Positions 1-64,000 of a DNA stretch of 64,000 nt are shown piece after piece. This DNA comes from Bradyrhizobium paxllaeri (lineage in GTDB: Bacteria; Pseudomonadota; Alphaproteobacteria; Rhizobiales; Xanthobacteraceae). The DNA lies in contig NZ_CP042968.1 in the NCBI RefSeq assembly GCF_001693515.2, positions 6,386,001-6,450,000 of the forward strand, read 5' to 3'. The notes beneath the pieces are model-generated. The model had not been told where the DNA came from, ran no database searches, and saw only the letters and a program-made list of their open reading frames with translations. Position 1 is the first letter of the stretch. Each line of letters begins with the position of its first letter. The position numbers and the translations under genes are program-made.

Positions 1-91
1 ACACGGCGAGGAAGATCAGCACGGTCGCGAGCGCCATCAGCGTTGCGATCAAGATCTCCTCAAGCCGGTCGAGGATGCGAAGCAATATCAA
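1..91 (-). CDS. dctQ: TRAP transporter small permease DctQ, N-terminal fragment
   Basis: The last gene before the window edge, read leftwards; only the first 30 codons are present. The proposed start is a TTG at 89-91 preceded by GGGGGA. The visible N-terminus begins LLRILDRLEE and runs into a hydrophobic helix (IATLMALATVLIFLAV), typical of the 4-TM DctQ subunit that joins the large permease in TRAP transporters. It lies 119 bp downstream of the dctP gene, in the same direction. The identification rests on this short segment plus the neighbour; the start codon is uncertain. Confidence 0.7.
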   Translation of the reverse strand, partial: MILLRILDRLEEILIATLMALATVLIFLAV

Positions 92-169
92 TGTTCCCCC
101 TTCAGGCTGGGCCTCTGACAGCCCTACCCTATCCTGCGCGGCTCGCGCCGCTCGCCCCGAAAATGCGAA

Positions 170-197
170 GGGCTTCCGTGCCGTGACACGGAAGCCC
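170..197 (-). promoter_or_regulatory. dctP-dctQ intergenic stem-loop
   Basis: A perfect 11-bp inverted repeat (170-180 and 187-197, 6-nt loop) follows the dctP stop codon by 13 bp. Read on the minus strand it is not followed by a clean T-run, so it looks more like an mRNA-stabilising or attenuating hairpin. Such a hairpin could let the periplasmic binding protein be made in excess over the membrane subunits. The hairpin is seen directly; its role is inferred. Confidence 0.6.
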
Positions 198-210
198 AAT
201 CAACATTGAC

Positions 211-1212
211 CTAGTTCGTCGCGCCCCTCGTCTCCTTCAGGAACTCGTCGATCAGCGGCTGGCCGACGCGGCCGGCGACATCCTTGTAGACAGGCTCCAT
301 CGCCTTGCGCATCGCGGCGTCCTGCTCTGGCGTGAGCTTGATGATCTCGCTCTTGCCCGTCTTCTTGATGTCGGCGAGCGCGTCGTCGTTTTCCTTCTGC
401 GACTGCGCGTTGCCATAGGCGGTGGCTTCCTTCATCGCCTTCTCGCAATTGGCCCGAACGTCCGCCGGCAGCCCGTCCCAGAACTTCTTGTTGGTGACCA
501 CGACATAGCCGATGTAGCCGTGATTGGTCTCGGTGATGTACTTCTGCACCTCGTGCATTTTCTGGGTATAGATGTTCGACCAGGTGTTCTCCTGCCCGTC
601 GACGACGCCGGTCTGCAGCGCCTGATAGACTTCCGAGAACGCCATCACCTGCGGGACCACGCCGAGCGAGCGGAACTGCGCTTCCAGCACCTTCGACGAC
701 TGAATGCGGAACTTCAGGCCACGATAGTCGGCCGGCGCCACCAGCTTCTTGTTGGCGGACATCTGCTTGAAGCCGTTGTCCCAGTAGGCAAGACCGATCA
801 TGCCCTTCGGTTCGAGCAGCTTCAGGAGCCTGGCGCCGAGCGGACCGTCAGTCACTTTCCGCAGCGTCTTCAGATCGGGAAGAATGTAGGGCAGATCGAA
901 GACCTCGAACTCCTTGACCCCGATCGGGCCGAACTTCGAGTTCGAGGGCGCCAGCATCTGCACCGCGCCGAGCTGCAGCGCTTCCAGCTCTTCCTTGTCC
1001 TTGTAGAGCTGCGAGTTCGGATAGACTTCGACCTTGACCTTGCCCTCGGTGTATTTCTCGGCCAGTTCCTTGAACTTCTCGGCCGCCAGCCCCTTCGGCG
1101 TATTGGTTGCCACCACATGGCTGAACTTGATGACGATCGGCGATTGCGCCGCAGCAGGTCCGACCAGAGCCAGCGCCGCGATCGATGCCGCGGCCAAAAT
1201 CAGCTTGCGCAT
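211..1212 (-). CDS. dctP: TRAP transporter solute-binding protein DctP
   Basis: A 333-residue periplasmic binding protein of the DctP/TRAP family, which captures a carboxylate-type ligand and delivers it to the DctQM membrane complex. Residues 1-22 are a Sec signal peptide ending in AAA before QSP. The mature part starts with IKFSHVVA and continues with the family segment FKELAEKYTEGKVKVEVYPN and an EALQLGAVQM stretch. The start at 1212 is chosen because it begins the signal peptide and has GGGAGGA upstream; an upstream in-frame ATG would add 31 unlikely residues. The dctQ gene follows, as usual. The ligand cannot be read from sequence. Confidence 0.93.
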   Translation of the reverse strand: MRKLILAAASIAALALVGPAAAQSPIVIKFSHVVATNTPKGLAAEKFKELAEKYTEGKVKVEVYPNSQLYKDKEELEALQLGAVQMLAPSNSKFGPIGVKEFEVFDLPYILPDLKTLRKVTDGPLGARLLKLLEPKGMIGLAYWDNGFKQMSANKKLVAPADYRGLKFRIQSSKVLEAQFRSLGVVPQVMAFSEVYQALQTGVVDGQENTWSNIYTQKMHEVQKYITETNHGYIGYVVVTNKKFWDGLPADVRANCEKAMKEATAYGNAQSQKENDDALADIKKTGKSEIIKLTPEQDAAMRKAMEPVYKDVAGRVGQPLIDEFLKETRGATN

Positions 1213-1502
1213 GTTTCCTCCCGTTATTTTCCCGGAACGCGCCGACGCGGTTCCGATGCTTGCATGCCAGATGCACCAATATAGACAAGCCGACCGAATT
1301 GCCATTGCCCGTTAGAAGGGGCCTGTTGACGCACTTTGCTGCGCTGCAAAATCAATTCCGGTCGCCCGGTGTCGGATTATTGGTTCGGGCAGCGTGCCGG
1401 AGCTCCGCAATCCGCGTCCAATAAACGTTCGCTGTGTCTGCTTTCCTCGCAACGAAAGGCTCGGGGATTTTCTCATCCGTCATTGCGAACCAACACTCGG
1501 CT

Positions 1503-1655
1503 GTCATCCCCGCGAAGGCGGGGATCCAGTACGCCGCGGCTTATCGATTCAATCATTGTTGTCTCTGGGATACTTGGTCGCCCGGTCCCGGCTACGCCAA
1601 GGCTTCGCCGAGGCTTTCCCTCTTGGCTCGCCGAAGCTTTAGCGAAGGCGGCAAG
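1503..1655. repeat. Interspersed palindromic repeat, GTCATCCCCGC family with CGCCAAGGC extension
   Basis: The segment begins with an inverted repeat (CCCCGCGAAGGCGGGG) followed by ATCCAGTACGCCGCGG. It continues with a second motif, CCCGGCTACGCCAAGGC...CGCCGAGGC. The same composite occurs in inverse orientation at 6005-6168, and the first half recurs at 41452-41550. It lies in the 1-kb gene-free stretch between dctP and the insertion sequence. No coding capacity is apparent. Confidence 0.7.
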
Positions 1656-1719
1656 CCGGCCGATGACACTTGAATGTAGGTCGGCGATCTCGCGACATGT
1701 TCTGCCCGAGGTTTGCATC

Positions 1720-2075
1720 TTTGTTTACCCCCTTTGAGATCAGAGGGCGCAGGGAAGACCGGGTGCTTGCCGCACCCGCGGTCTCGCGTGCCATTGCGCA
1801 TAGCAAAAGGCGCACACGAGCATACAGGTACAGCGGAAACACTCCGGCCTTCCCTGCGCAATGGCTTTACGACTTACTTCGTGCTCTTCCCGGAGAACGG
1901 CTCTTTTGCCTCCGTCGCCTTTGAGAAGCTTCGCTTCTCAGGACTTAACGCCAGCACCGCGGCGCCCGAACCACACGACTTCGCCGTACGCCTCACGTCA
2001 CGTCCGTCGTCGTGACATCAGCGTCCATCGCATCTCACCGCGCGTTCGTGACGATCGCGAGCGCCCCTCATCTTG
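1720..2075. repeat. Probable long interspersed intergenic repeat
   Basis: This stretch runs from a segment ending in GAGATCAGAGGGCGCAGGG through GGTGCTTGCCGCACCC to CGTCCATCGCATCTCACC. It resembles a long intergenic element that I recall being present in many copies in Bradyrhizobium genomes, where it is often mis-annotated as small hypothetical proteins. Only one copy lies in this window, so the repeat status is from memory rather than seen here. The remaining bases up to 2247 contain only a small palindrome (ATTTCTGA-AAA-TCAGAAAT, about 2153-2171). Confidence 0.45.
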
Positions 2076-2322
2076 CCGTGAGACGGGCGGAGTTATGCGG
2101 CTGATTTGGGTGAGAACGAAAGCGGAATATTTTTGCTTCCCGGGCTTGACACCATTTCTGAAAATCAGAAATGATTTGCCTTCGGGATATCTTGTCGCAG
2201 TTGCGCATCAAGAATTGTGCTTGCGGCAAATCAGTTCGCAGAACCGTAGATTCCATGAGGCGGTGAGCGTGGCCTTTCCGATAAGGTTTGGGTTTCCACA
2301 CTCGAACCCCTCGGAGAGTCAG

Positions 2323-3483
2323 ATGCAAGCATCCACCGTAGCCACGCCCACCGCCGGCCATATTGGCACAATTTTCGTTGCAATCGAACTGAGCCAGCGG
2401 AGCTGGCGGGTCGCGCTGCACAGCCCGGACAAGGACAAGATATCGCACCACAAGCTGGAGGGTGGCGATCATGCCGAGCTGTTGGCGTTGGTGGGTCGGG
2501 TTCGGGAGCGGGCGGCTCGAACGCTGGGAGGCGTTCCGGCGGTGGCGAGCTGCTACGAGGCGGGCTACGACGGGTTCTGGCTGCACCGGCTGCTGCTGGC
2601 GGCCGGCATCACGAACTACGTGTTTGATCCCGCCAGCATTGCGGTGGACCAGCGGGCGCGGCGGGTGAAGACCGACCGGATCGATGGCGAGCGGATGCTG
2701 CGCACGCTGATGGCGTATCTGCGCGGCGAGCCGCGGGTGGTGCGGATCGTCCGGGTGCCTGCAGCCGAACAGGAGGACGCCCGCCGCGGCAGCCGCGAAC
2801 GCGACCGGCTGATCAAGGAGCAAACCGCTCACACCAACCGGATCAAGGCACTGCTGCGGCTGCGGGGCATGGCGGTCGGGAACCCGCGGCGGCGCGACTG
2901 GCTGAGCTGGCTGGCAACGCAGCGGGATTGGCAAGGCCAGGCGGTGCCGCCGCGGATGCTGAGCGAGATCCGACACGAGCACGCGCGGCTGATGCTGGTG
3001 CGCGATCGGCTCGACGTGCTCGCGCAGGAGGCGGCCGCAGCGGAGCCAATGCCTGCGGAAGCCGAGATGACCCGGCGCAGCGAACTGCTGCGCCGGCTCA
3101 AATGTCTCGGCCCGGCGTTCGCGACGACGCTGACCAGCGAGGTGTTCTACAAGGACTTCCGCAATCGCCGCGAGGTCGGGAGTTATTTCGGACTGACGCC
3201 CAGTCCATGGCGGAGCGGCGGCATCGACCGCGACCAGGGCATCAGCAAGGCGGGCAACCCGCGCGCCCGCTGTGCCGCGATCGAACTGGCCTGGCTGTGG
3301 CTGCGGCATCAGCCGGACAGCAAGCTGACCTTGGAGTACCGCAAGCGCACGCTCGATGCCGGCAAGCGCATCAAGCGCGTCGCCATCGTCGCCCTGGCGC
3401 GCAAGCTGATGGTGGCGCTGTGGCGCTACCTCACGACCGGTCTCGTGCCGGAAGGCGCGGTGCTCAAGGCCGTAAAGATCTAA
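2323..3483 (+). CDS. IS110-family transposase (DEDD recombinase), copy A
   Basis: A 386-residue recombinase. The N-terminal RuvC-like half (about residues 18-170) has FVAIELS, CYEAGYDGFWLHRLL and KTDRIDGERM, supplying the acidic residues. The first acidic position is Glu in IELS. A coiled segment (about 140-230) precedes the C-terminal Transposase_20 half with PSPWRSGGIDRDQGISKAGN, which holds the conserved serine region. The start at 2323 has GGAGAG upstream; an in-frame ATG at 2254 lies within the element's left end and is less likely. The product is identical to the copy at 35246-36406. Known IS110 enzymes use a small RNA encoded by the element to choose donor and target. Confidence 0.95.
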   Translation: MQASTVATPTAGHIGTIFVAIELSQRSWRVALHSPDKDKISHHKLEGGDHAELLALVGRVRERAARTLGGVPAVASCYEAGYDGFWLHRLLLAAGITNYVFDPASIAVDQRARRVKTDRIDGERMLRTLMAYLRGEPRVVRIVRVPAAEQEDARRGSRERDRLIKEQTAHTNRIKALLRLRGMAVGNPRRRDWLSWLATQRDWQGQAVPPRMLSEIRHEHARLMLVRDRLDVLAQEAAAAEPMPAEAEMTRRSELLRRLKCLGPAFATTLTSEVFYKDFRNRREVGSYFGLTPSPWRSGGIDRDQGISKAGNPRARCAAIELAWLWLRHQPDSKLTLEYRKRTLDAGKRIKRVAIVALARKLMVALWRYLTTGLVPEGAVLKAVKI

Positions 3484-3499
3484 CCACTTTCAACGAACG

Positions 3500-3700
3500 C
3501 GTCAGCGTCGCGGCATCTGCCGCGGTCAGCGCGGGATGGATGGTGACCGTGCCACCCTTGGGCCAGCAAACAGGCTGTTTCGTAGATGGGTCTCATCCTC
3601 GTGGCTTCCTCGCCGCATGCATGCGGAATGTGGGTGCGGATCACAGCGGTCCGACCGGATATGAGGTGATGCAGTGAGCAACTGCATAAATCGCCGGAAG
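3500..3700 (+). ncRNA. Candidate bridge RNA (seekRNA) of IS copy A
   Basis: Non-coding 3' region of the IS. Four short segments match the four DNA half-sites around an AG core. CCACCCT (3552-3558) is the reverse complement of core plus right target AGGGTGG. CGTAG (3581-3585) equals left target plus core. GGAAT (3625-3629) is the reverse complement of the element's left end ATTCC. ATATGAG (3659-3665) equals the element's right end plus core. Small inverted repeats lie between or beside them (3568-3580, 3613-3626, 3670-3686). IS1111-group elements are known to encode their guide RNA downstream of the transposase. The exact RNA ends are not known. Transcription and function are inferred. Confidence 0.6.
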
Positions 3701-3828
3701 CCAGTCCCTGAGCGCACCGACCGCGGCGGCACGCTGCGCTACGCATGGCTCCGCGCGCCGCCGCTCCACCGAACGTAAAAATCACATCCAAGCCCTGTCG
3801 GGATGCTTGACTCAAAACGCCTCATATG

Positions 3829-3920
3829 AGGGTGGGCAAAGCGCAAGCGTGCCCACCATCGCGAAACGCGCTCGATGATAAATGGTGGGCACGTCGCTGG
3901 CGCTCCTTTGCCCACCCTAC
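3829..3920. repeat. Paired REP (BIME), GTAGGGTGGGC family, interrupted by IS copy A
   Basis: Two inverted REP units (AGGGTGGGCAAAGCGCAAGCG...GTGCCCACC and its mirror ending CCCACCCTAC). The missing first bases GT(AG) lie on the other side of the IS at 2246-2249, so the element was inserted at the outer edge of this pair. Other pairs of the family occur at 8379-8470, 17851-17942, 18437-18514 and 34812-34900, and single units flank the RAYT gene. Confidence 0.9.
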
Positions 3921-3930
3921 GGTCGCGTCG

Positions 3931-3966
3931 CTAAAAACAAAACACGGCGCTCAAGGCGCCGTGTTT
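3931..3966 (-). terminator. Rho-independent terminator of leuA
   Basis: A perfect 11-bp stem (3940-3950 / 3956-3966) with a 5-nt loop. On the minus strand it is followed by TTTTGTTTTTAG. It is correctly placed for transcripts of leuA, with a palindromic repeat between the stop codon and the stem. Confidence 0.85.
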
Positions 3967-3983
3967 CGTTGCTGGTTATTGAT

Positions 3984-4056
3984 GTCATTCCGGGCGCGAA
4001 GCGAACCCGGAATCTCGAGATTCCGGGTCTGGTCCTTCGGACCATCCCGGAATGAC
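3984..4056. repeat. Palindromic repeat, GTCATTCCGGG family
   Basis: An imperfect palindrome bounded by GTCATTCCGGG and CCCGGAATGAC, with the internal motifs GGAATCTCGAGATTCC and GGTCCTTCGGACC. Relatives occur at 17181-17303, 26973-27009, 43687-43781 and 48412-48510. It lies just downstream of the leuA stop codon. Confidence 0.85.
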
Positions 4057-4078
4057 GATGGGGACAACGCGCCGCGCG

Positions 4079-5638
4079 TCAGCCCGCCGCCTGGGCCGGC
4101 ATATCGCGCTGGCGCTTCATGACGATCTTGTTGAGCGCGCCGAGATAGGCCTTTGCCGAGGCGACCAGCGTATCCGGGTCCGCGGCGCGCGCCGTCATGG
4201 AGCGGCCCTCATGCGAGAGACGCACGGAGACTTCGGCCTGCGCGTCGGTGCCTTCGGTGACGGCGTGGACCTGATACAGCTCCAGCTTGGCCTCGTGCGG
4301 CACCAGCGCCTTGATGCAGTTGAAGACCGCATCGACCGGGCCGTTGCCTTCGGCTTCCTCGATCTTCACCTGGCCGTCGACGTCGAGCTTCATGGTCGCG
4401 CGCTGCGGACCGTGGGTGCCGGCGATGACGGTCAGCGAGGTCAGCTTGATGCGATCATGCGAGGCAGCCATTTCCTCATCGACCAGCGCCTCGATGTCCT
4501 CATCGTAGATGTCCTTCTTGCGGTCGGCCAGCGCCTTCATCCGCGCGAAGGCATCTTCCAGCTGGTTCGGGCCGAGCTTGTAGCCCATCTCCTCCAGCTT
4601 GTGCACGAAGGCGTGCCGGCCGGAATGCTTGCCCAGCACCAGCGAGGACTGCTTCAGGCCGACCATTTCGGGCCGCATGATCTCGTAGGTGGAAGCGTCC
4701 TTCAGCACGCCGTCCTGGTGGATGCCGCTCTCATGCGCGAAGGCGTTACGGCCGACGATTGCCTTGTTGTACTGCACCGGGAACGAGGTCGCCGCCGATA
4801 CCAGTTTCGAGGCCCGCGTCAGTTGCGTGGTGTCGATCTTGTTCCACCACGGGAATTTGTCGTTGCGCACGTTGATCGCCATCACGATCTCTTCGAGCGC
4901 GGCGTTGCCGGCCCGCTCGCCGATGCCATTGACGGTGCATTCGACCTGCCGCGCGCCGCCGGCGATGCCGGCCAGCGAGTTCGCCACCGCCATGCCGAGG
5001 TCGTTATGGCAGTGGACGGAGAAGATCGCCTTGTCGGAGTTCGGCACGCGCTCGATCAGCGTGCGCATGAAGTGGGTGTATTCCTCCGGCACGGTATAAC
5101 CAACCGTGTCGGGGATGTTCACCGTGGTGGCGCCGGCCTTGATGACGGCCTCGACGATGCGGCAGAGGAAGTCCATCTCGCTGCGGGTGCCGTCTTCCGC
5201 CGACCATTCGACGTCGTCGATCTGGTTGCGGGCGCGGGTGACGTTGGCGATCGAGGTTTCGATCACCTGCTCCGGCGTCATGTTCAGCTTGACGCGCATG
5301 TGCAAGGGCGAGGTCGCGATCACGGTGTGGACGCGGCCGCGCTTGGCGAACTTCACCGCCTCGGCGCAGCGGTCGATGTCCTTCGGGTGCGCGCGCGACA
5401 GGCCGGCGATCACGGCATTCTTGGAGCGGCGGGCGATCTCGCTGACCGCCTGAAAATCACCTTCCGAGGTGATCGGGAAGCCAGCCTCGATGACGTCGAC
5501 GCCCATGTCGTCGAGCATCTCGGCGACCTCGAGCTTTTCCTCGTAGGTCATGGTCGCGCCGGGGCACTGCTCGCCGTCACGCAGCGTGGTGTCAAAAATG
5601 ATGACGCGGTCCTTCTCGGACTTGTTGGCGGTGGTCAT
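4079..5638 (-). CDS. leuA: 2-isopropylmalate synthase
   Basis: A 519-residue enzyme condensing acetyl-CoA with 2-ketoisovalerate, the committed step of leucine synthesis. The TIM-barrel catalytic domain starts with FDTTLRDGEQ (residues 15-24) and carries the metal-binding HCHNDLGMAVANSLAG. The C-terminal region (about 390-510, TSLTVIAGTHGPQRATMKL...) is the LeuA allosteric dimer domain for leucine feedback. The length is normal for the long LeuA type. The start has AAAGGA upstream. A leader peptide and attenuator lie upstream, and a strong terminator and a repeat downstream, so it appears to be a single-gene unit regulated by leucine supply. Confidence 0.97.
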   Translation of the reverse strand: MTTANKSEKDRVIIFDTTLRDGEQCPGATMTYEEKLEVAEMLDDMGVDVIEAGFPITSEGDFQAVSEIARRSKNAVIAGLSRAHPKDIDRCAEAVKFAKRGRVHTVIATSPLHMRVKLNMTPEQVIETSIANVTRARNQIDDVEWSAEDGTRSEMDFLCRIVEAVIKAGATTVNIPDTVGYTVPEEYTHFMRTLIERVPNSDKAIFSVHCHNDLGMAVANSLAGIAGGARQVECTVNGIGERAGNAALEEIVMAINVRNDKFPWWNKIDTTQLTRASKLVSAATSFPVQYNKAIVGRNAFAHESGIHQDGVLKDASTYEIMRPEMVGLKQSSLVLGKHSGRHAFVHKLEEMGYKLGPNQLEDAFARMKALADRKKDIYDEDIEALVDEEMAASHDRIKLTSLTVIAGTHGPQRATMKLDVDGQVKIEEAEGNGPVDAVFNCIKALVPHEAKLELYQVHAVTEGTDAQAEVSVRLSHEGRSMTARAADPDTLVASAKAYLGALNKIVMKRQRDMPAQAAG

Positions 5639-5703
5639 GGTTCTGTATTCCTTTGGGTCTTGCGCCGGTTCAAGTGGCGCTGAAGGGTCTGGTGATCTCG
5701 CTC

Positions 5704-5750
5704 AAAACCCCTGAGTGCCCAGGCGCAAATGCCCAGACGGCCCTCAGGGG
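5704..5750 (-). terminator. Attenuator terminator in the leuA leader
   Basis: The complementary segments CCCCTGAG and CTCAGGGG (5743-5750 and 5708-5715), with weaker pairing inside the loop, are followed on the minus strand by TTTT (5704-5707). The stop codon of the leucine-rich leader peptide (5744-5746) lies inside the first arm. A ribosome finishing or stalling on the leader would therefore change folding of this hairpin. This is the arrangement of transcriptional attenuation. Confidence 0.7.
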
Positions 5751-5866
5751 CCGATAAGAAGCAGAATCCCGCCAAGAAGGAGGGTGGGCGCGGACGCAGC
5801 CGGAATTGCGGGGGCAGCCTTGGCGGCTCCACCCAAAACTCCCGACTTTTCGCTGCGAATCAGCAT
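5744..5866 (-). CDS. leuL: leuA leader peptide (leucine attenuation)
   Basis: A 40-codon reading frame beginning MLIRSEKSG and ending TLLLGGILLLIGP, with six leucine codons (CTC CTT CTT ... CTG CTT CTT) in the last 12 positions. The stop lies in the attenuator hairpin that precedes leuA by about 100 bp. An AAGGG stands 12-8 bases before the ATG. The leucine cluster, the position and the following terminator are seen directly. The model is that low charged tRNA-Leu stalls ribosomes at the cluster and prevents termination. Confidence 0.75.
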   Translation of the reverse strand: MLIRSEKSGVLGGAAKAAPAIPAASAPTLLLGGILLLIGP

Positions 5867-6004
5867 TGCCAGACCCTTGTGGACGCCCAAATCTCGGCCA
5901 AAACCGTTGACGGTCCGTTGCCGCAGGGCGTTCCGGGGCTGTTCTAGACGAGAAATACAGCCGGCCGCAATGCCAAAAGATGGTCAGGATGGGTGACCTA
6001 GATT

Positions 6005-6168
6005 CTGATGTCGTCGTCCGGCGTGCCGCCTCCGCTAAGGCTACGGCGAGCCAAAAGGGACAGCCTCGGCGAAGCCTTGGCGTAGCCGGGACCGGACGAC
6101 CCGGTATTCGGCGCTCGGGCCGAGAGGCCGCAGCGTACTGGATACCCCGCTTTCGCGGCGTATGACGG
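6005..6168. repeat. Interspersed composite repeat (inverse copy of 1503-1655)
   Basis: Reading the minus strand gives GTCATACGCCGCGAAAGCGGGGTATCCAGTACGC, then CCCGGCTACGCCAAGGC and CGCCGAGGC, matching the repeat near 1.5 kb. It accounts for most of the gene-free stretch between the leuA leader and the Ada-like gene (5867-6207). Confidence 0.75.
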
Positions 6169-6207
6169 CCGGGGCGATGCAGGCCCCGGCGAGTTCTTCC
6201 CCGCCCC

Positions 6208-6780
6208 TCACCTTCTTCGACCGCGCGATGTCGCGCGGAGGCTCGACGGCGAGCGGCCGTAGAGATCGGAAAATGCCGCGTTGAAGCGGCGGACGCTGCC
6301 GAAGCCTGCGCGAAAGGCGATTTCCGTCATCGTGTCGTTGGTGGTGTCCAGCAGTCGCTTCGCCCGCTGCACCCGGCGGGTGGTCGCGACCTGCTGCGGG
6401 CTGGCGCCGACATGGCGCTCGAACAACCGCGCGAGATGGCGAGAGGTGACCCCCAGCCTCTCCGCCAATGCGACGACTGATCCGCGTTCCAGTGCGCCGC
6501 CGTCGATCAGTTTCAGTGCGCGCGCAACGGTCGAACGCGTGCCGTTCCAGGCCGGGCAGAACGGCGCGGTTTCCGGGCGGCAGCGCAGGCATGGCCGGTA
6601 TCCCGCCGCTTCGGCGGCGGCGGCCGTCGGGTAATAGCTGACGTTACGCGTCAGCGGATGCTTCACCGGACAGACCGGGCGGCAATAGATCCGCGTGGTC
6701 CGCACCGCCGTGAAGAAGCGGCCGTCGTAGCGCGCGTCGCGCCGCAGCCGCGCAGCATTGCAGACATCGAAACTCAGCAT
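6208..6780 (-). CDS. AdaA-like methyl-phosphotriester sensor and AraC-type regulator
   Basis: A 190-residue protein in two parts. Residues 5-75 are the Ada zinc domain, with the metal cysteines C33, C37 (YCRPVCP) and C64, C67 (CLRC); C33 would be the methyl acceptor that repairs Sp-methylphosphotriesters. Residues 85-185 form an AraC-type double helix-turn-helix (VVALAERLGVTSRHLARLF and MTEIAFRAGFGSVRRFNAAF). The usual O6-methylguanine transferase or AlkA glycosylase domain is absent, and the protein ends right after the HTH. It probably activates an alkylation response, though no alkA or ogt gene is adjacent. The divergent neighbour at 6914 is unrelated. Confidence 0.85.
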   Translation of the reverse strand: MLSFDVCNAARLRRDARYDGRFFTAVRTTRIYCRPVCPVKHPLTRNVSYYPTAAAAEAAGYRPCLRCRPETAPFCPAWNGTRSTVARALKLIDGGALERGSVVALAERLGVTSRHLARLFERHVGASPQQVATTRRVQRAKRLLDTTNDTMTEIAFRAGFGSVRRFNAAFSDLYGRSPSSLRATSRGRRR

Positions 6781-6913
6781 CCTCGAACTCTACCGCATCG
6801 CGCGGCCGGGAAAAATGGCTGGAGGTGATGAGGTCCGATTCCGGCCAGCAGTCGCGGTCGGACCGTCCTACATCGGGGGCGATCGATTTCACTCTCCACT
6901 GAAGGCAACAATC

Positions 6914-7336
6914 ATGAATCCGACAGCCAAGGACGTCGTCCTCAACGCCTGGAAGACATTTTCGACCCGCGACGCCGGCCAGATCGCATCCCTCTTCACG
7001 CCGGACGCCGAATGGATCGCGCCGGCCCGCAATGCGACGGCGGTGGCGCTCGCGCATACCGATCACATGGTCGGCCCCGACCAGATCGCGCGCTTCATCG
7101 CCTCTGAGATGCACCGCCTGTTCTCCGAAATCGATATCTCGTTCCGCGCTGTTCATGCCGATGGTGACACGGTGATCATCGAGGAGCGGATGCGGGCGAG
7201 ACTTCCCGAAGGACGGCATTATGACAACGACTATTGTTTCATCTTTGTCGTGGCAGGCGGCCGCATCAAGCAGGTTCGCGAGTACATGGACACGCGAAAA
7301 GGCTGGCAGATGATCTTCGGGGAAGCCGCGGCGTAG
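6914..7336 (+). CDS. SnoaL-like / NTF2-superfamily protein
   Basis: A 140-residue small cone-fold (NTF2-like) protein. N-terminal helices (VVLNAWKTFSTRDAGQIASLFTPDAEWIAP) lead into beta strands with HADGDTVIIEERMRARLPEG and YCFIFVVAGGRIKQVREYMDT, the usual SnoaL-like pattern. The length fits the family. The start at 6914 begins the conserved domain. Members range from isomerases to ligand-binding proteins, so the substrate is unknown. It is divergent from the Ada-like gene, with a REP fragment just downstream. Confidence 0.8.
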   Translation: MNPTAKDVVLNAWKTFSTRDAGQIASLFTPDAEWIAPARNATAVALAHTDHMVGPDQIARFIASEMHRLFSEIDISFRAVHADGDTVIIEERMRARLPEGRHYDNDYCFIFVVAGGRIKQVREYMDTRKGWQMIFGEAAA

Positions 7337-7349
7337 CGCGTTAGCCCCA

Positions 7350-7412
7350 GAGTGGGCAAAGCGACTTGTCCGCCGTAGCTCGAAGAGCGAAGGCGGAAGC
7401 GTGCCCACCCTT
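7350..7412. repeat. Degenerate REP pair with embedded GCCGTAGCTCGAAGAGCGAAGGC motif
   Basis: GTGGGCAAAGCGACTTG on the left and GCGTGCCCACCC on the right form a degenerate REP pair around a second palindromic motif (CCGTAGCTC...GAAGGCGG). It lies directly after the SnoaL-like gene. Confidence 0.65.
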
Positions 7413-7443
7413 CTGCGTAGTCACCCCTGTCCAACAATTTATC

Positions 7444-7695
7444 CTACGGCAGCGACCCTCTCAGGCCTTTGACACCACCGATGTCAGGAGTAACCCAGTC
7501 ACCATTCCCGACGGTGGTGCGCGTGCGGCCCTCATCGTGTTCGGACGCCCTGATGACCACACCGCCTTTCTCAGCCGGGCCGACATGTTGAACGACGACC
7601 GCGCCAAGCACGAGCAGTGCGACCAGAATCAGCCCACTCGTGGCCGGAGTTAAATTGGACATAAAACGCATCACTGCTACACCCACGCGCATCAC
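7444..7695 (-). CDS. Small hypothetical membrane protein
   Basis: An 83-residue frame with one clear transmembrane helix (SGLILVALLVLGAVVV, about residues 20-36), then a polar C-terminal tail rich in Gly and charged residues. Several in-frame ATGs (7695, 7671, 7662) are possible starts and none has a strong ribosome site. No family recognised. It could be a small inner-membrane protein; it may also be non-coding. Confidence 0.4.
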   Translation of the reverse strand: MMRVGVAVMRFMSNLTPATSGLILVALLVLGAVVVQHVGPAEKGGVVIRASEHDEGRTRTTVGNGDWVTPDIGGVKGLRGSLP

Positions 7696-7824
7696 CCGCG
7701 GCCCGCTGCTACAGCAGTCGTTGAGTCGCCAGGCGATTTAGTGACGTGGCGGTGGCGATGCGGCGTTCATTCTCTCGTGCGCACCATACACCGCAAATAT
7801 CGACGGGCGGCCCGCCCGCCGTTA

Positions 7825-8232
7825 CTACCCGACGCGCATGCGTTGCTCAACATTGGCCGCCGGTCCTCCCGGGCGGACGTTGCGCATGCCGGATGGATGC
7901 GCTTGCGAGGCCGCGATACTTTTCCAGGGACTGATCGTTTCGACGATGATGTTGATTCCGGCCAACGCGCTGTCGATCTGGCGCTGGACGTTGTTGACCT
8001 CGGACTTCAGGAAGTCCTGCATTCTTTGCAGCTCGGAAACCAACCCCTGAAGTTCGTCGATCGAGTTCGAGGTCAACCGGGCGACGGAAGAGCTGATGCG
8101 TTCGGCACTGGCCTCCAGCGCGCCGGAGGGTTTCGACTTCTCTTGCGGTTCCGATTTGCTGGATTGTGTCGCCAAAGCCGGTTCCGCCGAAGTCGTTTTT
8201 TCGTCGGGTGCGGCAGATGTTGGGGTATCCAT
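7825..8232 (-). CDS. Hypothetical protein with coiled coil
   Basis: A 135-residue soluble protein. A low-complexity charged N-terminus (about 1-40, rich in E, K, P and S) is followed by a helical, coiled-coil-like segment (ALEASAERISSSVARLTSNS through LQRMQDFLKSEVNNVQRQID, about 38-90) and a disordered tail. The amino-acid composition and codon use look like a real gene. No enzymatic motif is visible. It stands alone between a REP fragment and a BIME. Function unknown. Confidence 0.6.
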   Translation of the reverse strand: MDTPTSAAPDEKTTSAEPALATQSSKSEPQEKSKPSGALEASAERISSSVARLTSNSIDELQGLVSELQRMQDFLKSEVNNVQRQIDSALAGINIIVETISPWKSIAASQAHPSGMRNVRPGGPAANVEQRMRVG

Positions 8233-8378
8233 CAGCTTCTCCGTTAGTGCGGGGTTTGTCGCATGACCAATCCCGAACCCAATTGGTTAATAATTCGTTT
8301 ACAACGCCCCTGTCTGGTTAATATTTGTTTACGATGTTGCCCGGGTTCTCGCTGAAGAAGCCGGCCGATCCGGAATTT

Positions 8379-8470
8379 GTAGGGTGGGCAAAGCGCAGCG
8401 TGCCCACCATTCGTCCGGATTACTCGGCACCAATGGTGGGCACGGCGCTGCGCGCCTTTGCCCACCCTAC
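8379..8470. repeat. Paired REP (BIME), GTAGGGTGGGC family
   Basis: GTAGGGTGGGCAAAGCGCAG at the left and CGCTGCGCGCCTTTGCCCAC plus CCTAC at the right form a long inverted repeat around a short spacer. Its right edge overlaps the stop codon of the polyphosphate kinase gene (8467-8469). It may act as a 3' hairpin for that transcript. Confidence 0.9.
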
Positions 8471-9381
8471 TTCGCCCTCTCTTCCGCCAATAGCGCCTCG
8501 CGGACCTGCTTGAACTCGCTGCGGTCGGCCTTGTCGACTTTCGGGAAATGCAGGTCGAGCTTGTCGAGCGCTGACACGATCGCCGAACCGATCACGACGC
8601 GGGAGAACCATTTGTGGTCGGCGGGGACGACGATCCATGGCGCGGCCTTGGTCGAGGTGTGGTGGATCATGTCCTGGTAGGCGGCCTGGTATTTCGCCCA
8701 CAGCGCGCGCTCGCCGATATCGGCCAGCGAGAACTTCCAGTTCTTGGCGGGGTCCTCGAGCCGCTCGAGAAAGCGCTCGCGCTGCTCCTCCTTGGAGACG
8801 TTGAGGAAGAATTTCAGGATCACGGTGCCGTTGCGCGCGAGGTAGCGCTCCATCGCGGAGATGTCCTCGAAACGCTCCTTCCAGATGTCCTTGGTGACCA
8901 ACTGCTGCGGGATCTTCTGTTTGGCGAGAATTTCCGGGTGCACCCGCACCACCAGACATTCCTCGTAATAGGAGCGGTTGAAGATGCCGATGCGGCCGCG
9001 CTCGGGCAGCGCGATCGTGCTGCGCCAGAGGAAATCGTGGTCGAGCTCCCTGCTCGACGGCTGCTTGAACGACCAAACGTCGCAGCCCTGCGGATTGATC
9101 CCTTCGAACACGCTCTTGATCGCACTGTCCTTGCCGGCAGCGTCCATGCCCTGGAAGATCAGCAGCATCGACCAACGGTCCTGCGCGTAGAGCTTTTCCT
9201 GAAAGTCATTGAGCCGCTTGCGGTTGGCCTCGATGATCTTCGTCGCCGTGTCCTTGTCGAGGCCGCCCTTCTCGTTGGTCTTGTGCGATTTCAAGTGAAA
9301 TTCGCCGGAGCCGTCGTAGCGGAACGGGGCGACGTAGGACTTCAGTTCATCCGCGAGCGATCGCGAAGATTTCTTGTTCAT
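8467..9381 (-). CDS. ppk2: Polyphosphate kinase 2 family protein
   Basis: A 304-residue PPK2-type phosphotransferase, which moves phosphate between polyphosphate and nucleotides. The P-loop is GMDAAGKDSAIK (about residues 78-89). Downstream are GCDVWSFKQPSSRELDHDFLWR, the lid-type motif FNRSYYEE, and KFFLNVSKEEQRERF. The length is that of class I one-domain PPK2 enzymes. The stop codon TAG is supplied by the palindromic repeat that follows, so the C-terminus (LLAEERAK) ends exactly at the repeat boundary. It seems to be a single-gene unit. Confidence 0.93.
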   Translation of the reverse strand: MNKKSSRSLADELKSYVAPFRYDGSGEFHLKSHKTNEKGGLDKDTATKIIEANRKRLNDFQEKLYAQDRWSMLLIFQGMDAAGKDSAIKSVFEGINPQGCDVWSFKQPSSRELDHDFLWRSTIALPERGRIGIFNRSYYEECLVVRVHPEILAKQKIPQQLVTKDIWKERFEDISAMERYLARNGTVILKFFLNVSKEEQRERFLERLEDPAKNWKFSLADIGERALWAKYQAAYQDMIHHTSTKAAPWIVVPADHKWFSRVVIGSAIVSALDKLDLHFPKVDKADRSEFKQVREALLAEERAK

Positions 9382-9394
9382 CTCTCACCCCGTC

Positions 9395-9518
9395 GTCATG
9401 CCCGGGCTTGTCCCGGGCATCCACGTTTTGACTCCGTCGCCGATAGAAAGACGTGGATGGCCGGGCATAGGCGAGCGTAAGCGACGCCGTCCTTCGGACG
9501 GCTATGCCCGGCCATGAC
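9395..9518. repeat. Palindromic repeat, GTCATGCCCGGGC family
   Basis: Bounded by GTCATGCCCGGGCTTGTCCC and GCCCGGCCATGAC, with the internal inverted pair ATCCACGT/ACGTGGAT and GTCCTTCGGAC. It is a single copy in this window, between ppk2 and livM. Confidence 0.8.
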
Positions 9519-9548
9519 GGGATGAGTGCCGTGCACGTTATCGATCCC

Positions 9549-10520
9549 TCACGCCTTCTTCGGTTGCGTCTTCAATCTGTCGAGGATGCTACCAAGAATG
9601 CCCTTGGGCAGGAAGATGATGAAGACCACCAGCATCACGCCATAGACGAGGTTGTCCCAGCCCACCGCGTTGGTCCCGAACTTGATGCGCAATACCTCCG
9701 CAAGCAGGATGGTGATGACGGCGCCGACGGTGGGCCCGAGCGAGACATAGAGGCCGCCGACGATGACGGCGAACACCATCTGCAGCGACACTGCGATGCC
9801 GCTCACCGTGTCGGGCGAGATGAACATCTGGTACTGGCAGTACAGCGCGCCGGCGAGCGCGGTCATCAGCGCCGAGATCAGCGTGATCTTGAGCTTTTCG
9901 GCTGTCACGTTGACGCCGGCGGCGGCGGCAGCGTCTTCATCCTCCGAGATCGCCTCCATGGCGTAGCGGCTCATGCTGCGGTCGACCCAGCGCCAGATCA
10001 GAAGGCCGAACACCCAGACCCCGAGCGCGATCAGATACCATGTCGTCTTGCTGTCGAACTGCAGCGCCATCAGCCCATGGCCGCTGGGGGCGCGGTTCGG
10101 CGTGTAGCCGAGCGAGCCGCCGGTGTGGTCGCGCGTGGCGGTTATGACCTGCAGCACGATGCCTGACAGCGCCAGCGTCACCAGCACGAAATAGTGCCCG
10201 GTGATGCGGAAGCGAAAGCAGGGATAGGCGACGACGAGCGCCAGCACACCGGCTGCCACCATGCTGATGGGAATGCCGATCCATGGCGAGACGCCGAGAT
10301 GGTTCCACAACAGCGCGGTGACATAGGCGCCGACGCCCATGAAGCCGCCATGGCCGAGCGACACCAGCCCGAAACGGCCCATGATCGACCACGCGGTATA
10401 GGCGAACGACCAGATCAGGATCAGCACGAGAATGTGCAGGTGATAGGGCTCGCGATAGACAAAGGGCAGCGCGATCAGCGCAACGAGTCCGACGGCCCAT
10501 GCAGCATGACGGGAATTCAC
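9549..10520 (-). CDS. livM: Branched-chain amino-acid ABC transporter permease LivM
   Basis: A 323-residue inner-membrane permease with about eight to ten hydrophobic helices and the family segments GRFGLVSLGHGGFMGVGAY and KITLISALMTALAGALY. The start is the GTG at 10518-10520, which overlaps the livH stop as GTGA; an upstream frame extension has no membrane character. It is the last gene of the liv operon. With LivH it forms the channel energised by LivG and LivF. Confidence 0.95.
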   Translation of the reverse strand: MNSRHAAWAVGLVALIALPFVYREPYHLHILVLILIWSFAYTAWSIMGRFGLVSLGHGGFMGVGAYVTALLWNHLGVSPWIGIPISMVAAGVLALVVAYPCFRFRITGHYFVLVTLALSGIVLQVITATRDHTGGSLGYTPNRAPSGHGLMALQFDSKTTWYLIALGVWVFGLLIWRWVDRSMSRYAMEAISEDEDAAAAAGVNVTAEKLKITLISALMTALAGALYCQYQMFISPDTVSGIAVSLQMVFAVIVGGLYVSLGPTVGAVITILLAEVLRIKFGTNAVGWDNLVYGVMLVVFIIFLPKGILGSILDRLKTQPKKA

Positions 10521-11398
10521 GAGCGCCTCGCCAAAAGGCCCGCGGGCCGGATGAACATCATGACGATGAAGAAGGCGAACGCCAGCACGTAGCCCCATTC
10601 GAGGTCGGAGAACAGGCCGCCCAGCGAAATGATCTGGGCGAACACGAAGGCCGCGAGGAAGCCGCCTACGAAATTGCCGAGGCCCCCGAGCACGCAGATC
10701 AGGAAGGTGATCGGTCCGAACGACAGCCCGACAAAGGGATGCACGTCATACTGCAGCACCAGCAGGCAGGCCGCGAGACCGGCGAGCGCGCCGCCGAGTG
10801 CCGAGGTGATGAGATAGATGCGCTTGGTATCCACGCCCATCAGCGACATGATCTGGCGGTCCTGAGAGATGGCGCGGATCGCGGTGCCGGTAAAGGTGCG
10901 GGTCATGAAGAAATAGACCGCCAGCATGCCCAGCAAGGCGGCGGCGAAGGCGAGCAGCCGCGAATAGCTGAAATGCATGTCGCCGATCGCCAGCACCGGC
11001 AGGCGGATGCCGAGATTGCGGAAATCGATGCCGAAGGCGACGGTGGCAAAGCTCTGCAGGATGAACAGCACGCCACCGGTCGCGAGCAGCTGGTTGATCG
11101 GCGGCGCGGTCAATAGCGGCTCGATGACGAGGTAATGCAGGAGCGCGCCGAGCGCCGCCACCAGCATGATCGCGATCGGCGCCGCGACCCAGTACGGCAG
11201 GCCGAACACCTGCACCATGTAGTACATGCCGTACATGCCGATCATGACCAGCTCGGCGTAGCAGATCCAGGTGACGTCGATGACGCCGAAGATCAAATTG
11301 AGCCCGAGTGCCAGCAGCGCCAGCACGCCGCCGAGCAGGATGCCGTTGACCACGGCTTCCAGCAGATAGATGTCGAAGATGTCGAGGAACCCTTGCAT
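10517..11398 (-). CDS. livH: Branched-chain amino-acid ABC transporter permease LivH
   Basis: A 293-residue permease of the LivH type. The N-terminus YLLEAVVNGILLGGVLALLA is characteristic, as are the coupling region GTAIRAISQDRQIMSLMGVD and the glycine-rich FLICVLGGLGNFVGGFLAAF. The start at 11398 lies 2 bp after the livF stop codon. Overlaps livM by four bases, so translation is probably coupled. Confidence 0.95.
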   Translation of the reverse strand: MQGFLDIFDIYLLEAVVNGILLGGVLALLALGLNLIFGVIDVTWICYAELVMIGMYGMYYMVQVFGLPYWVAAPIAIMLVAALGALLHYLVIEPLLTAPPINQLLATGGVLFILQSFATVAFGIDFRNLGIRLPVLAIGDMHFSYSRLLAFAAALLGMLAVYFFMTRTFTGTAIRAISQDRQIMSLMGVDTKRIYLITSALGGALAGLAACLLVLQYDVHPFVGLSFGPITFLICVLGGLGNFVGGFLAAFVFAQIISLGGLFSDLEWGYVLAFAFFIVMMFIRPAGLLARRS

Positions 11399-11400
11399 CG

Positions 11401-12105
<705 letters not shown>

Positions 12106-12108
12106 CCG

Positions 12109-12876
12109 TCAGACTCCCGCCTTCCGGCGCGCTTCCGCCGCCGCGGCCTGGCTCGAATCAGCGTCGGTGCCGAGATAGACCTCGATCACGCGCGGGTCGC
12201 TCGCCACCGCGCTCGGCAGCCCTTCCGAAATCTTCTCGCCGTGATCGAGCACCATCACGCGGTCGACCACGCGCATCAATACGCCCATGATGTGCTCGAC
12301 CCAGATGATGGTGATGCCGAGCTCGTCGCGAATCTTGCGCAGCATGTCGGCGGCCTGATCCATCTCGTGCTCATCGAGCCCGCCGAGGCTTTCGTCGGCG
12401 AGCAGAAGTTTCGGCCCCGTGGCGAGCGCCTTGGCGAGTTCGAGCTTCTTCAGCCCGGCGGCACCCAAGCCGTCGACGCCGGCGTGGCGGTTGGTCGGCA
12501 GGCCGACCATATGAAGCGCGCGTTCGGCGGCCTCATCCGCCCTGGCGCGGCTGTGGCGGCCCTGGCCGTAATAGCCGGCCAGCGCGACATTCTCGAAGAT
12601 GGTGAGCCGGTGAAATGGCCGCGGAATCTGGAAGGTGCGGCCGATGCCGCCGTTGATGATGCGATGCGGCGCGTGGCCTGCGATCTCGGCGCCGTTGAAC
12701 AGGATCGATCCCGCCGTCGGGATCAGCGTGCCCGACAGCATGTTGAAGATCGTGCTCTTGCCGGAGCCGTTCGGGCCGATCAGGCCCAGAATCTCGCCCT
12801 GCTCGACCCGGAACGACACGTTGTTCACAGCGGTGAAGCCGCCGAAACGCTTCACCAACCCTTCTACCGTCAGCAC
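12109..12876 (-). CDS. livG: Branched-chain amino-acid ABC transporter ATPase LivG
   Basis: A 255-residue ATPase. Walker A is GPNGSGKST, GRTFQIPRPFHRLTIFENV contains the Q-loop, and the Walker B segment is LLLADESLGGLDEHE. In place of the classic LSGGQ signature there is GLGAAGLKKLELAKALA, as in some LivG-like proteins. The start is the GTG at 12874-12876 with GGAGG eight bases upstream; it begins the conserved VLTVEGLVKRFGGF. Pairs with LivF. Confidence 0.93.
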   Translation of the reverse strand: MLTVEGLVKRFGGFTAVNNVSFRVEQGEILGLIGPNGSGKSTIFNMLSGTLIPTAGSILFNGAEIAGHAPHRIINGGIGRTFQIPRPFHRLTIFENVALAGYYGQGRHSRARADEAAERALHMVGLPTNRHAGVDGLGAAGLKKLELAKALATGPKLLLADESLGGLDEHEMDQAADMLRKIRDELGITIIWVEHIMGVLMRVVDRVMVLDHGEKISEGLPSAVASDPRVIEVYLGTDADSSQAAAAEARRKAGV

Positions 12877-12908
12877 GCCAGAACCTCCGCTTAGCCGTTT
12901 CCCGGCTC

Positions 12909-14219
12909 TTACTGGTTGCTGAACGTGGTTCCCTTCGGCAGCGGCAGCACGGCTTCGCGCTGCGCCTGGCTCTTCGGCCACACCACGTATGACTTGTCGT
13001 CGACATACTGGATGACCACCGGGAACGAGCGTTCGTTCTGCCCGGCCATCTGGGTGCCCTCACCGTGGAACTTGACGCCGAAGCCCAGCATGGTGCCGCC
13101 TTCCGGAATATCGGTCTCGAGCGCTGCCTTGCGCAGCGCATCGGGATCGACGCCGCCATATTTCTTGATGGCGCGCGGCAGCACCTCGGTCAGGAACAGA
13201 TAGGTGTTGGACGCCGCCATGCCGACATGCGCGGAGCGGATCGCAACCCCCGGCTTGGCCTTGTCGAACTCCTCGCCGACCATCTTGATGACCGGCGGCA
13301 GTTTCGGATCCATCGACTTCTGGTTGGCGAGCCAGATCGAGATCGGATCGGTGTTGAAGACGTAATTGACGTCGGCGCCGAGACCTTCCTTCAGCTTCTC
13401 GTAGACGCCATAGCCCGCGCCGTGGCCAACGAGCGCTGCAAACTTCAGGCCCTGCTCGCGCGCCTGGCGGCCGAACAAAGTGATGTCGGGGTTATAGCCG
13501 GTGTGGAAGACCACGTCGGGCCGCGCGCGCTTCAGCTTGGTAACGAGCGCGGAGAGATCCGGCGCGGTGGCGGAATAGCCTTCCTTCAGCACGATGTTGA
13601 AGCCGGCTTTCTTGGCGCCGGCCTCGTTGCCCTTGGAGACGTCGACGCCATAGGCGCCGTCCTCGTGGATGATGGCGACGCGCAAATCCTTCGGCTCCTT
13701 GCCGAGCTTCTCCTTGGAATTCTGCGCGATGAAATCCATCGTCATCATGCCGAACTGGTCGCCGGAAGCTTGCGGACGGAAGACGTATTTGAAGTTCTTG
13801 TCTGATAGCACCGCAGAGGAGATGCAGGTGGTGATCCACATGAAATTCTTGAGCTGCTCGACGCGCGCGGCCACCGGCACGCATTGCGCCGAGGAGAAGA
13901 AGCCGAGCAGCATGTTGACCTTTTCCTGCTCGATCAGCCGCACCGCCTCGTTGATCGCGACATCAGGCTTGCTCTGGGCGTCGGCGTAGACGGCTTCGAC
14001 CTTGTAACCCTCGACGCCGGTCTTGGCGTACTGGTCGAGCATGATCTTGGCGCCGATATATTGCAGCTCCGAACCGCCGCCCGCGAGCGGGCCGGTCAGG
14101 TCGTAAATCACCCCGATCTTGATCTTTTTTTCCTGAGCTTCGGCGGAAACCGCCATCCCCAGCGCCACGATTGCGGCGGACAGCCCAACGAGAAGGCGTG
14201 CAGCTTTGCGCCCCGGCAT
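12909..14219 (-). CDS. ABC transporter substrate-binding protein, LivK-like (amide/urea/branched-chain type)
   Basis: A 436-residue periplasmic binding protein (Peripla_BP_6 fold). Residues 1-30 form a signal peptide ending SAEAQ. The mature N-terminus KKIKIGVIYDLTGPLAGGGSE and the segment VNMLLGFFSSAQCVPVAARVEQLKNFMWITT are typical. The start at 14219 has GGGAGG upstream. First gene of the operon with livGFHM, 32 bp before livG. The ligand could be a branched-chain amino acid, an amide or an aromatic acid. The operon probably responds to the divergent FadR-type regulator. Confidence 0.9.
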   Translation of the reverse strand: MPGRKAARLLVGLSAAIVALGMAVSAEAQEKKIKIGVIYDLTGPLAGGGSELQYIGAKIMLDQYAKTGVEGYKVEAVYADAQSKPDVAINEAVRLIEQEKVNMLLGFFSSAQCVPVAARVEQLKNFMWITTCISSAVLSDKNFKYVFRPQASGDQFGMMTMDFIAQNSKEKLGKEPKDLRVAIIHEDGAYGVDVSKGNEAGAKKAGFNIVLKEGYSATAPDLSALVTKLKRARPDVVFHTGYNPDITLFGRQAREQGLKFAALVGHGAGYGVYEKLKEGLGADVNYVFNTDPISIWLANQKSMDPKLPPVIKMVGEEFDKAKPGVAIRSAHVGMAASNTYLFLTEVLPRAIKKYGGVDPDALRKAALETDIPEGGTMLGFGVKFHGEGTQMAGQNERSFPVVIQYVDDKSYVVWPKSQAQREAVLPLPKGTTFSNQ

Positions 14220-14410
14220 CAAAACCTCCCTCTGTCGATGGTGCAACGCACCTTCTGTTTTTATCGTTTTATTTTTGTCGTTGTTTATTCTTCTCATCAC
14301 ACGGGCAGCGCCGTGCGATGTCAAGCCGAATAACCGAGGCCACACTGTCGCGGGCGTCTCGGCACCCAAAGTAGCAATCTCCCGTTCCGTCGATGCGTGC
14401 GTGTGCCGTA

Positions 14411-14441
14411 CAATCATCGGATGTTAAACATCGGATGATTG
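14411..14441. promoter_or_regulatory. 31-bp palindrome, candidate operator for the FadR-type regulator
   Basis: The arms CAATCATCGGATGTT and AACATCGGATGATTG flank a central A and match at 14 of 15 positions. The site lies in the divergent intergenic region, 62 bp before the regulator start and 192 bp before the liv operon's first gene. The near-perfect symmetry and position fit an autoregulatory FCD/GntR operator. Binding is inferred. Confidence 0.65.
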
Positions 14442-14502
14442 CGTATCACAGCAGGCGCGTGTTAGGCAATCGCGAATTCCGTAGACATCAGGAGCAGCAG
14501 AG

Positions 14503-15330
14503 GTGGCCAGGCCAAGGACCGCCGACAGGCGCATCAAGCCGAGGCGCATTCGCAGCGTATTGACGACACTCGGCCGCGAAATCGCGCAGGATCTCATTCC
14601 GGTCGGCACCGCGCTGCCGCCCGAGCCCGATCTCGAAGCCCGCTTCGGCGTCGGACGCGGCGTGGTGCGCGAAGCCGTCAAGACGCTTGCCGCCAAGGGT
14701 ATGGTCAGCGTCCGTCCGCGCCACGGCACCCATGTGCTGCCGCGCGCCGAATGGAGCCTGCTCGACCGCGACGTGCTGAGCTGGCTGGTCGGCCAGAAGG
14801 AGCCGGACCGCGATCTCCTGCTCGCCATCCAGGAAGTCCGCTCGATCATCGAGCCGGCGGCCGCAGCGCTCGCGGCCGAGCGCGCCACGCGGAACGACCG
14901 CTGGCGCATCAATACGGCGTTGGCCGCGATGGAGACTGCGCAGGACGAGGCGAGTGCCATCGCCGCAGACAAGGCGTTTCACCTTGCGATCCTCGACGCC
15001 ACACACAACCCGGTGCTACAGGGCTTTCGCGGCGCCATCGACACCATCCTGAACACCGTCTTCGACGTGGCGGTCGGCAGCGTCGGCTGGTTCAAGGACA
15101 ATCTGCCCAACCATGCCGCCGCCGCCCGCGCGATCGAGAGCGGCGACGCCGGGAAGGCGCGGATCGCGATGGAACGGGTGCTTGATTATACGAAGGTGAA
15201 ACTGTCGAACCGGCGGACGACGACCGCCGCTGCCGAGCGACGATCGGCCACAGGCACGTCAACGAAGCGAGCGGTCGTCAAGAAGACAAACATCAAGAGA
15301 AAGAAACAGGTCGATCGCGCGCGCCCCTAA
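14503..15330 (+). CDS. FadR/GntR family transcriptional regulator (FCD domain)
   Basis: A 275-residue regulator. The winged helix at about 18-85 includes LPPEPDLEARFGVGRGVVREAVKTLAAKGMVSVRPRHGTHV. The FCD effector domain (about 100-235) has EVRSIIEPAAAALAAERAT and the metal-binding-type DKAFHLAILDATHNPVLQ and NLPNHAAAARAIESGDA. A basic tail follows (KRAVVKKTNIKRKK). The start is a GTG with AGGAG upstream. Divergent from the liv operon, so most likely its regulator, with a carboxylic or amino-acid-type ligand. Confidence 0.9.
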   Translation: MARPRTADRRIKPRRIRSVLTTLGREIAQDLIPVGTALPPEPDLEARFGVGRGVVREAVKTLAAKGMVSVRPRHGTHVLPRAEWSLLDRDVLSWLVGQKEPDRDLLLAIQEVRSIIEPAAAALAAERATRNDRWRINTALAAMETAQDEASAIAADKAFHLAILDATHNPVLQGFRGAIDTILNTVFDVAVGSVGWFKDNLPNHAAAARAIESGDAGKARIAMERVLDYTKVKLSNRRTTTAAAERRSATGTSTKRAVVKKTNIKRKKQVDRARP

Positions 15331-15337
15331 GCCGAAG

Positions 15338-16048
15338 TCAGGCCGCAAACTGCGCCTCGAGAAAGGCCGTGACAAAGCGCGGCATGGCGGAGGTCAGATC
15401 ACGCGCACTGCGCACAAGGTGGATGGCGGATAGCTCGGGTTGATCCTGCGTGGCAAGACTGCGCTCGATCCGCTTGCGCACCGCATCGCCAGGCACGTTG
15501 ACAGTCAGAAGGCGGATCATCGCGAGCGCCGGCCCAGTGTAGACGCAGTGCCAGTGCGGCTCGCTCTCGTATTCACCGGGAGCGAGGCCGGTCTCTTCCT
15601 CCAGTTCGCGCACGACACTGCCTGAAATGTCGACCGTCCCGTCCCTGACGTCGTCGAGATCGGGCGTGCCAGAAGGAAAATAGATGCGCCCGGCATTCGA
15701 CGTATGCTGCCCCATCTCACCAAGCACGAAGGCACCGTCGGCGCAGCGGAGCGCACCCATGCCGAAACCGTTGAAGACGGACGCGTCGGGAAAGCCCCAG
15801 TCGCGCCAGGCCAGAAAACTTGCAAAGTCAGTCTCGAAATAGCTGGCGCTGAGGCGGTCGCCGGCGAACACCAGATTGCGTCCGAGTAGGACGCGACCGT
15901 TCCACATCGCAGGCTTTTCGCGCTGCTTGTCGGCGAAATGCGCCGCGATCTCCGCGCGCCGCGTTTCGGCAAACGGCCACGTCCACGCTTCGACAACGAG
16001 GTCGAGCGCGCTGACGCGATGAATGACCGGCTGCTTCGTGTCACTCAT
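15338..16048 (-). CDS. NUDIX hydrolase family protein with a degenerate box
   Basis: A 236-residue protein. The second half of the Nudix box is clear (RELEEETGL), but the first half (Gx5Ex7) is not: the glycine and first glutamate positions are occupied by other residues in VRDGTVDISGSVV. An N-terminal domain (about 1-120) precedes it. Substrate unknown, and activity may differ from classical Nudix enzymes. It converges on the FadR-type gene with only 7 bp between the stops. Confidence 0.75.
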   Translation of the reverse strand: MSDTKQPVIHRVSALDLVVEAWTWPFAETRRAEIAAHFADKQREKPAMWNGRVLLGRNLVFAGDRLSASYFETDFASFLAWRDWGFPDASVFNGFGMGALRCADGAFVLGEMGQHTSNAGRIYFPSGTPDLDDVRDGTVDISGSVVRELEEETGLAPGEYESEPHWHCVYTGPALAMIRLLTVNVPGDAVRKRIERSLATQDQPELSAIHLVRSARDLTSAMPRFVTAFLEAQFAA

Positions 16049-16089
16049 CGCCGGACTTCGCTTGATATCACGCCGAACCTATCCGGACT

Positions 16090-17118
16090 TCACTTGGTGT
16101 TCGTACCAGAGGTCTTCTTGACCTGTTCGACATATTTGTTGGTGTAGGTCTTGGTCACGTCGATATTGGCCTTGGCGACCTCCGGCGACCCCTCGCTGAA
16201 CACCGCGAGCACCGCGTCCGCGCCCTTGGGATCCATCTTGCCGGTCAGCGAATACATCGGGATCGTATTCTTCAGCGCCGCCAGATAAAGTTCCTTGTTC
16301 TTGCCGACGATTTCCTCGGGCATCTTCGCCATGATCTCTTCCGGCGAATGCGAGTGAATCCAGTCGAGCGTGTTGACGATCGCCGTGGTCAGCGCCTGCA
16401 CTTCCTTTTCGTGCGACTTGATCCACGCCGTGGTCGTGTAGAGCGCGCCGCCGGGATATTCGCCGCCGAACACGGCGAGCGTGTCCTTCGTGCTGCGGGT
16501 GTCGGCCAGTATCTTCAAATCGGGATAGCTGCCCTGCAAAACGGTGACGGAGGGATCGAGCATCACGGCCGCTTCAATCTGGCCCTGCTGCATCGCCGCC
16601 ACGGCAGTTGCGCCGAGCCCGACGCCGATCACCGAGGCGCTGGTCGGGTCGAGGCCGTTCTTCTTCAACAGATACTTCAGGAAAAAGTCCGTCGAGGAGC
16701 CCGGCGCACTGACGCCGACTTTTTTGCCGGCCAGATCCTTGATCGATTTGATGTCATTGGTGTGCTTGGGCGACACCACCAGCACCAGGCCGGGGTAGCG
16801 GTCATAGATCACGAACGACTGCAGCTCCTGCTTCTTGGCGGCCAGATTGACGCAGTGGTCGAAATAGCCCGACACCACGTCGGCGCTGCCGCCGAGCACG
16901 GCTTTGAGCGCGTCCGAGCCGCCCTTGAGGTCGACCAGCTCGACCGCCAGCCCTGCCTTTTCATATTCGCCGAGCTGCTTGGCCAGCACCGTCGGCAGAT
17001 AGCACAGGCAGGAGCCGCCCCCGATCGCGACGGTGACCTTGCTTTGCGCTGCGGCAAGCCCGGTCGTGAGCGTCAGCGCGAGCAGCGAGGCGGCCAGCCG
17101 GCCGAGCAGTTTCTTCAT
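16090..17118 (-). CDS. NitT/TauT-type ABC transporter substrate-binding protein
   Basis: A 342-residue periplasmic protein (SsuA/TauA/NMT1-like). The signal peptide (1-24) ends GLAAAQ. The mature part has VAIGGGSCLCYLPTVLAKQLGEYEKAGL, GGSDALKAVLGGSADVVSGYFD and DLAGKKVGVSAPGSSTDFFL. The start at 17118 has GGAGGAAG upstream. The matching permease and ATPase lie 1.4 kb away at 18538-20153 in the same direction, separated by two genes on the other strand. The ligand (sulfonate, nitrate, thiamine precursor or aromatic) cannot be decided. Confidence 0.9.
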   Translation of the reverse strand: MKKLLGRLAASLLALTLTTGLAAAQSKVTVAIGGGSCLCYLPTVLAKQLGEYEKAGLAVELVDLKGGSDALKAVLGGSADVVSGYFDHCVNLAAKKQELQSFVIYDRYPGLVLVVSPKHTNDIKSIKDLAGKKVGVSAPGSSTDFFLKYLLKKNGLDPTSASVIGVGLGATAVAAMQQGQIEAAVMLDPSVTVLQGSYPDLKILADTRSTKDTLAVFGGEYPGGALYTTTAWIKSHEKEVQALTTAIVNTLDWIHSHSPEEIMAKMPEEIVGKNKELYLAALKNTIPMYSLTGKMDPKGADAVLAVFSEGSPEVAKANIDVTKTYTNKYVEQVKKTSGTNTK

Positions 17119-17180
17119 GACTTCCTCCATTGGTTGCGCGGCAAGATAAAGCAGCGGGCCGGCCTTGAGAAGCTATCGCC

Positions 17181-17303
17181 GTCATTCCGGGATGGTCCGC
17201 AGGACCAGACCTCAGGGGTGCAATTGCACCCCGGGGAATCTCGAGATTCTCAGGGGCGCGAGCGCGCCCCTGAGTTCGATGCTTCGCATTGCCCCGGAAT
17301 GAC
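17181..17303. repeat. Palindromic repeat, GTCATTCCGGG family (long variant)
   Basis: Bounded by GTCATTCCGGGATGGTCC and GCCCCGGAATGAC, with internal nested hairpins (GGGGTGCAATTGCACCCC and CAGGGGCGCGAGCGCGCCCCTG). It lies between the binding-protein gene and the cupin gene. Confidence 0.85.
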
Positions 17304-17381
17304 ATCGGTGGGGTGCTGGTCAGTTGACGACCGGCGGAATAGCATAGCTTCACAACAAACAATACAGGGGAGGACTATCCA

Positions 17382-17831
17382 ATGAACCGCCTGGCTACCG
17401 TGTTATCGCTCGCCGCCGCTTTCGCCGCCGGCTGCAGCGTCACCCATCTGCTGCGTCCGGCGATCGCCGCCGAGAACATCACCGCGCAGGTCATCCATAC
17501 CGGCGAACTCGAAGGCGATAAGCTTGGCATGCCCTCGGGCACCGGCATGCGCTCAAAACTGTTCGTCGCCGCCGACGGCATGACCATCTCGATCCAGGAC
17601 GGCAATGTCGGCAAGCACATGCATCCCAACACCAACGAGATCCAGTACATCCTCGACGGCACCGGCACCATCTGGCTGGGCGACAAGGAAGTGCGGGTGA
17701 AGCCGGGCGACCTCGTGGTGATCCCGAAAGGCACCGCGCATGGCGGCACCAAGCCCGATGGCCGAACGCTGAAGGCGATCGCGATCAAGACGCCACCGCA
17801 GGCGCCTGATGATACGAAGATGCTGAATTGA
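17382..17831 (+). CDS. Exported cupin-domain protein
   Basis: A 149-residue protein. The signal peptide (1-29) contains FAAGCSVTHLLRPAIAA. The cupin barrel (about 55-140) has GKHMHPNTNEIQYILDGTGTIWLGDKE and the second motif PGDLVVIPKGTAHGG, giving metal-ligand histidines and a glutamate. The start has GGGGAGGA upstream. The role is unknown; a periplasmic metal enzyme or a small-molecule binder is likely. It sits between the split parts of an ABC transporter but is on the opposite strand. Confidence 0.85.
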   Translation: MNRLATVLSLAAAFAAGCSVTHLLRPAIAAENITAQVIHTGELEGDKLGMPSGTGMRSKLFVAADGMTISIQDGNVGKHMHPNTNEIQYILDGTGTIWLGDKEVRVKPGDLVVIPKGTAHGGTKPDGRTLKAIAIKTPPQAPDDTKMLN

Positions 17832-17850
17832 GTCTGCACGTCGTAGAATC

Positions 17851-17942
17851 GTAGGGTGGGCAAAGGCGCTCTTCGCGCCGTGCCCACCAGCCATCCGCAT
17901 CGCAGTCTCGATGGTGGGCGCGCTTCGCCTTGCCCACCTTAC
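17851..17942. repeat. Paired REP (BIME), GTAGGGTGGGC family
   Basis: GTAGGGTGGGCAAAGGCGC at the left and GCGCTTCGCCTTGCCCACC plus TTAC at the right form an inverted pair around a spacer. The second arm ends 18 bp before the OsmC-like start codon, so the repeat forms part of that gene's leader. Confidence 0.9.
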
Positions 17943-17959
17943 GTTCTGTGGAGGATCAC

Positions 17960-18421
17960 GTGCCAACAGGGAAAACATACAAATCCTTTCAGTACCGGAA
18001 CAACCTGATCTGGGACACCGCTCGCCGCGGCCGAATATCCGCACCCGGCAAGCCCGATATCGAGATCGGCAGTCCTCCCGAATTCAAGGGAGAGGCGGGT
18101 GTGTGGGCTCCCGAAGAAATGTTAGTCGCCGCGCTGAATGCCTGCATGATGCTGACGTTTGTAGCGTTCGCCCAAGGTAAGAGGCTGGAGTTTGTGGCCT
18201 ACGAAAGCGCCGCAGAAGGCCTGCTGGCAAACGTCGACGGCAAGTATCGGATTGTCGAAGTCAACGTTCGGCCAATCGTGGTCTTGAGATCGGAGACCGA
18301 TATCGAGGCTGCGCGCACGATCATGACCGAGGTGAAGGCAAACTGCTTCATTTCCAACTCGATCACCGCTGACGTGATACTGGCTCCGCAGTTTAAGCTG
18401 GCATCCGATGTCGTCACCTAA
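17960..18421 (+). CDS. OsmC family protein
   Basis: A 153-residue OsmC/Ohr-fold protein. WAPEEMLVAALNACMMLTFVAFA contains the first conserved cysteine, and EVKANCFISNSI the second, as expected for thiol peroxidases of this fold. The start is the GTG at 17960 with GGAGG upstream. The length fits the OsmC subgroup. It probably detoxifies organic hydroperoxides, but many family members are uncharacterised. Confidence 0.87.
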   Translation: MPTGKTYKSFQYRNNLIWDTARRGRISAPGKPDIEIGSPPEFKGEAGVWAPEEMLVAALNACMMLTFVAFAQGKRLEFVAYESAAEGLLANVDGKYRIVEVNVRPIVVLRSETDIEAARTIMTEVKANCFISNSITADVILAPQFKLASDVVT

Positions 18422-18436
18422 TCGGCCCCCGGGATC

Positions 18437-18514
18437 GTAGGGTGAGCAAGGGCACGCCGTGCCCACCGTCCAGCGTCAGCAGATGGTGGGCACGCTTCGC
18501 TTTGCCCACCCTAC
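18437..18514. repeat. Paired REP (BIME), GTAGGGTGGGC family
   Basis: GTAGGGTGAGCAAGGGCACG at the left pairs with GCTTCGCTTTGCCCACC plus CTAC at the right. It sits between the convergent OsmC gene and the ABC permease gene and could act as a bidirectional hairpin. Confidence 0.88.
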
Positions 18515-18537
18515 GAATCCTGCGATGGCGAAGAGAC

Positions 18538-19326
18538 CTACCCCCTGCCCTCCGCCGCCGTCGGCCGCCACACCAGCAACCGCTTTTCGACCAGCGTCAC
18601 CACCATGTCGATCAGGATGACGAAGGCTGAGAGCACGAACATGCCGGCGAACACGGCGGCGACGTCGAACACGCCTTCGGCCTGCTGGATCAGGTAGCCG
18701 AGGCCTGCCGCCGATCCCAGATATTCGCCGACGACGGCGCCGACCACGGCAAAGCCGACCGCCGTATGCAGCGACGAGAACATCCACGACAGCGCCGACG
18801 GCCAGTAGACGTGGCGCGTCAATTGCCGCTCGTTCATGCCGAGCATGCGGCCGTTATCAAGCACCGTGTTCGAGACTTCCTTGACACCCTGATAGACGTT
18901 GAAGAACACGATGAAGAACACCAGCGTCACACCGAGCGCGACCTTGGACCAGATGCCGAGCCCCAGCCACAACGCGAAGATCGGCGCCAGCACCACGCGC
19001 GGCAGCGCGTTGATCATCTTGACATAGGGATCGAACACCGCGGCGACGAGCGGCTTGCGCGCGAACCAGAACCCGACCAGCACGCCGCCAATCGATCCGA
19101 TCACGAAAGCGAGGATCGATTCCCAAAGCGTGATAAAAAGGTGCTTCCAGATCACGCCCGTCGTGAACCACTTCACGACCTGGCTGCCGACATCGATCGG
19201 GTTGGAGAAGAAGAACGGCGGCAACAGAATGCGGCCGAACAGCGGGACAGTGGTGAGGACGTGCCACATCGCGAGCGCAACGACCGCGACCAGCAATTGC
19301 AGCGACAGCAGCGTCAGGCGCGACAT
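18538..19326 (-). CDS. NitT/TauT-type ABC transporter permease
   Basis: A 262-residue inner-membrane permease (BPD_transp_1) with about six helices. The coupling segment NVYQGVKEVSNTVLDNGRMLGMNERQLTRHVYWPSALSWMFSSL is typical of SsuC/TauC-like proteins, as is the end GVFDVAAVFAGMFVLSAFVILIDMVV. Its start overlaps the ATPase stop by one base (TGATG), so the two are co-translated. It probably works with the binding protein at 16090-17118. Confidence 0.92.
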   Translation of the reverse strand: MSRLTLLSLQLLVAVVALAMWHVLTTVPLFGRILLPPFFFSNPIDVGSQVVKWFTTGVIWKHLFITLWESILAFVIGSIGGVLVGFWFARKPLVAAVFDPYVKMINALPRVVLAPIFALWLGLGIWSKVALGVTLVFFIVFFNVYQGVKEVSNTVLDNGRMLGMNERQLTRHVYWPSALSWMFSSLHTAVGFAVVGAVVGEYLGSAAGLGYLIQQAEGVFDVAAVFAGMFVLSAFVILIDMVVTLVEKRLLVWRPTAAEGRG

Positions 19327-20153
19327 CAGCCTGCCTCCGCCGCTTGCGTCGACTGTACATAACCCTTCATTACTTCGTCCTTCAGCACGCTCCAGATTTC
19401 GCGGTGCAGTTCGTGAAATTGCTTTTCCATTCGCACTTCCGAGATGTCGCGCGGGCGCGGCAGCGTCACCCGCCAGTCGCCGATGATGCGTGCCGAGGGG
19501 CCGGCCGACATGATGACGACGCGGTCGGCGAGCGCGATCGCCTCTTCGAGATCGTGGGTGACGAACAGCACCGCCTTGCGGTCGGCGTTCCACAATTCGA
19601 GCAGCAGATTGCCCATGATCTGCCGGGTCTGCGCATCCAAGGGACCGAACGGCTCGTCCATCAGGAGGATTTTGGGATCACGGATCAGCACCTGCGCCAG
19701 GCCGACGCGCTTGCGCTGGCCGCCGGACAGCATGTGCGGATAGCGGTTGGCGAAAGCGCCAAGCCCCACCGAGGTAAGCCAGCCCTGCGCCCGCTGCAGC
19801 GCCTGCTCGCGCGGCGCGCCCTTGATCTCCAGCCCGATCGCGACATTGTCGATCGCGGTCTTCCAGGGAAACAGCGCGTCCGCCTGGAAGAGATAGCCGG
19901 CGTCGCGGTTGAGGCCGGCCAGCGGCTGGCCGAAGATCCTCACCGATCCCGCCGCCGGCTTCAGCAGCCCGGCCGCGACGTTGAGCAGCGTCGATTTCCC
20001 GCATCCGGTCGGGCCCACGATGGCGACGAATTCGCCATGGGCCACGTTCAGGCTGGCCCGTTCCACCGCCGTATAGACGCGATCCCCGGCCACGCGAAAC
20101 GCCACCGTCGCATCGTCAAGCGCGACCGCGGCCGGCTGTGCGGTATCTGCCAT
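19326..20153 (-). CDS. NitT/TauT-type ABC transporter ATP-binding protein
   Basis: A 275-residue ATPase. Walker A is GPTGCGKST, the signature is LSGGQRKR, Walker B is ILLMDEPFGPLD, and the H-loop is FVTHDLEEAI. The pattern LFQADALFPWKTAIDNVAIGLE is typical of TauB/SsuB-like proteins. First gene of a two-gene unit with the permease; divergent from the OpuC-like operon at 20280. Confidence 0.93.
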   Translation of the reverse strand: MADTAQPAAVALDDATVAFRVAGDRVYTAVERASLNVAHGEFVAIVGPTGCGKSTLLNVAAGLLKPAAGSVRIFGQPLAGLNRDAGYLFQADALFPWKTAIDNVAIGLEIKGAPREQALQRAQGWLTSVGLGAFANRYPHMLSGGQRKRVGLAQVLIRDPKILLMDEPFGPLDAQTRQIMGNLLLELWNADRKAVLFVTHDLEEAIALADRVVIMSAGPSARIIGDWRVTLPRPRDISEVRMEKQFHELHREIWSVLKDEVMKGYVQSTQAAEAG

Positions 20154-20239
20154 ATTTCTCCCCAAATCTTTGGAGGGATGCCTTAGCGGTTACGCGGGAT
20201 AAGTTCAACGCGGCGTCATGACGTGGTAGTTGGTCTCTT

Positions 20240-20262
20240 ACCCTCCCCCTCCAGGGGAGGGT
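20240..20262. repeat. Short palindromic repeat ACCCTCCCC/GGGGAGGGT
   Basis: A perfect 9-bp inverted repeat with a 5-nt loop in the 126-bp divergent intergenic region between two ABC transporter operons, ending 17 bp before the start codon at 20280. It matches a GC-rich hairpin that I recall as common in Bradyrhizobium intergenic DNA. Confidence 0.6.
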
Positions 20263-20279
20263 GAAGAATTCGAGACCGC

Positions 20280-21065
20280 ATGAACCCTCCTCTGATCGCC
20301 TACGGAAATGTCGGAAAAACATTCGATGGCGGCCGCGTCGTCGCCGTCGACGATGTCTCGCTCGATGTCGCCGAGGGTGAGTTCCTCGCCATTGTCGGCG
20401 GCTCCGGTTCGGGCAAGACCACGCTGCTGCGGCTCGCCAACCGGCTGATCGAGGCGGATACCGGCACCATCACGGTAGAAGGCGAGGATGTGCGCAACGT
20501 CGATCCGATCCTGTTGCGGCGGCGGATCGGTTATGTGTTCCAGAGCGGCGGGCTGTTTCCGCATCTCACCGTCGCCGGCAATGTGGGTATCACCCCAAAA
20601 CTTCTGGGCACGCCGCCTGCGGAAATTTCCGCGCGGGTGGATGAACTGCTCGATCTTGTCAGGCTCGATCGCGCGCCATATCGCGACCGCCTGCCGCACG
20701 AACTTTCCGGCGGCCAGCGCCAGCGCGTCGGCGTGGCGCGGGCGCTCGCCGCAAGGCCGCGCATCGTGCTGATGGACGAGCCGTTCGGCGCGCTCGATCC
20801 ACTCACCCGCGACGCGCTCGGCGAGGATTTTCGCGAGTTGCATCGCAAGCTCGGCCTGACCACGGTCATGATCACCCATGACATGACGGAAGCGATCCTG
20901 CTCGCCGACCGCATCGCGGTCATGCGCGGTGGGAAACTGCTGGCACAAGGCACGCCAGCCGAGTTGTCCGCCTCCAACGATCCCTATGTCGGCGAACTCC
21001 TGCGCACACCACGGCGACAGGCCGAGCGACTGGGTGCGCTGCTGCCGCAGGACGGTGCGGCATGA
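20280..21065 (+). CDS. OpuC/ProV-like osmolyte ABC transporter ATPase
   Basis: A 261-residue ATPase of the glycine betaine/carnitine/choline class. Walker A is GGSGSGKTT, the Q-loop is YVFQSGGLFPHLTV, the signature is LSGGQRQR, Walker B is IVLMDEPFGALDP and the H-loop is MITHDMTEAI. The CBS pair often found in ProV is absent, as in short OpuCA-type proteins. Its stop overlaps the start of the permease gene (ATGA). The partner contains both permease and binding domains. Confidence 0.92.
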   Translation: MNPPLIAYGNVGKTFDGGRVVAVDDVSLDVAEGEFLAIVGGSGSGKTTLLRLANRLIEADTGTITVEGEDVRNVDPILLRRRIGYVFQSGGLFPHLTVAGNVGITPKLLGTPPAEISARVDELLDLVRLDRAPYRDRLPHELSGGQRQRVGVARALAARPRIVLMDEPFGALDPLTRDALGEDFRELHRKLGLTTVMITHDMTEAILLADRIAVMRGGKLLAQGTPAELSASNDPYVGELLRTPRRQAERLGALLPQDGAA

Positions 21066-22621
21066 ACATGTCAGCAGATCCGCGCCTGGCGGAAGCATGG
21101 GGCCACCTGCCCGACTATCTCGGCAGCCACGTCCGGGTCAGCCTCGCCGCGCTGGCGCTGGGATTGATCGTCAGCCTGCCGCTCGCGATTCTTTCGCGCC
21201 ACCGGCCGGTGCTGCGCGGCGCGCTGCTGGGAATCGCCAGCATCGTGCAGACGGTGCCGGGGCTGGCGTTGCTCGCACTGTTCTATCCGCTGCTGCTGGC
21301 GCTCGCGGCGCTGTCGCTGTCATGGTTCGGCGTCGGCTTTTCCGCGTTCGGATTTTTGCCCGCGGTGCTGGCGCTGGCGCTCTATTCGATGCTGCCGGTG
21401 CTGCGCAACACCATCACTGGCCTGCAGGGCGTCGATGCCGCGATTCTTGAGGCGGCGCAGGGTGTCGGCATGACGCCGCGACAATCGCTGTTCACGGTGG
21501 AACTGCCGCTGGCGCTGCCGGTGATGATGGCGGGCATCCGCACTGCGGCGGTCTGGGTGATCGGCACCGCAACGCTGTCGACGCCAATCGGCCAGACCAG
21601 CCTTGGCAATTACATCTTTGCAGGGCTGCAGACCCAGAACTGGGTGTTCGTGCTGTTCGGCTGCGTTGCCGCCGCCGTGCTGGCGCTGGCGGTGGATCAA
21701 TTGCTGGCGTTGATCGAAAGCGGATTGCGTAACCGCAGCCGTCTGCGCGCTGCGCTCGGCGGCGCCGGGATCGCGGTGCTGGTCGTCGCTACGCTGGCGC
21801 CGGCGATGACACGCCCGCAAACGGGCTACGTCGTCGGCGCCAAGACCTTTACCGAGCAATATGTGCTCTCCGCGTTGATCGGGCAGCGGCTGAAGGCGGC
21901 CGGGCTCTCCGCGACGACGCGCGAAGGTCTCGGCTCCAGCGTGATCTTCGAGGCGCTGAAGGCTGGCGATATCGACGTCTATGTCGATTATTCAGGCACG
22001 CTGTGGGCCAACCAGTTCCAGCGCAACGATATCAGGCCGCGCCAGGAGCTGGTGGCTGAACTGAAGATGCTGCTCGCAAGGCAGAACATCACGCTCCTGG
22101 GCGAACTCGGCTTCGAGAACGCCTATGCGCTGGTGATGCCGCGCAAGCGCGCCGAACAACTCGGCATCCGCACCATCGCCGACCTCGCCTCGCGCGCGGC
22201 CAACATGACGATCGCCGGCGACTATGAATTCTTCTCGCGGCCCGAATGGACGGCGCTGCGCAAGACTTACGGGCTCTCGTTCCGCGGGCAACGACAGATG
22301 CAGCCGGACTTCATGTATGCGGCGGTCGCCTCCGGCGAGGTCGACGTCATCGCCGGCTACACCAGCGACGGACTGATCGCGAAATACGACCTGGTCACGC
22401 TTGGCGACGTCAGGCACGCGATCCCGCCCTATGACGCCATCGTGCTGCTGGCGCCGAAGCGCGCCGATGACGACGGCTTGCAGAAAGCGCTTGCGCCACT
22501 GCTCGGCAAGATCGACATCGCGACGATGCGCGAGGCGAATTTGCGCGCGGCCGGTAACGATGCGGCGAGTTCGGCGGATGCGGTCGCGCAGTGGCTGTGG
22601 GAGAAGGTGGGGAAGAAGTGA
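21062..22621 (+). CDS. OpuC-like permease fused to substrate-binding domain
   Basis: A 519-residue fusion. Residues 1-220 are an OpuCB-like permease with about five to six helices and the loop LQGVDAAILEAAQGVGMTPRQSLFTVELPLALPVMMAGI. A further helix (about 235-255) leads to an OpuAC-type binding domain (260-515: GAKTFTEQYVLSALIGQRL, GDIDVYVDYSGTLWA, GYTSDGLIAKYDLVTLGD). Such fusions are known for osmoprotectant systems and put the receptor beside its channel. Ligand candidates are glycine betaine, choline or related compounds. Confidence 0.93.
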   Translation: MNMSADPRLAEAWGHLPDYLGSHVRVSLAALALGLIVSLPLAILSRHRPVLRGALLGIASIVQTVPGLALLALFYPLLLALAALSLSWFGVGFSAFGFLPAVLALALYSMLPVLRNTITGLQGVDAAILEAAQGVGMTPRQSLFTVELPLALPVMMAGIRTAAVWVIGTATLSTPIGQTSLGNYIFAGLQTQNWVFVLFGCVAAAVLALAVDQLLALIESGLRNRSRLRAALGGAGIAVLVVATLAPAMTRPQTGYVVGAKTFTEQYVLSALIGQRLKAAGLSATTREGLGSSVIFEALKAGDIDVYVDYSGTLWANQFQRNDIRPRQELVAELKMLLARQNITLLGELGFENAYALVMPRKRAEQLGIRTIADLASRAANMTIAGDYEFFSRPEWTALRKTYGLSFRGQRQMQPDFMYAAVASGEVDVIAGYTSDGLIAKYDLVTLGDVRHAIPPYDAIVLLAPKRADDDGLQKALAPLLGKIDIATMREANLRAAGNDAASSADAVAQWLWEKVGKK

Positions 22622-22643
22622 GGTGTGCCGACGGCCCCTCCCC

Positions 22644-22670
22644 GTCATTGCGAGCGTAGCGAAGCAATCC
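22644..22670. repeat. Short repeat, GTCATTGCGAGCG family
   Basis: GTCATTGCGAGCGTAGCGAAGCAATCC, a palindromic half (GAGCGTAGCGAAGC). Related full palindromes are seen at 27802-27878. It sits directly upstream of the REP that borders the RAYT gene. Confidence 0.75.
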
Positions 22671-22685
22671 ATCGTGCCGCAGGCC

Positions 22686-22717
22686 GTAGGGTGGGCAAAG
22701 CGAAGCGTGCCCACCAT
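22686..22717 (+). repeat. REP unit, left border of the RAYT gene
   Basis: GTAGGGTGGGCAAAGCGAAG followed by CGTGCCCACC. It is the mirror of the unit at 23277-23307. Its edge lies next to the RAYT stop codon (22719-22721). Confidence 0.9.
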
Positions 22718-22718
22718 T

Positions 22719-23240
22719 CTATTCGCCGAATGCCCCCTTGATGTCGTGCAGATCGCCACCCCAATCCTCGGCGAGCACTCCTCGATCTACATAACGGTGG
22801 AAACTGCTATGCGGCCAATCGGATACGCGCGTGACATACCCATGCTTCACCGGGTTGAAATGAATGTAATCGACATGACGTTCGAAATCTTCGTCATCTC
22901 GAATTGCATGTTCCCAGTAACGGCGCTGCCAGATGCCTTTTTCTCGTTTGGCGACCTTACTCTTTGATCTGGCTTGAGCGTCGAGGCCGCGCGAAAATCC
23001 ACTCTTTATAAGGCTCCACCGCGTAGAAAAATCTGCGCCGCCGTCCGGCAATGCCCAAAGCGCGTGAATATGATCCGGTAGGACACAGATCGCGATTGTT
23101 TCAAATGGGTGTTGTCGTTGAACGGTCTGATAGATGCGCCTTAGGCGATCGACTTCTTCAACCAATAACGCGCTCGGTCGCTGCGCGAGGACGACGGTGA
23201 AGAAGAAGATGCTGCCCTTGGCACGAACATATCGCGGCAT
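22719..23240 (-). CDS. REP-associated tyrosine transposase (RAYT, Y1 transposase-like)
   Basis: A 173-residue single-strand transposase of the IS200/IS605-related Y1 superfamily. The HUH motif is in CVLPDHIHALWALPDGG, and the presumed nucleophile tyrosine is in DYIHFNPVKHGYV, a hallmark of RAYTs. The gene is bounded on both sides by REP units in inverted orientation (22686-22717 and 23277-23307). This is the REPtron layout thought to spread REPs through a genome. The length is at the short end for RAYTs, but both catalytic motifs are present. It is a domesticated-type enzyme and not a classic insertion sequence. Confidence 0.93.
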   Translation of the reverse strand: MPRYVRAKGSIFFFTVVLAQRPSALLVEEVDRLRRIYQTVQRQHPFETIAICVLPDHIHALWALPDGGADFSTRWSLIKSGFSRGLDAQARSKSKVAKREKGIWQRRYWEHAIRDDEDFERHVDYIHFNPVKHGYVTRVSDWPHSSFHRYVDRGVLAEDWGGDLHDIKGAFGE

Positions 23241-23276
23241 GAAATACCATACCGCAACCTGACGTAGTTTGAAAGA

Positions 23277-23307
23277 TGGTGGGCACGCTTCGCTTTGCCC
23301 ACCCTAC
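23277..23307 (-). repeat. REP unit, right border of the RAYT gene
   Basis: TGGTGGGCACGCTTCGCTTT followed by GCCCACCCTAC, the inverse of the left border unit, 36 bp upstream of the RAYT start codon. On the other side the sulfatase-like gene ends at 23332. Confidence 0.9.
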
Positions 23308-23331
23308 GAGATCTCGCAATAACGGAGAGAG

Positions 23332-25086
23332 CTACAGCCCCTTGATCATCCCGACGTCGATCAGCATCCGGTTGAATCTCCGTGCCTCCGCGCCTTTCTT
23401 GCAGGTATAGAATGCGCCCTTGCAGCGGAGCATGATGCTCTTCTGCTCCGCGAATGTCGGATCGAGCGGGATGCCGGCGGCTTCCTGCAGCACGAGGGGG
23501 ATGTAGGCCGCATCGAGGGTTTCGAGCGCGGACGACAGATTGGCGGGCGAATAGTTGATGCCGTCGATGGCGTAGTAGGTGGAATAATAACGCGGGTCGG
23601 TCGCCATCAGGCGCTTCGCCAGCGATTTCCGATCGATCCCGGGCTCGAGCATTTTTTGCGAAATCGCCGGCTGGTGATCGCCGAAGCGCAGTACGAGGAA
23701 CTGTTCGTCCGGGTAATCGCGCTTCAGCCGCTCGGTGAATGCGCGATAGTCGTTGGCCGTCATGGTCTGGCGGCGGATGTACTCGTCGACCTCGGCGGTG
23801 TTGCCGGGTGGCGTCCAGCCCGGAGGCGTCAGGTCGGACCGGTAGACGTCGGTCCAGGGAAAATGATTGGCGGTGAGGTAGACGAACATGAACACCGGCG
23901 ATTGTGACGGCTGCTCGCGCGCAAACGCCTTCAGGGCCTGATCGTAATAGAAGGTGTCGGGCTGCATATCCTCGTTCACGCCCATCTCGGCCATGTCGAT
24001 GAAGCGGTCGACGCCGGTGCCCTTCTGGAAGGCGCGCGCGCTGAGGAAATCGCCATAGGTCGGATAAAGCGAGATGGTCTTGTAGCCGCAATTCTGCAGC
24101 GCCTGCGGCAACCCGCGTGTCACGCGGCCGGCGGTGATCCGCGTGACATAAAACTTCAGATCGCCGAACGAGCGCGCCGACAGGCCGGTCAGCACGTTGA
24201 ACTCAGTGTACCACGTCGGGCCGCCGGTCGACTCCGCGATCATGGTCCGGCGCTTGCCGTCGACCGACTTGAAGAAATCGGTATAGCCCACCGGCACCTT
24301 GATGCCGGGGGCCGAGGTGACGTCAAAACTGGACTCATCGAGCAGCAGAATGATGTGCGGCCGCTTGGCCGCCGGATCGCAGGCCGTGGCAGGCGGCAGC
24401 ATCACAGGACGTGCGGCGTACGCTTCCGAGCCCAGGCGCAGCGGGCGATCCGCCGGCGGATCGGCCTCGATCCAGCCGGTCGAAGCCAGCCGCGACACGG
24501 CCACCACGCCCGAGCGCGCCAGATTGGAAATATGATTGACGCCCTGGAACGGCTCCCATGCCTGCTCGGGCGATGCGACCGACATCGCCGCGATCAGCGC
24601 GGCCGACGCCGCCACGCCCGTCAGTGCAGCGCGGCGGCGCACACGGAACGGATCGAAGCGCCAGATCAGCCACAACAGCGGAACCGCGACGAGACCTGCC
24701 ACGATCAACTGCATCTGCAAGCGCGGAAACACCGAGAGCAGAAACGAAAACGTATCGCGGTCGATGATCAGGAAGTCGAGGAACGTCAGCGTCAGCTGCA
24801 GGATGCCGAATTTGAAGTGCGACAACACGATCAGGATCACGATGAAGGCCAGCGCCAGCGCGGCGCTGACGCCGGGACGCTGCAGCACGACCAAGAGGAA
24901 GCAGTTCACGAACACCCATGCCAGAACGGACAGCGTGATCGCGAACGGCCCGTATTCGGTGGTCAGGAGGACCGCGAGCGCGGCCAAATGGATCGCCGCG
25001 ACCAGGCCTGCCAGCGCAAAGAACCGGACGCCGCGCTCATCTGCGCGCGAGCGTTCGCTCCTTCCGGGTTCCGCAACGGCTGACAT
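23332..25086 (-). CDS. LtaS/EptA-like sulfatase-fold membrane phosphotransferase, paralogue 1
   Basis: A 584-residue protein. Five predicted membrane helices fill about residues 20-190, then a periplasmic alkaline-phosphatase-fold domain. Metal and catalytic motifs visible are HIILLLDESSFD (acidic ligand), ESTGGPTWYTEFNVLTG (Thr of GPT aligns with the catalytic threonine region GKTSDAEF of LtaS), FVYLTANHFPW and RFGDHQP (Asp-His metal pair). The start at 25086 is chosen because it precedes the membrane region. A close paralogue ends 5 bp upstream. It is likely to transfer a phospho-alcohol head group to an envelope glycan or lipid; the acceptor is unknown. Confidence 0.85.
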   Translation of the reverse strand: MSAVAEPGRSERSRADERGVRFFALAGLVAAIHLAALAVLLTTEYGPFAITLSVLAWVFVNCFLLVVLQRPGVSAALALAFIVILIVLSHFKFGILQLTLTFLDFLIIDRDTFSFLLSVFPRLQMQLIVAGLVAVPLLWLIWRFDPFRVRRRAALTGVAASAALIAAMSVASPEQAWEPFQGVNHISNLARSGVVAVSRLASTGWIEADPPADRPLRLGSEAYAARPVMLPPATACDPAAKRPHIILLLDESSFDVTSAPGIKVPVGYTDFFKSVDGKRRTMIAESTGGPTWYTEFNVLTGLSARSFGDLKFYVTRITAGRVTRGLPQALQNCGYKTISLYPTYGDFLSARAFQKGTGVDRFIDMAEMGVNEDMQPDTFYYDQALKAFAREQPSQSPVFMFVYLTANHFPWTDVYRSDLTPPGWTPPGNTAEVDEYIRRQTMTANDYRAFTERLKRDYPDEQFLVLRFGDHQPAISQKMLEPGIDRKSLAKRLMATDPRYYSTYYAIDGINYSPANLSSALETLDAAYIPLVLQEAAGIPLDPTFAEQKSIMLRCKGAFYTCKKGAEARRFNRMLIDVGMIKGL

Positions 25087-25091
25087 GCTCT

Positions 25092-26801
25092 CTAAAGCCC
25101 TTTTATAAAACCTGCCTCGATCAATAACCGGTTGAACCTGCGCGCTTCGGCGCCGTCCTTGCAGGCGTAAAATACTCCCTTGCAACGGAGCATGATGTTC
25201 TTCTGTTCCTCGAACGACGGGTCGAGCGGAATGCCGGCAGCCTCCTGGATCACCAGCGGCAGATAGGCTGCGTCGATCTTGTCCATGACCGCGGGGCTCT
25301 TCACCGGCTCGAAATTGATGGCGTCGATCGCGTAGTAGGTGGTGAAGTAGCGCGGGTCGTAGGTATCGAACTTGCGGACGACCTTGGCTTCATCCAGACC
25401 GGGGTCCAGCAGGTTCGAGGAAAACTCCGGCTGGTGGTCGCCGTAGCGCACGATCAGGAACGGCTGCGCCGGGAACTTCTTCTTCAGGCTGGCGACGAAG
25501 CCCGCGTAATCGTTGGCGCTCATGGTCTGGCGGCGCAGATATTCATCGACCACGGGCTCGTTGCCCGGCTTGCGCCAGGAGGGCAGCAGGTCGGGACGGA
25601 ATTTGGTTTCCCAGGGGAAATGATTGGCGGCGAGATAGACGAAGGTGAACAGCGGCGTGTTGGCCGGCTGCTCGGCAATGAGTTGCACCGCCTTGTCGTA
25701 GAAGAAGCTGTCCGGTTCGATGCCCTTCGCGCCGAGGTCGCGCGCATCATAGAAGTGCTGGATGCCGGTGGAGGTCTGGAATCCGCGCGCGCCCATGAAG
25801 GCGCCATAGGCCGGATAGAGCGAGAGGGTGCTGTACCCGCAGCGGCGTAGCGCCAGCGGCAGTCCGCGCTCGACGCGGCCCGAGGCGATGCGGGTGACGA
25901 AATAGGAGAAGCGGCCGAACGAGCGCGACGACAGGCCGGCCAACACGTTGTATTCGGCCATCCAGCTTGCGCCGCCGCTGCTCTCGGCCATGAACTTGCG
26001 CTCGCGGCCGTCGAACGACTTGAAGTGGCTGCCATAGCCCGGCGGCACCTTGACGCCATTGGCTTGACGGATGTCGAAGCTCGACTCGTCATGGATCATG
26101 ATGATGTGCGGGCGGCGCCCGGCCGCCTGACAGGAATCCTCCAGCGGCACCTTCAAGCGTTCGGCGACCACCGCGTCCGATTCCATGAAGCCGTAATTGG
26201 CGAAGTCGGAAACCGCCGTCACGCCCGAGCGGGCGAATTTGGAGAGGTAGCCGTCGTCGTAATAGCCGTGCCAGGCCTCATCGGGCCAGGCAATGGAATA
26301 GCCGGTCAGCGCGGCGAGACCGGCCAAAAGGCCTGCTACCGCCGGCAGGCGGCGGATGCGGAACGGATCGAGCCACCACAGCGCATACATCAGCGGCAGG
26401 ATGACGAGGGATGCGCCGACCACGCTCCAGCGCAGATTCGGGAAGATCGTGAACAGGTAGGCCGCGGTGTCGCGGTCGATCACCATCAGGTCGACGAAGT
26501 TCGCGGTCATCTGCACGACGTCGTGCTTGAGCCGCGACAGCAGCACCAGCAGCACGACCAGCGTCAGCGACAAGGCGCCCGACAGCGCCGGGCGCCGCAG
26601 CAGTGCAATAAAGAAGAAATTCAGAATCCCCCAGGCCAGCGCAAAACCCAGGCGGCCGCCAAAATCGGCTTCGGTGTGCAGCAGGATCGCCAGCGCCGCC
26701 ATGTGCGGCGCAGCAACGGCCGAAAGGCGCCAAAAGCCGATCGCGGCAAGGCCGGCGGCAAGTGTGGTGGCGGAAGGCCCTGAATTTGGCGCGGGCGCCA
26801 T
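25092..26801 (-). CDS. LtaS/EptA-like sulfatase-fold membrane phosphotransferase, paralogue 2
   Basis: A 569-residue protein with the same plan as its downstream neighbour: N-terminal membrane helices (about 15-180), then the periplasmic domain with HIIMIHDESSFD, ESSGGASWMAEYNVLAG, FVYLAANHFPW and RYGDHQP. The C-termini of the two proteins are nearly identical (GIPLDP.FEEQK..MLRCKG.FY.CK.GAEARRFNR.LI). At the position of the presumed threonine nucleophile this copy has serine (GAS versus GPT). The start at 26801 lacks a good ribosome site, so translation may begin further in. Confidence 0.83.
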   Translation of the reverse strand: MAPAPNSGPSATTLAAGLAAIGFWRLSAVAAPHMAALAILLHTEADFGGRLGFALAWGILNFFFIALLRRPALSGALSLTLVVLLVLLSRLKHDVVQMTANFVDLMVIDRDTAAYLFTIFPNLRWSVVGASLVILPLMYALWWLDPFRIRRLPAVAGLLAGLAALTGYSIAWPDEAWHGYYDDGYLSKFARSGVTAVSDFANYGFMESDAVVAERLKVPLEDSCQAAGRRPHIIMIHDESSFDIRQANGVKVPPGYGSHFKSFDGRERKFMAESSGGASWMAEYNVLAGLSSRSFGRFSYFVTRIASGRVERGLPLALRRCGYSTLSLYPAYGAFMGARGFQTSTGIQHFYDARDLGAKGIEPDSFFYDKAVQLIAEQPANTPLFTFVYLAANHFPWETKFRPDLLPSWRKPGNEPVVDEYLRRQTMSANDYAGFVASLKKKFPAQPFLIVRYGDHQPEFSSNLLDPGLDEAKVVRKFDTYDPRYFTTYYAIDAINFEPVKSPAVMDKIDAAYLPLVIQEAAGIPLDPSFEEQKNIMLRCKGVFYACKDGAEARRFNRLLIEAGFIKGL

Positions 26802-26972
26802 CGGAGGTACGCAACATCACCCGGCGCAATGCAAAGCCTTGGCTGGCGACGTGCCAGGAGACGCACGACCCAGCCGGAACCTGCGTCGCGTCACAAAAAC
26901 GTAGTGGAATCGTCATGAACGCGCAATGAATTTGCCCCCGATCGACGACGCAGTGGTGAATACGGCGAGGTA

Positions 26973-27009
26973 GTCATTCCGGGATGGTTCGAAGCGAACC
27001 CGGAATGAC
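26973..27009. repeat. Short palindromic repeat, GTCATTCCGGG family
   Basis: GTCATTCCGGGATGGTTCGAA followed by CGAACCCGGAATGAC, a compact version of the family. It sits against the 3' end of the TetR gene, two bases from its stop codon at 27011. Confidence 0.85.
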
Positions 27010-27010
27010 T

Positions 27011-27700
27011 TCATCCGCGTCGTGCAATGCCCTCGATGAAGAGATCGAGGATCGCCTCGGCGGTCCGTTCGGCCTCGGCGGCGCCGACGCCCCAACGCGG
27101 GAAATGGCCGTCGATATTCATCCGGGCAAAGCCATAGACCAGCGCCCGTCCGGCGATCTGGACCTGCTTGAGGTCGGGGGTACGGAGCTGGCCTGCTGCA
27201 AACGCGTCCGCCAGCGTCCGCTCGGTCAGCCCGATCAGTTCGGCATTGTCGCTGGAGATGGTGACCGCCCGGTCATGGTCGAAAAAACGGCGGCTGGAAA
27301 TGATCTCGAAATGGGTCGGGTTGCGCATCGCCCAGCGGAGATAAGCAAGCCCGAGGCAGCGAAAGCGCCCGAGCGGATCGCCGCCCGGCGCCCCGGCCAG
27401 CGCGGCCTCGATCTCTGCGCGGAACCGCCGCTGCGCCTCTTCCGCCACCGCCTGCATCAGCGCATCGCGGCTCGGAAAATGCCGGAACGGCGCCCCCGGC
27501 GAGACGCCGGCGCGGCGGGCAGCCTCCCGGACGCTGACCGCCTCCGCGCCGCCCTCGCCGACCAATTGCAGCGCGGCATCGATCAGGACCCGCCGGAGGT
27601 CGCCGTGGTGATAGGGCTTGGGCGCAGGCGCCCGGGCTGCGCGACGGCGGAGTTTGGCGGTGGATGATTTCACAGCGGGAGATTTGGCGGCGGGGCGCAT
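27011..27700 (-). CDS. TetR/AcrR family regulator
   Basis: A 229-residue repressor-type protein. A basic tail (1-28) precedes the TetR_N HTH (about 33-80: LIDAALQLVGEGGAEAVSVREAARRAGVSPGAPFRHFPSRDALMQAV). The C-terminal ligand domain resembles the WHG type (RCLGLAYLRWAMRNPTHFEIISSRRFFD). The gene is divergent from a membrane protein gene. Two TGTAA-N7-TTACA sites lie between the two, so it probably represses that gene and itself. Confidence 0.9.
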   Translation of the reverse strand: MRPAAKSPAVKSSTAKLRRRAARAPAPKPYHHGDLRRVLIDAALQLVGEGGAEAVSVREAARRAGVSPGAPFRHFPSRDALMQAVAEEAQRRFRAEIEAALAGAPGGDPLGRFRCLGLAYLRWAMRNPTHFEIISSRRFFDHDRAVTISSDNAELIGLTERTLADAFAAGQLRTPDLKQVQIAGRALVYGFARMNIDGHFPRWGVGAAEAERTAEAILDLFIEGIARRG

Positions 27701-27730
27701 GGCCTTCTCCTAGCATCACCAGCTTGTGAA

Positions 27731-27747
27731 TGTAAGCGCTGATTACA
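27731..27747. promoter_or_regulatory. Operator-like palindrome TGTAA-N7-TTACA, site 1
   Basis: Inverted half-sites TGTAA and TTACA spaced by 7 bp, 31 bp upstream of the TetR start codon. The site recurs with the same spacing at 27774-27790, which is the main support for a regulatory function. Confidence 0.7.
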
Positions 27748-27773
27748 CCAATTGACCAGATCCGCGCAACGTA

Positions 27774-27790
27774 TGTAACTGATGATTACA
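27774..27790. promoter_or_regulatory. Operator-like palindrome TGTAA-N7-TTACA, site 2
   Basis: The second copy, 43 bp from the first (about four helical turns), between the TetR gene and the divergent membrane-protein gene. Cooperative binding of two dimers is a reasonable inference. Confidence 0.7.
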
Positions 27791-27801
27791 TTACCATCCG
27801 C

Positions 27802-27878
27802 ATCATTCCGAGCGCAGCGAAGCAATCCACTCTTTCTTTCCGCGGCGACATGGATTGCTTCGCTGCGCTCGCAATGAC
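27802..27878. repeat. Palindromic repeat, GTCATTGCGAGCG family (full pair)
   Basis: TCATTCCGAGCGCAGCGAAG and its mirror GCTTCGCTGCGCTCGCAATGAC flank a 25-bp spacer. It occupies the 5' leader region of the membrane protein gene, ending 26 bp before its start codon. Confidence 0.85.
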
Positions 27879-27903
27879 GGCGTAGACATCAGGGGGACGA
27901 CAT

Positions 27904-28521
27904 ATGGCGACGCGTCAAAACTGGTTCGATGGCTGGCGGCTGTTCGCCCTGCTCTCGCTGACCCTGCTGGCTCTCAGCATCTGGATCGCCGGCATGCGCG
28001 CATTCGAGGTCGAGGGCGTGCGCATGGTGATCCGCTTCACCGCGCGGACTTCGCTGCTGCTGTTCTGCCTCGCCTTCGCGGGTGCGGCGCTGGCACGGCT
28101 ATGGCCGAACGCATCGACGCGATGGCTGCGCCGCAACCGCCGCTATCTCGGCGTCACCTTTGCCGCCTCGCACGCCATCCACGCGGCCGCCATCCTGGCC
28201 TTCGCGGTGATGGACCCGGTCGGTTACGCAGCCGCGACCTCGATCGCCTCCTACATCTTCGGCGGCATCGGCTACGCCTTCATCATCGCCATGACCGCAA
28301 CCTCATTCGACCGCACCGCGTCCGCGATCGGCGCGCGCGCCTGGCGCCGGCTGCATCTCGCCGGCGGCTATTATCTGCTGTTCCAGTTCATGGTGTCGTT
28401 CGGCAAGCGGATCCCGGACATGCCGCCCTACGCGCTGTTCCTGATTCCGCTCGTCGCCGTGTTCGCGCTGCGGATGATTGCGATGGCGCCGCGTGCGCAG
28501 GCTCCGGCGCGGGCGGGATGA
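27904..28521 (+). CDS. Ferric-reductase-like transmembrane protein
   Basis: A 205-residue integral membrane protein with five to six helices (about 13-32, 42-65, 82-100, 105-130, 145-165, 170-190). Histidines inside helices (FAASHAIHAAAI and RRLHLAGGYYLLFQ) resemble the haem-ligating pattern of YedZ/MsrQ and ferric reductase membrane domains. No soluble flavin domain is attached. The gene is divergent from TetR, with paired operator-like sites between them. The precise electron donor or acceptor is unknown. Confidence 0.65.
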   Translation: MATRQNWFDGWRLFALLSLTLLALSIWIAGMRAFEVEGVRMVIRFTARTSLLLFCLAFAGAALARLWPNASTRWLRRNRRYLGVTFAASHAIHAAAILAFAVMDPVGYAAATSIASYIFGGIGYAFIIAMTATSFDRTASAIGARAWRRLHLAGGYYLLFQFMVSFGKRIPDMPPYALFLIPLVAVFALRMIAMAPRAQAPARAG

Positions 28522-28532
28522 TCGAAGCAACC

Positions 28533-29453
28533 CTAATGCCGCTGCCATCCTGCTTTGATGGATGCTGAAATAGCATCGACGAACAAGCGGGTCTTCGTCG
28601 GCACGAGACGGCCCGGCGGCAAGACGGCGTAGACCCCGCCTTCACCTCTTCCGGTCCATCCGGGAAGCACTTGAACAAGTTTGCGCGCCTTCACCGATGG
28701 ACCAACGAGCCAATCGGGCAACAAAGCAATACCGGCGCCTTCAAGGGCGGCCATGAAGATAACCTCCGAATTATCGGCAACGAGGTTGCAGTTCGGACGT
28801 ACGGTCTTGCGCTGTCCTTCTCTGGTCAGCATCCAGTCCGGCCAATAGGGATGGCTCGGAAATCCCAGACAGGCATGGTCCTTCAAATCGGCCGGCGTAC
28901 GCGGCCGACCGTGGGCCTCGAGGTAGCTCGGCGCGGCTATCAAGATGTTCCTGTAGGAAGCCATGCGCTTTGCCGTCAACGAACTGTCGCTTAGCACTCC
29001 GACGCGGATTGCCACGTCAAACCCGTCCGCGACGACGTCCACGATCCGGTCGGTGAAGTGAGCATCGATCCGGATCTGCGGATGTTGTGCCAGGAACGGC
29101 GCGAAGGACGGGGCAATCCAATGCCGCCCAAAGGTGACCGGCAGCGATATCTTCAAAACGCCTTGAGGACTCGCCGCGAAATCGCTTGCCTCGGTGGTGG
29201 CACTCACAAGCTCGCCCAGAAGAGCCTGAACCCGCCTGAAGTAGAGAGCGCCGACTTCGGTGAGCGACACGCGCCGCGTCGTGCGCGAGAGCAGCCGGAC
29301 GCCAAGCCGCTGCTCAAGCTGGCTGACGCGCCGGGAGATCACCGATGCGTCGCGTCCGATCTGCTTCGCAGCGCCAGCGAAGTTGCCAGCCTCGCCGACG
29401 GCAACGAAGGCTGTCAGTTCCTCCAGTGATCCATGCTCCGACAATTCCTGCAT
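28533..29453 (-). CDS. LysR family transcriptional regulator
   Basis: A 306-residue LTTR. The N-terminal HTH (ELTAFVAVGEAGNFAGAAKQIGRDASVISRRVSQLEQRLGVRLLSRTTRRVSLTEVG, about 9-65) is followed by a LysR substrate domain (LKISLPVTFGRHWIAPSFAPFL...). The CrgA/YafC-like subgroup is suggested by GVLKISLPVTFGR. The start at 29453 is chosen to begin just before the HTH; a GTG at 29504 is possible. It is divergent from an SDR gene and a quinone oxidoreductase gene and probably regulates them. Confidence 0.9.
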   Translation of the reverse strand: MQELSEHGSLEELTAFVAVGEAGNFAGAAKQIGRDASVISRRVSQLEQRLGVRLLSRTTRRVSLTEVGALYFRRVQALLGELVSATTEASDFAASPQGVLKISLPVTFGRHWIAPSFAPFLAQHPQIRIDAHFTDRIVDVVADGFDVAIRVGVLSDSSLTAKRMASYRNILIAAPSYLEAHGRPRTPADLKDHACLGFPSHPYWPDWMLTREGQRKTVRPNCNLVADNSEVIFMAALEGAGIALLPDWLVGPSVKARKLVQVLPGWTGRGEGGVYAVLPPGRLVPTKTRLFVDAISASIKAGWQRH

Positions 29454-29546
29454 GATTTGCACGAGTTTAATGCCGTCGAACCCGATTATCGGCACGGCCT
29501 GCACGTTCTACATCGGGCGCATCGAAAGGTCGAAGGGAAACACGCC

Positions 29547-30209
29547 ATGAAGACATTTCTCAGCATCGGAGCCGGCCCAGGCATGGGCTTCGCGACCGCC
29601 GAGCGGTTCGCCAGGGAGGGATTCCAATTGATTTTGGCCGCCCGGAACGCGGCCAGAACCGAGCAGTTAGCCGACAAGCTCAAGTCGAAAGGGTACAGGG
29701 CCGAAGTTCGAACGGTGGATTCGAGCAATCCGGAGAGCGTCGCCAAACTGGTCGCGGAAGTCGAAAAGCAGCACGGCTCCATCGACGTCTTGCACTACAA
29801 CGCTGCCGCCATGCGCAAGGCGACCCTCGCGGAGCAGCCGCGCGACACCTTCAATGGCGATCTGGCCGCGAACATCGGCGGCGCCCTCGTTGCTGCTCAG
29901 GCCGTCGCTCCGAAGATGGAAGAGCAGAAGTCCGGTGCGATCTTGTTGACGGGAGGCGGCTTCGCGCTTGCTCCCAGCCCGGACTATCTGTCGCTCAGCA
30001 TCGGCAAGGCCGGCATCCGTGCGTTGGCGCTTGGGCTCTTCGAGCCCTTCCGGGAAAAGGGAATCCACGTCGCGACGGTGACGGTCGCTGCGTTCGTGTC
30101 GCCGGATTCAAAGGAAGCCGCATCGGTCGCCGAGCACTTCTGGCGCCTTTACAGCCAGCCGCGGGACGCCTGGACCGCCGAAGCAACCTACAGTCCGGCC
30201 AACGTCTGA
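29547..30209 (+). CDS. Short-chain dehydrogenase/reductase
   Basis: A 220-residue SDR. The cofactor loop is GAGPGMGFATAERF (about 7-20), followed by LILAARNAAR. The NAG-type motif is changed to HYNAAAMR, and the active-site segment is ILLTGGGFALAPSPDYLSLSIGKAGIRAL: the usual catalytic Tyr-x3-Lys is present as YLSLSIGK with altered spacing (Tyr-x6-Lys). This may be an atypical or inactive member. It is followed 86 bp later by the oxidoreductase gene and is divergent from LysR. Confidence 0.8.
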   Translation: MKTFLSIGAGPGMGFATAERFAREGFQLILAARNAARTEQLADKLKSKGYRAEVRTVDSSNPESVAKLVAEVEKQHGSIDVLHYNAAAMRKATLAEQPRDTFNGDLAANIGGALVAAQAVAPKMEEQKSGAILLTGGGFALAPSPDYLSLSIGKAGIRALALGLFEPFREKGIHVATVTVAAFVSPDSKEAASVAEHFWRLYSQPRDAWTAEATYSPANV

Positions 30210-30295
30210 ACGGCGAACCGATCCCATCGATCGCCAACACCGACCGCAGCAGGCCGACTGCCGGCCTGGGCAAGGGAGCAATTCTGGAGAACGAG

Positions 30296-31267
30296 ATGAC
30301 TTCGGCAATTCGAATAGAAACCACGGGAGGACCTGACGTCCTCAGGCTCGAGCAGGTCGAACAGGAAGCTCCCAAGTCCGGTCAAGCCTGGATAGAGCAC
30401 GACGCCATTGGCGTGAATTACCTCGACGTCACGCAACGCAATGGCGCGGTGCCGATACCGCTGCCGAGCGGTCTCGGACTGGAGGGCGCGGGACGCGTCA
30501 CGGCGATTGGCCCCGATGTCGAGAACGTCGCGGTCGGCGATCGGGTCGGCTACGCGCTCGGTCCCCTTGGCAGCTATGCGACCGGCCGCCTCTATCCCGC
30601 TAATCGTCTGGTCAAGCTTCCGGACGCAATCAAGTCCGAGGATGCGGCGGCGGTGATCTTCAAGGGCATCACGGCCCAGTACCTCATCAAGAGCACGTTT
30701 CAAGTCAAGTCCGGGACGACGGTTCTGCTTTATGGCGCCGCTGGAGCGCTCGGCCAGATCCTCGCGCCCTGGGCGAAGCACTTGGGCGCCTTCGTGATCG
30801 GTGTCGTATCGAAGGACGCGAGCGCTCCGCGCGCGAAGGCGGCGGGATGCGATGCCGTCGTAATCTGGAACGAAGACCTTCCGGCCGAGATCAGGCGGCT
30901 GACGGCTGGTCGTATGGCCGACGTCGTCTATGACGGTGTCGGACGGACCACGTTTGCCGCCTCATTGGACAGTCTGCGGCCGCGCGGTACGATGGTGTCG
31001 TTCGGCGCCTCGACGGGCGCGCCTCCGCCGGTAGAAGTTGGAACGCTTAACGCCAAGGGCTCGCTCTTTCTGACGCGTCCCGGACTGGCTGCGCACGCGA
31101 CCGAGATCGGCGAATATCGTGAGCGCGTCCTCGACGTGTTCGACGCCGTGGAACGCGGTATCATCAAGCCGTCGGTCTGGAAGACCTACGCATTGTCCGA
31201 TGCTGCGGGCGCGCACGAAGCCCTCGAACACGGAAGGTCGGCCGGCGCCATCGTTCTGAAACCGTAA
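30296..31267 (+). CDS. NADPH:quinone oxidoreductase (MDR superfamily)
   Basis: A 323-residue zinc-independent medium-chain reductase. The N-terminal part has GPDVLRLEQVE and IGVNYLDVTQRNG (QOR signature region). The Rossmann core is GTTVLLYGAAGALGQILAPWAKHLGAFVIGVVSK. The C-terminal part is GRSAGAIVLKP. The length is typical. The gene follows the SDR gene and probably shares its transcript. The role is likely reduction of quinones or enals with NADPH, under control of the LysR protein. Confidence 0.9.
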   Translation: MTSAIRIETTGGPDVLRLEQVEQEAPKSGQAWIEHDAIGVNYLDVTQRNGAVPIPLPSGLGLEGAGRVTAIGPDVENVAVGDRVGYALGPLGSYATGRLYPANRLVKLPDAIKSEDAAAVIFKGITAQYLIKSTFQVKSGTTVLLYGAAGALGQILAPWAKHLGAFVIGVVSKDASAPRAKAAGCDAVVIWNEDLPAEIRRLTAGRMADVVYDGVGRTTFAASLDSLRPRGTMVSFGASTGAPPPVEVGTLNAKGSLFLTRPGLAAHATEIGEYRERVLDVFDAVERGIIKPSVWKTYALSDAAGAHEALEHGRSAGAIVLKP

Positions 31268-31378
31268 GTGGAAGCCGCCATTGACGCCGTACTTCACGAT
31301 GGCCGCGGCGCGTGGCGCTCTGTACGCGGCCGCCCTTCATGATTCTGAAGCGATGTGAGCAGCGTCCTCGAGTCCGCG

Positions 31379-31621
31379 CTAATCACCGGTCAGCAAATGG
31401 TACTTCCGCCCGAGCCGGCGATGCACAGACATCACGGCACGGTCGACGTCACTGATCAGGCTGTCACCGAGAAACACGTTGGGAATTTCCCAGTTTCGTC
31501 CCTCGCGGATGTTGGGAAGCCCGCGCACGGCAGGAACGGACGCGGTTTCGCATCCCGGCTGGCTGCGAAGCGCCTGGTCAGCGATCTCGGTCAATTCCGC
31601 CCTGGTCTTGCCGGTCGTCAC
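31379..31621 (-). CDS. Small hypothetical protein coupled to the LprI-like gene
   Basis: An 80-residue protein starting with the GTG at 31619-31621, which overlaps the upstream stop codon as GTGA. The sequence TTGKTRAELTEIADQALRSQ and the C-terminal GDSLISDVDRAVMSVHRRLGRKYHLL look like a compact helical protein with normal codon use. No family recognised. Translation is probably coupled to the LprI-like gene, which makes this small gene believable. Confidence 0.6.
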   Translation of the reverse strand: MTTGKTRAELTEIADQALRSQPGCETASVPAVRGLPNIREGRNWEIPNVFLGDSLISDVDRAVMSVHRRLGRKYHLLTGD

Positions 31622-31995
31622 TGCTGGCCGATGCCTTCCAGCTCCTTGGCGCGCGCTTCCGTCATGCTGCGCATGCATTCGCCGGCTTCGAGCCGCGCGA
31701 TGGTGCCCTCGCCCATTCCGTAATAGAGGCAGTTGGCGTCGCGATACTGGATCCACAGCCGCTGCGCGGCGCGGAACTGTTCGCGCTGCTTGTCACCCGC
31801 GGCGCCCAGTGCCTTCTGATAGGCCGTGTTCAGGCGCTTGTCCCATTGCGCGGTCTTCGCCTTGAGGCATTCGACCATCTGGTAGGTGTTGCCGTCGCAG
31901 GATTGTTCTGACACGTCCTGATCGCCCGCATGGGCGATCGAGACCAGCGCCAGCAGCGTCGCGGCGCCGAGTACGGTTCGCAGCATCATGCTCAT
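31618..31995 (-). CDS. Lysozyme inhibitor LprI family protein (DUF1311)
   Basis: A 125-residue exported protein. The signal peptide (1-23) ends SIAHAG. Four cysteines (C33, C43, and the pair in RDANCLYYG and AGECMRSM) fit the disulfide pattern of the LprI domain, with WDKRLNTAYQKAL and FRAAQRLWIQYRDANC as the core. Such proteins inhibit lysozyme or have other periplasmic roles. The start overlaps the stop of the SDR gene (ATGA), giving a three-gene coupled unit. Confidence 0.85.
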   Translation of the reverse strand: MSMMLRTVLGAATLLALVSIAHAGDQDVSEQSCDGNTYQMVECLKAKTAQWDKRLNTAYQKALGAAGDKQREQFRAAQRLWIQYRDANCLYYGMGEGTIARLEAGECMRSMTEARAKELEGIGQQ

Positions 31996-32843
31996 CCCTG
32001 CGGCGTCAGCCCGAGGCGTTTGGCGACGATCCTGTCGATTGTGCGCTTGGGCAACACGGCAGCCATGAACAGCTGCATCGGATCAGGCGTGATTGTGTAG
32101 CGCACTTTCGGCTTCGGCAGCGTCAAGGCCTCGAAAACCTTCTCGGCAATCATCTCGGCCGGCAATCCCTTCGCACCAAGCGCAAGCATATAGGCGCGGA
32201 TCTTTTCCAGCGCCGGCAAATACGGCGAGTTCTTGTAGGGCGAGATGTCGACCTCCTCGGCCTTGCTCCAGATCGGCGTCTTGACCGCGCCCGGCGCGAT
32301 GATGATGACGTCGATCCCGAACAGCATCAGCTCGCGGCGCAGGCTCTCCGACAATCCCTCGATGGCGTGCTTGGAGGCGGAATAGGCCGAGGTCATCGGA
32401 TTGCCGTTCTTGCCGGCGACCGAGGAGATCATCACGATCCGTCCCTTCGGCCCCTTCAGGGTCGGATCGGAGCCGAGCAGCGGCCCGAACGCCTGGGTCG
32501 CGATGATCGGCCCGATGAAATTGACCTCCATCTGGCGGCGGAATTCGTCGGCGGCGAGCTCCAGCACCGGACCTGACACCGCGATCCCGGCATTGTTGAC
32601 GAGGCCGGCCAGCGTTTCGCCATTCAGGACGGCGCGAACCTCGCGCCCGGCGGCCAGCACCGCGGCCTCGTCGGTGACGTCGAAGATCAGCGGCGTGAAG
32701 CTCGGCCCGAACTCGCCTTTGAGGCGGTCGGCGTCGGCCTGCTTGCGGACGCTGCCGAACACGCGGAAGCCGCGGTCGAGCAGCAATTTTGCACTGGCCC
32801 AGCCGATGCCGGTGGAAGCGCCGGTGACGACGACAGATCTCAT
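31992..32843 (-). CDS. Short-chain dehydrogenase/reductase
   Basis: A 283-residue classical SDR. The cofactor motif is TGASTGIGWASA (7-18), NNAG follows in GLVNNAGIAVSG, and the active site is MISSVAGKNGNPMTSAYSASKHAIEG with Ser, Tyr and Lys in normal spacing. The long C-terminal part (about 190-283) is like retinol/17-beta-HSD-type SDRs. First gene of a unit with the LprI-like and small hypothetical genes. Substrate unknown. Confidence 0.9.
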   Translation of the reverse strand: MRSVVVTGASTGIGWASAKLLLDRGFRVFGSVRKQADADRLKGEFGPSFTPLIFDVTDEAAVLAAGREVRAVLNGETLAGLVNNAGIAVSGPVLELAADEFRRQMEVNFIGPIIATQAFGPLLGSDPTLKGPKGRIVMISSVAGKNGNPMTSAYSASKHAIEGLSESLRRELMLFGIDVIIIAPGAVKTPIWSKAEEVDISPYKNSPYLPALEKIRAYMLALGAKGLPAEMIAEKVFEALTLPKPKVRYTITPDPMQLFMAAVLPKRTIDRIVAKRLGLTPQG

Positions 32844-33301
32844 GGTCCAAGCCCTTGGTCGGAGGTTTTAATGAAGTTCGTCGTGAAGGAATGCTTAAGC
32901 GCCGGTTGGCGTGCTTCCTTCGCGGGGTGCGTCCAGCCTTGACGGCGTCTTGTTCGGCAAGTTGCTATTCGATTTTTCCCGGGAACGGTTTGGTGAGGAT
33001 AGCAGCCGGACCGGGATACCGGAAGCGGCGCCGCAAGCCCGATCCTGTCAGACATGCGCGATTTATCGCGTGAAATCGCCGCATACGCCCCGATCGCCTT
33101 GGTAAAGCAATTCGCAACGCGGCATTTGCAATGCTCGGCATGCTTTCGACGTCGGCGTGGCCGACGGCGATCGAAATCCATGTATTGCCCGTTTCGGATG
33201 CAGCCACGTGTAGTCCTGCCCGGCCACGCCTTTAACGCGGGTGTAAGGCTCGGCTCGCCATGGTGTGCGCCAACCCATCAACAACCGACAGGCTGCCCAG
33301 A
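32844..33301. other. Gene-free stretch, nothing recognised
   Basis: A 458-bp divergent intergenic region between the SDR and DUF2336 genes. No repeat of the families seen elsewhere, no convincing small reading frame and no clear terminator were found. It must hold promoters for both flanking genes. Confidence 0.5.
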
Positions 33302-34408
33302 ATGGTGCAACAGCCCGCACACTCGATCATTGCCGAACTCGAAGACGCCGTCAGGGGCGGTTCATCCGCCAAGCGGGTGGAAACCCTGCGGCAGGTCACC
33401 GACCTCTTCCTCAACGACGGAGAACGTCTCAGCGACGACCAGGTCAAGGTCTTCGATGACGTGCTCTGCCTCCTGATCGCGCGCGTCGAAACGCGGGCCA
33501 AGGCGGAGCTTTCCAAACGGCTGGCGCCGCTCGACTACGCCCCGTTCGAGGTGATCCAGCATCTCGCCTGGGACGACGAGATCGAGGTCGCCAGCAATGT
33601 ACTGACCCATTCCAGCCGACTCGGCACCGACGTGCTGGTTGAAATCGCCAGCAGCAAGGGACAGGACCACCTGCTCGCGATTTCCGGCCGCGCCGAACTG
33701 CCCGCGGCGGTGACCGACGTCATCGTCGACCGCGGCGAAGGCCAGGTGATCCGCAAACTCGCCAACAATGCCGGCGCCAGGTTTTCCGACCAGGGCTTTT
33801 CCAGCATCGTCGCGCGCGCCGGTGCGGACGATGAGTTGGTCGAGGCCCTCGGCCTGCGCGCCGATTTCCCGCAAAAGTTCATGGGTGACCTGCTGCGCCG
33901 CGCCAAGGAGACGGTCCGCGCCCGGCTGCTCGCTATCGCGCCGCCCACGGTGCAGGAAGAGATCAAGCGGGTCCTGAACGACATCGCCCGCGAGGCGCCG
34001 CCCCCAAGCCGCAGCTTCGGCGTTGCCGAGGAGCTGGTGAAGCTGATGAAGGGGCTGAACGAACTCGACGATGCGGCGGTCTACAAATTCGCCGAATCGA
34101 ACAAGTTCGACGAGGTCACCGTAGCGCTGGCGGTTCTCAACGAAATGCCGGTGGAAATGACGGCCAGGCTGATGGAAGGGCCGCGGGCCGACCTGATCCT
34201 GATTCCCTGCCGCTCGGCGAAGCTGAACTGGCCGACGGTCGAGTCGATCCTGCGCAACCGGCCGGTCAAGCCAGCGATCAGCGAACAGACGCTGGAGATC
34301 GCGCAACGCGATTTCCGCAAGCTGTCGATGGAGACGGCCCAGCGCACCGTCCGCTTCTGGCAGTTGCACAACAAGATCGAGAAAGAGCCGATCATCCGGA
34401 CGCATTGA
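33302..34408 (+). CDS. DUF2336 domain-containing protein
   Basis: A 368-residue soluble, mainly helical protein of the DUF2336 family (alphaproteobacteria). Conserved features include LTDLFLNDGERLSDDQVKVFDDVLCLL (in this copy VTDLF...), a HEAT-like central repeat (WDDEIEVASNVLTHSSRLGTDVLVEIASSKGQDHLLAIS) and NRPVKPAISEQTLEIAQRDFRKLS. An in-frame ATG at 33260 would add 14 residues. The function of the family is not established. It stands alone between two gene-free stretches. Confidence 0.85.
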   Translation: MVQQPAHSIIAELEDAVRGGSSAKRVETLRQVTDLFLNDGERLSDDQVKVFDDVLCLLIARVETRAKAELSKRLAPLDYAPFEVIQHLAWDDEIEVASNVLTHSSRLGTDVLVEIASSKGQDHLLAISGRAELPAAVTDVIVDRGEGQVIRKLANNAGARFSDQGFSSIVARAGADDELVEALGLRADFPQKFMGDLLRRAKETVRARLLAIAPPTVQEEIKRVLNDIAREAPPPSRSFGVAEELVKLMKGLNELDDAAVYKFAESNKFDEVTVALAVLNEMPVEMTARLMEGPRADLILIPCRSAKLNWPTVESILRNRPVKPAISEQTLEIAQRDFRKLSMETAQRTVRFWQLHNKIEKEPIIRTH

Positions 34409-34811
34409 GTCCGGCCGGACAAGCGGCATCTATCAAGGTGCCGCTTCGCTGCGCTGATCCAACAGGTGAGCGCGCAGAACGTAGCGCTCCCGCGCCCGGC
34501 TCGCTTGAGGATCGGCCTGATCCGCGAGCGGCACACGCATCGAATGCAGATTAAGAACCCACGCTTTGAATCTGCAAACGCTGGCTTTTTCGTCGCTGAT
34601 GTAACTGGTGAGATTGCTTCGCGCCTAGAATGTGCGTGACGCATCAGTTCTTCGTTTCGGCGGGGCTGGCGTGCTGCGAGCGGCGCGTTGAAGAATGTGC
34701 TTGAAGCATCAATCCTTCAAGGAAACGGCGAGACCGCGGGGCGCGATCTCGCCGGATATTGTCGAGCAAGACTTAAGATTTGGTGTTTCAATACCGGTCT
34801 GCCCCGGAGCC
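34409..34811. other. Gene-free stretch before the REP/IS block
   Basis: 403 bp with no supported gene. A small palindromic segment (GATCGGCCTGATCCGCGAGCGG, about 34512-34533) is the only structure noted. The block ends at the REP pair that carries IS copy B. Confidence 0.45.
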
Positions 34812-34900
34812 GTAGGGTGGGCAAAGGCGCATCGCGCCGTGCCCACCATCTCTCCCAGGCGTCACCGTTAGTGGTGGGCACGCTGCGCTTTGCCCACCCT
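34812..34900. repeat. Paired REP (BIME), interrupted by IS copy B
   Basis: GTAGGGTGGGCAAAGGCGC at the left, and GCGCTTTGCCCACCCT at the right running into IS copy B. The missing terminal AC lies beyond the element at 36482-36483. The interruption point is the same base step as for IS copy A. Confidence 0.92.
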
Positions 34901-35028
34901 CATATGAGGCGTTTTGAGTCAAGCATCCCGACAGGGCTTGGATGTGATTTTTACGTTCGGTGGAGCGGCGGCGCGCGGAGCCATGCGTAGCGCAGCGTGC
35001 CGCCGCGGTCGGTGCGCTCAGGGACTGG

Positions 35029-35229
35029 CTTCCGGCGATTTATGCAGTTGCTCACTGCATCACCTCATATCCGGTCGGACCGCTGTGATCCGCACCCACA
35101 TTCCGCATGCATGCGGCGAGGAAGCCACGAGGATGAGACCCATCTACGAAACAGCCTGTTTGCTGGCCCAAGGGTGGCACGGTCACCATCCATCCCGCGC
35201 TGACCGCGGCAGATGCCGCGACGCTGACG
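35029..35229 (-). ncRNA. Candidate bridge RNA (seekRNA) of IS copy B
   Basis: The counterpart of the candidate at 3500-3700. The guide-like segments fall at 35171-35177 (right target), 35144-35148 (left target), 35100-35104 (element left end) and 35064-35070 (element right end). The same sequence-level evidence applies; transcription has not been observed. Confidence 0.58.
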
Positions 35230-35245
35230 CGTTCGTTGAAAGTGG

Positions 35246-36406
35246 TTAGATCTTTACGGCCTTGAGCACCGCGCCTTCCGGCACGAGACCGGTCGTGAGG
35301 TAGCGCCACAGCGCCACCATCAGCTTGCGCGCCAGGGCGACGATGGCGACGCGCTTGATGCGCTTGCCGGCATCGAGCGTGCGCTTGCGGTACTCCAAGG
35401 TCAGCTTGCTGTCCGGCTGATGCCGCAGCCACAGCCAGGCCAGTTCGATCGCGGCACAGCGGGCGCGCGGGTTGCCCGCCTTGCTGATGCCCTGGTCGCG
35501 GTCGATGCCGCCGCTCCGCCATGGACTGGGCGTCAGTCCGAAATAACTCCCGACCTCGCGGCGATTGCGGAAGTCCTTGTAGAACACCTCGCTGGTCAGC
35601 GTCGTCGCGAACGCCGGGCCGAGACATTTGAGCCGGCGCAGCAGTTCGCTGCGCCGGGTCATCTCGGCTTCCGCAGGCATTGGCTCCGCTGCGGCCGCCT
35701 CCTGCGCGAGCACGTCGAGCCGATCGCGCACCAGCATCAGCCGCGCGTGCTCGTGTCGGATCTCGCTCAGCATCCGCGGCGGCACCGCCTGGCCTTGCCA
35801 ATCCCGCTGCGTTGCCAGCCAGCTCAGCCAGTCGCGCCGCCGCGGGTTCCCGACCGCCATGCCCCGCAGCCGCAGCAGTGCCTTGATCCGGTTGGTGTGA
35901 GCGGTTTGCTCCTTGATCAGCCGGTCGCGTTCGCGGCTGCCGCGGCGGGCGTCCTCCTGTTCGGCTGCAGGCACCCGGACGATCCGCACCACCCGCGGCT
36001 CGCCGCGCAGATACGCCATCAGCGTGCGCAGCATCCGCTCGCCATCGATCCGGTCGGTCTTCACCCGCCGCGCCCGCTGGTCCACCGCAATGCTGGCGGG
36101 ATCAAACACGTAGTTCGTGATGCCGGCCGCCAGCAGCAGCCGGTGCAGCCAGAACCCGTCGTAGCCCGCCTCGTAGCAGCTCGCCACCGCCGGAACGCCT
36201 CCCAGCGTTCGAGCCGCCCGCTCCCGAACCCGACCCACCAACGCCAACAGCTCGGCATGATCGCCACCCTCCAGCTTGTGGTGCGATATCTTGTCCTTGT
36301 CCGGGCTGTGCAGCGCGACCCGCCAGCTCCGCTGGCTCAGTTCGATTGCAACGAAAATTGTGCCAATATGGCCGGCGGTGGGCGTGGCTACGGTGGATGC
36401 TTGCAT
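35246..36406 (-). CDS. IS110-family transposase (DEDD recombinase), copy B
   Basis: 386 residues, identical to the transposase of copy A and intact, with the same start context (GGAGAG before ATG). Its presence with an intact reading frame in both copies suggests recent activity or gene conversion. See copy A for domains. Confidence 0.95.
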   Translation of the reverse strand: MQASTVATPTAGHIGTIFVAIELSQRSWRVALHSPDKDKISHHKLEGGDHAELLALVGRVRERAARTLGGVPAVASCYEAGYDGFWLHRLLLAAGITNYVFDPASIAVDQRARRVKTDRIDGERMLRTLMAYLRGEPRVVRIVRVPAAEQEDARRGSRERDRLIKEQTAHTNRIKALLRLRGMAVGNPRRRDWLSWLATQRDWQGQAVPPRMLSEIRHEHARLMLVRDRLDVLAQEAAAAEPMPAEAEMTRRSELLRRLKCLGPAFATTLTSEVFYKDFRNRREVGSYFGLTPSPWRSGGIDRDQGISKAGNPRARCAAIELAWLWLRHQPDSKLTLEYRKRTLDAGKRIKRVAIVALARKLMVALWRYLTTGLVPEGAVLKAVKI

Positions 36407-36499
36407 CTGACTCTCCGAGGGGTTCGAGTGTGGAAACCCAAACCTTATCGGAAAGGCCACGCTCACCGCCTCATGGAATCTACCAGACCGGCGCTTGCC

Positions 36500-37558
<1,059 letters not shown>

Positions 37559-37666
37559 TCAGGCATTTGGGTGGGTGGTGACCGCCGGTCGCCCGCGAAT
37601 TTCCGGCGTTGTCTAGAGCATTTTCCTGCCCATGGGAAACCCGTTTATGCATGGCCCGGTGCGGCA

Positions 37667-38272
37667 TCATGCGTCCATGAAGACCGGATAGAGCGAGGCC
37701 AGCAGCAGCACCGCCATGACGATGTTGAAGGCCCGCACCGCCCGGCGGGAGGTCAGGACCGGCCGCAGCGCGGTGCCGAACAGGGCCCAGGCGGTGCAGG
37801 ACAGGATCCCCAGCAGCAGGCTGAGGCCGACCTGGATCGCGATGTTCCAGGGATAGGCGGCGATCGCCGCATAGGCGGTGATGGTGCCGATCACCATGAC
37901 CCAGCCCTTGGCGTTGACCCACTGGAACATGGCCGCGCCCCAGAACGTCATCGGATGGCCGCGGCTTTTGTCCTCCTCGGCGGAAGGCGGTTCGGACATC
38001 GCGATCGCCCAGGCCAGATAGATCAGATAGGCCGCGCCGGCATATTTCAGGATGGTCTGCAGCACCGGATAGGCGATGAAGATGGTGCCAAGCCCAAGGC
38101 CGACCGCACCGACCATGAAGGCAAATCCGACCGTGATGCCGAGGATGTGGGGGATGGTCGGACGAAAGCCGTAAGTGAGCCCCGACGACAGCAGCATGAT
38201 GTTGTTCGGCCCTGGCGTGAAGAACATCACGGTGGCGAACATGACGAAGGCGATCAGTAGCGATTGCGACAT
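37667..38272 (-). CDS. LysE/RhtB family exporter
   Basis: A 201-residue membrane protein with six helices. The N-terminal MFFTPGPNNIMLLSSGLTYGFRPTIPHILGITVGFAFM is the diagnostic LysE/RhtB motif. It probably exports an amino acid or derivative. It lies between ilvC and an EamA-type transporter, 7 bp after the latter, in the extended ilv gene series. An amino-acid export role next to branched-chain synthesis is plausible but unproven. Confidence 0.9.
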   Translation of the reverse strand: MSQSLLIAFVMFATVMFFTPGPNNIMLLSSGLTYGFRPTIPHILGITVGFAFMVGAVGLGLGTIFIAYPVLQTILKYAGAAYLIYLAWAIAMSEPPSAEEDKSRGHPMTFWGAAMFQWVNAKGWVMVIGTITAYAAIAAYPWNIAIQVGLSLLLGILSCTAWALFGTALRPVLTSRRAVRAFNIVMAVLLLASLYPVFMDA

Positions 38273-38279
38273 GGGGGCC

Positions 38280-39170
38280 TCACGCGATCTTTGGCAGAAC
38301 TTGTTTTTCTGAAGCCTGGGTAGGTTTGGACAGCAGCATGACGGCGATGCCGCCGACCACGGTGATCATGCCGGCGAGCCGCAGCGGCCCGAAGGTTTCA
38401 CCGAACACCACGCTCGAGGCCGCGGAACCGACGAATGGCACCAGCAGCGCGAACGGCACCACCTGCGCCGCCGGATAGTCCCGCAGCAGCCGGCCCCACA
38501 GCCAGTAGGCGATGCTGGTGGAGATGCCGCCGAGACCGATCATGCACATCAGGCCGGTGAGCGACATGTGGGTCAGCGCATGCCAGGTCGGCTGCAGGCC
38601 ATTGCTGACCAGCGTCAGCGCCAGCAGCGGAACCGCCGCGACTAAACACAGCCATGCGAACAGGTCGAACATCGGCACGCCCTGCGCGCGCCGGAGCAGC
38701 AGGTTGCCGGCCGCGAAGCTGAGCGGCGAGATCATCAATATGGCGAAAGCGCTGACGCTGAAATCGTAACCGACGGTGCCGCAGATCATCAGCAGGCCAA
38801 CCGTGGCGATGCCGATACCGACCGTCTGCCACGGGCCCGGTCGCTCGCGAAACAACAGCGCGGCAAAGCCGATGGTGAACAGCGCCTGGCTCTGCACGAT
38901 CACGCTGGAGAGGCCGACGGGAACGCCATGCGCGATAGCGAAGGCCTGCGCCAGAAACTGGCCGAGGAACAGTGTGAAGCTGATCGAGACCAGCACCGTC
39001 CACGAAACCTTCGGCCGCGCCACGAACAGGCACGGCAAGGCGGCGATGGAAAAGCGCAGCGTCGTCATCAGTTCCGGCGAAAACTCGTCGAGCGCGATCC
39101 GGCTGGCCACGAAAGCAAGGCCCCAGATCACCGCTACCAGCACGGCGATGCAGACATCCGCCGGTTTCAT
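38280..39170 (-). CDS. EamA/DMT family transporter
   Basis: A 296-residue membrane protein with ten helices in two EamA repeats (about 5-135 and 148-285). Typical segments are AVIWGLAFVASRIALDEFSP and the C-terminal PFALLVPFVGSAASSVVFGETFGPLRLAGMITVVGG. It resembles YdcZ/RhaT-type amino-acid or metabolite exporters (YedA-like). It follows the methyltransferase gene by 6 bp. The substrate is unknown. Confidence 0.9.
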   Translation of the reverse strand: MKPADVCIAVLVAVIWGLAFVASRIALDEFSPELMTTLRFSIAALPCLFVARPKVSWTVLVSISFTLFLGQFLAQAFAIAHGVPVGLSSVIVQSQALFTIGFAALLFRERPGPWQTVGIGIATVGLLMICGTVGYDFSVSAFAILMISPLSFAAGNLLLRRAQGVPMFDLFAWLCLVAAVPLLALTLVSNGLQPTWHALTHMSLTGLMCMIGLGGISTSIAYWLWGRLLRDYPAAQVVPFALLVPFVGSAASSVVFGETFGPLRLAGMITVVGGIAVMLLSKPTQASEKQVLPKIA

Positions 39171-39176
39171 TTTTTT

Positions 39177-39878
39177 CTAGCTCTGTTGGTCCGGCTTTGG
39201 CTTGCGCAGGAGATAGGTGCCGTGAAGCGGCGCGTGATAGTCGACCGATTCCAGCGTGAAGCCGATATCGGTCAGCATGCGCTCGATGACCCAGCCGAAG
39301 GTCGAGTACTCGTCGCGCATATGCGTGACCACGCCTTCGCGCTGGAAATCGTGGTTCTTGATGGTGAAATCGGCCCATTGGTCGACATCGCGCTCGACGC
39401 CGTCGGGCATGCTGACGAAGACGATGTCGCGCAGGTAGAAGTTCGCGCCGGGCTTCAGCGCGGCATAGATCCGCGCCAGCGCCACCGCTTTCCAGAAATC
39501 CGGCAGATGATGCAGCGTGAATTCGCTGACGATCAGATCGTAGGAATTGGGCTGGTAGGCAAAGCTCAGCATGCCGGCCGGCTGGGTGCGGATCGCGATC
39601 TTGCGGTCGCGGGCCTGGATATCGGCAAGCGCCAGCATGGCCGGCGATATGTCGATGGCATCGACCTCCGCCCCCATCAGCGCCGCTTCGCAAGCCAGCA
39701 CGCCGTTGCCGCAACCGATATCGGCCACCCGCCAGCCCGGCTGCACACCGAGCATGGTGAGCGCGGCGCGGGCACGCTCGTCGCTGTCGTCATGCCGGTC
39801 GTAGATCGAGGCGACCGCGCGATCGAGCCCGAGCCGCCTTCGTTGAGTGTAATACCAGTCACGCGCCAGCATGTTCAC
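39177..39878 (-). CDS. Class I SAM-dependent methyltransferase
   Basis: A 233-residue enzyme. The SAM motif I is VADIGCGNGVLACEAALMGAEVDAIDIS (about 49-76), motif II is YDLIVSEFTLHHLPD, and post-motif III is LKPGANFYLRDIVF. The acceptor is unknown. Its start overlaps the ilvN stop (ATGA), suggesting it is co-translated with the biosynthetic gene, although no metabolic link is apparent. Confidence 0.88.
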   Translation of the reverse strand: MNMLARDWYYTQRRRLGLDRAVASIYDRHDDSDERARAALTMLGVQPGWRVADIGCGNGVLACEAALMGAEVDAIDISPAMLALADIQARDRKIAIRTQPAGMLSFAYQPNSYDLIVSEFTLHHLPDFWKAVALARIYAALKPGANFYLRDIVFVSMPDGVERDVDQWADFTIKNHDFQREGVVTHMRDEYSTFGWVIERMLTDIGFTLESVDYHAPLHGTYLLRKPKPDQQS

Positions 39879-40417
39879 ATCCCCTCAGGCCCACGCCCGA
39901 TTGCGGCAACGCCAGTGCGCGATACCTCGAGAAGGCCGAGCGGGCGCATCAGGTCGATAAATTGACTGATCTTCGATGAGTTGCCTGTGATCTCGAACAC
40001 AAAACTTTCGGTCGTGGCGTCGATCACGCGGGCGCGGAACGCATCCGCCAATCGCAGCGCCTCGACCCGGCTGTCGCCGCGGCCGACCACCTTCACCATG
40101 GCGAGTTCCCGCTCGATCGAGCGGCCGGTGATCGTCATGTCGACGACGCGGTAGACCGGGATCATGCGGTCGAGCTGGTGCTTGATCTGCTCGATCACCA
40201 TCGGCGTACCCGTGGTGACGATGGTGATGCGCGAGAGATGTTTCTGGCTCTCGGTCTCGGAGACGGTGAGACTGTCGATGTTGTAGCCGCGGCCGGAGAA
40301 CAGGCCGATCACGCGCGCGAGCACACCGGGCTCGTTCTGCACCAACACCGAGAGCGTGTGCGTCTCGTTGGGATCGTGGCGCTCTTCCAGGAAGTAGGCG
40401 GATGCGGGCTGGTTCAT
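39875..40417 (-). CDS. ilvN: Acetolactate synthase small (regulatory) subunit
   Basis: A 180-residue regulatory subunit. An ACT domain (about 20-95: HTLSVLVQNEPGVLARVIGLFSGRGYNIDSLTVSETE) binds valine. The C-terminal half (about 100-175: REL.MVKVVGRGDSRVEALRLADAFRARVIDATTESFVFEITG) activates the catalytic subunit. The start at 40417 precedes the ACT domain; 20 extra upstream residues look non-native. Pairs with ilvB at 41574, with a dehydratase gene between them. Confidence 0.96.
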   Translation of the reverse strand: MNQPASAYFLEERHDPNETHTLSVLVQNEPGVLARVIGLFSGRGYNIDSLTVSETESQKHLSRITIVTTGTPMVIEQIKHQLDRMIPVYRVVDMTITGRSIERELAMVKVVGRGDSRVEALRLADAFRARVIDATTESFVFEITGNSSKISQFIDLMRPLGLLEVSRTGVAAIGRGPEGM

Positions 40418-40442
40418 GGTCGTCCCCTTACATGTCCTCTCG

Positions 40443-41429
40443 TTACGCCATCGCCCGTTGCGCGGCTGCCGTGACATCCGTCCCGACCCATTTTCGGAAC
40501 AGATCGAAATCGATATTGCCGCCTGACAGGATCAGGCCGACACGCTTGCCGGCGAGCTTTTGCTTTTCCTGCAGCGCGGCGGCGAGCGCGGCTGCGCCGG
40601 CGCCTTCGGCCAGATTGTGCGTATCGGTCCAGTAGGCGCGGATCGCGGCGCCGACCTCATCGTCGGTCACCTGCACGATGCGCGAGGCGCCCTTGCGGAT
40701 GAGCGCGAAGGCGTCCGGATCGGGAATGCGCGTCGCCATGCCGTCGGCCAGCGTGTTGCTGGTTTCGGTGGTCACGATCTTTCCCGCAGCAAAGGACAGC
40801 GCGTAGGACGGCGCTTCGGTCGATTGCACGCCGACGATTTCCGTCTTCAGCCCGAGCAGGTCGCGCGCCATGATGCAGCCGGAGATGCCGGAGCCCTGCC
40901 CGATCGGCACGTAGAGAATGTCGAGGTCGGGCGCGGCGCGGAACAGTTCGAGCGCGTAGGTGGCGACGCCGAGCACGAGATCCCTGTGGAACGACGGCAC
41001 CATGTGCAGGCCGGCGAACTGGGCGCGGCGCTGGGCTTCTTCGGCTGCCGCCTGAAAATCCTCGCCGTGCTCGACCAGCTCGGCGCCGAACGCGCGCATG
41101 GCGCGGTTCTTCTCCACCGAATTGCCTGATGGCACGTAGATCACCGCCGGAACGCCGTGACGGGAAGCCGCGAACGCCAGGCTCTGGCCGTGATTGCCGC
41201 GGGTGGCGGAAATGATCCCGGGCGTATTCGGCCGCTCGCGCTTCAGCCGGTCGAGATAGACCAGCCCGCCGCGCACCTTGAAAGCGCCGATCGGCGTGTG
41301 GTTCTCGTGCTTGACCACGACGCGCGTCCCCAGCCGCTGCGCGAGCAGCGGCCAGGCATGCGCCGGCGTCGGCGGCACCGCCTGCCCCACAATCCCATGC
41401 GCGCGTTCGAGCTCTGCGAGGTCAAACAC
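40443..41429 (-). CDS. Threonine/serine dehydratase (PLP-dependent), regulatory domain absent
   Basis: A 328-residue fold-type II PLP enzyme. The lysine motif is HTPIGAFKVRGGLVYL, the phosphate-binding segment is PIGQGSGISG, and ATRGNHGQSLAFAA binds substrate. The C-terminal ACT-like domain of biosynthetic IlvA is absent, so it resembles the catabolic TdcB type. The start is taken as the GTG at 41427-41429 with GAGGAT upstream; a further upstream frame would translate part of a palindromic repeat. It sits between ilvB and ilvN and could supply 2-oxobutanoate for isoleucine. Confidence 0.88.
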   Translation of the reverse strand: MFDLAELERAHGIVGQAVPPTPAHAWPLLAQRLGTRVVVKHENHTPIGAFKVRGGLVYLDRLKRERPNTPGIISATRGNHGQSLAFAASRHGVPAVIYVPSGNSVEKNRAMRAFGAELVEHGEDFQAAAEEAQRRAQFAGLHMVPSFHRDLVLGVATYALELFRAAPDLDILYVPIGQGSGISGCIMARDLLGLKTEIVGVQSTEAPSYALSFAAGKIVTTETSNTLADGMATRIPDPDAFALIRKGASRIVQVTDDEVGAAIRAYWTDTHNLAEGAGAAALAAALQEKQKLAGKRVGLILSGGNIDFDLFRKWVGTDVTAAAQRAMA

Positions 41430-41451
41430 TTCTCGATCCTCTCGTATGCTC

Positions 41452-41550
41452 GTCATCCCCGCGAATGCGGGGATCCAGTATTCCAGAGACGTTCGAAATG
41501 AATCGAGATGCCACGGCGTACTGGATTGCCCGATCAAGCCGGGCGATGAC
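41452..41550. repeat. Palindromic repeat, GTCATCCCCGC family
   Basis: Bounded by GTCATCCCCGCGAATGCGGG and CAAGCCGGGCGATGAC, with the inner pair GATCCAGTA/GTACTGGAT. It lies between ilvB and the dehydratase gene and so would form a hairpin in the mRNA between two operon genes. Confidence 0.85.
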
Positions 41551-41573
41551 AGCGGAATATGTGTCTGGCGACC

Positions 41574-43349
41574 TCACACCAGCGCCTTGCCGCCGGCGAA
41601 AGCTGCGGCCGTTGCTTCGTCAGTCGCTTCCACCGGCAACAGCATTTCGTTGTGCGCCTTGCCGGACGGGATCATCGGGAAGCAGTTTTCCAGCGCCGCA
41701 ACACGGCAATCGAACAGCACCGGGCGCTTGACCTTGATCATCTCCTTCAGCGCGCCGTCGAGATCGCCAGGCTTGACCGCCTGGATGCCAACGCAGCCGA
41801 AGGCGTCCGCGAGCTTGACGAAATCCGGCAGCGCTTCGGAGTACGAATGCGACAGCCGGTTGCCGTGCAGAAGCTGCTGCCACTGCCGCACCATGCCCAT
41901 GTACTGGTTGTTCAGGATGAAGATCTTGATCGGCAGTTCAAACTGAACCGCCGTCGACATTTCCTGCATCGTCATCTGCACCGAGGCGTCGCCGGCGATG
42001 TCGATCACGAGGCTGTCGCGATGCGCGACCTGTACACCGAGCGCGGCCGGCAGGCCGTAGCCCATGGTGCCCAATCCTCCCGACGTCATCCAGCGATGCG
42101 GCTCCTCGAAACCGAAGAACTGCGCGGCCCACATCTGGTGCTGGCCGACCTCGGTCGTGATGTAGGTGTCGTGGCCGCGCGTCGCCTCGAACAGCTTCTG
42201 GATGGCGTATTGCGGCAGGATGACGTCGTTGCTCTTCTTGTAGGCGAGCGAATTGCGCGCCCGCCAGGTAGCGATCTCCTGCCACCAGGTCTTGATGTCA
42301 GGCTTCTTCGCTTCGGCCTTGAACACCTGCAACAGGTCGCCCAGCACGTTGCCGACATCGCCGATGATCGGTACGTCGACACGGATGTTCTTGTTGATCG
42401 AGGATGGATCGATGTCGATGTGGATCTTCTTCGAGCCCGGCGAGAACGCGTCGGTGCGGCCGGTGATGCGGTCGTCGAAGCGCGCGCCGACACACAGCAT
42501 GACGTCGCAACCATGCATCGTCATGTTGGCCTCGTAGGTGCCGTGCATGCCGAGCATGCCGAGCCAGTTCTTGCCCGACGCCGGATAGGCGCCCAGCCCC
42601 ATCAGCGTCGAGGTGATCGGGAATCCGGTGACCTCGACCAGCTCGCGCAGGAGCTTCGACGCCTCGGGCCCGGAATTGATGACGCCGCCGCCGGAATAGA
42701 TCACCGGCCGCTTGGCGGAAGCCAAGAGCGCTACCGCTTTACGGATCTGCGTCGGGTCGCCCTTCACGCGCGGCGTGTAGGAAACGTGCACATCGTCCTT
42801 GCGCGGCGGATGATAGGTACCGGTTGCGAACTGCACGTCCTTGGGGACATCGACCACGACCGGGCCAGGACGGCCTGAACTCGCGACATAGAAGGCTTCG
42901 TGCAGCACTTTTGCGAGATCGTTGACGTCGCGCACCAGCCAGTTGTGCTTGGTGCAGGGACGGGTGATGCCGACGGTGTCGCATTCCTGGAACGCGTCGT
43001 TGCCGATCAAGTGAGTAGGAACTTGCCCGGTGATGCAGACCAGCGGGATCGAATCCATCAGCGCGTCCGTCAGCGGCGTCACCATGTTGGTGGCGCCGGG
43101 GCCCGACGTCACCAGCACGACGCCCGGCTTGCCGGTCGAGCGCGCATAGCCTTCGGCGGCGTGGCCGGCGCCCTGCTCGTGCCGCACCAGGATGTGTTCG
43201 ACCTCGCTCTGCTGGAAAATCTCGTCATAGATCGGAAGCACGGCGCCGCCGGGATAGCCGAAAATGTGCTGGACGCCATGATCGATGAGCGCGCGCACGA
43301 TCATCGCGGCGCCGGTCATCTGATTGGGGTCGTTGCTCTGGTCGGTCAT
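41574..43349 (-). CDS. ilvB: Acetolactate synthase large (catalytic) subunit
   Basis: A 591-residue TPP enzyme that makes acetolactate and acetohydroxybutyrate. The N-terminal TPP domain has the catalytic glutamate region RHEQGAGHAAEGYARSTGKPG and VTSGPGATNM. The FAD-binding central domain is ARFDDRITGR. The C-terminal TPP-binding motif is GDASVQMTMQEMSTAVQFELPIKIFILNNQYMGM. The start at 43349 precedes MTDQSNDPNQMTGA; upstream in-frame residues are leader-derived. An ilvL-type leader peptide and terminator lie 55-170 bp upstream. Confidence 0.97.
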   Translation of the reverse strand: MTDQSNDPNQMTGAAMIVRALIDHGVQHIFGYPGGAVLPIYDEIFQQSEVEHILVRHEQGAGHAAEGYARSTGKPGVVLVTSGPGATNMVTPLTDALMDSIPLVCITGQVPTHLIGNDAFQECDTVGITRPCTKHNWLVRDVNDLAKVLHEAFYVASSGRPGPVVVDVPKDVQFATGTYHPPRKDDVHVSYTPRVKGDPTQIRKAVALLASAKRPVIYSGGGVINSGPEASKLLRELVEVTGFPITSTLMGLGAYPASGKNWLGMLGMHGTYEANMTMHGCDVMLCVGARFDDRITGRTDAFSPGSKKIHIDIDPSSINKNIRVDVPIIGDVGNVLGDLLQVFKAEAKKPDIKTWWQEIATWRARNSLAYKKSNDVILPQYAIQKLFEATRGHDTYITTEVGQHQMWAAQFFGFEEPHRWMTSGGLGTMGYGLPAALGVQVAHRDSLVIDIAGDASVQMTMQEMSTAVQFELPIKIFILNNQYMGMVRQWQQLLHGNRLSHSYSEALPDFVKLADAFGCVGIQAVKPGDLDGALKEMIKVKRPVLFDCRVAALENCFPMIPSGKAHNEMLLPVEATDEATAAAFAGGKALV

Positions 43350-43403
43350 GGTCTGCTCCGGATGCGCTGTTGGCGCGGCTTCTTTCGGTTGTCTGTCCTG
43401 GGA

Positions 43404-43428
43404 AATAAAAAGGGGCCCGAGAGGCCCC
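43404..43428 (-). terminator. Attenuator terminator in the ilvB leader
   Basis: Stem GGGGCC/GGCCCC (43423-43428 / 43412-43417) with a 5-nt loop, followed on the minus strand by TTTTTATTT. A competing pairing, GCACCGCC with GGCGGTGTGC, lies just upstream. The leader peptide's stop codon precedes the terminator by about 30 bp. Confidence 0.8.
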
Positions 43429-43456
43429 ATGCACACCGCCTGAATTTGGGTGGCCG

Positions 43457-43522
43457 CTAGCCACCCCCGGCGGTGCGCCTGGGTACGACGACGATAAGGA
43501 GTTTGGTAATAATATTACGCAT
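43457..43522 (-). CDS. ilvL: ilvB leader peptide (branched-chain attenuation)
   Basis: A 21-residue leader starting MRNIITKLLIVVV, with the run Ile-Ile-(Thr-Lys)-Leu-Leu-Ile-Val-Val-Val near its start, and ending TAGGGG before the stop. All three end products of the pathway are represented. It is followed by alternative hairpins (GGGTGGC/GCCACCC, GCACCGCC/GGCGGTGTGC) and the terminator at 43404-43428. The codon cluster is the strongest evidence. Confidence 0.82.
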   Translation of the reverse strand: MRNIITKLLIVVVPRRTAGGG

Positions 43523-43554
43523 TTTGCGGCTCGGACTTCCCAAAGGTTGCGCGG

Positions 43555-43582
43555 GTTATACCGTCCGGCTCCTGGAAGTCAA
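43555..43582 (-). promoter_or_regulatory. Sigma-70-type promoter of the ilvB leader
   Basis: On the minus strand, TTGACT (43577-43582), a 16-bp spacer and TATAAC (43555-43560). Transcription would start near 43548, about 25 bp before the leader ATG. The boxes closely match consensus. Confidence 0.65.
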
Positions 43583-43686
43583 GGGATGGACGCTTTCGGC
43601 GCGATTTAGGCAGTGTAACCGTGTTCCGGCCATTCGGCGAGGGGGAATTTTGCGCGTGCAGCCATGCGGCGGGGCGTTACTCCGAC

Positions 43687-43781
43687 GTCATTCCGGAATG
43701 GTCCGAAGGACCAGACCCGGAATCTCGAGATTCTCAGGTGCGCAAGTGCGCACCATAGTTCGCTTCGCGCCCCGGAATGAC
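43687..43781. repeat. Palindromic repeat, GTCATTCCGG family; encodes the MiaA C-terminus
   Basis: Bounded by GTCATTCCGGAATGGTCC and CGCCCCGGAATGAC, with the internal hairpins TCTCGAGA and GGTGCGCAAGTGCGCACC. The miaA gene ends inside it at 43734, so the last 16 residues or so of MiaA ([16 protein letters not shown]) are translated repeat. Confidence 0.85.
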
Positions 43782-44696
43782 GGTGCCGACCCACCCCCTC
43801 GCCGCTTCCGGCGTTACCCATTCAAACTCCGGCAGTTGGTGCCGGAACCAGGTGAATTGCCGTTTTGCGTAGTGACGGGTATCGGCGCGGCCGATTTCAG
43901 CGGCCTCTTCGCGCGTGATCTCGCCGCCGAGGTAGCGGATCAAGGCCGGCACGCCATGGGCCTTCATCGCCGGCAGCAAGGGATCGAGTTTTCGCGCAGC
44001 GAGCGCGGCGACTTCTTCCAGCGCACCAGTGTCCAGCATCGCGCCGAACCGCGCATCAATCCGCGCATAAAGCTGGTCGCGTTCGGGCGCGAGGAAAAGT
44101 GCCATGAATTCGCCCGGCGGCAGCAGCGGCGGCAGACCTTCGCGATGCCAGTCGGGCAGCGCGCGGCCGGTCGCCTCGATCACCTCCAGCGCGCGGGCAA
44201 TCCGGGTGCGGTCACGCGGCTTCAGGCGTTCGGCTGACACAGGATCGCGCAGTGCCAACTCTGCATGCAGCGCCTCGACGCCATCGCGCTCCAGCCGGGC
44301 GCGCACGGCTTCGCGCACTTCCGGGGGGATCGCCGGCACCGCGGAGAGGCCGCGCGTCAGCGCCTTGAAGTAGAGGCCGGAGCCGCCAATGAAGATCGGC
44401 AGACGTCTTTCCGCGCGCGCTTCCGCCAGTACCTTTTCGGCATCCGCCACCCAGGCGCCCGCCGAGAAATTGACCGCGGCATCGACATGGCCATAGAGCC
44501 GGTGCGGAACGCGCGCCTCCTCCTCCGTCGGCCGGGCCGTGATGATGCGGAGATCGCGATAGACCTGCATGGAATCGGTGTTGATGACGACGCCGCCGGC
44601 CTTTTGCGCCAATTCGAGCGCCAGGGCCGACTTGCCGCTGGCGGTCGGCCCTGCGATAAGCACGGCCTTGCTCAAACTAAGCTGATGCGCCTGCAT
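43734..44696 (-). CDS. miaA: tRNA dimethylallyltransferase MiaA
   Basis: A 320-residue enzyme adding the isopentenyl group to A37 of tRNAs reading U-starting codons. The P-loop is [16 protein letters not shown] (about 14-29). [22 protein letters not shown] has the catalytic Asp/Thr region, and [36 protein letters not shown] and [11 protein letters not shown] follow as expected. The start at 44696 shares the CATG of the divergent serB start. The native protein appears to end near [14 protein letters not shown]; the remaining residues come from a palindromic repeat. Confidence 0.94.
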
Positions 44697-45597
44697 GTCC
44701 CTCGTCGCCACCCTCATCTGCAACCCGGCCAATCCGGCGCTCGACAGTACCATTGTCGACGGCGCGCTGGCGGTTCTCCCCTCGCCGGGAACGGCGCAAT
44801 GGCTGTTCAACGAGGTCGCAGTCGACATTCCCTTCGACAGCAAGGTCAATAGCCCGGACGACATCAAGGCGATCGAAACCCGCCTGCAACAGGCGCGCGG
44901 CGACCTGCCGATCGACATTGTCGTGCAGCCTGCCGCGACAAGGCGCAAGAAGCTTTTTCTGGCAGACATGGATTCCACCATGATCGGCCAAGAATGCATC
45001 GATGAGCTGGCCGACTTCGCCGGGCTGAAAGCCCACGTCGCCGCCATCACCGAACGCGCCATGCGCGGCGAGATCGAGTTCGAGCCGGCGCTGCGCGAGC
45101 GCGTCGCGCTGTTGAAGGACATGCCGGTCGGCGTGGTCGACGAGGTGCTGGCCAAGCGCATCACGCCGACGCCGGGAGGCCGCGAGCTGGTCATGACCAT
45201 GCGCGCCAACGGCGCTTACACCTGCCTGATCTCGGGCGGCTTCACGCTGTTCACCACTGCGGTGGCGGCAAAAATCGGCTTCCAGGAAAACCGCGCCAAC
45301 GAGCTGAAAGTGCGCGACGGCAAATTCACCGGCGAAATCACTGAACCGATTCTCGGCCGCGCCACCAAGCTCGCGACGTTGATCGAGCTGCGCGAATCCT
45401 TCGACCTCGACGAGATCGACACGCTGGTGACCGGCGACGGCGCCAACGACCTCGGCATGATCCAGGCGGCGGGACTCGGCGTCGCCTATCACGCCAAGCC
45501 GGCGGTTGCGGCTGCCGCCGCCGCGCGGATCGACTACGGCGATCTCACTGCGTTGCTCTATGCGCAGGGCTATCGGCGCGAGGAGTTCGCGGACTAA
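44695..45597 (+). CDS. serB: Phosphoserine phosphatase
   Basis: A 300-residue HAD-family enzyme performing the last step of serine synthesis. An N-terminal regulatory region (1-80) precedes the HAD domain: [23 protein letters not shown] holds the nucleophile Asp, [13 protein letters not shown] the second motif, and [23 protein letters not shown] the Mg site. The cap segment [20 protein letters not shown] is typical. The start ATG (44695-44697) overlaps the miaA start in antisense. The length is usual for alphaproteobacterial SerB. Confidence 0.96.
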
Positions 45598-45694
45598 TTG
45601 AAAACGGTTCGTTGCTCACGCCAGCAACGTGAACCTATTGCGACGATGAGCAACCTTAAGTAGCTTGCACAAAAGAGCATCTTAAGAGGTCGCA

Positions 45695-46595
45695 ATGAGC
45701 CAACCTAGGACGGTTGATCGTGGCGTTTCACTTATCAAATTCGTACTAGGACTCTTAAGGGCTCACCCGGACGGCATGCGTCCGCGCGATATCTACGCGG
45801 AGATCGAATCAAAGCTCCCGCTGGATGATTTCGACAAGGAGATAATGAAGGGATCGGGGCTGCCGCGGTGGCGCGCCGCGCTGCACTTCCTTTCCGTCGC
45901 GGCAACCAAGGCCGGATTGCTCGTCAAGTCGGACGGACGATGGCGCGTCACGGATGAGGGCCAGAAGTTCGTGACCCTGCCTGACTACGAACTCAAGCGC
46001 CTGATGCGATCCCGTTACCGGGAAGCGCTGGAGCCATCAGAAGAGCAAGATCGACGCCGGAATTGCCAACGCCGTCGATGAAACGCCGCCACCCGATACG
46101 TCGGTCCTGTTCGAGGATGCCAAGGAAAAGGCGCGCGATGAAATCGACACCTATCTCGACACCCTTTCGGGCTACGAGTTTCAGAACCTGGTCGCCGCGC
46201 TGCTGGAAGGGATGGGGTACGCCACCAGCACCGTTTCAAAACCGGGCTCGGATGGCGGGACGGATATCCTGGCCTATATCGATCCGCTGGGCGCGCAGAC
46301 GCCGCATATCCGGGTCCAGGTGAAACACCGCGACCAGACGGCGTCGCGGGAAGATGTCGCAGCGCTTCGCGGCATCATCCGGGGTAACCGCGAAATCGGC
46401 TTGTTCGTTTCTTCCGGCGGCTTCTCACGTGAGGCGCGCCGTGAAGCCGGCAACGGCGCTGTCCACATCGAGCTGGTCGACCTCGACCGCTTTCTCGAAC
46501 TCTGGCTGCAGCACTACAGCAAGATACCCGAAGTGAAGCGGTCGAAGCTGCGCCTCGAGCCGATCCACTTTCTGGCCGTGGTCTCGCTGACGTGA
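45695..46595 (+). pseudogene. mrr: Mrr-like restriction endonuclease, frameshifted
   Basis: Two frames together make one Mrr protein. Frame one (from 45695) encodes the N-terminal winged-helix Mrr_N domain (SLIKFVLGLLRAHPDGMRPRDIYAEIESKL to LKRLMRSRYREALE). Around 46020-46035 it must shift by +1 to continue as RWSHQKSKIDAGIANAVDE and into the Mrr catalytic domain. That domain has LSGYEFQNLVAALLEGMGY, SDGGTDILAY and RVQVKHR, giving the D...QxK nuclease motif. Frame one otherwise stops at 46081. A sequencing error cannot be excluded. Mrr enzymes cut modified DNA. Confidence 0.82.
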
Positions 46596-46597
46596 CC

Positions 46598-46713
46598 GTC
46601 GTCCCTGCGAACGCAGGGACCCATACGCCGCGGCCTAACCGTGACGCGATGGGGCCAGTTACCTTTGCTTCAATCGGCGCGGTGGTTATGGGTCCCTGCG
46701 TTCGCAGGGACGA
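46598..46713. repeat. Palindromic repeat, GTCGTCCCTGCG family
   Basis: GTCGTCCCTGCGAACGCAGG and the mirror CCTGCGTTCGCAGGGACGAC at the ends, with GACCCATA/TATGGGTC inside. It lies between the broken mrr and degP; each arm is itself a hairpin. Confidence 0.85.
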
Positions 46714-46750
46714 CATGGTCGGGCGGAGCAGCCACCACGCTCACACAGCG

Positions 46751-48256
46751 TTACTGCACGCTGAGCGCCACGAAGCGCAATTCGCCCTCGCCGTTCGAGA
46801 CCAGCAGCAGCACCGACTTCTTGCCGTCCTTCTTGAGCTGGTCGACGCGCTTCTTGATGTCGGCGGCATTGGTGACCGCCTCCTGCGCCACCTCGACGAT
46901 GACGTCGCCGGCGGAGAGCCGCTTTTCGGCGGCATCGGAGGAGCCGTCGACACCGGTCACGATGACGCCCTTCACGCTCTCCTTGATCTTGTACTTCGTG
47001 CGCAGGTCCTTGCTCAGCGTGGCAAGATCGAGCCCGAGCGCCTTTTGCGTCACCGGCTTCTCGACGGGGTCTTCCTTGGTCTTGGCGGCGGCCTGCTGCA
47101 CCTTTTCAGTATCCTCGAGGCGGCCGAGCGTGACCTTGCGGGTCTCCTCGTTACCCTTGCGGATGATGACGACGTCGACTTCCTTGCCGACCGCCGTGTC
47201 GGCGACGACGCGGGAAAGATCCTTCGGATCCTTGACGTCCCTGCCGTCGAACTTGACGACGACGTCGCCGGGCTCGATGCCGGCGGGCTTCGCCGGTCCC
47301 TTGTCATCGACGCCGGCCACCAGTGCGCCGCGAGCGGGCTTGATATTGAGGCTTTCGGCGATCTCGTCGGTGACCTGCTGAATGCGCACGCCGAGCCAGC
47401 CACGGCGCAATTCGCCGAACTGCTGCAGCTGATCGACCACGCGGGACACCGTCTTCGACGGCACCGCGAAACCGAGACCGATTGAACCGCCGGTCGGCGA
47501 GATGATCAGCGTGTTGACGCCGACGACTTCGCCTTCGAGGTTGAACAGTGGACCGCCGGAATTGCCGCGGTTGATGGAGGCGTCGGTCTGGATGTAGCTG
47601 TCATACGGTCCCTGGCTGATGTCGCGGTTGCGCGCCGACACGATGCCGGCCGTGACCGAGCCGCCGAGGCTGAAGGGGTTACCGATCGCGATCACCCATT
47701 CGCCGAGCCGCAGCTTGTCGGAATCGCCGAACTTCACCGCAACGATCGGCTTCACCGGCTTGAACTTCAGGACCGCGATGTCGGTCTTCTTGTCGACGCC
47801 GACCAGCTCCGCCTTGATCTTGGTGCCGTCGTTCATGATCACATTGATCTCGTCGGCATCCGCGATGACGTGATTGTTGGTGACGACGACGCCTGCGGCA
47901 TCGATGATGAAGCCGGAGCCGAGCGAATTGGTCTTGCGCGGCGGCTGCATTTCGCCTCGCTCGCCGCCCTTGGGCGATCCGCCACGCCGGTTCTTGAAGA
48001 AATCGTCAAAGAACTCCTCGAACGGCGAGCCCGGCGGCAATTGCGGCATGGCCTCGCGGCCGCCCCCCTTGGCCTCCACGCTTTGCGAGGTCGAGATATT
48101 GACGACGGAGTCGATCACCTTTTCGGCGATGTCAGCGATGCCATCAGGCCCGCGCGCGCTGGCCGGCGCCGACGCCAGCATGCTGGCGGCGCTGAACGAG
48201 ATCGCAATCCCCAGCAGGCGCAGGCGGCTCGTCAAAGCGGGTCTGACACCGGTCAT
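46751..48256 (-). CDS. degP: Do-type periplasmic serine protease (DegP/HtrA)
   Basis: A 501-residue protease and chaperone. The signal peptide (1-34) ends ASAPASA. In the trypsin-like domain, His is in VVTNNHVI, Asp in KKTDIAVLKF and Ser in NRGNSGGPLFNLEGEVVG. Two PDZ domains follow (about 285-375 and 395-500). A Q-linker-like loop with Gly/Pro-rich sequence (GSPKGGERGEMQPPR) precedes the catalytic His. It is the last gene of the thyA-folA-hflKC-DUF2065 series, which suggests a joint envelope protein quality-control role with HflKC. Confidence 0.96.
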   Translation of the reverse strand: MTGVRPALTSRLRLLGIAISFSAASMLASAPASARGPDGIADIAEKVIDSVVNISTSQSVEAKGGGREAMPQLPPGSPFEEFFDDFFKNRRGGSPKGGERGEMQPPRKTNSLGSGFIIDAAGVVVTNNHVIADADEINVIMNDGTKIKAELVGVDKKTDIAVLKFKPVKPIVAVKFGDSDKLRLGEWVIAIGNPFSLGGSVTAGIVSARNRDISQGPYDSYIQTDASINRGNSGGPLFNLEGEVVGVNTLIISPTGGSIGLGFAVPSKTVSRVVDQLQQFGELRRGWLGVRIQQVTDEIAESLNIKPARGALVAGVDDKGPAKPAGIEPGDVVVKFDGRDVKDPKDLSRVVADTAVGKEVDVVIIRKGNEETRKVTLGRLEDTEKVQQAAAKTKEDPVEKPVTQKALGLDLATLSKDLRTKYKIKESVKGVIVTGVDGSSDAAEKRLSAGDVIVEVAQEAVTNAADIKKRVDQLKKDGKKSVLLLVSNGEGELRFVALSVQ

Positions 48257-48411
48257 ATCGGGTTATCTCCAAAAGGGGTCGATTTGGGTCCACACTGCGC
48301 CCGAACGGGTCCGAGGCGCAAGCATCTGCACCTGATATTCCGGCGAAAAACCGGCGCCAGACGGCTCACGATTGCGTTGGTGCCGGAGCTGTTTTTCGGC
48401 CGTTGATTACC

Positions 48412-48510
48412 GTCATTCCGGGGCGCATCGAAGATGCGAACCCGGAATCTCGAGATTCCACAATGTGCAATTGCACATTGGGGTTCACGCTTCGCGTGCC
48501 CCGGAATGAC
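48412..48510. repeat. Palindromic repeat, GTCATTCCGGG family
   Basis: Bounded by GTCATTCCGGGGCGCATCG and GCCCCGGAATGAC, with TCTCGAGA and CAATGTGCAATTGCACATTG inside. It sits between the DUF2065 gene and degP. Confidence 0.87.
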
Positions 48511-48521
48511 GGCGGCTGGAA

Positions 48522-48722
48522 CTACCGCCGCACGAACCAGATCAGCAGCAGACCGACAACCGCCGAAACTATGCCGACGATCCGCAGGATGTTGTCCGGC
48601 GTTGCCAGCGCGCTCTTCATCGCCCGACGCATCCATGCCGGGCTCGCAGCGAACATCAGGCCTTCGAGCACAAAGAGGATGCCCACACCGATGAGGAAGT
48701 CGGCGAACGCTATGGACCTCAT
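48522..48722 (-). CDS. DUF2065 family small membrane protein
   Basis: A 66-residue protein with two transmembrane helices (ADFLIGVGILFVLEGLMFAA, about 7-26, and ILRIVGIVSAVVGLLLIWFV, about 45-64). The PAWMRRAM and PDNILRIVG segments are typical of DUF2065 (YjeT-like), which is commonly found beside hflKC. It probably is an accessory of the HflKC membrane complex; its function is not established. Confidence 0.9.
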   Translation of the reverse strand: MRSIAFADFLIGVGILFVLEGLMFAASPAWMRRAMKSALATPDNILRIVGIVSAVVGLLLIWFVRR

Positions 48723-48821
48723 CGGATGGCATCCCCCCGCTATTCAAGCGCCTTTTGCTTTTATGCCGGCGAAGCGGCCCCTCCGCTTCGCCGTTGACCG
48801 GATATATCCCCGGCCCGAGAT

Positions 48822-49721
48822 TTACTGCTTCGGTGCCGCGGCCGCCGGCGGGTGGCCGGACGGATTGGCAAAGAAGCGGAAGAACTCGGAATCCGGCCGT
48901 AGCAGGAAACGGGTGTCGTTGGAGCGGAGCCCGGTCTCGTAAGCCGACATCGAACGATAGAAGGCGAAGAAATCCGGATCCCGACCATAGGCCTCGGCGA
49001 ACAGCCGGTTGCGCTCGGCGTCACCCGCACCGCGCGTCTGCTCGGCGGTCGAATTGGCCTCCGCAACGATAACGGTCGCCTCGCGATCGGCCTTCGAGCG
49101 GATCTCCTGCGCCTTCTGGCCGCCCTGGGCGCGGAACTCCTGGGCCTCGCGCTCACGCTCGGTCTGCATACGCTTGTAGACCGCTTGGCTGTTCTGTTCC
49201 GGCAGGTCGGCGCGTCGGATACGCACGTCGACCACCTGAATGCCGTACTGGTCGGCCTCCCTGTCGAGTTGCTCGCGGATGCGCGTCATCAAGCCGTCGC
49301 GTTCGTCGCGCACCACATTGATGAAGCTGACCTCGCCAAGCACGCGGCGCAGCGCCGCGTTCAACAGCGTGGTGAGCTGGACGTTGGCGGCCTGGATCGA
49401 GCCGATGCTCTGATAGAAGCGCAGCGGGTTCTTGATCCGGTAGCGGGCGAAGGCGTCGACCACGAGCCGTTTCTGGTCGGAAGCGATGACTTCCTGCGAC
49501 GGATTTTCCAGATCGAGAATGCGCTTGTCGATGTTGATGACAGTATCGATGAACGGCGCCTTGAAGTTCAGGCCCGGCTCGGACACGACGGCCACGGGCC
49601 GGCCGAGCCGGACCACGAGCGCCTGCTGGGTCTGCTGCACCGTGAAGATCGAGCTGTAACCCACGATCACGAGGGCGAACAGCAGGATCAGGCTGACAAT
49701 ACCTGCAACCGGAGACCTCAT
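48822..49721 (-). CDS. hflC: FtsH modulator HflC
   Basis: A 299-residue SPFH/prohibitin protein. An N-terminal membrane anchor (6-25: AGIVSLILLFALVIVGYSSI) precedes the SPFH domain (about 25-200: QQTQQALVVRLGRPVAVVSEPGLNFKAPF and ADQYGIQVVDVRIRRADLPEQ). A charged coiled coil follows (REREAQEFRAQGGQKAQEIRSKADREATVI). With HflK it forms the membrane cage around FtsH. The start overlaps the hflK stop (ATGA). Confidence 0.95.
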   Translation of the reverse strand: MRSPVAGIVSLILLFALVIVGYSSIFTVQQTQQALVVRLGRPVAVVSEPGLNFKAPFIDTVINIDKRILDLENPSQEVIASDQKRLVVDAFARYRIKNPLRFYQSIGSIQAANVQLTTLLNAALRRVLGEVSFINVVRDERDGLMTRIREQLDREADQYGIQVVDVRIRRADLPEQNSQAVYKRMQTEREREAQEFRAQGGQKAQEIRSKADREATVIVAEANSTAEQTRGAGDAERNRLFAEAYGRDPDFFAFYRSMSAYETGLRSNDTRFLLRPDSEFFRFFANPSGHPPAAAAPKQ

Positions 49722-50863
49722 CGCGTGCCTCCGCTCTGCTGCTGACCGGCGGTCGGCGCCGGACGGCGCGGCGTCAATTCGCTGAGCGGCAGATACGGCA
49801 CGAGGCCTTGGCCTTGCCCGTTGTTGCCGCCGTCATAGACCAGCTTCTCGGACCCGCCGAGAATCCGCTCCATCGTCTCCAGGTAAATTCGCTGCCGCGT
49901 CACGTCCTTGGCCTTGTTGTATTCTTCGTACACCTTCGTGAAGCGCGCGCTCTGGCCCTTGGCCTCGGCGATCGCCTGTTCCCTGTAGCCTTCGGCGACC
50001 TGCAGAATCTGCGCAGCGCGGCCGCGCGCGTCGGGCACGACGCGGTTGGCATAGGTCTGCGCCTCGTTCTGCAGGCGCTCGAAGTCGGCGCGCGCAGCCT
50101 GCACATCGCGGAACGCGTCGATCACCTGCGCGGGCGGGTCGACCTTCTGCATCTGCACCTGCGTGATCTGAACGCCGGAGCCGTAGCTATCCAGCGTCTT
50201 CTGCATCAGCTCATGGACGGCCTGCTCGGTCGTGTTGCGCGCGCCGGTGAGGATCGGCTGGATCTGCGAACGCCCGATCACCTCGCGCATCGCGCTTTCG
50301 GCCACGGCCTTCACCGTGCCTTCCGGATTCTGGATGTTGAAGAGGAAATCGCCAACGCCGTTGGGCTTGATCCGCCACAGCACGGTGAAATCGACGTCGA
50401 CGATGTTTTCGTCGCCGGTCAGCATCAGGCTTTCTTCCGGCACGTCCCGCATGGTGCGGCCGCGCCGCGCCGGGTCGTCGATCAGCGACATGCCGACAGA
50501 GAGGGTGGACACGCGCAGCGCCTTCGGCAGCAGCACGGTTTCGATCGGATAGGGCAGATGATAGTTCAGACCGGGCTCCACGGTGCGCACATGCTTGCCG
50601 AAGCGCAGCACCACGCCGAGCTCTTCCGACTGCACGCGGAAGAAGCCCGACAATCCCCAGATCACCAGCGCGCCGGCCAGCACCAGCGCGATGCCCATAC
50701 TGCTGAAATGCCCACCCGGCAGCAGCTGCTGCAGCCTGTCCTGGCCGCGCCGCAGAAGGTCCTCCAGATCAGGCGGCCTCGGCCCGACCGACTGCGGTCC
50801 ACCGCCCCACGGTCCTTTGGGACCCTGACCCCAGGGGCCCCCGCCTTGATTCTTCCACGGCAT
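49718..50863 (-). CDS. hflK: FtsH modulator HflK
   Basis: A 381-residue protein. A Gly/Pro-rich cytoplasmic N-terminus (MPWKNQGGGPWGQGPKGPW, 1-45) precedes a membrane helix (about 54-76), then an SPFH domain (SEELGVVLRFGKHVRTVEPGLNYHLPYPIE...GVQITQVQMQKVDPP) and a coiled coil. The start at 50863 is chosen at the conserved MPWKNQ; upstream frame is not conserved-looking. Precedes hflC; translation is coupled. Confidence 0.95.
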   Translation of the reverse strand: MPWKNQGGGPWGQGPKGPWGGGPQSVGPRPPDLEDLLRRGQDRLQQLLPGGHFSSMGIALVLAGALVIWGLSGFFRVQSEELGVVLRFGKHVRTVEPGLNYHLPYPIETVLLPKALRVSTLSVGMSLIDDPARRGRTMRDVPEESLMLTGDENIVDVDFTVLWRIKPNGVGDFLFNIQNPEGTVKAVAESAMREVIGRSQIQPILTGARNTTEQAVHELMQKTLDSYGSGVQITQVQMQKVDPPAQVIDAFRDVQAARADFERLQNEAQTYANRVVPDARGRAAQILQVAEGYREQAIAEAKGQSARFTKVYEEYNKAKDVTRQRIYLETMERILGGSEKLVYDGGNNGQGQGLVPYLPLSELTPRRPAPTAGQQQSGGTR

Positions 50864-51033
50864 ATAAACTCTCCTCTGCGGGGGGACCCGCGTCCGCCTG
50901 TTGGGGGATGCCTCAGCCTCGCATATCTGCCCGGCTTTATAGGGGACCGCCCGGGCCCTTACAACGCAAGCTTCCTGCTCGAAGCAGCTATGCCTGACGC
51001 CATAATTGTCAATGCAAACATTGGTTAGCGAGG

Positions 51034-51549
51034 TTAACGCTGATGGCGCCGGCGAAATGTCACATAGGAGAAATCGGCACTGTCGTCCGGACCGGCCGGA
51101 TTTCGCACGCGCGCCACCTCTTCCCATGCGGTTGGATCAAGCGCCGGGAAACGCGTGTCGCCCTCGGGACGGGCGTGCACCTCGGTAATCTCCAGGCGAT
51201 CGGCGCTGTCCATCCATTGCGCGTAGATTTCCGCACCGCCAATCACGGCGATCTCAGTGGCGAAACGTCGCAGCGCATCGCCGGTGGCGATCGCCTTAGC
51301 GTCGGCGAAGGAATGGGTAACCACGACGCCGTCGGCACGGAAGCCGCTGTCACGGGTGACGACGATATTGGTCCGTCCGGGTAGCGGCCGTCCGATCGAG
51401 ACGAAAGTCTTGCGTCCCATCACCACAGGCTTTCCCGTCGTCAGCGCCTTGAAGTGCGCCATGTCGGATTTCAGCCGCCACGGAATGGCGCCGGCTGCGC
51501 CGATCACGCCGTTCTCCGCGACCGCTACGACGAAAACAATTTCCATCAT
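51034..51549 (-). CDS. folA: Dihydrofolate reductase
   Basis: A 171-residue DHFR that regenerates tetrahydrofolate. The family segments are VVAVAENGVIGAAGAIPWRLKSDMAHFKALTTGKPVVMGRKTFVSIGRPLPGR and VIGGAEIYAQWMDSADRLEITEV. The substrate-binding acid is in WRLKSD. The start at 51549 forms an ATGA overlap with the upstream acetyltransferase stop. It belongs with thyA, whose product dihydrofolate it reduces. Confidence 0.96.
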   Translation of the reverse strand: MMEIVFVVAVAENGVIGAAGAIPWRLKSDMAHFKALTTGKPVVMGRKTFVSIGRPLPGRTNIVVTRDSGFRADGVVVTHSFADAKAIATGDALRRFATEIAVIGGAEIYAQWMDSADRLEITEVHARPEGDTRFPALDPTAWEEVARVRNPAGPDDSADFSYVTFRRRHQR

Positions 51550-52031
51550 CGCGTCCCCTGCGCCAGCGCCGCAAGCGCCGGACCGCCGACCCGGCAAATC
51601 GTCCACTCGTCCATCAGCTCCGCGCCGAGCGATTTGTAGAACGCGATCGACGGCGTGTTCCAGTCGAGCACCGACCATTGCAGACGCGACCAGCCATTCG
51701 CCACGCATTCCCTTGCGAGATGCACAAGGAGTGCCTTGCCGATTCCCTTGCCGCGCAGCGCCGGACGGACGAACAGATCTTCCAGATAGATTCCGGAGCG
51801 GCCGCTGAAGGTCGAGAAATTGACGAACCAGACCGCGAAGCCGGCAGGCATCCCGTCCCATTCGGCGATTTCGCAGAACAGGCGCGGATTGGCGCCGAAC
51901 AGGGCCGTGTCAATGTCGGCTTCGGTCGCCTCCACTTCGTGCAGCAGCTTTTCGTATTCGGCGAGTTCGCGAACGAAGGACAGGACAAGTCCCGCTTCGC
52001 CCGGGCGCGCACGGCGGATCGTGAGAGACAT
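51546..52031 (-). CDS. GNAT family N-acetyltransferase (diamine acetyltransferase-like)
   Basis: A 161-residue GNAT. The segment YLEDLFVRPALRGKGIGKALLVHLA (about 80-105) is the acetyl-CoA-binding motif A, and NTPSIAFYKSLGAE is motif B. It resembles SAT1-like polyamine acetyltransferases in the IYLEDLFV signature. It lies between thyA and folA, 19 bp after thyA, and its stop overlaps the folA start. The substrate is not assigned. Confidence 0.88.
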   Translation of the reverse strand: MSLTIRRARPGEAGLVLSFVRELAEYEKLLHEVEATEADIDTALFGANPRLFCEIAEWDGMPAGFAVWFVNFSTFSGRSGIYLEDLFVRPALRGKGIGKALLVHLARECVANGWSRLQWSVLDWNTPSIAFYKSLGAELMDEWTICRVGGPALAALAQGTR

Positions 52032-52050
52032 CAGATGCTCACACCGCGAC

Positions 52051-52845
52051 TCATACCGCGACTTCGGCCTTGATATGCGGGTGCGGGTCGTAGCCTTCGA
52101 GCGCGAAATCCTCGTAACGGAAGGCGAAAATGTCCTTCACATCAGGATTGATCTTCATGGCAGGCAATTGCCGCGTCGGCCGCGTCAATTGCAACCGCGC
52201 CTGTTCGAGATGGTTGGAGTAGAGATGCGCATCGCCGAGCGAATGCACGAAATCGCCGGGCTTCAATCCCGTCACCTGCGCGACCATCATGGTCAGCAAC
52301 GAATAGGACGCGATGTTGAAGGGCACGCCGAGGAACACGTCGGCCGAGCGCTGATAGAGCTGACAGGAAAGCTTGCCGTTGGCGACGTAGAACTGGAACA
52401 GACAGTGACAGGGCGGCAGCGCCATCTTGTCGACGTCGGCCGGATTCCAGGCGCTCACGATCAGGCGCCGCGAATCCGGGTTACGTTTGATCATGTCGAT
52501 GACGTTCGAGATCTGGTCGATGCTGCGGCCGTCCGGCGCCGGCCATGAGCGCCATTGCGATCCATAGACCGGACCGAGATCGCCGTTGGCGTCGGCCCAT
52601 TCATCCCAGATCGAAACGCCGTTGTCTTTTAGGTACTTGATGTTGGTGTCGCCGGCCAGGAACCAGAGCAATTCGTGCACGATCGCCTTCAGCGGCAGCC
52701 GCTTGGTGGTCAGCATCGGAAAGCCGGACGAAAGGTTGAACCGCATCTGGTGACCGAAGATCGACAGCGTGCCGGTACCGGTGCGGTCGTGCTTCTCCGC
52801 GCCGTCGCTGAGAATACGTTCGAGCAGGTCGTGATACTGGTTCAT
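52051..52845 (-). CDS. thyA: Thymidylate synthase
   Basis: A 264-residue folate-dependent enzyme methylating dUMP. The catalytic region is [21 protein letters not shown] with the nucleophile cysteine. Other family segments are [32 protein letters not shown] and [20 protein letters not shown]. The length is that of the classic E. coli type. First gene of the series leading through a GNAT gene and folA to hflKC. Confidence 0.97.
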
Positions 52846-52967
52846 GGCTGGTGCTTCAGGCCTTTATCGGGACGGCGAATTTAGCGGCCGGGACATCCGA
52901 TCGACACGCCGATTCGGCGTCAAACACCGATTATACCCGGAAAAATGATCATCTCCCGGACAAACGA

Positions 52968-52998
52968 CAAGGGGCGGAACCAGCGTCCCGCCCCCTTG
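52968..52998 (-). terminator. Hairpin downstream of the TTT binding-protein gene
   Basis: The near-perfect inverted repeat CAAGGGGCGG / CCGCCCCCTTG (one bulged base) lies 22 bp after the stop codon of the gene ending at 53021. On the minus strand it is followed by TCGTTTGTC, a weak T-rich tail. Probable terminator. Confidence 0.6.
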
Positions 52999-53020
52999 CC
53001 CATAGCCTTGATTGTATGGA

Positions 53021-54004
53021 TCAATTGACCGCCTTGAGCACCGGCGTCCACTTGGCGATTTCGTTCTTCACGAGTGTTCCCAGCGCCGCCGGGGTGCGAT
53101 CCGCGGCCGGCGGGATGACGCTGCCGAGTTCGAGCAGGCGCTTGCGCACGGTTTCGTCGTCCAGCGCCTTGAGCACCGCAGCGTTCAATTTGGCGACGAC
53201 ATCGGGTGGCGTTCCCTTCGGCGCGAAGATCGCGTTCCACGCCTGGGCCTGGAACGCCGGCAGGCCGGCCTCGGCGGTAGTGGGAACGTTGGGCAGCGAT
53301 GGATTGCGCTCGGGCGTTGCCACCGCATAGGCCTTGATGGTGCCGCCATTGATCTGCGGCACGGCGTTGACGATCTGGTCGCACATGTAATCGACCTGCC
53401 CGGCCACCAGCGCGTTCATCGCCGGACCAGTGCCGTTGAAGGGCACGCCGATCGGCTTCACGCCAAGCACCGAGTGCAGCAATTCGCACGATACGTTCGA
53501 TACCGAGCCGACGCCTGCATGTGCGGCGTTGATCTTGGACTCATTCGCTTTGACGTAGGCGATGAATTCCTTGAGATCCTTCGGCGGCAGGTCCTTGCGC
53601 GCCAGGATCAGGATCGGCGTGCCGGCGAGCAATCCGACCGGTTCGAAGTCCTTTTCCGGGTGATAGGCGAGCTTGGGATAAAGCGGCACGGAGGCCGCAT
53701 GTGTGCCCATATGCCCGGTAATCAGCGTATAGCCATCATTGGCGGCCCGCGCCGCGCGCGTCGTGGCGGTGGTGCCGCCAGCGCCGACCACGTTTTCGAT
53801 GATGATGGTCTGACCGAGCGTCTGCGCCATGTGGCCGGTGACGATGCGCGCGATGACGTCAGTCGGCCCGCCCGCCGCGAACGGCACGATCATGGTGATG
53901 TTACGCGTCGGATAGGCCTGCGCCAGCGCCTGCGACGAGGACAAGCCCAGTCCGGCAAGCACTGCCAGAAAACCGCTCGCCAGCGAGCGACCGTACCAAT
54001 TCAT
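53021..54004 (-). CDS. Tripartite tricarboxylate transporter substrate-binding protein (TctC/Bug)
   Basis: A 327-residue periplasmic Bug-family receptor. The signal peptide (1-29) ends SSSQALAQ. The mature part starts YPTRNITMIVPFAAGGPTDVIARIV and has VVGAGGTTATTRAARAANDGYT plus GVPFNGTGPAMNALVAGQVDYMCD, all typical. The start at 54004 has GGGAG upstream. It follows tctA with a terminator-like stem between. The ligand is an organic acid by family; the exact one is not known. Confidence 0.93.
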   Translation of the reverse strand: MNWYGRSLASGFLAVLAGLGLSSSQALAQAYPTRNITMIVPFAAGGPTDVIARIVTGHMAQTLGQTIIIENVVGAGGTTATTRAARAANDGYTLITGHMGTHAASVPLYPKLAYHPEKDFEPVGLLAGTPILILARKDLPPKDLKEFIAYVKANESKINAAHAGVGSVSNVSCELLHSVLGVKPIGVPFNGTGPAMNALVAGQVDYMCDQIVNAVPQINGGTIKAYAVATPERNPSLPNVPTTAEAGLPAFQAQAWNAIFAPKGTPPDVVAKLNAAVLKALDDETVRKRLLELGSVIPPAADRTPAALGTLVKNEIAKWTPVLKAVN

Positions 54005-54073
54005 TCTGATCTCCCGAAATCCGTTACAAATGCCGAACCCGCCGGGTCGGCATTTTCCATGGCATAGAAAATT

Positions 54074-54100
54074 AGCCCGAAGTCGACCAGACTTCGGGCT
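54074..54100 (-). terminator. Stem-loop between tctA and tctC
   Basis: A perfect 11-bp stem (AGCCCGAAGTC / GACTTCGGGCT) with a 5-nt loop; on the minus strand AATTTTCTATG follows. It lies 18 bp after the tctA stop codon. A second, bulged stem (54031-54052) lies between it and the receptor gene. The pair could reduce read-through or protect the tctA mRNA end. Confidence 0.65.
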
Positions 54101-54118
54101 GCGGCGCACCGACGCAGG

Positions 54119-55684
54119 TCAGTTCTCCGACTCGACGAAAACCTCGTCGCGCTTCTTGCGGAGCGCTGGCAGTACCGTAAGGACCAGCAACGCTGCGGCA
54201 ATTGCCATCAACACCGCCGACAGCGGCCGCGTCAGGAAGACTGACCAGTCGCCGCGCGAGATCAACAGCGCCCGCCGCAGGTTCTCTTCCATCAGCGGCC
54301 CAAGCACCATGCCGAGCAGCAAAGGCGCCGGCTCGAAATCGTGCTTGATCAGCCAATAGCCGACCAGGCCGAAGGCGCCGGCGATCATGACATCCGTTGG
54401 CGCATTGTTCACGGAGTAGATGCCGATGCAGCAGAAGATGACGATGGACGGGAACATCAGGCGATACGGCACGCGCAGGAGCCGCACCCATATCCCGACC
54501 ATCGGCAGGTTGATGATGAGGAGCATGAGATTGCCGACCCACATCGAGGCAATCATGCCCCACACGAGATCCGGCTGCTTCTGCATCACCTGCGGACCCG
54601 GCACGATGCCGTGAATCGTCATCGCGCCGACCATCAGCGCCATGACGGCGTTGGGCGGGATGCCGAGCGTGAGCAACGGGATGAAGGAGGTCTGGGCGGC
54701 CGCATTGTTGGCGCTCTCGGGCGCTGCGACGCCGCGGATTTCGCCATGACCGAACCTCGAGGGATTCTTCGCGACCTTCTTCTCAAGCGTGTATGCCGCG
54801 AACGATGCGATCGTAGCGCCACCGCCTGGCAGGATGCCGAGAATCGATCCGAGCACGGTGCCGCGCAAGATCGCAGGGGTCGACTCCTTGAGATCCTTCC
54901 CCGTCGGCATCAGTCCCGAGACCTTCTCCTGAACCAGCTTGCGATCGGTTTCGCCGCCGGCATCGAGATTGCGAATGATCTCCGCAAACCCGAACAGTCC
55001 CATCGCCAGCGTGGCAAAACCGAGACCGTCAGCCAGTTCGGGAATGTTGAAGGCCATGCGGGACGCGCCCGTCTCGATGTCGGACCCGACCATGGACAGC
55101 AGCAGGCCCATCACGATCATCGCGATCGCCTTCAGCACCGAGCCTTTCGCGAGCACAACCGCGAAGATCAGGCCGAGCACCATCAGCGAGAAGTATTCGG
55201 CAGGACCGAACGCCAGCGCCACCCTGGTGAGCGGCGCGCCCAGGAGCGCAATCAGCACGGTCGCGACACAGCCGGCGAAGAACGATCCGATCGCGGCGAT
55301 CGCGAGCGCCGGACCGGCGCGGCCTTTTTTCGCCATCTGGAAGCCGTCGAGCGCGGTGACCACAGAACCGGCCTCGCCTGGAATGTTCACCAGGATCGAC
55401 GTGGTCGAACCGCCATATTGTGCGCCGTAGTAGATGCCGGCCAGCATGATCAGCGCGCCTACCGGGGGCAGACCAAAGGTGATCGGCAGCAGCATGGCGA
55501 CGGTGGCGATGGTGCCGATGCCCGGCAGCACGCCGACCAGCGTGCCGACCAGCGCGCCGATCAGACACAGGAGAATGTTGACCGGGATCGGAATGGATGC
55601 GCCGCCAAGAAAAGCGGGGCTCCACTGCACGAACTGGAAAACGACGCCGAAACCGAGTCCAAGATTTGTGAAGATATCTCCCAT
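54119..55684 (-). CDS. tctA: Tripartite tricarboxylate transporter large permease TctA
   Basis: A 521-residue membrane protein with about twelve helices. The family motifs are NILLCLIGALVGTLVGVLPGIG, MLAGIYYGAQYGGSTTSILVNIPGEAGSVVTALDG and GILPGGGATIASFAAYTLEKK. The start is taken as the ATG at 55684; a GTG lies one codon upstream. It is downstream of tctB, with 7 bp between. It forms the transport channel with TctB, using TctC as receptor. Confidence 0.95.
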   Translation of the reverse strand: MGDIFTNLGLGFGVVFQFVQWSPAFLGGASIPIPVNILLCLIGALVGTLVGVLPGIGTIATVAMLLPITFGLPPVGALIMLAGIYYGAQYGGSTTSILVNIPGEAGSVVTALDGFQMAKKGRAGPALAIAAIGSFFAGCVATVLIALLGAPLTRVALAFGPAEYFSLMVLGLIFAVVLAKGSVLKAIAMIVMGLLLSMVGSDIETGASRMAFNIPELADGLGFATLAMGLFGFAEIIRNLDAGGETDRKLVQEKVSGLMPTGKDLKESTPAILRGTVLGSILGILPGGGATIASFAAYTLEKKVAKNPSRFGHGEIRGVAAPESANNAAAQTSFIPLLTLGIPPNAVMALMVGAMTIHGIVPGPQVMQKQPDLVWGMIASMWVGNLMLLIINLPMVGIWVRLLRVPYRLMFPSIVIFCCIGIYSVNNAPTDVMIAGAFGLVGYWLIKHDFEPAPLLLGMVLGPLMEENLRRALLISRGDWSVFLTRPLSAVLMAIAAALLVLTVLPALRKKRDEVFVESEN

Positions 55685-55691
55685 CACGCCC

Positions 55692-56192
55692 TCACCGGAT
55701 CATGAAAGTCGGCAGGAGCTGCAAAGGCAGGCCGAGCGCATACGGAAACAACAGGCTGCAAAACGTCGTCAGGCAGACGGCAACGATCACCGTTTCCACC
55801 CACTTCGTCTCCGGTGTCCCGCATGCCGCGATGAGGAAGCTGGCCATGGCGGCAAAGATCATCCCCATGGACCGGATCGTGAAAGCAAACGTCAAAATCG
55901 CGACGGTTACGAAGAAAGGTCCCCGCCAATGGTATTTCGCAAGATGAGGACCTTCGGTGACAACGCCAACGATGGCGATCAGGGCGCCCAGTCCCAGCAG
56001 CAAGAACGCGAACATCCGCGGCGCAGTACCGGCACCGAACGAAAAGCCGCGCATGCCCTGCAGGTCGCTCGATGCCCAGAGGGCAAACGCGGCAATCGCC
56101 ATCAGGGCAATCCCGCCGACGAATTCCTGCGGATTCCGAACCCATTTCGGCATGATGGATTTAACCGGCGCTTGGCCCGGCGTAGCGTTCAT
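55692..56192 (-). CDS. tctB: Tripartite tricarboxylate transporter small permease TctB
   Basis: A 166-residue protein with four helices (about 27-45, 58-80, 95-112, 130-160). FVGGIALMAIAAFALWASSDLQGMRGFSFGAGTAPRMFAFLLLGLGALI is typical of TctB. The start at 56192 has GGGGGAGGA upstream. First gene of the tct operon. Confidence 0.92.
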   Translation of the reverse strand: MNATPGQAPVKSIMPKWVRNPQEFVGGIALMAIAAFALWASSDLQGMRGFSFGAGTAPRMFAFLLLGLGALIAIVGVVTEGPHLAKYHWRGPFFVTVAILTFAFTIRSMGMIFAAMASFLIAACGTPETKWVETVIVAVCLTTFCSLLFPYALGLPLQLLPTFMIR

Positions 56193-56584
56193 CGATACTC
56201 CTCCCCCAAAAGGCGGATACGCCCGCTTGTTTGGATAACTTGAAAGCTTGTCCCGGAAACTTGCTAGCGACTTTCGTCGGACAACGCCAGCAAAACCAAA
56301 AACGGTTTTGGGCCGAACGGCAAATGACGCCTCAAGACCATAATCAAGCCCGCCGACGGGCCACCGACCGCAACCATTGCGATTGCATCGCCGCAGTACC
56401 CCCGGACGACGGGCCATTAGGCTGCACGACCCGCGCTGGCCGGGCTAGCACGGATGCGGGCCCCGGAGGTCCACGACGCCCATTACATTTCGGCAATGAT
56501 CGAATCCGTGGCGAAACCGCAACTGGACGACATCAAACCGAAAGTCCAGGGCCTCGTTCCGGTCCCGTTCAGCGTCCTCGGCCC
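56193..56584. other. Gene-free stretch upstream of the tmRNA gene
   Basis: About 390 bp between tctB and the ssrA promoter. No supported gene, repeat or RNA was found. Short frames here have no family resemblance. Confidence 0.5.
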
Positions 56585-56613
56585 TGTTTTTCTTCCGACT
56601 TGCACCCTATATT
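56585..56613 (+). promoter_or_regulatory. Possible promoter of ssrA
   Basis: TATATT at 56608-56613 is a good -10 box. The -35 candidate TGTTTT (56585-56590) at 17-bp spacing is poor. Placement about 30-50 bp before the acceptor piece is right. Low certainty on the -35. Confidence 0.4.
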
Positions 56614-56639
56614 GGGCGTGCCGGTTCGCCGGCTATGGA

Positions 56640-56940
56640 AATAAATGACCGTCGCAATAAACCATTCGGACCCGGGGGCAGTACCCGGCGCCTCCACCGA
56701 AGCCCACCCCGAAAGGGTTGGGTTCCGGCGGGGGCGAAACAGGATCGACGAGGGCGTAAAGGGCGCGTTTTTTCTCGGTATGGTTCCGCCGATATCGGGC
56801 CATGCAATAGTTGCAAACGACAACTATGCTCCGGTTGCTCAGGCTGCGTAACGCAGTTTGAAAGACCAATCTAAAGTCCTAGCGGGTTAAGCTCCGCTAG
56901 GCGGGGTCCGGAGGCACCTGGCAACAGAAGCCTCCACTTA
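56640..56940 (+). ncRNA. ssrA: Transfer-messenger RNA, permuted two-piece type
   Basis: Circularly permuted alphaproteobacterial ssrA. The acceptor piece comes first (ending GGCGCCTCCACC near 56698), then a short loop segment. The coding piece follows, starting GGGGGCGAAACAGGATCGACG (about 56731). GGGGGCG can pair with CGCCTCC of the acceptor piece. The tag frame 56813-56851 reads ANDNYAPVAQAA then TAA. Downstream helices CCTAGCGG/CCGCTAGG and GGAGGC/GCCTCC complete the fold. It rescues stalled ribosomes and marks peptides for ClpXP. The exact ends are approximate. Confidence 0.93.
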
Positions 56941-57079
56941 ATTTCTTTCATTTTCGGCCGACGGAGCCGTTGCTGCAAATTCGATCCGTCGCGCCTGCTG
57001 ACCTGCGGCTCCCGCCGGGGTAGCATGGGGCAAAGGGGCGAGTCGGGGGACCGGCGGCCACAGACGTAACAGGACGACC

Positions 57080-57604
57080 ATGGCAACCGATCATATCCGT
57101 TATGACGTGCTGGCGCGCGACGCGCTGCGCGGAGTATTGCGCCGCGTGCTGTCCGACGCCGCCGAACACGGCCTGCCCGGCGAGCATCATTTCTTCATCA
57201 CCTTCCTGTCCACCGCCGACGGCGTGAAGCTCTCGCCGCGGCTTTTGGCGCAATATCCGGAAGAGATGACGATCATCCTGCAGCATCAGTTCTGGGATCT
57301 GGTGGTGATGGAGGATCGTTTCGAGGTCGGCCTGTCGTTCGGCGGCATTCCCGAGCGGCTGGTGGTGCCGTTCGCCGCGATCAAGAGCTTCCTCGATCCG
57401 TCGGTGCAGTTCGGCCTGCAATTCGAGCCGTCGGAAACCATCGCCGAGGCGCCGCCCGCGGCGAAGCTGCCGGCGGTTCCGGCAGCGTCCGCCCTGCCCG
57501 TCGCCGCGCCGGAGCCCGAGCCCGCCGCGGAAAGCAAGGACGAGCCAGCCAAGACGAGCGAAGGCGCGGAAGTGGTTCGGCTGGATCGTTTTCGCAAGAA
57601 ATAA
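57080..57604 (+). CDS. sspB: SspB-family ClpXP adaptor
   Basis: A 174-residue protein. The ssrA-tag-binding domain (about 1-120: HIRYDVLARDALRGVLRRVLSDAAEHGLPGEHHFFITFLS, LSPRLLAQYPEEMTIILQHQFWDL and RFEVGLSFGGIPERLVVPFAAIKSFLDP) is the alphaproteobacterial SspB fold. A long acidic Ala/Pro-rich linker precedes the C-terminal VVRLDRFRKK, the probable ClpX-docking motif. The gene follows ssrA, whose tag its product delivers to ClpXP. Confidence 0.93.
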   Translation: MATDHIRYDVLARDALRGVLRRVLSDAAEHGLPGEHHFFITFLSTADGVKLSPRLLAQYPEEMTIILQHQFWDLVVMEDRFEVGLSFGGIPERLVVPFAAIKSFLDPSVQFGLQFEPSETIAEAPPAAKLPAVPAASALPVAAPEPEPAAESKDEPAKTSEGAEVVRLDRFRKK

Positions 57605-57676
57605 TCTAAGCGCGGGAAGCTCCGCCTCGCTGTAGTGTACACGTTCCGCCATTTCACGGCGCAACGGACATTACAC

Positions 57677-59092
57677 ATGGCTCGATCAGAAACATCTCGA
57701 AACAATTCCACCCGCAGCGAGACCGACAGCTTCGGTCCGATCGACGTTGACGCCGATCGGTACTGGGGCGCGCAGACGGAGCGCTCGCGGCAGAATTTCA
57801 AGATCGGCCAGGATCGCATGCCGCTGGCGATCGTCCATGCGCTCGGCCTCGTCAAACTCGCCGCCGCCCAGACCAACCTGGAGCTCGGACTGATCGATGC
57901 GCGCAAAGCCAACGCCATCATCCGCGCCGCGCGCGAGGTAATCGACGGCAAGCTCGACGATCACTTTCCGCTGGTCGTCTGGCAGACCGGCTCCGGCACC
58001 CAGACCAACATGAACCTCAACGAGGTGATCGCCAACCGCGCCAACGAGTTGCTCGGCGGCAAGCTCGGCGCCAAGGAGCCGGTTCATCCCAACGACCACG
58101 TCAACATGAGCCAGTCGTCGAACGATTCATTTCCGACGGCGATGCATATCGCCGCCGCCGAACGCATCATCGCCGACCTGATTCCGGCGCTCGACGAACT
58201 GCATCGCGAATTGCGCAAGAAGGAGAAGGCGTTCGCCAAGATCGTCAAGATCGGGCGGACCCATACCCAGGACGCAACGCCGCTGACGCTGGGGCAGGAA
58301 TTCTCGGGCTACGCCGCGCAGGTCGAGAGCGGGATCGCGCGGCTGCGGACGGCGGTGAAGGAACTGTTCCCGCTGGCGCAAGGCGGCACCGCGGTTGGAA
58401 CCGGCCTCAATTCGAAGCCGAAATTTGCCAAACTGTTCGCAAGCCAGGTCGCGAAAATCACCAAGCTGCCCTTCACCAGCGCGCCCAACAAGTTCGAGGC
58501 GCTGGCTTCCAACGACGCCTATGTCAGCGTGCACGGCGCAATCAATTCGGTGGCGACCGGCCTGTTCAAGATCGCCAACGACATTCGCCTCTTGGGATCG
58601 GGCCCGCGTTCCGGTCTCGGCGAATTAATCCTGCCGGAAAACGAACCGGGCTCATCGATCATGCCCGGCAAGGTGAACCCGACGCAGTGCGAGGCGATGA
58701 CCATGGTGTGCTGCCAAGTGTTCGGCAACCAGACGGCCATCACCGTCGCCGGCAGCCAGGGGCATTTCGAATTGAATGTTTACAAGCCGGTGCTGGCATA
58801 TTGTATGATACATTCCATTCAACTGCTGTCGGACGCGGCGCGCTCGTTCACCGAGCATTGCGTCGTCGACATCCGCGCCGACGAAAAGCGAATCCGCGAG
58901 TTGATGGAGCGATCGCTGATGCTGGTCACCGCGCTGGCGCCGAAGATCGGATACGACAACGCGGCGAAGGTCGCCAAATCAGCTCACGCACGTGGAACGA
59001 CGTTGAAGGAAGAGGCTGTGCGTCTCGGCTTTGTGGACGCCGCAGAATTCGAACGCCTGGTGCAGCCGGACAAAATGACACACCCGGGCTGA
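57677..59092 (+). CDS. fumC: Fumarate hydratase, class II
   Basis: A 471-residue iron-free fumarase. Diagnostic segments are [58 protein letters not shown] with the catalytic histidine, and the superfamily signature [16 protein letters not shown] with the catalytic serine. The length is normal. The start at 57677 begins [20 protein letters not shown]. It is followed 270 bp later by two small genes in the same direction. Confidence 0.97.
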
Positions 59093-59364
59093 TGGCCGCA
59101 TCGCCCCCCGGGAAACTACGGATGAGAGCTAGAAATTATGGATCATATCGGAAGAATGAGGTTGATCATCTATCGCGATTGCGTTGATGCATGGTAGGAG
59201 CAGGAATTATTCGGTTTTTCGCAGAGCGAAATTTATTTTTTGATGCTATCAATGAGCGCTACACGGGGATTCCGGATGACCATTCAATTTGCTTGCGTGC
59301 TACGCGACTTTTTTCTGCCCCATGAATCATCATGCCTTCGAGTCGCCGGATGATGGAGACGAGC

Positions 59365-59553
59365 ATGGGAGACGTGATCAATCTGAAGCGATTCAAGAAG
59401 CGTAACGAACGGGAACAATCGGCAAAGCAGGCCGATGCCAACCGCGCGCGGTTTGGCCGGACCAAAGCCGAACGCACGCTCGACGAACGTCGCAAGGATC
59501 GCGCTGCCGATCTTCTGGACCAACACAAGCTCGATGACGGAGAGGCGTCATGA
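59365..59553 (+). CDS. DUF4169 family small protein
   Basis: A 62-residue highly charged helical protein (MGDVINLKRFKKRNEREQSA, then FGRTKAERTLDERRKDRAAD). The start at 59365 begins the conserved GDVINLKR; in-frame ATGs further upstream are unlikely. Its stop overlaps the start of the next gene (ATGA). The family is common in alphaproteobacteria beside a ribbon-helix-helix gene and often after fumC. Function unknown. Confidence 0.85.
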   Translation: MGDVINLKRFKKRNEREQSAKQADANRARFGRTKAERTLDERRKDRAADLLDQHKLDDGEAS

Positions 59554-59810
59554 AGTCACCCGTCGTCAAGCGCTCGATCGTCGTCGCCGGCCACAAGACC
59601 AGCGTCAGCCTCGAAGAGGCTTTCTGGAACGGCATGAAGGAAATCTCGGGCCTGCGGAACATGACGCTGTCCGAACTGGTCGGCGAGATCGACGGCAACC
59701 GCCAGCAAGGCAATCTGTCCTCGGCGATCCGCCTCTTCGTGCTCGACTACTTCCGCACCCGCGCCATGCCGGCCGCCGCGCCGCCGGACGCACCGCGGCC
59801 GCAGGCTTAG
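59550..59810 (+). CDS. Ribbon-helix-helix domain protein (RHH_4)
   Basis: An 86-residue protein. The RHH region is VVKRSIVVAGHKTSVSLEEAFWNGMKEISGLRNMTLSELVGEID (6-50), with SSAIRLFVLDYFRTR completing the fold. It is translation-coupled to the DUF4169 gene. RHH folds bind DNA as dimers, so this pair may be a small regulator plus partner. A toxin-antitoxin role was considered, but neither protein resembles a known toxin. Confidence 0.85.
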   Translation: MKSPVVKRSIVVAGHKTSVSLEEAFWNGMKEISGLRNMTLSELVGEIDGNRQQGNLSSAIRLFVLDYFRTRAMPAAAPPDAPRPQA

Positions 59811-59864
59811 ACCTCGATCAGGCGAGCGCGTTACACGGCGCGCCCGCCCGCTTCATCGCAGGGC

Positions 59865-60443
59865 TCAATAAACGAGTCCGGTGCCGGGCGGCTTTTCGAG
59901 CGCCGCGGCCAGCGACCGATACTCCTCGCAGCCGGTGCCGCAGATCGCCGCGATCCGCGTCAGATGATACGACGCCTGGTCGCGATTGCCCTGCTCGATC
60001 TGCCACAGGCCATAATACTGCCAGGTCAGCACGTGCTTCGGGTCCGCCTTCAACGCGCGCTCGTACCAAGTCTGCGACAGACTGTAGTCGCCGAGCTTGC
60101 GATAGGAATAGCCGATCAGGTTGGCAACGTTGGCGTTGTCGTCGCGGCCGAGCGCCTTCAGCTGCGCGATGGCGTCGGCGTAGTCCTGTCGTTCGTAGAT
60201 CGTTGCATGCGCGGCGCGATACCCCTGCCTGAACGCGGCATCGTCGGCGCTCGACTGTTTGTTGGTCTTCTTCTTGGCTTTCGAGCTCGACTTCGGACCC
60301 GCCCCCGTGTTGGGCGGCGGCGGGGCGGCCGAGGGCGGGTCGCCACCGCCGCCTGCGGCAAAGGCCGGAACGGATGGCGGCGAAGCGATCAGAACCATTG
60401 AAAACATGGCCAGCGTTGCAAGCTTGATGGCCGACTTCATCAT
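59865..60443 (-). CDS. Exported tetratricopeptide repeat protein
   Basis: A 192-residue protein. The signal peptide (1-29) ends VPAFAAG. A Pro/Lys-rich spacer (about 32-65) leads to two to three TPR units (about 70-175: YADAIAQLKALGRDDNANVANLIGYSYRKLGDYSLSQTWYERALKADPKHVLTWQYYGLWQIEQGNRDQASYHLTRI). The cysteines near the end (AAICGTGCEEY) are notable. Likely periplasmic scaffold; no partner suggested by context. Confidence 0.87.
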   Translation of the reverse strand: MMKSAIKLATLAMFSMVLIASPPSVPAFAAGGGGDPPSAAPPPPNTGAGPKSSSKAKKKTNKQSSADDAAFRQGYRAAHATIYERQDYADAIAQLKALGRDDNANVANLIGYSYRKLGDYSLSQTWYERALKADPKHVLTWQYYGLWQIEQGNRDQASYHLTRIAAICGTGCEEYRSLAAALEKPPGTGLVY

Positions 60444-60728
60444 GCGAACCTCCGATTTTCCTTACGTCAGTGAAACCATGGTCCAGCCGCAGGTACTGAC
60501 CCCGCCGCACGCGAAGTATTCCCGCCACTCGCCTGGAAAGCGTTGCGCCTTGCGGCAGGCTGGAGGAATGCGTATCTAGTTGATGGGCGTCACAGTTCCC
60601 CCGCAAGGGCAGTTGGCGGAACATCGAATACGATCTGAAGACGCCCTATCGGGAATCCCTGGAGAGAGAAATGGACATCGCAAAGCTGACCCCGCCTCGC
60701 GACCTCCGTCCATTTTCGGAAGCTCTCC

Positions 60729-62306
60729 ATGCCTGCCCTCCTTGTTCTGGATTCCATATCCCTCATCACGCCTGACGGACGCCCGCTGTTCGATGGACTG
60801 ACGCTCGCGATCGGCCGCGAGCGAACCGGCCTTGTCGGCCGCAACGGCAGCGGCAAGTCCACCTTGCTGCGCCTGATCGCGGGCGACATCGAACCCGCCG
60901 GCGGATCGCTGCAGCGCATCGGCTCGATCGGCATGCTGGCGCAACTGACCGATGAACGGCTGACGGTCGACGAGGCTCTCGGCGTCACGGGCGGTCTTGC
61001 CCGGTTGCAGCGGCTCGACCACGGCGAAGGATCGCTCGATGACGCCGCGCAGGCGGACTGGACGCTGGAAACGCGGATACAGGCGGCGCTGACCGAAGCC
61101 GGATTGCCGTCACTGCCGCTGGACCGCCCGATCGTCTCCCTGAGCGGCGGCGAGCGGACGCGGGTCGCGCTGGCGCGCCTCCTGATCGAGGCGCCGGACC
61201 TGTTGCTGCTGGACGAGCCCACCAACAACCTCGATGCCGACGGCAGGCAGGCCGTGGCGCAGTTGCTCGAGCGCTGGCAGGGCGGCGTCCTCGTCGCCAG
61301 CCACGACCGCGCACTGTTCGAACGCGTCGACCGCATCGTCGAACTGACGCCGGTCGGCATCACGATATTCGGCGGCGCATGGCCGGCCTTTGCCGAAGCG
61401 CGTGACGCCGCCCGCGCCCGCGCCGCCGACGATCTCGAACGCGCCTCGGATGCCCTGCGCAATACCGAGCGCGCGGTGCAGAAGGCGCGGGAAAAGAAAG
61501 CGCGCCGCGACAAGGCCGGCCGCGCCTGGCGCGCCAAGGGCATCGAGGACAAGATGTTCATGGACCGCGAGAAGGAGCGCGCCGAGAACAGCGCCGCGCG
61601 CGACAGCCACCTCGCCGGCCGCCTGCTCGGCGAGCGCACCGAGGCGCTGGAGACGGCGAAGGCGCAGGTCGAGATCCTGACGCCGCTGTCGATCGATCTG
61701 CCGCGCACCGATCTGCCTGGCGGCCGCGAACTCGTTGCGTTCAGGGACGTCGTGATGACCTTCGGCGAACGCCGCCTGTTCGGACCGCTGTCGTTCGACA
61801 TACGCGGACCTGAGCGGATCGCCGTGCGCGGCGCCAACGGTTCCGGCAAGACCACCTTGTTCCGCCTGCTAATCGGCGAGCTGAAACCTGCGAGCGGCGA
61901 CGTCGCTCGCCGCACCGAGCGTATTGCCGTGCTCGACCAGCACATCGGCCTGCTCGATCCCGCAATGAGCATTCTCGATAATCTGCGACGCCTCAATCCG
62001 GAGCTCTCGGCCAACGCAGCGCACGCGGCGCTGGCGCGCTTCGCATTCCGTAACAAGGCAGCGCTGCAGATCGCATCGACGCTCAGCGGCGGCGAGCGGC
62101 TGCGCGCAGGTCTCGCCTGCGTGTTCGCGCGCCCGCAGCCGCCATTTCTGCTGCTGCTCGACGAGCCGACCAACCATCTCGATCTCGCTTCGATCGAGGA
62201 GCTGGAGGGCGCGCTGAAAGGATTCGACGGCGCGCTGATCGTGGTCAGCCACGACGAGGCATTCTTGCGGGCGATCGGGATCGAAAGGGAAATCGTGCCC
62301 GGCTAG
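60729..62306 (+). CDS. ABC-F family ATP-binding cassette protein
   Basis: A 525-residue protein with two ABC domains and no membrane part. Domain 1 (about 3-215) has GRNGSGKST and [32 protein letters not shown]. Domain 2 (about 330-520) has GANGSGKTT and [34 protein letters not shown]. Between them is a charged helical linker ([20 protein letters not shown]...). The type is a ribosome-acting translation factor, similar to Uup/YheS-like members; a P-site-contacting arm cannot be defined. The start at 60729 precedes [14 protein letters not shown]. Confidence 0.92.
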
Positions 62307-62454
62307 GCCTGCGCACCGAGAATCGATGGAGGAATCAAGCGATAAATGCGCGATGAACGTTTTACGTGACCAATGCCACTAAGCTCATGATGAGCACCTG
62401 AGCCCGGCTCTTAGAGGCTCTCATAAAGGCTCTCGGAGAGATGGGAATCCGGCG

Positions 62455-63396
62455 ATGAATCGTCTAACGAAAAACATCTTGCATATCGGCGGCGGCCTGG
62501 CCGTCGTGACAATCGTCGCGGCCACGATGCTCAATCAGCGCCTGGATCTCCTTCATCATTGTGACAGTGGTTTTTCAAAGTTCATCAGCTGCACCTACCA
62601 ACGGTCATCGAAAAGCATCGGCCAAGGGACCCCGATATTCACCACTCCGTCGAGTTCGCCTCCGACGTTCCAGCCAAGCTACGTCGACGTCACGTCATGG
62701 GCCGTTGCCCATTGTCCGCAGAATTACATCGCCAGGCGCCTGTTCTGCGCCGCCTCGGTCACGGCACCCGTAGAGGCCGCGAGCGACGATCCCGACACCG
62801 GGCTGCCGGTGCCCAAGCCCTGGGTCCTCAGGACGGCGAAGAACTCACGGTTCATCGTGTCGGTTCACGTCGAGACGCCGCTCGATCTCGCGGCTGCGCT
62901 CGGCTTCTATCGCGGCGCGCTGAGCAAGCGCGGCTGGACGGAGAATGGCGACGCGCTCGTCGAGCCGGACCGGGCCGTGATCGCGTTCACGACATCAGAT
63001 GGACCGGCGCTGCTCCGCCTTGTCTATCAGGACCACAGGACGATCGCGGACCTGTCGCGGCATAAGTCCGCCGCCGCGAATGCCGGCATCCTGCCGCGGC
63101 CGGGGCAGGTAAGGCTGCGGCTCGGCAACGCCACCGATGAAGAGACCGTCATCACCATCAACGAGCAGACCATCAAGTTGGCGGCTCGCGCCGGACGCGA
63201 CTTGACGGACGATCCTGAAACCGGACGCAAATCGCCCGATAGCCCGGAGATCGATCTGCCGCCGGGCAAATACAAGGTCGCCCTCAAGGTCGCGAACGGC
63301 GCGGCGCAGAGCCGGGAGTTCGAGGTCGCTGCCGACGAGACCTGGGGCCTGCTGGTCGGTCCGGCCGGCGCCCCGCTCCCCGTGCACGTTTATTGA
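62455..63396 (+). CDS. Hypothetical membrane-anchored protein
   Basis: A 313-residue protein. A short N-terminal helix (about 8-26: ILHIGGGLAVVTIVAATML) anchors an exported domain. A cysteine-rich stretch follows (CDSGFSKFISC, HCPQNY, LFCAAS), four or more cysteines that may form disulfides. The central part (about 125-195) is a mixed fold. The C-terminal part (about 210-310) has PGQVRLRLGNATDEETVITINEQTIKL and LPPGKYKVALKVANG, consistent with a beta-sandwich. No family recognised. The codon pattern and clear start suggest a real gene. Confidence 0.6.
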   Translation: MNRLTKNILHIGGGLAVVTIVAATMLNQRLDLLHHCDSGFSKFISCTYQRSSKSIGQGTPIFTTPSSSPPTFQPSYVDVTSWAVAHCPQNYIARRLFCAASVTAPVEAASDDPDTGLPVPKPWVLRTAKNSRFIVSVHVETPLDLAAALGFYRGALSKRGWTENGDALVEPDRAVIAFTTSDGPALLRLVYQDHRTIADLSRHKSAAANAGILPRPGQVRLRLGNATDEETVITINEQTIKLAARAGRDLTDDPETGRKSPDSPEIDLPPGKYKVALKVANGAAQSREFEVAADETWGLLVGPAGAPLPVHVY

Positions 63397-63514
63397 CGCG
63401 CGGAGGTTCGGGTTGGGCCATTAGCTGAAGTTGCAGGCTGTTCGAGCAAGCAGTTTACCGCCGCTTAGGCGTTAAAGCTGACGGATGGCGTTCTTCGCTC
63501 AGTGTTCCTTCGTT

Positions 63515-63910
63515 CTATCGAACGCCAATAGCCATAGACGAAATAAAAGCCTCGACCTGCCGCAACATACGCGGCCAAACATCGATCGGCTTCTCGGTGT
63601 CGAGAACGCCAAGCTTTACGAGTGATCCGTCGCGGAGCCGGCCCCAGATCATACATTGGTTGCTTGGTTGCTCGGTCCCAGCGGGACCACAAACTGCATT
63701 AATCATGGAGCCGAAAAAGATGGGCTCGATCGAAGTGATCTCAAACCTTGGCCCTTGAACGATTTTTCGAAACAAGCCGTCCGGCGTTGTTTGGCCACCT
63801 TCTGCAACAGGAACGTTTGCGCGAAGCGAACTATTGATAGCCAGGGGAAAAATACCGACGAGTTCAGCGCGGTCGGCATCCTCGCGAGCCCAAGCAATGA
63901 GGCTTTTCAT
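63515..63910 (-). CDS. Hypothetical protein
   Basis: A 131-residue frame starting MKSLIAWAREDADRAELVGI and ending EAFISSMAIGVR, with no signal peptide or membrane helix. It has the composition of a soluble alpha/beta protein (RFEITSIEPIFFGSMINAVCGPAG). No known motif. No neighbours in a unit are visible before the window ends. Confidence 0.5.
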   Translation of the reverse strand: MKSLIAWAREDADRAELVGIFPLAINSSLRANVPVAEGGQTTPDGLFRKIVQGPRFEITSIEPIFFGSMINAVCGPAGTEQPSNQCMIWGRLRDGSLVKLGVLDTEKPIDVWPRMLRQVEAFISSMAIGVR

Positions 63911-64000
63911 TGGAAAGGAAATGCTGTCAACTACTACCGGTGGGCTCTGCGGAGATTGGCAATATTGCTTGGTTCGGAAATTATTCTGAAAATAGTCCCG

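Follow-up and report, generated by a model that had tools for sequence, protein, structure and literature searches.

How does an insertion sequence of Bradyrhizobium paxllaeri come to lie, copy after copy, at one point of a host repeat? RNA-guided target choice has already been published for such elements, as the seekRNA mechanism for IS1111 (PMC11187229) and the bridge-RNA mechanism for IS110 (PMC11208160, PMC11208158), and REP sequences are already known as targets of IS621, ISPa11, ISPpu9, ISPpu10 and ISRm19 (for the last three, PMC1525189). Within the window, which is the whole stretch of 64,000 nucleotides analysed here, the non-coding tail of one such element has a sequence that is very probably the template of an IS1111-type bridge RNA (seekRNA), which would pair with a REP target and with the ends of the element. 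Since four guides match the REP and the element's own ends, the element very likely picks its landing site by means of this RNA. The element and its surroundings comprise the following features:

2248–3828, forward strand: IS1111-type insertion sequence, 1581 bp including the left AG core, with ends taken from its copies and homologues
2255–2262, forward strand: left subterminal inverted repeat, ATGAGGCG
2323–3483, forward strand: recombinase gene, 386 aa, matching PF01548, PF02371 and NF033542, with acidic residues E22, E79, D118 and D121 and with S298
3818–3825, forward strand: right subterminal inverted repeat, CGCCTCAT
3829–3920, forward strand: inverted REP pair, one member of which is cut by the insertion (palindrome from 3829) while the other is intact (3906–3920, minus strand)
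34901–36481, reverse strand: second copy of the element, likewise inserted in a REP; an intact REP lies at 34812–34826

The bounds 2248–3828 were set by the IS1111 convention, in which 7 bp and 3 bp lie outside the subterminal repeats (PMC11187229). The left end reads AGATTCC-ATGAGGCG, with 7 bp outside the repeat, and the right end reads CGCCTCAT-ATG, with 3 bp outside, after which the AG core recurs at 3829–3830. A generic inverted-repeat search around the gene had returned mostly chance pairs, and the ends were then taken by motif. The element also has the downstream non-coding tail typical of IS1111 members (345 nt, 3484–3828), and its subterminal repeat of 8 bp is below the usual 11–13 bp. 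It may already carry a name.

The genome consists of one contig of 8,377,719 bases and holds 21 near-full copies of the element at 98–100% identity, two of them in the window; plasmid records gave two partial matches. In all 21 the insertion point is GT^AG in a REP that bears the GTAG tag. The right junction with the REP is exact in 20 and carries an extra G in one, and a genome-wide count of the exact junction CATATGAGGGTGGGC likewise gives 20, one for every copy except that one. Of 20 copies whose flanks were read, 17 have a left flank ending in CGT, and the rest have GGT, TGT or CAT there. Over the guide stretch, the tails of these 20 copies fall into five versions, with both target guides identical throughout. 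The second copy in the window stands about 20 bp past a TAA that seemingly closes a coding sequence (36481–36502).

The targeted host repeat is a GTAG-tagged REP. The sequence GTAGGGTGGGCAAAG occurs exactly 229 times in the genome, and the same pattern read backwards not once; the palindrome GTGGGCAAAG..GTGCCCACCA occurs 232 times, and many of the palindrome matches listed form inverted pairs about 75 bp apart. Bradyrhizobium REP families GTAG-3 and GTAG-14 are named in PMC3733652, and two other REPs of the genus are described in PMC5082802. We found the REP in 56 of 60 sampled genomes of the genus, B. paxllaeri included, and the element's exact right junction in eight of the 60. In the open-licence literature, no paper was found that treats IS110 elements of Bradyrhizobium together with REPs or target sites.

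The recombinase passes the cut-offs of PF01548 and PF02371, as expected of the IS110 family, and scores 189.4 bits against NF033542 (‘IS110 family RNA-guided transposase’; cut-off 140). It departs from the family in the first residue of the catalytic tetrad, where the Asp of DEDD is replaced by E22 (codon 2386–2388). Among 89 aligned homologues of at least 41% identity, near duplicates among them, this position is Glu in 88 and Asp in one (L033), and the remaining catalytic residues E79, D118 and D121, along with S298 and G299, are present in all 89. Asp stands first in all 13 readable outside relatives (16 matches, three of them gapped) and in two further loci (2 of 10 with a readable frame). 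Judged by the motif, IS621 itself lying outside the alignment, E22 would correspond to D11 of IS621, a metal ligand whose mutation abolishes recombination (PMC11208158). We argue that the E-E-D-D form is probably active, because the element is present in many near-identical copies. The clade in which Glu replaces the first Asp is possibly new, a search of the open-licence literature for IS110 elements with EEDD having found nothing, and the altered catalytic residue makes it directly testable. A sequence search of solved structures with the recombinase gave two chance matches only (E 0.7).

Within the tail, four short segments had been proposed in the preliminary description as guides:

3552–3558, forward strand: right target guide CCACCCT, the complement of AGGGTGG
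3581–3585, forward strand: left target guide CGTAG, which has the sequence of the top strand and pairs with the bottom strand
3625–3629, forward strand: right donor guide GGAAT, the complement of the left end ATTCC
3659–3665, forward strand: left donor guide ATATGAG, identical to the element's right end followed by the core

Each segment is found at this position and once only within 3484–3828. The proposal had relied on the ordered set rather than on single matches. In 20,000 dinucleotide-preserving shuffles of 3484–3828, CCACCCT appeared in 1.4%, CGTAG in 10.9%, GGAAT in 29.3% and ATATGAG in 0.8%, the target pair with its order and spacing in 0.01% (two shuffles), and the ordered four in none. 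Because the segments had been picked with the sequence in view, the tests in homologues are the stronger evidence.

For these, 130 loci matching the recombinase were reduced to 119 that are at least 40% identical, to 109 in which the left end was found, to 60 that passed a filter on the ends blind to the guides, and to 44 after identical tails had been merged; the window's own element accounts for five of these 44, in different versions. Covariation among the homologues shows that guides match targets and ends: where the target differs, the segments mostly change to match it, where the ends differ, the donor segments change with them, and homologues at different targets do not simply keep the same guides. 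With one element for each of 26 distinct targets, own matches of the right target guide sum to 170 (permuted mean 141.1, sd 3.6, highest 157) and those of the left target guide to 144 (113.4, sd 3.2, highest 129), so that the own-target sum was reached in none of 20,000 permutations for either guide, although permutations overstate independence because the elements are related.

Two further analyses bear on the target guides. When each whole tail was searched freely for guides fitting its own target or the unlike targets of other elements, the own target beat every other in 17 of the 44 (five of these being the element's own versions), was matched or beaten by one or two in 11, and did worse in 16. 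Among these 16, three have a left flank cut by a contig end, and three more (L081, L028 and L128) may have wrongly placed ends. In addition, we aligned 25 tails without target information and scanned every column against target positions −7 to +9 minus the core. The top three pairs, by identity (column 85 with −1, 84 with −2 and 82 with −3), are the predicted left-guide diagonal, and ranks four to six, by complement (53/+6, 56/+3 and 57/+3), lie in the right guide. More right-guide matches (57/+2, 52/+7, 51/+8, 55/+2, 56/+2 and 55/+3) fall on or beside the diagonal, spread over its neighbours because clades are offset by one column; ranks 7, 8, 10 and 11 (columns 218, 182, 19 and 152) fall outside the guides. 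At the guide sites themselves, in counts made with small shifts allowed and without a control of their own, the right guide matches at least six of seven letters in 21 of the 25 tails (fewer in L088, L107, L099 and L126) and the left guide at least four of five in 24 (three in L088). On the guide reading, the natural tail is predicted to direct insertion into CGTAGGGTGGGC, not CGTAGCCCGGAT.

The donor guides were followed through 40 elements, among which 13 combinations of ends occur. At the place of ATATGAG, 37 of the 40 have a segment identical to their own right end followed by AG, with 269 of 280 letters matching (permuted mean 232.0, sd 4.4; none of 20,000 permutations as good). The segment was not found in L081, L028 and L128, whose ends may be wrong because no left donor guide was found; in L106 the right core is AA. 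For the right donor guide, read at its place ahead of the left one, 177 of 200 letters match against 168.5 when permuted, with 20 of 20,000 permutations as good. Elements ending in ATTCC have GGAAT in 8 of 15 cases, GGAA plus another base in six and GGGAT in one; those with ATCCC have GGGAT in six of eight, two being unplaced; both with ATGCT have AGCAT; and 10 of the 12 with ATCCT have GGGAT, with one G-T wobble. The guides thus covary with the donor ends as expected of a seekRNA or bridge RNA, the right donor guide being the weakest of the four and moderately supported, which adds covariation evidence for donor guides within the IS1111 group.

The main competitor to a full set of four guides is that the target half alone guides, with the donor segments kept for folding or protein binding and the protein reading the subterminal repeats. 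The available parts of PMC11187229 describe target matches, with an 82-nt form sufficing for ISEc11, and the right donor guide is the one that covaries least; yet 3659–3665 tracks the right end in those 37 of 40 elements, 3625–3629 tracks the left-end classes, and PMC11208160 points to possible donor-binding nucleotides in IS1111 multiloops. We consider this account unlikely.

The same genome carries a second IS1111 element, in four copies (L163–L166), with a recombinase 51% identical to the first. Its tail has the right guide CCGGGCT and the left guide CGTAG, and all four copies lie at GT^AG of another palindrome, AGCCCGGATG, with left flanks of CGT in two and TGT in two; the second REP, GTAGCCCGGATGGAGC, occurs 29 times in the genome. 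The two elements thus have in common the left guide, which reads the tag present in both REPs, and differ in the right guide, which is directed at the stem; the left donor guide, ATACAAG, differs as well. None of the 25 copies of the two elements lies in the other's REP. In genome G235 of the same genus, the one copy of the first kind and the two of the second (L228–L229) that were read each lie in their own REP, one of these REPs being a CCCGGGTG variant. The pair is in effect a natural experiment in bridge-RNA programming, with the same host and left guide, a swapped right guide and different donor guides, and this second element, with its kept CGTAG, other right guide and second REP family, is possibly new.

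That the matches are due to chance, or are a relic of captured REP sequence while the protein alone selects the target, is very improbable. Single matches are indeed short, GGAAT arising in 29% and CGTAG in 11% of shuffles, but the ordered set arose in none of the 20,000, homologue guides covary with targets and ends, and the second element changes guide and REP together.

The fold of the tail bears on how such guides could be presented:

3538–3598, forward strand: target-binding hairpin of the predicted bridge RNA, from a consensus fold with compensatory changes

Here a basal stem (3538–3548 with 3589–3598), which shows compensatory changes across homologues, and an apical stem (3561–3563 with 3574–3576), seen in the consensus fold, enclose the two target guides. 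In the stem of the target loop, 98.1% of cells are paired, against 94.5% when shuffled and 26–58% when slid, the structure having come from the same alignment. Of the two internal loops envisaged in the preliminary description, the target loop is borne out, framed by this stem; the donor part is not a plain internal loop, its guides instead flanking a GGT/ACC stem inside a larger multiloop. Possible donor-binding nucleotides within a multiloop are described for IS1111 in PMC11208160. RNAalifold reduces the donor stem to this GGT/ACC part, and single folds suggest that it continues in a register that shifts between clades. The stability of the tail fold is unremarkable (z of −1.0 and −1.4).

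That the tail serves mainly as a regulatory structure at the 3′ end of the recombinase mRNA, with the base matches secondary, is the least credible of the alternatives: the tail does start right after the stop codon, but two tmRNA models were the only Rfam matches in the whole window at gathering cut-offs, and the hairpin's most variable places are those matching the target. A riboswitch or attenuator in the tail was set aside, there being no Rfam family and target covariation explaining the variable places. The alphaproteobacterial tmRNA at 56581–56938 (RF01849, 305.9 bits) is ordinary.

According to the bridge-RNA model, the element would be excised in circular form, and the joining of its ends would create a promoter, as reported for the ISEc11 junction (PMC11187229); the conserved TTGAC half of such a promoter is present:

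3807–3812, forward strand: TTGACT, the likely −35 half of the promoter formed on end joining in the circle

Of 40 elements, 37 have TTGA[CT] close to their right end, compared with 8 of 456 control windows, in agreement with the ISEc11 junction promoter. By analogy with the family, an RNA would be transcribed from the 3′ non-coding tail and bound by the recombinase, which would carry out catalysis. The first loop would pair with both REP strands around the AG core, CCACCCT with AGGGTGG of the top strand and CGTAG with the bottom strand, and the second part with the joined element ends, GGAAT with ATTCC and ATATGAG with the right end. All copies would then end up in a single orientation at GT^AG in the REP tag, through recombination at the core.

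This arrangement is closest to the ISPa11/IS1111 seekRNA group (PMC11187229), with which it shares the downstream tail, the 7 and 3 bp outside the repeats, a REP target (that of ISPa11), and a top-strand complement lying 5′ of the bottom-strand match. In contrast to that group as described, REP and host are other ones here, the tetrad is E-E-D-D instead of D-E-D-D, donor guides are assigned, and the repeat has 8 bp instead of 11–13. IS621 of the IS110 group (PMC11208160, PMC11208158) likewise has target and donor guides around a dinucleotide core and a REP target, whereas its RNA lies upstream of the gene, the guide order is reversed, and the donor guides occupy an internal loop instead of a multiloop. 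Its published target, ATCAGGC-CT-AC (PMC11208160), reads GT-AG-GCCTGAT on the other strand, which again is GT^AG in the tag of a REP. Counting IS621 by this target together with both elements here, GT^AG of REP tags is suggested to be a repeated landing site. ISPpu9, ISPpu10 and ISRm19 of the IS110 family also have all copies at one REP point, in other hosts and REPs; PMC1525189 makes no mention of Bradyrhizobium.

Finally, the REPs lead to the transposases associated with them:

22719–23240, reverse strand: REP-associated tyrosine transposase gene, 173 aa (NF047646, 190.7 bits, cut-off 80)

This gene lies between inverted copies of the first REP, at 22686–22700 (plus) and 23293–23307 (minus). 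The genome has two Y1_Tnp matches, both scoring as REP-associated tyrosine transposase, and the second gene lies between two copies of the second REP. The association of each REP family with a transposase gene of this kind, which it flanks, is possibly a new observation. The E. coli enzyme contacts the GTAG tag (PMC6006769), and after insertion the palindrome is preceded by TGAG (first element) or CAAG (second element); because GTAG is so replaced, a cut REP should be lost to the REP transposase. We put forward, tentatively and as somewhat doubtful, that the two elements are matched one-to-one to two REP systems, as a half-reprogrammed bridge RNA of an E-E-D-D clade set against the substrate of a domesticated transposase. 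The shared left guide would serve the GTAG tag and the different right guides the family-specific stems, and landing at GT^AG, by swapping GTAG for other letters, would put the palindrome beyond the REP transposase's reach. Six other genomes with the first element gave 12 matches to the REP-associated transposase family, in five of the six and some of them gene pieces; two have the first REP on both sides, two the second REP on both sides, one the second REP on one side, and seven neither.
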